Positions 1 through 13,543 of a stretch of 13,543 nucleotides of DNA are shown piece by piece. Both the position numbers and the translations under genes were made by a program. The notes under the pieces were generated by a model. The model did no database searches and was not told the DNA's origin. It saw only the letters and a list, made by a program, of their open reading frames with translations. The stretch lies in the NCBI GenBank assembly GCA_003136075.1, contig PNBP01000057.1, forward strand, positions 50,225-63,767. The letters are read 5' to 3'. This DNA is from Methanoregula sp. (GTDB taxonomy: Archaea; Halobacteriota; Methanomicrobia; Methanomicrobiales; Methanospirillaceae). How positions within the stretch are numbered: the first letter of the stretch is position 1; every line of letters begins with the position of its first letter.

Positions 1-129
1 ACGCCCGCCAACTGGCAGCCGGGCGACAAGGTGGTTGTACCTCCCCCAAAGACTGCTGCCGAGATGGACAAGCGGTTAGGTGAGGGGTACGAGTGCAAAG
101 ACTGGTACCTGTGCTTTAAAAAAGTATAA
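1..129 (+). CDS. Peroxiredoxin, archaeal 1-Cys/Prx6-like, C-terminal fragment
   Basis: The first reading frame is open from base 1 to a TAA at 127-129 and gives 42 residues. It contains TPANWQPGD, VVVPPPKT and, near the end, CKDWYLC. This is the C-terminal tail typical of archaeal Prx6-type peroxiredoxins, in which two late cysteines spaced CxDWxxC take part in the disulfide cycle of enzymes such as the Aeropyrum pernix thiol peroxidase. The family reduces hydrogen peroxide and organic peroxides in the cytoplasm. The catalytic N-terminal part, with the peroxidatic cysteine, lies before the window. The start is missing only because of the window edge; nothing suggests a broken gene. Family assignment is from recognisable tail motifs, not from a search. 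Confidence 0.85.
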   Translation, partial: TPANWQPGDKVVVPPPKTAAEMDKRLGEGYECKDWYLCFKKV

Positions 130-155
130 AATGCCGGGGTTTACCGCTAGGGAGA

Positions 156-178
156 ATCTTTTTTTTTTAATTTTTTTT
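156..178 (+). terminator. T-tract terminator after the peroxiredoxin gene
   Basis: A run of ten T (159-168), then AA, then eight T (171-178) starts about 30 bp after the peroxiredoxin stop codon. Archaeal RNA polymerase commonly terminates at such T-rich tracts without a strong hairpin. Confidence 0.7.
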
Positions 179-569
179 GCTCTTATGAAGAGTGATTGGG
201 CTGGCAGAACCGAATAACTCTCTAAGCGACGAAAAGGGTGTATTACCGGATGAATCGGTTTGTTCCTGTTACCGGTAGTTCCCATTTATGAATATTACCA
301 ACCACATCACATGAGAGTTGTGTTTTGGAGAATGTGTTCGATATGCAGGAACACGGGAATCAATGCGATGGATGCAAGGAATCTTCATGAAGCTGATCCC
401 AGATGAGACGCAGTCCAACAATTAAAATGAGTCATGTACTACTTATTCGAACCGACGTTCAAATCCCAGCCGCTACCCACACAAACGAATTGGGATCCAC
501 CCCCCGCTTATGTTTATGGGGTATCTCCCGATCCAATCTTTTTTCACCCCGTATCGCCAAGCATCATCT
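179..569. other. Intergenic region without a convincing gene
   Basis: About 390 bp separate the terminator from the likely start of the first flavoprotein. Short open frames exist on both strands (for example 311-406 and 403-657 on +, 76-285 on -), but none has a recognisable domain or a supporting ribosome binding site. Visible elements are a perfect 10-bp palindrome CTTCATGAAG at 383-392 and a stretch at 457-479 that resembles the 3' end of a tRNA (T-loop TTCAAAT, then a CCA at 477-479) but lacks a pairing T-stem and any upstream tRNA body. The promoter of the flavoprotein pair should be here; TTTATG near 510 is the only weak box A candidate. Confidence 0.5.
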
Positions 570-1196
570 ATGCCCATTAAAGTCCTCGCGTTTGCAGGCA
601 GCCCGCGCCGGCACGGCAATTCAGAGACACTCCTTGACTGGGTGCTTGCCTCTATGAGCCGGGAGCCGGATGTGGTGGTGGAAAAAGTAGCACTTGCCGA
701 TGCAGGCATTAATCCCTGTCGTGGCTGCAACGCATGCGAAACGCTTAACAAATGTGTCCAGCGGGACGGCATGGACATCTACCATGACAAAATTGTCGCG
801 GCGGACTGTATTGTACTCTCTTCACCAATTTTTTGTATGGGACTTGCGTCGCAGGTAAAGGCACTGGTGGACCGGGCACAGGTATTCAGATCCCGAAAAT
901 ATGTGCTCAAACTCCCGATAGTCCCTCCTGAACGTAAAGGAAAGCGCCTTGGAGTGTTCCTGTCAACCGCAGGGCAGAACTGGCCGTATGTGTTTGATGC
1001 GGCAGTCCCTTCAGTCAAATGCTTCTACTATGTTATCGATATAAAAGACGCAGATATCAGGTACCTTATGATCAATAACGTCGATGAGAAAGGGGCAATC
1101 GAACAGCATCCCACAGCAAAGGCAGATGCAGAAAAGCTCGGGAGAGACGTGATTGCTGATCTCAGGAAGCGGCTGGCTACAGGTGAGCGTGCGTGA
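570..1196 (+). CDS. Iron-sulfur flavoprotein (Isf type), NADPH-dependent FMN reductase family, first of a pair
   Basis: This 208-residue protein belongs to the flavodoxin-like FMN reductase fold. GSPRRHGNSET (10-20) is the FMN phosphate-binding loop, and SSPIFCMG is the second flavin-contacting loop. Between them lies a compact cysteine cluster C50-x2-C53-x2-C56-x5-C62, which matches the motif that binds a 4Fe-4S cluster in methanogen iron-sulfur flavoprotein. Such proteins pass electrons between ferredoxin and other acceptors, and some reduce oxygen or peroxide. The frame is open from ATG 510, but ATG 570 places MPIKVLAFAGSP at the N-terminus as expected for the family. The extra 20 residues from 510 look unrelated, so 570 is preferred; neither start has a clear SD. 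It overlaps the next gene by 4 bp (GTGA), implying translational coupling. The physiological partner cannot be read from the sequence. Confidence 0.85.
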   Translation: MPIKVLAFAGSPRRHGNSETLLDWVLASMSREPDVVVEKVALADAGINPCRGCNACETLNKCVQRDGMDIYHDKIVAADCIVLSSPIFCMGLASQVKALVDRAQVFRSRKYVLKLPIVPPERKGKRLGVFLSTAGQNWPYVFDAAVPSVKCFYYVIDIKDADIRYLMINNVDEKGAIEQHPTAKADAEKLGRDVIADLRKRLATGERA

Positions 1197-1792
1197 CTGT
1201 CAACGTCCTTGGCATCTCTGGCAGCCCTCACCGTCATGGCAATACAGAAACACTGCTCGACGGTTTTCTTGACGGCGCGAAAGCAGCAGGCGCAACCGTT
1301 GAGAAGATTGTGCTCAAGGAATTCCAGTATTCACCCTGCAGAGGGTGTAATGCCTGTCATAAAACCGGAGAATGTGTGGTCAATGACGATGCAATCGTGA
1401 TCTTTGATAAAATTCTCGCCGCAGACATCATTGCCGTCGCTTCCCCCATCTATAGCATGGGCATCACCGCGGAACTCAAAGGACTGATCGACAGGGGGCA
1501 GTATCTCTGGGCACGCAAATTCATATTAAAGACTCTCTTCTTCACCGACGACCATATCAAACGCCATAAAGCATTGTTCATCTCAACTGCCGGGCAATCA
1601 TGGGATCATGTATTTGACGGGGCTTTTCCCATGGTCACAGCGCTGTTCAATGGAGTCGGCTTTGAGTATTACGACAACATTATCGCGAACAATATGGATC
1701 AGTATGGCGGTATCAAAAACCACCCGAGCGCATTAAAAGATGCATTTCTTAAAGGCCAGAAAGTCGTAGAAGTATTGGAAAAGTTAAAATAA
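1193..1792 (+). CDS. Iron-sulfur flavoprotein (Isf type), NADPH-dependent FMN reductase family, second of a pair
   Basis: This 199-residue protein is a close relative of the preceding one. It has the phosphate-binding loop GSPHRHGNTET (10-20), the cluster motif C49-x2-C52-x2-C55-x5-C61, and the shared segments ASPIYSMG and STAGQSWDHVFDGA. The GTG start at 1193 overlaps the TGA of the first gene, with an AGGTGA ribosome site at 1181-1186 inside that gene. The two proteins therefore look co-translated from a tandem duplication and could form a heteromeric flavin/iron-sulfur complex; that is inference, as Isf proteins are usually homo-oligomers. The expected role is cytoplasmic electron transfer. 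The electron donor and acceptor are unknown. Confidence 0.87.
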   Translation: MTVNVLGISGSPHRHGNTETLLDGFLDGAKAAGATVEKIVLKEFQYSPCRGCNACHKTGECVVNDDAIVIFDKILAADIIAVASPIYSMGITAELKGLIDRGQYLWARKFILKTLFFTDDHIKRHKALFISTAGQSWDHVFDGAFPMVTALFNGVGFEYYDNIIANNMDQYGGIKNHPSALKDAFLKGQKVVEVLEKLK

Positions 1793-1800
1793 TCCGATCC

Positions 1801-1837
1801 ATCTCTGAAAGCGGCAAAATAAAAGAGATCTGTTTTT
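1801..1837 (+). terminator. Hairpin plus T-tract after the flavoprotein pair
   Basis: ATCTCT at 1801-1806 pairs with AGAGAT at 1824-1829 and is followed by TGTTTTTAGG with five T at 1833-1837. The element lies between the two convergent genes, 9 bp after the flavoprotein stop. On the other strand a T7 tract (complement of 1855-1861) directly follows the protease stop codon and may end that transcript. Confidence 0.4.
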
Positions 1838-1861
1838 AGGATAGGATAGTCTGCAAAAAAA

Positions 1862-2521
1862 TCAGAGGGTAAAAGGATAGAATGTGGCAATGAGTATCCC
1901 GAACGCGGTGATAATCAGGACAACAAAGATTCCCTTGTTCCATGCAAACACCTTTCTGCCATCAAGAACGCTGATGGGCAGCATGTTGAAGGCTGCAATC
2001 ATCGCATTTACCTGAAGCCCGATCATACCGACTAACGTGAAGAGGTTCATCGTTGAACCGCTCATAGACAACCCGTAGAGAAGCATCCCGGCAAAGGGGA
2101 TACACAGAATAAGGTTCGTGATCGGCCCTGCCGCAGAGATCTTTCCGTTCTCTTCACGGCTTATCCCCTTGCCATCAATTGAATTATTGTAGATCACGGT
2201 TGCGCCGGGTGCGGCAAACACAAAACCGACAAGGGATGCAAGAGCAACGGCCACAACCAGCATCATGTTGTCCTTGCGGAATTCCGCCCAGTATCCGAAT
2301 TTTATCGCGGTAAACTTGTGTGCCATCTCGTGAAGAATAAACCCGATACCGACCGTTACAAGGGATATTCCAAAATAGATGAGCGCGGTCACTGCATTGA
2401 CCCGGTTATTGAAATTGAGGAGCCCCCCGGGAGAGATAAATATAATCGTAAACGAGAGGGCTATTGCCAGCCATGCAATAAAGAGATCCGCCTCTTCGCG
2501 GCGGGAGATACGTTCCAGCAT
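1862..2521 (-). CDS. Site-2 protease family (M50) membrane metalloprotease
   Basis: This 219-residue polytopic membrane protein has the intramembrane zinc-protease signature. HEMAH at 64-68 supplies two histidine ligands and the catalytic glutamate, AGPITN at 131-136 is the conserved central motif, and NMLP with LDG (179-188) supplies the aspartate ligand D187. Hydrophobic stretches near 13-30, 41-63, 86-110, 134-153, 159-180 and 197-217 suggest six membrane segments. No PDZ or CBS domain is fused, as in the minimal archaeal members. The family cuts substrates within membranes, often anti-sigma-type or membrane regulators in bacteria; archaeal substrates are largely unknown. The ATG at 2521 is preceded by GTGAT, a partial match to the archaeal SD. 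The gene is divergent from the chorismate mutase gene. The substrate cannot be predicted. Confidence 0.88.
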   Translation of the reverse strand: MLERISRREEADLFIAWLAIALSFTIIFISPGGLLNFNNRVNAVTALIYFGISLVTVGIGFILHEMAHKFTAIKFGYWAEFRKDNMMLVVAVALASLVGFVFAAPGATVIYNNSIDGKGISREENGKISAAGPITNLILCIPFAGMLLYGLSMSGSTMNLFTLVGMIGLQVNAMIAAFNMLPISVLDGRKVFAWNKGIFVVLIITAFGILIATFYPFTL

Positions 2522-2620
2522 GAGATCACTGGATCAGATAGGGCGGTTCTTGCATATCTGTTTTTAGAGGGTGCATAAGGTTCATCATGTTTATCCCTTT
2601 TTCCTGCCCAGTACTTGCAT
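2522..2620. promoter_or_regulatory. Divergent promoter region between the protease and chorismate mutase genes
   Basis: The 99-bp space must hold promoters for both divergent genes. An imperfect direct repeat is visible: CTTGCATATCTG followed by TTTTTAGAGG at 2549-2570, and CTTGCATATGTC followed by TTTAGAGG at 2614-2633, the second copy spanning the chorismate mutase start codon. A TTTATC box A-like sequence at 2590-2595 lies about 29 bp before ATG 2621. With no SD, that would suit a leaderless mRNA. These assignments are weak. Confidence 0.35.
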
Positions 2621-2920
2621 ATGTCTTTAGAGGAAGTCAGGGCGGAGATCACGCATGTTGATGAGGAGATTATCCAGCTCATCGCGCACCGGCAGGCGCT
2701 TGCCGGAAAAATTGCAGCAATCAAGCAGGAAAACAGCCTTTCGGTTCATGACCACCAGCGGAAAAATGATGTTCTCGCGTACGTGATGCAGGTTGCACGG
2801 GAGAAAGGAATTGATCCCGCCCCGGTAAAGACCATCTTTGAAACGCTGATCGCGATGAACGAAAAACAACAGCATGCCGTCATGGGAAAGAAAACTCCGT
2901 CAAGGAAAACCAGCCGGTAA
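2621..2920 (+). CDS. Chorismate mutase, monofunctional AroQ-type
   Basis: This 99-residue, all-helical protein matches the AroQ chorismate mutase fold, which rearranges chorismate to prephenate for phenylalanine and tyrosine synthesis in the cytoplasm. By comparison with the Escherichia coli domain, R7, R24, K35, D44, R47 and Q84 occupy the substrate-binding positions (R11, R28, K39, D48, R51, Q88). The position of E. coli E52 is K48 here, a departure from the usual R-E pair. The length is normal for a stand-alone archaeal enzyme, with a short basic tail. ATG 2621 is preferred over an in-frame TTG at 2615 because MSLEEVR matches the usual N-terminus. No SD is visible, so the mRNA may be leaderless. 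It stands alone, convergent with the CcdA locus. Confidence 0.85.
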   Translation: MSLEEVRAEITHVDEEIIQLIAHRQALAGKIAAIKQENSLSVHDHQRKNDVLAYVMQVAREKGIDPAPVKTIFETLIAMNEKQQHAVMGKKTPSRKTSR

Positions 2921-2929
2921 TATCCCATA

Positions 2930-2975
2930 TTTTTTTAACGCCATATTGATCATTCTTTTTTTGCACGAAAAAAAA
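2930..2975. terminator. Bidirectional T/A-tract terminator between convergent genes
   Basis: After the chorismate mutase stop there is T7 at 2930-2936, then T7 at 2956-2962, GCACG, and A8 at 2968-2975. The last two tracts can pair as a hairpin and place a T-tract on each strand, suited to ending transcription from both sides. Confidence 0.6.
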
Positions 2976-2993
2976 TAGTATCCTGCCCATGTT

Positions 2994-4076
2994 TTACGAA
3001 AAAACCGGGCTTACAAGAATGATGATACCAACAAGTATCATTGAGATACCAATTGCCAGTCGGAGCATCCGGCGGTTTTCCAGTCTCCACACGTTCACCC
3101 GCTCCGGGGGCAGACCAAACACAATCACCAGCAGGATCAGGATCAATGGCAGGATAAAGATGAAATTGTACAGGACAAGATACGGCAATCCCTGTGAGAG
3201 CGAAAGGTTGGTGCTCATGAGCCCGAGTATCGCAAGGTAAATACCACCCGTACAGGGCAGTTCAAAGATCCCCACAAGAACCCCAAGAACAAATGCAGCA
3301 GGCAGTGTCGCCACTTTGATGTACCGGTCGATGAGCGGTTTTTTGGAGTCAGGAATCGCAAGGATGAAACCCCGGTTGTTGCGGAGAGTATCGATCACAT
3401 TCACGAGCCCGAGAACGATGGCAAGGATCGCTGCTATCGTCGAAATCAGGGACGATATCCCGGATACATGGACAAAGGAGAATATACCAATACCCGAGAG
3501 GAGATAGAAGCAAAAGACCGCCGCAATATAGGTGCTCCCCACCATCAGCACCTGTCTCCGGCTCTGGAGCGAGACAATTGACAAGAGCAGGATGATCAGG
3601 ACGGAGAAAGCACACGGGTTGATACTGTCGATCAGAGCGCAGGAGATGATGAGCGGTAGTGTTAAGGTATTTGTTGCTCCGGGGCAGTTTCCTGAACCAG
3701 TAACATTTGCCGGGCTTGACGGCGCCAACCCCTGCTGCTGTTCAAGAATTGCCGGCTCAAGTTCGTCGCGGATCTTCCCTTCACCTACAAGCGCATGTGA
3801 GCCGATAATAAGTGTTGGTACACCGGGACTGGTGATGCCAAACGTCTGTGCCATCTGAGAGAATGTTTGCTGGTTTGTGCTGTTGTGATACACCTCAAGC
3901 ATCTGGAGATCAAGGGAAGGATAGCGGGACTGGACATCGGCAAGATACGGTTTGACGTGATCGCAATAGTGGCATTCATCGCCATAAAAAAAATACCCGG
4001 TAATATGCCCCGATTGGTTTGCCCGGATTGCAGAAGGAGATGGGGGGAGGGTTTGTGATGGCCCGGGCTCATTTAC
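2994..4076 (-). CDS. Second thioredoxin-like domain fused to CcdA/DsbD-like membrane domain; no start codon of its own
   Basis: The open frame runs from a stop at 4107-4109 to TAA at 2994-2996. Counting from codon 4076-4074, residues about 25-110 form a thioredoxin-like domain with YFFYGDECHYC (C35, C38) and the cis-proline loop SPGVP. A linker follows, then six hydrophobic segments of the CcdA/DsbD transporter type, with DSINPCAF (C155, first segment) and ELPCTGG (C275, fourth segment) as the likely redox pair. The family carries reducing equivalents from cytoplasmic thioredoxin across the membrane. No ATG, GTG or TTG lies in frame before the CHYC motif; the first ATG (3902) would delete it, leaving 302 residues. 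The conserved CHYC region shows that coding continues upstream, into the end of the preceding gene. The most economical reading is a fusion with that gene through a -1 shift at 4077-4085. A pseudogene or a sequencing error in the A9 run are the alternatives. Confidence 0.82.
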   Translation of the reverse strand, partial: VNEPGPSQTLPPSPSAIRANQSGHITGYFFYGDECHYCDHVKPYLADVQSRYPSLDLQMLEVYHNSTNQQTFSQMAQTFGITSPGVPTLIIGSHALVGEGKIRDELEPAILEQQQGLAPSSPANVTGSGNCPGATNTLTLPLIISCALIDSINPCAFSVLIILLLSIVSLQSRRQVLMVGSTYIAAVFCFYLLSGIGIFSFVHVSGISSLISTIAAILAIVLGLVNVIDTLRNNRGFILAIPDSKKPLIDRYIKVATLPAAFVLGVLVGIFELPCTGGIYLAILGLMSTNLSLSQGLPYLVLYNFIFILPLILILLVIVFGLPPERVNVWRLENRRMLRLAIGISMILVGIIILVSPVFS

Positions 4077-4345
4077 TTTTTTTTTAATTCTTCGATGATC
4101 AGATCTTCAAGTTTAGCGGGGATGTCTTTATCCCCGATGAGCACCGTCTTTCCGATGACTACTTCCGGAACACCCGGGGGTGAGATGCCTGCCTCTTTGT
4201 TCACGGCAGCAGAAATCTCCTGATTTGTCTGGTTATACCAGGTTTCGAGAATCTGGAAATTGACATCCGGATATTTTTTTGTCAGGTTGAGAATAAACGG
4301 CATCACGTTTTCGCAATGAGTGCATTTATCGCCATAAAAAAAATA
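3978..4345. repeat. 18-bp identical repeat within the paired thioredoxin domains
   Basis: The same 18 bp (ATCGCCAT, eight A, TA in total) occurs at 3978-3995 and 4328-4345 on the plus strand. On the minus strand it encodes YFFYGD just before each CxxC motif, so it reflects an internal duplication of the thioredoxin module. The copies are 350 bp apart, one base short of 117 codons, which is the same one-base frame difference seen at the A9 run. Confidence 0.7.
4073..4085 (-). promoter_or_regulatory. Candidate -1 frameshift or transcriptional slippage site (A AAA AAG before TAA)
   Basis: Read on the minus strand, the first thioredoxin gene ends TTA AAA AAA AAG TAA. The nine A contain the heptamer A AAA AAG in the correct phase for -1 slippage, followed at once by the stop. 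This heptamer is the one used in E. coli dnaX, and A9 runs support transcriptional slippage in Thermus dnaX. A -1 shift continues as GTA AAT GAG CCC into the CHYC/CcdA frame. No strong downstream hairpin is visible, only a GCCCGGGC palindrome. TAA is immediately followed by an ATG at 4072, but that ATG is in a third frame. Function is inferred. Confidence 0.45.
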
Positions 4346-4489
4346 GACGGTCAGGTTTCCCGCAGGGATGGCAGTGGCGGAAGTCGCTTCAGCCGGGTTC
4401 TGGTTCAGGATACCTCCTGCAAATACTGCCAGGCAGCCAATGACCACGACAATAACCAGGCCTGCACAAATTTTCAGGATTTTATCCAT
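4073..4489 (-). CDS. Membrane-anchored thioredoxin-like protein (CTHC)
   Basis: This 138-residue protein has a short positive N-terminus, a hydrophobic segment at about 7-28 that acts as an uncleaved anchor or signal, a low-complexity linker, and a thioredoxin-like domain. The domain begins LTVYFFYGDKCTHC, giving redox cysteines C56 and C59, and has the cis-proline loop PPGVP near its end. The predicted orientation places the domain outside the cytoplasmic membrane, where it could reduce or isomerise disulfides in exported proteins, fed with electrons by the adjacent CcdA-like domain. The start at 4489 has a good SD (AGGAG, complement of 4496-4500, 6 bp spacing). The end is unusual: an A9 run and TAA leading directly into the next frame. 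It may be a free protein, the N-terminal part of a larger fusion, or both. Confidence 0.85.
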   Translation of the reverse strand: MDKILKICAGLVIVVVIGCLAVFAGGILNQNPAEATSATAIPAGNLTVYFFYGDKCTHCENVMPFILNLTKKYPDVNFQILETWYNQTNQEISAAVNKEAGISPPGVPEVVIGKTVLIGDKDIPAKLEDLIIEELKKK

Positions 4490-4495
4490 CTGGTA

Positions 4496-4530
4496 CTCCT
4501 GATCTTTTATTGAAAGTATATTGATTTAAA
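4496..4530 (-). promoter_or_regulatory. Promoter and ribosome site of the thioredoxin/CcdA locus
   Basis: On the minus strand a TTTAAA box A candidate (complement of 4525-4530), preceded by a T-rich stretch, lies about 25-30 bp before the SD AGGAG (4496-4500). The 70-bp gap after argB, with T-rich sequence just behind the argB stop, suggests a separate transcript rather than an extension of the arginine operon. Confidence 0.45.
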
Positions 4531-4559
4531 AAGATTGGCTGGGTTAAAAGACAAAAGAA

Positions 4560-5435
4560 TTATTTCAGGGAGATCATGGTGCCTACACCCTCACGGGTGA
4601 ACAGCTCAAGAATAAGATTGTGCTCCACATTCCCATTGATGATATGCGCATAGGTGACACCGTTTTCTACTGCTTTTATGACCGACATCACTTTCGGGAT
4701 CATTCCTTCTCCGATCGCCCCGGATTTGAGCATTGCGTGGGCTTCTTTGATGGTCAGTTTCCGGTACACCTGCGTGCGTTTAACATCCATTACGCCATCG
4801 ACATCGGTCATGTTGATCAGTTTGAACGCCTTGAGTGCTACCGCAATATCTCCTGCCGCCGTGTCAGCATTGATGTTCAGGTTCCCCCCAAACCGGTCGA
4901 TGGCGATAGGGGATATGACAGGAATATAGTCCCGTTCGAGTAGGGTAGTAAGAAGAGCCGGATCAACCCATTCGATCTCACCGACATGACCAAGATCCAC
5001 TTCCTTTTCCACTCCCTCATCTGTCACTTTCTGGAGATCCATCTTCCGGGCGATGATCAGGTTCCCGTCGCTCCCCGATAACCCGACTCCCCGTGCACCG
5101 CATTTTGCGATTAAGGAAATAATGCCTTTGTTGATCTTGCCAACGAGTACCATCTGGGCGATCTCAAGAGTTTCCTGATCGGTGACCCGGAGTCCTCCGA
5201 CAAACACGGATTCCTTGCCGAGTGCCTTCATCTTCTCGGAGATTTCGGGCCCGCCCCCATGAACGAGCACAACGTGGATCCCTACGTAATGCAGGAGTAC
5301 CGCATCCCGTATGGCATTCTCAAGGACGACCGGGTCCACCATCGCATGCCCACCGAGTTTTATGACAATCGTCTTGCCATGGAACTGCTGGATATAGGGG
5401 AGGGCTTCCATGAGGACGTCCTCACGCTTCATCAT
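4560..5435 (-). CDS. argB: Acetylglutamate kinase
   Basis: This 291-residue protein is a full-length amino acid kinase-fold enzyme that phosphorylates N-acetyl-L-glutamate with ATP, the second step of the acetylated arginine/ornithine pathway. Visible motifs are IKLGGHAM near the N-terminus (phosphate-binding lysine), VHGGGPEI (substrate and glycine-rich loop), [20 protein letters not shown] (nucleotide and substrate contacts) and GMIPKV near the C-terminus. It is the last gene of the cluster, and its ATG at 5435 overlaps the argJ TGA by 4 bp. A strong SD, GGGAGGT (complement of 5446-5452), sits 7 bp before the first of two consecutive ATG codons. The family is often inhibited by arginine through an N-terminal helix; whether this one is cannot be judged. 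Confidence 0.97.
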
Positions 5436-6589
5436 GTAGTATACCTCCCGTTGATCTCGATGTACTTTTCGGTAAGATCACAACCCCATGCGGTTGCTTC
5501 TGCTTCCCCGGCAGCGAGGTCCAGATCGAAGATGACTTTTTTGCCGTGCATTGCCTCTTTTGCCTTTTTGAGATCGGCAATAATCTCCCCGGATTTGACC
5601 AGCGGATACCGGTGTGTGCCGTCGCTGATCCACAGGGAGCAGGCATTGGGATCAAAGGTTACTCCAGCACGCCCGGCGGCTGCCACGACCCGTCCCCAGT
5701 TGGGATCCTCGCCATACACCGCAGTTTTCACCAGCGGGGACTCTATGATCGTCCGTGCAACTTTGGCTGCAGCCTCCTCTTTTGGCGCACCCCGGACGGT
5801 CATTTCGATCAGTTTTGTCGCACCTTCCCCGTCCATCGCTATCTGTATGGCAAGGTTTTTGCAGCATTCCTCAAGTGCAGCAGAAAACTCATCATCGTTT
5901 ACCTTCCCTGCTTCTCCGGTTGCCGTGCACAGCGCCATATCATTGGTGCTGGTATCGCCATCCACGACTACCCGGTTAAACGACCGCCGGGTTGCCTGTT
6001 TTAGCGCAGCGGCGAGCGGTTTTGCCGCTATCTCTGCGTCAGAGTAGATGAACGCGAGCATAGTTCCCATGTTTGGTGCGATCATGCCGCTTCCCTTCGC
6101 GATACCCCCGATGCTAAACGTTTCTTTCCGGACAAGCGCATGCTTCTGGAACGTATCGGTGGTCATGATTGCCTGTGCGGTGAGTGCTTCGGTTTCAGCG
6201 GTTCGACCAAGTTTTAACGCAGTCGCAGCGCACTGGCGGCGGATGAGCGGAAGATCGATGTAGCGTCCGATCACTCCGGTGCTTACTACTCCGACGCGGG
6301 ATGCTTCCACCCCAAGCGCAGACCCGGCAAATTCTGTCATGGCAACGGCATCGTCATACCCTTTCTTACCGGTGTAGGCATTTGCACACCCGCTGTTGAC
6401 AATGACGGCATCGAGCGCTCCTTTCTTGATCTGCTTTTGCATCAGTTCGTTGGGTGCTGCCCGTGTGAGGTTTTTGGTAAAGACACCGGCTGCCGTCCCG
6501 CTTGCACGGATCAGGGCAAGCCCGAATTTTCCTTCCTTCATGCCATATGCGGTCACACCTTGTATGGCACAGATACTCTTCATCTTCAT
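5432..6589 (-). CDS. argJ: Glutamate N-acetyltransferase / ornithine acetyltransferase
   Basis: This 385-residue member of the ArgJ family moves the acetyl group from N-acetylornithine to glutamate, recycling it within arginine synthesis; some members also use acetyl-CoA. Motifs include [10 protein letters not shown] (65-74), STGVIGR (103-109) and the self-cleavage site [16 protein letters not shown] (165-180). The N-terminal Ntn-type nucleophile is T176, so a precursor of normal length should split into alpha and beta chains between G175 and T176. The residue before the threonine is glycine instead of the more usual alanine. Its ATG overlaps the stop of the CBS gene by 4 bp, with an AAGGA SD upstream. 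Whether it is mono- or bifunctional cannot be told; no separate argA is in the window. Confidence 0.97.
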
Positions 6590-7083
6590 GCGTTCATTCC
6601 TTCATTTTCCTTTGTGTACGATGATCCCAGTGCCTGGACAATATCTGCCCGGGTAAGAATTCCCACGAGTTGTTTTCCCCTCACAACCGGAAGCCGTGCA
6701 ATTCCCTCTTTGAGCATCAGCGCCGCTGCCTGTTCAATATCCATATCCTCCGTTGCCGTGATCACCCGGTGCGTCATTACTTTCTTTACCGGTGTATCGC
6801 CGATATTGCGTAGTGCGTGTTTGGTTTTTTCCCAGTTGACATATTCCCGGATCGGGACTTCGATGATCTCGAGCGGTGAAGGAAGCCAGAGATCATCGGA
6901 TATCCGCTCTGTCTGGAGCTGTGCGATGACATCTGATTCTGTGAGAATCCCTGCAAGTTCATCGCCATCCATCACCGGAAGCCCCCCGATATGATGCAAA
7001 CGCAACAGCCCGACTGCTTCACGGAGCGGTGTAGTGACGGAGCATGTGATGAGATTTTTTGTCATTGTTTCGGAAACGAGCAT
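6586..7083 (-). CDS. Protein of two CBS domains, embedded in the arginine operon
   Basis: This 165-residue protein consists almost entirely of a CBS pair (Bateman module). The first repeat begins VSETMTKNLITCS and includes GGLPVMD and GILTESDVI. The second begins VKKVMTHRVITAT and includes ARLPVVRG and GILTRADIV. CBS pairs bind adenine nucleotides or S-adenosylmethionine and usually regulate an attached or partner protein. No catalytic or DNA-binding domain is present. The gene sits between argC and argJ: 10 bp after the argC stop, with a near-perfect SD AGGTGATC (complement of 7087-7094) 5 bp before its ATG, and a 4-bp overlap with argJ. This placement suggests a link to arginine synthesis, for example nucleotide sensing, but that is inference; family membership alone does not give a function. 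Confidence 0.92.
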   Translation of the reverse strand: MLVSETMTKNLITCSVTTPLREAVGLLRLHHIGGLPVMDGDELAGILTESDVIAQLQTERISDDLWLPSPLEIIEVPIREYVNWEKTKHALRNIGDTPVKKVMTHRVITATEDMDIEQAAALMLKEGIARLPVVRGKQLVGILTRADIVQALGSSYTKENEGMNA

Positions 7084-7093
7084 ATCTGATCAC

Positions 7094-8080
7094 CTACGGT
7101 AGCATACCGGCAGCCATAAGACCGTCGGTTTCCTTAAATCCGCACATCAGGTTCATATTCTGGATTGCCTGCCCGCTCGCACCTTTCACGAGATTATCAA
7201 TCGCCGATACCGCAACAACCCGCAATCCTTCGCTTTCTACCAGGAGGTCGCAGAAGTTGCTGCCGCGAACTGCAGAGAGCATCGGTTTCTGGTACCGGAC
7301 AAAATATTCATTTTTATAATAGTCCTGATACAGTTTCTCGACCTCTTTTGTTTCCATTGGCTCGTTGAGAAGGATATGAGCGGTGGTCAGGATTCCCCGG
7401 TTTACCGGTACGAGATGGGGCGTGAAATAGCACCGTGCGGCTGAGCCGAGACCGGCAAGTTCCTGTTTCATCTCCGCAAGATGCCGGTGGGTAGTCAGTT
7501 TGTACGGTCCGACATTGTCACCGACATTGGGATAGTGGGTTGTTGCTGAAGGGTTGTCACCGGCACCGCTTACCCCGGTTTTTGAATCGTAGATGACAGT
7601 ATGGGCGTATTTTGCCAGGGGAGCTGCGGCAAGCGTTGCGCCGGTGGGAAAACAACCGGGGTTTGCGACAAATTTGGCATTTATACATTCCTTGCGGTGG
7701 AGCTCGGGGATACCATACGGTGCCGGGAAATAATCCGTATGGGTGACACCGTATGTTTTTTCGTAAATATCTTTTGGCAGACGGTAATCGGCACTGAGAT
7801 CGACAACTTTTATCCCCCGGGACAGCAATGCACCGGCATAGGTCATTGCCGCTGTATGCGGGACGGCAAGAAATGCAACGTCTGCATCGATCGCATCCGT
7901 CTGCGGGTTCTCAAACTTGAGGTTCGTAAACCCTTTGAGATGAGGATGGATCTGGTCAAGCGGCGTGCCTGCCAGTTTGCGTGACGTGGCAGTGACAACC
8001 TCCGCGGAAGAGTGCTGGTACAGGAGGCGGATCAGCTCCCCACCGGCATACCCGGACGCTCCGATAATCGCAACTTTCAT
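7094..8080 (-). CDS. argC: N-acetyl-gamma-glutamyl-phosphate reductase
   Basis: This 328-residue NADPH-dependent enzyme reduces N-acetylglutamyl phosphate to the semialdehyde, the third step of the acetylated arginine/ornithine pathway. [10 protein letters not shown] (7-16) is the Rossmann dinucleotide loop, NPGCFPTGA (140-148) carries the catalytic cysteine C143, and later GVSGAG and HRHLAEM match the family. The length fits the usual 310-350 residues. It is the first gene of the argC-CBS-argJ-argB cluster, and the upstream 139 bp should hold the operon promoter. The ATG at 8080 lacks a clear SD, which suggests a leaderless or unusual mRNA start. Nothing appears truncated. Confidence 0.97.
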
Positions 8081-8219
8081 AAAAGAATATTCAGTTGTCG
8101 AAACTTAACCTTTATTGGGAGACGACAGGAAAATTCTGGTATAATCAATAAAATTCCATGAATTTCGGAGTAATTTGGATTCTGGTACACTTTTTTTCCA
8201 CAAGCGAAAAACATGAGAT
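8081..8219 (-). promoter_or_regulatory. argC operon upstream region with inverted and direct repeats
   Basis: The 139 bp upstream of argC contain a perfect inverted repeat AAATTC-CAT-GAATTT (8151-8165). It is flanked by two copies of ATTCTGGTA at 8133-8141 and 8179-8187. On the minus strand a TTATACC box A-like sequence (about 8140-8146) lies between the inverted repeat and the gene. The arrangement resembles an operator near a promoter. The same space contains the end of the ADP-ribosylglycohydrolase transcript. Function is inferred. Confidence 0.35.
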
Positions 8220-9134
8220 CTATTTCAGGTCAAGCTTCCGGTTGTAAACGCTGAACACACGCTGGGCAATAAGTTCAATCCGCTGCCGGTCTTCGAGGCC
8301 ATCGAGGAGATCGGCCGGGATTGCCCCCATGCCTTTGCTCGCCCCGAGATATGCCCCGCAGAGAAACGCGATGGTGTCTGTATTGCCCCCGGTGTTTGCC
8401 GCAACGGTGAGAAGATCGGCTGGAATGGAATATCGCTGGATTAAAAAGAAGGTGATGGGGAGTGTCTGGAAGAGTGAGACATCGTTACCGATTTTCAAAA
8501 GAGCGGTTTCTGTGTCCATTCCTTCTTTTTCAAGGAGGAGTGCATTTCGTATTTTGCCACCAAGGACTTCATCTTCATTTGCGGCTTTCTGCTGTGCCAG
8601 TTCAATGGGTTTTGGGCTGTCGTGCAGGGTATGATAAATCAGGGAAGTAAATGTTGACACCGCAGCATGGGCAGCCGGGTGGGTATGCGTGACATTTGCT
8701 GCCCGGACTGCCCGTTCGCACGCCTCATTGAGATTTGGGTAGGACAGGGCAAACGGGATGGATACGGGCAGGCATCCGGCAGTCGTGGATTTTACCCCGC
8801 TCTGCTTGTGCGAGTCATTGATAAGGTGATCGCAAGCAACGGCTACTGAGCTGTCCGGGAACCGAATCGACTCGCGTACATAAAACTCTTTTAATGCTTC
8901 TGCATATCGCTCATCCGTGAACCGCCCATCGGCAAGAAGTGTTGCGATCAGGATCATTATCTGAGTGTCATCGGTATATTGCCCGGGTTTCAATCCCTCA
9001 TTAGGATGACCTTTGTACGCTTTCCGGTACCCGTACCGCATCTTGTTGATACTGGGCGTCGTACTTTCGTTGGGCATACCCAGTGCATCCCCCACCGCTG
9101 CACCAAGCATACAGCCCTTTACTTTATCCAGCAT
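8220..9134 (-). CDS. ADP-ribosylglycohydrolase family protein
   Basis: From ATG 9134 this is a 304-residue protein of the DraG/ARH fold, which removes ADP-ribose from modified proteins or other molecules using a dimetal centre. GAAVGDALG near the N-terminus, YTDDTQ (53-58, metal-binding D55 and D56) and TGGNTDTIA (248-256) are the key motifs. In most members the last motif reads GGDTDT; here N251 replaces the first aspartate while D253 and T254 remain. The frame is open to ATG 9155, but MLDKVKGCMLGAAVGD is the expected family N-terminus, so 9134 is preferred. No SD supports either start. No partner ADP-ribosyltransferase is nearby, so the substrate is unknown. The gene is divergent from acs. 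Confidence 0.87.
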   Translation of the reverse strand: MLDKVKGCMLGAAVGDALGMPNESTTPSINKMRYGYRKAYKGHPNEGLKPGQYTDDTQIMILIATLLADGRFTDERYAEALKEFYVRESIRFPDSSVAVACDHLINDSHKQSGVKSTTAGCLPVSIPFALSYPNLNEACERAVRAANVTHTHPAAHAAVSTFTSLIYHTLHDSPKPIELAQQKAANEDEVLGGKIRNALLLEKEGMDTETALLKIGNDVSLFQTLPITFFLIQRYSIPADLLTVAANTGGNTDTIAFLCGAYLGASKGMGAIPADLLDGLEDRQRIELIAQRVFSVYNRKLDLK

Positions 9135-9294
9135 TACTAGTGTATTAAAATACACCGCTAGATAATTCTTCTTCTTATTTTTTGCCTTTTTTAAGATCCG
9201 GTCGATTTCTTAAATTTTTCCTTGAGGATGGGAATCATTTCGGGTCCCTGATTAATGGATGGAGGATATTTTCAGAATTATCCAATCGCCCAAA

Positions 9295-9341
9295 TTTAAT
9301 ATATAATACTGACATGATTAATAATGTAGAATTGGGGGAGG
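9295..9341 (+). promoter_or_regulatory. acs promoter and ribosome site
   Basis: A strong archaeal box A, TTTAATATATA (9295-9305), preceded by CCAAA as a possible BRE, lies about 40 bp before the acs ATG. Transcription would begin near 9325, giving a leader of roughly 15-20 nt. The SD GGGGGAGG (9334-9341) is strong but only one base from the ATG at 9343. The rest of 9135-9294 holds T-rich tracts and presumably the promoter of the divergent gene. Confidence 0.65.
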
Positions 9342-9342
9342 C

Positions 9343-11241
9343 ATGACCGAAGACTTTGATGTCAGACTGGTTGAGAATGCAAAGTACTACACGCCGGGTG
9401 CGGAATACAAACGGGATTCATGGATCGGCGATTACCAGAAAGCATATGATCGGTTCCTCGCCGATCCGGTTGCGTTCTGGAACAACGTTGCCCAGGACCT
9501 CGAATGGATCCGGCCATGGGACAGTGTCCGTGAATGGAATTACCCGTACGCGAAATGGTTTGTAAACGCCAAACTCAACATCACTGCCAACTGCCTTGAC
9601 CGGCACGTTAAAAACAACAGGCGCAACAAAGTTGCCCTGATCTGGCGGGGTGAGGGAGGAGCAGAGCGGGTATATACGTACCAGCGGCTGTTGAGCGAAG
9701 TGATGCGGTTTGCAAACGCCCTCAAAAAACTGGGCGTAACAAAAGGCGATGTTGTCTGTATCTATATGCCCATGATTCCCGAGCAGATCATCGCCATGCT
9801 CGCATGCGCCCGGATCGGTGCTGTCCACAGCGTCGTGTTTGCCGGGTTTGGGGCTACCGCATTGAACATGCGGATCCGTGATGCGGAAGCAAAAATTGTC
9901 ATCACTTCGGATATCTCCATCCGCCGGGGCAAAGCGATACCCCTCATTACCATTGTACAGGAAGCAATTGACAACGCTCCGAGTGTAGAACATGTCATTA
10001 TTCACAGCAGGCGCAGGGAACCTCCGGTGGTTATTCACCCGGATTTCGAGCTGGATTTCTACGAAATCATGAATAATGCCGAGCGGGAATGCCCACCGGA
10101 AGTGATGGATGCAGAAGACCCGCTCTTCATCCTCTACACCAGCGGTTCCACCGGAACACCCAAAGGAGTTGTTCACACCTGTGCCGGGTATATGGTGGGA
10201 GCGTATTATACCACTAAAGCGGTTTTTGACATCAAAGATGAAGATATCTACTGGTGTACTGCTGATCCCGGCTGGATCACCGGTCACAGCTATATTATAT
10301 ATGGACCATTAGCCGCGGGCGCCACTATATTTTTGACAGAGATTACTGCAGATTTTCCGGATCCGGGTATATGGTGGAAACTGATCGAAGAACAGAAGAT
10401 CAACATTTTCTATACCGCTCCAACCGCGATTCGGATGTTCATGAAACTAGGTACCCAGTGGCCGCAAAAATATGATCTCAGTTCGTTGCGCATTATCGGG
10501 TCTGTCGGAGAACCCCTGAACCCGGAAGCGTTTGAATGGTATTACAAGGAGATCGGAAAGGAGCGGTGCCCCATTGTGGATACATGGTGGCAGACAGAAA
10601 CCGGCATGCAGATGATCACAACGATTATCGGTGAGCGCATGCGACCGGGGTTCGCCGGAAAAGCGATCCCGGGCGTGGTTGCAGATGTCGTGGATAAAAC
10701 CGGAACCCCGGTACCTGCAGGAACCATGGGGTTCCTTGTCATCAAAGAGCCATGGCCAGCGATGTTTCGCACGGTTTACAAAAACGATGAGCGATACCGG
10801 AACTACTGGTATACAATCAAGGACTGCTACATGGCTGGAGACCTTGCAGTAAAAGGTAACGACGGATACATCATGGTACTCGGGAGATCGGATGACATCA
10901 TCATCGTTTCCGGGCATAACATCGGTACTGCTGAGGTGGAAAGCGCTCTTGTGTCCCACCATGCAGTTGCCGAGTCGGCAGTTATTGGAAAACCTGAGCC
11001 CATCAAAGGCAATTCGATCAAGGCATTTGTGATCCTGAAACTGGGAGTCAAGCCAAGCGAGAAACTGACACAGGACCTGATCTCCCATGTACGCAAGACG
11101 CTTGGCCCCATCGCGGTGCCCCACGAGATCGAGTACGTAGATAAACTCCCCAAAACAAGAAGCGGTAAGATCATGCGGCGGGTGCTCAAAGCCAAAGAGA
11201 TGGGCATTGATCCCGGTGATGTCTCAACGCTGGATGAATAA
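9343..11241 (+). CDS. acs: Acetyl-CoA synthetase, AMP-forming
   Basis: This 632-residue ANL-superfamily enzyme converts acetate, ATP and CoA to acetyl-CoA, AMP and pyrophosphate in the cytoplasm. In order are [12 protein letters not shown] (77-88), the P-loop [10 protein letters not shown] (266-275), WITGHSY (311-317), DTWWQTETG (413-421), the hinge region GRSDDI (514-519) and the C-terminal TRSGK with catalytic K609. By alignment with the Salmonella enzyme, the acetate-pocket residues are I312, T313, V388 and W416, close to V310, T311, V386 and W414, so acetate is the likely substrate; propionate is possible. The motif usually written SGHRLGTAE reads SGHNIGTAE here (N526). The only in-frame ATG is 9343. 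A CO2-type methanogen would use this for carbon assimilation. A transporter gene follows 60 bp downstream on the same strand. Confidence 0.93.
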
Positions 11242-11301
11242 GCACCATTTTTGGTTGGAGCAACTTCTGAATACTTCTGACAGCATTCTTCGAGGAATCA
11301 T

Positions 11302-12561
11302 ATGAGCGAAACAGGAACAGAAAAAATATTCGGCATGGAGCCTGAAACCGGGCGATGGACACTTGTCATACTCGGCATGATCATTAACCTGTGTCTGGGT
11401 GCGATTTATTCATGGAGTGTCTTTGTTCAGCCGCTCACGGACTACTTTACCCACACGCTGGGCCAGCAGGTGAGCGCAAGCGAGATCCTTCTTCCCTTCT
11501 CAGTCTTTCTCGCGTTCTTTGCCGTAGCGATGCCTTTCACCGGTAAATACATAGACAGGTACGGACCACGAAATGTGACCATAGTCGGGGGAATCCTGAC
11601 AGGCCTTGGCTGGCTGCTGGCATCCTTTGCACAGTCGGTATCGATGCTCTACGTGATGTATGGTGTAATCGGAGGGATCGGCGTCGGGATTGCATACGGC
11701 GTGCCGGTCGCTGTTTCGGCCCGGTGGTTCCCCGACAAACGGGGTCTTGCCGTCGGGCTCACGGTGCTCGGTTTTGGCTTCTCAGCATTTCTGACTGCAA
11801 ACATTGCAGGACTGTTTATCTCCTTATATGGGGTGATGAACACCTTCAGAATATTTGGCATTGTGTTTGTTGTCCTCACGATACTGCTTGCACTGCCTTT
11901 GAAATTCCCCCCTTCCGGCTGGGTTCCAAAAGGTTGGACTCCCCCCATACTCAAACCGGGCGAGCAGAAAAGCTGTGAGATGAACCGGTCGCAGATGCTC
12001 AAAACGACGTCATTCTACGGGCTCTGGTGCTGTTATTTTATCGGGTGCCTCGCTGGCCTGACGGCAATTTCTATCGCAAAACCGGTAGGAACGGAAATTG
12101 TGCATATCGGGGCAGGACTTGCTATATTCCTTGTGGGGTTCTTTGCTATATTTAACGGGGGAGGGCGACCGGTTTTTGGTGCACTTACGGACCGGTTTAC
12201 TCCAAGGAACACGGCCATCGCCTCGTTTCTCCTCATCGCATGTGCCGCACTCATCATGTGGCAGATCCCGACAGAACCGGTATACATTCTTGCCTTTGCC
12301 CTGCTCTGGGGATGCCTCGGTGGCTGGCTTGCAATCGCCCCTGCAACCTGTGGTAGTTATTTTGGCACCTGCGATTATCCGCGGTGCTACGGCGTTCTCT
12401 TCCTTGCCTATGGGGCTGGCGCCATTGCAGGACCACAGCTCGCGGGCTTTATCAAAACGTCAAGCGGGTCGTACCTTGGGGTGTTTCCCTGCGTGCTGGT
12501 CCTCGCCATCATCGGTATAGGTATTGCCGCACTTACCCTGAAACCACCTAGGGCGCCATAA
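11302..12561 (+). CDS. MFS transporter, OFA (oxalate/formate antiporter) family
   Basis: This 419-residue protein has about twelve hydrophobic segments in the 6+6 pattern of the major facilitator superfamily, with a central hydrophilic loop around residues 200-235. The opening WTLVILGMIINLCLGAIYSW with WSVFVQPL is characteristic of the OFA/OxlT-like family. GKYIDRYGPR after the second segment and GALTDRFTPR in the second half are the paired cytoplasmic loop motifs. OFA members move small carboxylates such as oxalate, formate or pyruvate. Because it directly follows acs with only 60 bp and no terminator between, acetate or another monocarboxylate is the likely cargo; this is inference. ATG 11302 has a GAGGA SD five bases upstream. 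The gene is intact. Confidence 0.88.
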   Translation: MSETGTEKIFGMEPETGRWTLVILGMIINLCLGAIYSWSVFVQPLTDYFTHTLGQQVSASEILLPFSVFLAFFAVAMPFTGKYIDRYGPRNVTIVGGILTGLGWLLASFAQSVSMLYVMYGVIGGIGVGIAYGVPVAVSARWFPDKRGLAVGLTVLGFGFSAFLTANIAGLFISLYGVMNTFRIFGIVFVVLTILLALPLKFPPSGWVPKGWTPPILKPGEQKSCEMNRSQMLKTTSFYGLWCCYFIGCLAGLTAISIAKPVGTEIVHIGAGLAIFLVGFFAIFNGGGRPVFGALTDRFTPRNTAIASFLLIACAALIMWQIPTEPVYILAFALLWGCLGGWLAIAPATCGSYFGTCDYPRCYGVLFLAYGAGAIAGPQLAGFIKTSSGSYLGVFPCVLVLAIIGIGIAALTLKPPRAP

Positions 12562-12573
12562 AATAGAGTTTTC

Positions 12574-12584
12574 TTTTTTTTTTT
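12574..12584 (+). terminator. T11 terminator after the transporter gene
   Basis: An uninterrupted run of eleven T begins 13 bp after the transporter stop and just before the stop of the convergent kinase gene. It fits the end of an acs-transporter transcript. Confidence 0.65.
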
Positions 12585-12591
12585 AGTTCAT

Positions 12592-13543
12592 TCATGTGAC
12601 GCACGTACCTTGATGGAAAATTGCCTTTCGTTGTGCAATCCGGTACCCTGATATTACCGGTATGCTCTCCCCAAACGCTGCGTCAAGGATGGGATCGCCG
12701 GTATCGATGTAGAGCAGCGGGGTGTCCCGCAGTTTGTGCGGTGTCGCAACAACAATGACACCGGATAAACCGGTTTTTTTAAGCACCTCGGCGCTGATCT
12801 GCTGGTTACCCCTCCCAAAAATAAATCCCTGTGCACCGATGGGACTGACAATGACACGCACATCATTTTCTTTTTCGATGAGACGGAGAAGGGTTTTTTC
12901 ATCGACATCCCGGGCAACAAGTGTTCCGTTTTGTATCACGTCAACACCAAGAAGAGTTTTTTCAATACCCAAGTGGCGAGCGATGGCTTCCGTGGTTGTC
13001 CCGGCGCATAGGATATACAGGGTATCCGGCTTTATCACTTCGCCCATGAACCTCGCAATCTCATCCTTGGCACGCTCTTCATCCGCTTCCTCAAAAACCT
13101 GCTTTGCATGCTGCGTTTTTCCCGGAAGTGCCGGAACCCGTGCAATCCCGTACAGACAAGTCTTTAATTCCCCGGCACGATAGGCATCCTCATCGACATC
13201 CAGGATCTCAGCATCCCGCAAAACGATTGACGTATCGTCACAGATCAGTTCTGCCGCGATTACCGGGTTGACCGCAAAAACCGCGGAGTACATCTTTACT
13301 CCGGCAGGGATACCCAGCAGGGGAATCCTCCTTTCCACTACATCAAAAATATCACGGGCTGTGCCATCACCGCCACAAAACAGGATCAGGTCACAGCCTT
13401 GTTCCACCATAATCTGCGTTGCCCGTTTTGTGTCCTGTGCGGTACTTTGACCCAGGTATTCATACACTACCAGGTAATCGGTGATACCGGCTTCTTTGAG
13501 GATATCTTCTCCCATTGCACCGGTGCAGGTAAAAAAAAACAGA
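12592..13543 (-). CDS. ATP-NAD/AcoX kinase family protein, N-terminus beyond window
   Basis: 316 residues are visible and the frame stays open through the right edge of the window. Upstream of the first internal ATG (13515) the residues FFFTCTGAMGEDIL match the N-terminal glycine-rich segment of this family, so the gene starts outside the window. GGDGTARD (about 57-64) is the diphosphate-binding motif shared with NAD kinases, followed by GIPAGVKMYSAVFA, a signature of the AcoX-like branch (COG3199), and later CAGTTTEAIA and SPIGAQGFIFGRGNQQIS. Members phosphorylate NAD or a related substrate, but the AcoX branch is poorly characterised and true NAD kinase activity is not certain. Stop TGA is at 12592-12594. 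It is convergent with the transporter. Confidence 0.85.
   Translation of the reverse strand, partial: LFFFTCTGAMGEDILKEAGITDYLVVYEYLGQSTAQDTKRATQIMVEQGCDLILFCGGDGTARDIFDVVERRIPLLGIPAGVKMYSAVFAVNPVIAAELICDDTSIVLRDAEILDVDEDAYRAGELKTCLYGIARVPALPGKTQHAKQVFEEADEERAKDEIARFMGEVIKPDTLYILCAGTTTEAIARHLGIEKTLLGVDVIQNGTLVARDVDEKTLLRLIEKENDVRVIVSPIGAQGFIFGRGNQQISAEVLKKTGLSGVIVVATPHKLRDTPLLYIDTGDPILDAAFGESIPVISGYRIAQRKAIFHQGTCVT

Follow-up and report, generated by a model that had tools for sequence, protein, structure and literature searches.

In the dnaX gene of Thermus thermophilus, transcriptional slippage takes place at a run of nine A's (A9; PMC1088944), and a magnesium chelatase cassette with nine A's gives 40% frameshifting in E. 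coli (PMC3711429). The dnaX gene of E. coli undergoes -1 ribosomal frameshifting at A_AAA_AAG. Among archaea, fucA1 of Saccharolobus solfataricus is the only reported cellular -1 case according to a 2021 review, which also mentions predicted magnesium chelatase and virus cases (PMC8211752; all three papers are cited here for the portions available to us). Thioredoxin and CcdA go unmentioned in the main text of a 2013 genome-wide study, as judged by term counts, and in the part examined of a 2016 recoding review. A survey of titles and opening parts of abstracts in the open-licence literature, which is not proof of absence, likewise returned no prior report of frameshifting or slippage in a thioredoxin or CcdA gene of archaea.

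The locus described here lies in a 13,543-nucleotide stretch of DNA from Methanoregula sp. (the window) and encodes a membrane-anchored thioredoxin-like protein (Trx1), whose 3' end is overlapped in the -1 frame by a second thioredoxin-like domain followed by a CcdA-like membrane domain (Trx2-CcdA). On comparison of the sequences, we consider it likely that slippage at the A-run joining the two frames is maintained and gives both Trx1 alone and a Trx1-Trx2-CcdA fusion. As in Thermus dnaX, the sense strand carries an A9 run with a nearby stop in one frame, and two N-terminally identical products would result (PMC1088944). Unlike that system, where slippage adds the shorter product, the templated frame is here predicted to give the short product and slippage the long one; the gene is also a different one and the RNA polymerase is archaeal. 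The -1 split at A-runs, the fused homologues and the presence of archaeal members recall the magnesium chelatase genes of Methanocaldococcus, Methanococcus and bacteria (PMC3711429). Their function is unrelated, however, the present gene coding for a membrane thiol-disulfide protein in other methanogens. In the case of fucA1, the product known to be functional is the full-length enzyme. The locus shares with it a cellular archaeal gene, a slippery heptamer and a -1 joint (PMC8211752), but differs in that the short form amounts to a whole anchored domain and the layout recurs in 20 genomes.

The Trx1 ORF in the window ends in GAA TTA AAA AAA AAG TAA, and the -1 frame has a stop at 4107-4109 and is then open from 4106 to its stop at 2994 (370 aa; Table 1). 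The original prediction for this DNA had placed the only possible joint between these two stops, with the A9 run and an in-phase A_AAA_AAG heptamer inside it and with no ATG, GTG or TTG in the -1 frame upstream of CHYC; all of these features are present, and an in-phase A_AAA_AAA lies one codon earlier. Joined at KKK, the predicted protein would comprise 138+360 = 498 aa, a length obtained by counting. Runs of eight T's in the sense strand (eight U's in the mRNA) at 3986-3993 and 4336-4343 encode YFFYG in both thioredoxin domains, and represent another possible slip-prone run. Upstream of the thioredoxin locus, argB, argJ-like, CBS-pair and argC-like genes stand in a row on the minus strand (4560-8080), argB alone having been profile-tested and the other names coming from reading of the ORFs. 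A tandem pair of related ORFs that carry the cysteine motif CRGCNAC (510-1196 and 1193-1792) resembles iron-sulfur flavoprotein or FMN reductase relatives, names that were again given by reading alone.

Table 1. Features of the thioredoxin locus in the window (positions from its first letter)
Feature	Position	Strand	Remarks
argB (AA_kinase)	4560..5435	-	Pfam AA_kinase 152 bits; directly upstream of Trx1, conserved neighbour
Trx1, zero-frame product, thioredoxin-like, membrane-anchored, 138 aa, C-terminus ELKKK*	4073..4489	-	
N-terminal hydrophobic anchor of Trx1, residues about 5-27	4409..4477	-	maximum 19-mer Kyte-Doolittle (KD) value 2.86
CTHC active-site motif of Trx1	4313..4324	-	sequence
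Sole interval where the Trx1 frame and the -1 frame can be joined	4073..4106	-	bounded by stops on both sides
A9 slip site (predicted), zero frame TTA AAA AAA AAG	4077..4085	-	
Zero-frame stop TAA directly after the A9 site	4073..4075	-	
Linker in the -1 frame, 34 residues, no start codon, no membrane segment	3975..4076	-	maximum KD -0.22
CHYC active-site motif of Trx2, -1 frame	3963..3974	-	sequence
Trx2-CcdA-like part of the predicted fusion, -1 frame, 360 aa and stop	2994..4076	-	
302-aa ORF from an internal ATG, lacking CHYC; database protein P0002	2994..3902	-	

Both active-site motifs, CTHC and CHYC, are present in the window proteins, and both thioredoxin domains taken alone fall below the Pfam cut-offs (Trx1 scores 18.5 bits for Thioredoxin, cut-off 23.5); an in-frame homologue lies above the same cut-off (37.2 vs 23.5 bits). 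A model of the in-frame homologue from G016 (L089; 33 rows, mean pLDDT 79.7, pTM 0.49) places the two thioredoxin domains at about 45-140 and at 158-248, joined by a loose linker (141-154); a helix at residues 3-27 precedes them and the membrane helices follow, though with a pTM of 0.49 a fixed arrangement of these domains is unsupported. Comparison of this model with the PDB by Foldseek gave 869 matches at E <= 10, four of them at E <= 0.001. The best 50 of the 869 are mostly thioredoxin-fold structures with poor whole-chain superposition, along with a few odd rows such as a beta1-adrenoceptor entry, and CcdA is absent among these 50. When solved structures were searched by profile, the matches fell on the thioredoxin part, with a best E of 0.0009 among 60 of the 85 rows.

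As in DsbD and CcdA transporters, the thioredoxin-like domains are joined to a membrane domain that keeps a pair of cysteines, here C165 and C285, both invariant across a 19-row alignment. The protein differs from those transporters in having two N-terminal thioredoxin domains behind a single anchor, and in a membrane domain that lies below the Pfam cut-offs: the window protein reaches 29.3 bits for SfLAP (cut-off 35) with no match to DsbD_TM, and a fused homologue (P0017) reaches 21.8 bits for DsbD_TM (cut-off 27.1). We therefore call this domain CcdA-like, and do not treat it as a certified member of either family. Judging from the anchor and from generalities about DsbD and CcdA, both thioredoxin domains would be located outside the cell.

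Two database searches, with the window protein and one fusion as queries (1233 and 1134 matches), yielded 218 proteins as the union of the best 120 from each; since they were chosen by similarity to these queries, class counts among them are not natural frequencies. Fusions with two thioredoxin domains and an anchor make up 39 of the 218, and in nine of these KKK is retained ahead of the second CxxC. Three thioredoxin-like domains precede the CcdA-like domain in a gene of G019 (L019) and in 37 of the retrieved proteins. Both the CxxC site and the anchor are missing from 63 of the 218 by automatic motif classes, in which some entries may be contig fragments; the 63 include a 305-aa NCBI record (P0157), and the class points to misannotation.

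The search set consisted of 39 genomes of the genus, whose loci were read on the coding strand. All but one (G024) contain a match to the locus, and in 20 of the 39 Trx1 and Trx2-CcdA occur as overlapping frames in the -1 relation (G000, G003, G005, G009, G010, G011, G014, G018, G021, G023, G025, G026, G027, G029, G030, G032, G033, G035, G036 and G037). One in-frame gene is found in three genomes (G016, G020 and G019, the last with three thioredoxin domains), and in three others (G006, G008 and G022) the gene after Trx1 is a distinct Trx2-CcdA gene that starts at an ATG of its own and carries a membrane anchor. Nine more have an own-start Trx-CcdA gene (G001, G004, G012, G013, G017, G028, G031, G034 and G038), the locus of G015 is broken across two contig ends, and the matches in G002 and G007 are limited to a partial thioredoxin at a contig end. 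An ArgB-like C-terminus is encoded just upstream of Trx1 at 19 of the 20 frameshift loci, and the linkage to argB also holds at each of the three fused and three separate loci. The split arrangement is not a local accident; it is conserved at one orthologous locus, which also exists in fused and separate states without the A-run. In G023 (L062) Trx2 and CcdA are separated by a frame change, close to which a base is unresolved; this is probably an assembly fault. A second CcdA-like stretch in G010 (L073, G010:C220), 61% identical and with two internal stops, is possibly a decayed copy.

The chief rival named in the original prediction was a sequencing indel. The metagenome bin from which the window comes is incomplete (2.16 Mb, 197 contigs, 82.9% complete) and homopolymers are error-prone, as expected if the split reflected a pseudogene or a fault of sequencing or assembly in that bin. 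Such an origin is barely credible, given that the same split, at A9 or A10, is seen in 20 of the 39 genomes. Five of these are single-contig genomes (G011, G018, G021, G033 and G036) with an identical split, which makes local sequencing error unlikely as a general cause, and the 90%-identity cluster of P0002 comprises three contigs, the longest of 1,350,471 bp against 66,460 bp here. Against a pseudogene, Trx2-CcdA is conserved and shows a clear third-position excess in seven close pairs. A point against the slippage reading is that the linker is only weakly constrained, nonsynonymous codon changes outnumbering synonymous ones in wider pairs (e.g. 20 to 3 in G014/G030).

The 20 overlapping pairs were chosen by frame overlap before run length was tabulated. 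The run at the joint is A9 in 11 and A10 in nine, and in all 20 the downstream frame is -1 and the zero frame reads K-K-K; the tabulation sought at least nine A's near the end of Trx1, and the locus readings give no overlapping pair without such a run, a case that the original prediction had proposed to look for. As the 20 genomes are related by ancestry and the counts are not independent, the 20/20 was not converted to a probability. The start of the run falls in codon position 1, 2 or 3. An in-phase A_AAA_AAG, the heptamer of E. coli dnaX, is present at 14 of the 20 sites, the window included, and A_AAA_AAA takes its place at the other six (G014, G025, G029, G030, G033 and G037); the emphasis that the prediction put on a dnaX-type site is weakened by these six. 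A zero-frame stop occurs 0-5 codons past the run in every pair and at most one codon past it in 15, compared with chance levels of 17.6% and 6.4% at 2610 positions drawn at random from long ORFs in the sample of G011.

The hairpin and Shine-Dalgarno sequence of E. coli dnaX have no conserved counterpart here. Downstream RNA structure was sought at the 20 loci and none was conserved, the mean stability percentile being 0.56 with values below 0.1 in two loci only (G018 and G029). A search for upstream Shine-Dalgarno sequences at the same loci gave matches of 0-5 nt and none conserved; G014 has AGGAG 10 nt upstream of the slip site, and the remaining loci are weaker or misplaced. Given these weak or misplaced matches and the lack of a standout structure, stimulators of the dnaX type are not conserved.

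The -1 linker is 28-36 residues long, with a maximum KD of at most 1.02 across the 20 loci versus at least 2.53 for the Trx1 N-termini. Since the linker has no membrane segment and the Trx1 N-terminus is hydrophobic, Trx2 would obtain an export anchor only via Trx1, in line with the topology argument of the prediction. It might be supposed that Trx2-CcdA is translated alone, by ribosomes that use a non-standard start codon or re-initiate once they have terminated on Trx1, with the A-run being incidental. Five of the 20 linkers do contain an ATG, GTG or TTG, and the start overlaps the stop as in coupled genes in G010 (TTGA) and G025 (GTGA), with CTGA at seven more loci. Separate translation is nonetheless quite improbable: the stop is TAA in 11 of the 20, so that the overlapping -1 triplet is NTA, no ATG, GTG or TTG lies between the slip site and the CxxC in the other 15 linkers, and Trx2 would miss the anchor that is found in own-start homologues at the same locus. 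It also leaves the run of at least nine A's in 20 of 20 pairs unexplained.

The fused and own-start genomes provide natural controls for the A-run, which reaches nine A's in none of the three fused and none of the three own-start loci. The joint of the fused G016 gene reads CTA AAA AAA GAA and those of G020 and G019 have no run; where an own-start gene follows, the A's at the end of Trx1 are interrupted by G in G006 and G008 and number eight in G022. Other Trx1 genes ending without A9 are the second copy in G033 and those of G038 and G048. These relatives answer two checks put forward with the original prediction: where the second gene has its own start it is also anchored and Trx1 lacks A9, and none of the three fusions at the same joint carries A9. 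They bear as well on phase variation, in which replication slippage would toggle the length of the run and so put the two parts in or out of frame. Such variation can occur at homopolymers (PMC3711429, in the part available to us), and fused forms bearing KKK are found in metagenomes, where they are represented by protein sequences only. Yet all 20 loci with at least nine A's are out of frame alike, with none in frame, and the three fused genomes have no such run, so that we regard toggling as very improbable.

As a background for these counts, 400 kb of each of three single-contig relatives (L177-L196, L227-L266) were examined with the slip locus excluded, taking ORF proxies (about 1.0 Mb) rather than annotations as genes. 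In this sample 8 of 89 KKK tripeptides are encoded by at least nine A's, and the A-run at the joint, present in 20 of 20 pairs, exceeds chance. Sense runs of at least nine A's number 10, where synonymous shuffling predicts 22.6 and none of 200 shuffles went as low; for A8 runs the observed and predicted figures are 30 and 44.1, with 4 of 200 as low. A6 and A7 runs are above the shuffle expectation in all three relatives. With 20 shuffles the expectation for at least nine A's was 20.8 (Poisson P 0.007); as it varied at 20, 200 were used. The depletion of A8 and longer runs suggests avoidance of slipping in the genus, and that of at least nine A's, which is about two-fold only, is as expected if long runs slip there.

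A tree of Trx2-CcdA was built with 47 rows, of which 19 are slipping loci (G023 was left out, and the G032 row is 44% filled); the metagenome fusions were placed on it from protein alone. By our reading the slipping state forms five groups on this tree and needs eight changes, and in-frame fusions are scattered among these groups, so that neither the origin of the state nor how often it was gained can be read from the tree. The commonness of in-frame fusions among the retrieved proteins, their position beside frameshifted genes on the tree and the KKK kept in some of them would suit a tolerated indel, in which the run of an in-frame ancestral fusion became longer or shorter by one A, adventitious slippage rescues enough of the full-length protein and the short form has no role. 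We consider this improbable because the split is found in 20 genomes and five tree groups with the run held at 9-10 and a single sign of shift, and because a stop lies 0-5 codons away in all of them, far above its chance level. In addition, free anchored Trx1 is a separate gene in several relatives, indicating that the short form can be useful. Against the two-product reading, the in-frame fused relatives within the same groups show that some species can do without the short product.

In light of these observations, we propose that slippage makes the locus a single expression unit with two outputs. Normal decoding would yield Trx1 alone, anchored outside the cell, with its stop just past the A-run. 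In a share of events, A9 or A10 would give a net -1 shift, either by one extra A in the transcript or by a -1 slip of the ribosome on AAA-AAA/AAG. Decoding would then continue along the linker, which has no anchor, to cover Trx2 and the CcdA-like channel, producing a protein of the order anchor-Trx1-Trx2-CcdA (498 aa in the window). The recurrence of the same split in the genus supports this link of Trx1 to Trx2-CcdA by a -1 event, as first predicted. The fusion might conduct electrons from inside the cell via CcdA and Trx2/Trx1 to targets outside, with free Trx1 serving as an extra electron carrier.

The published data on A-runs, in the portions available to us, fit either polymerase or ribosome slippage (PMC3711429, PMC1088944). 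Slippage of RNA polymerase at the run is slightly favoured, and we give it about an even chance. Consistent with it, the run has at least nine A's in every case though the heptamer needs fewer, the codon phase of the run is free and stimulators are not conserved. To our knowledge, E. coli has no tRNA-Lys(CUU). The relative examined for this purpose (G011, 30 of 44 tRNA loci scanned) differs in having it alongside tRNA-Lys(UUU), and slipping at AAG should for this reason be weaker than in E. coli. A -1 slip of the ribosome at the run, whose chance we put somewhat under even, is favoured by a perfect in-phase A_AAA_AAA or A_AAA_AAG at all 20 sites. The same -1 sign needed in 20 of 20 pairs counts against the polymerase version, since a ribosomal -1 slip gives it directly. 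Both forms of slippage may also act together.

In its strongest form, the proposal is that programmed RNA-polymerase slippage operates genus-wide and sets the ratio of free anchored thioredoxin to a thioredoxin-thioredoxin-CcdA electron conduit, for which we see a chance somewhat short of even. If true, an archaeal polymerase would here perform set-ratio recoding like that of Thermus dnaX, and would do so in a redox pathway. The locus adds a strongly conserved candidate, in methanogens, to the few known archaeal -1 cases. With fused, separate and putatively slipping versions at one locus serving as natural controls, it offers a way to test if A-runs are exploited for set-ratio expression by the RNA polymerase or the ribosomes of archaea.
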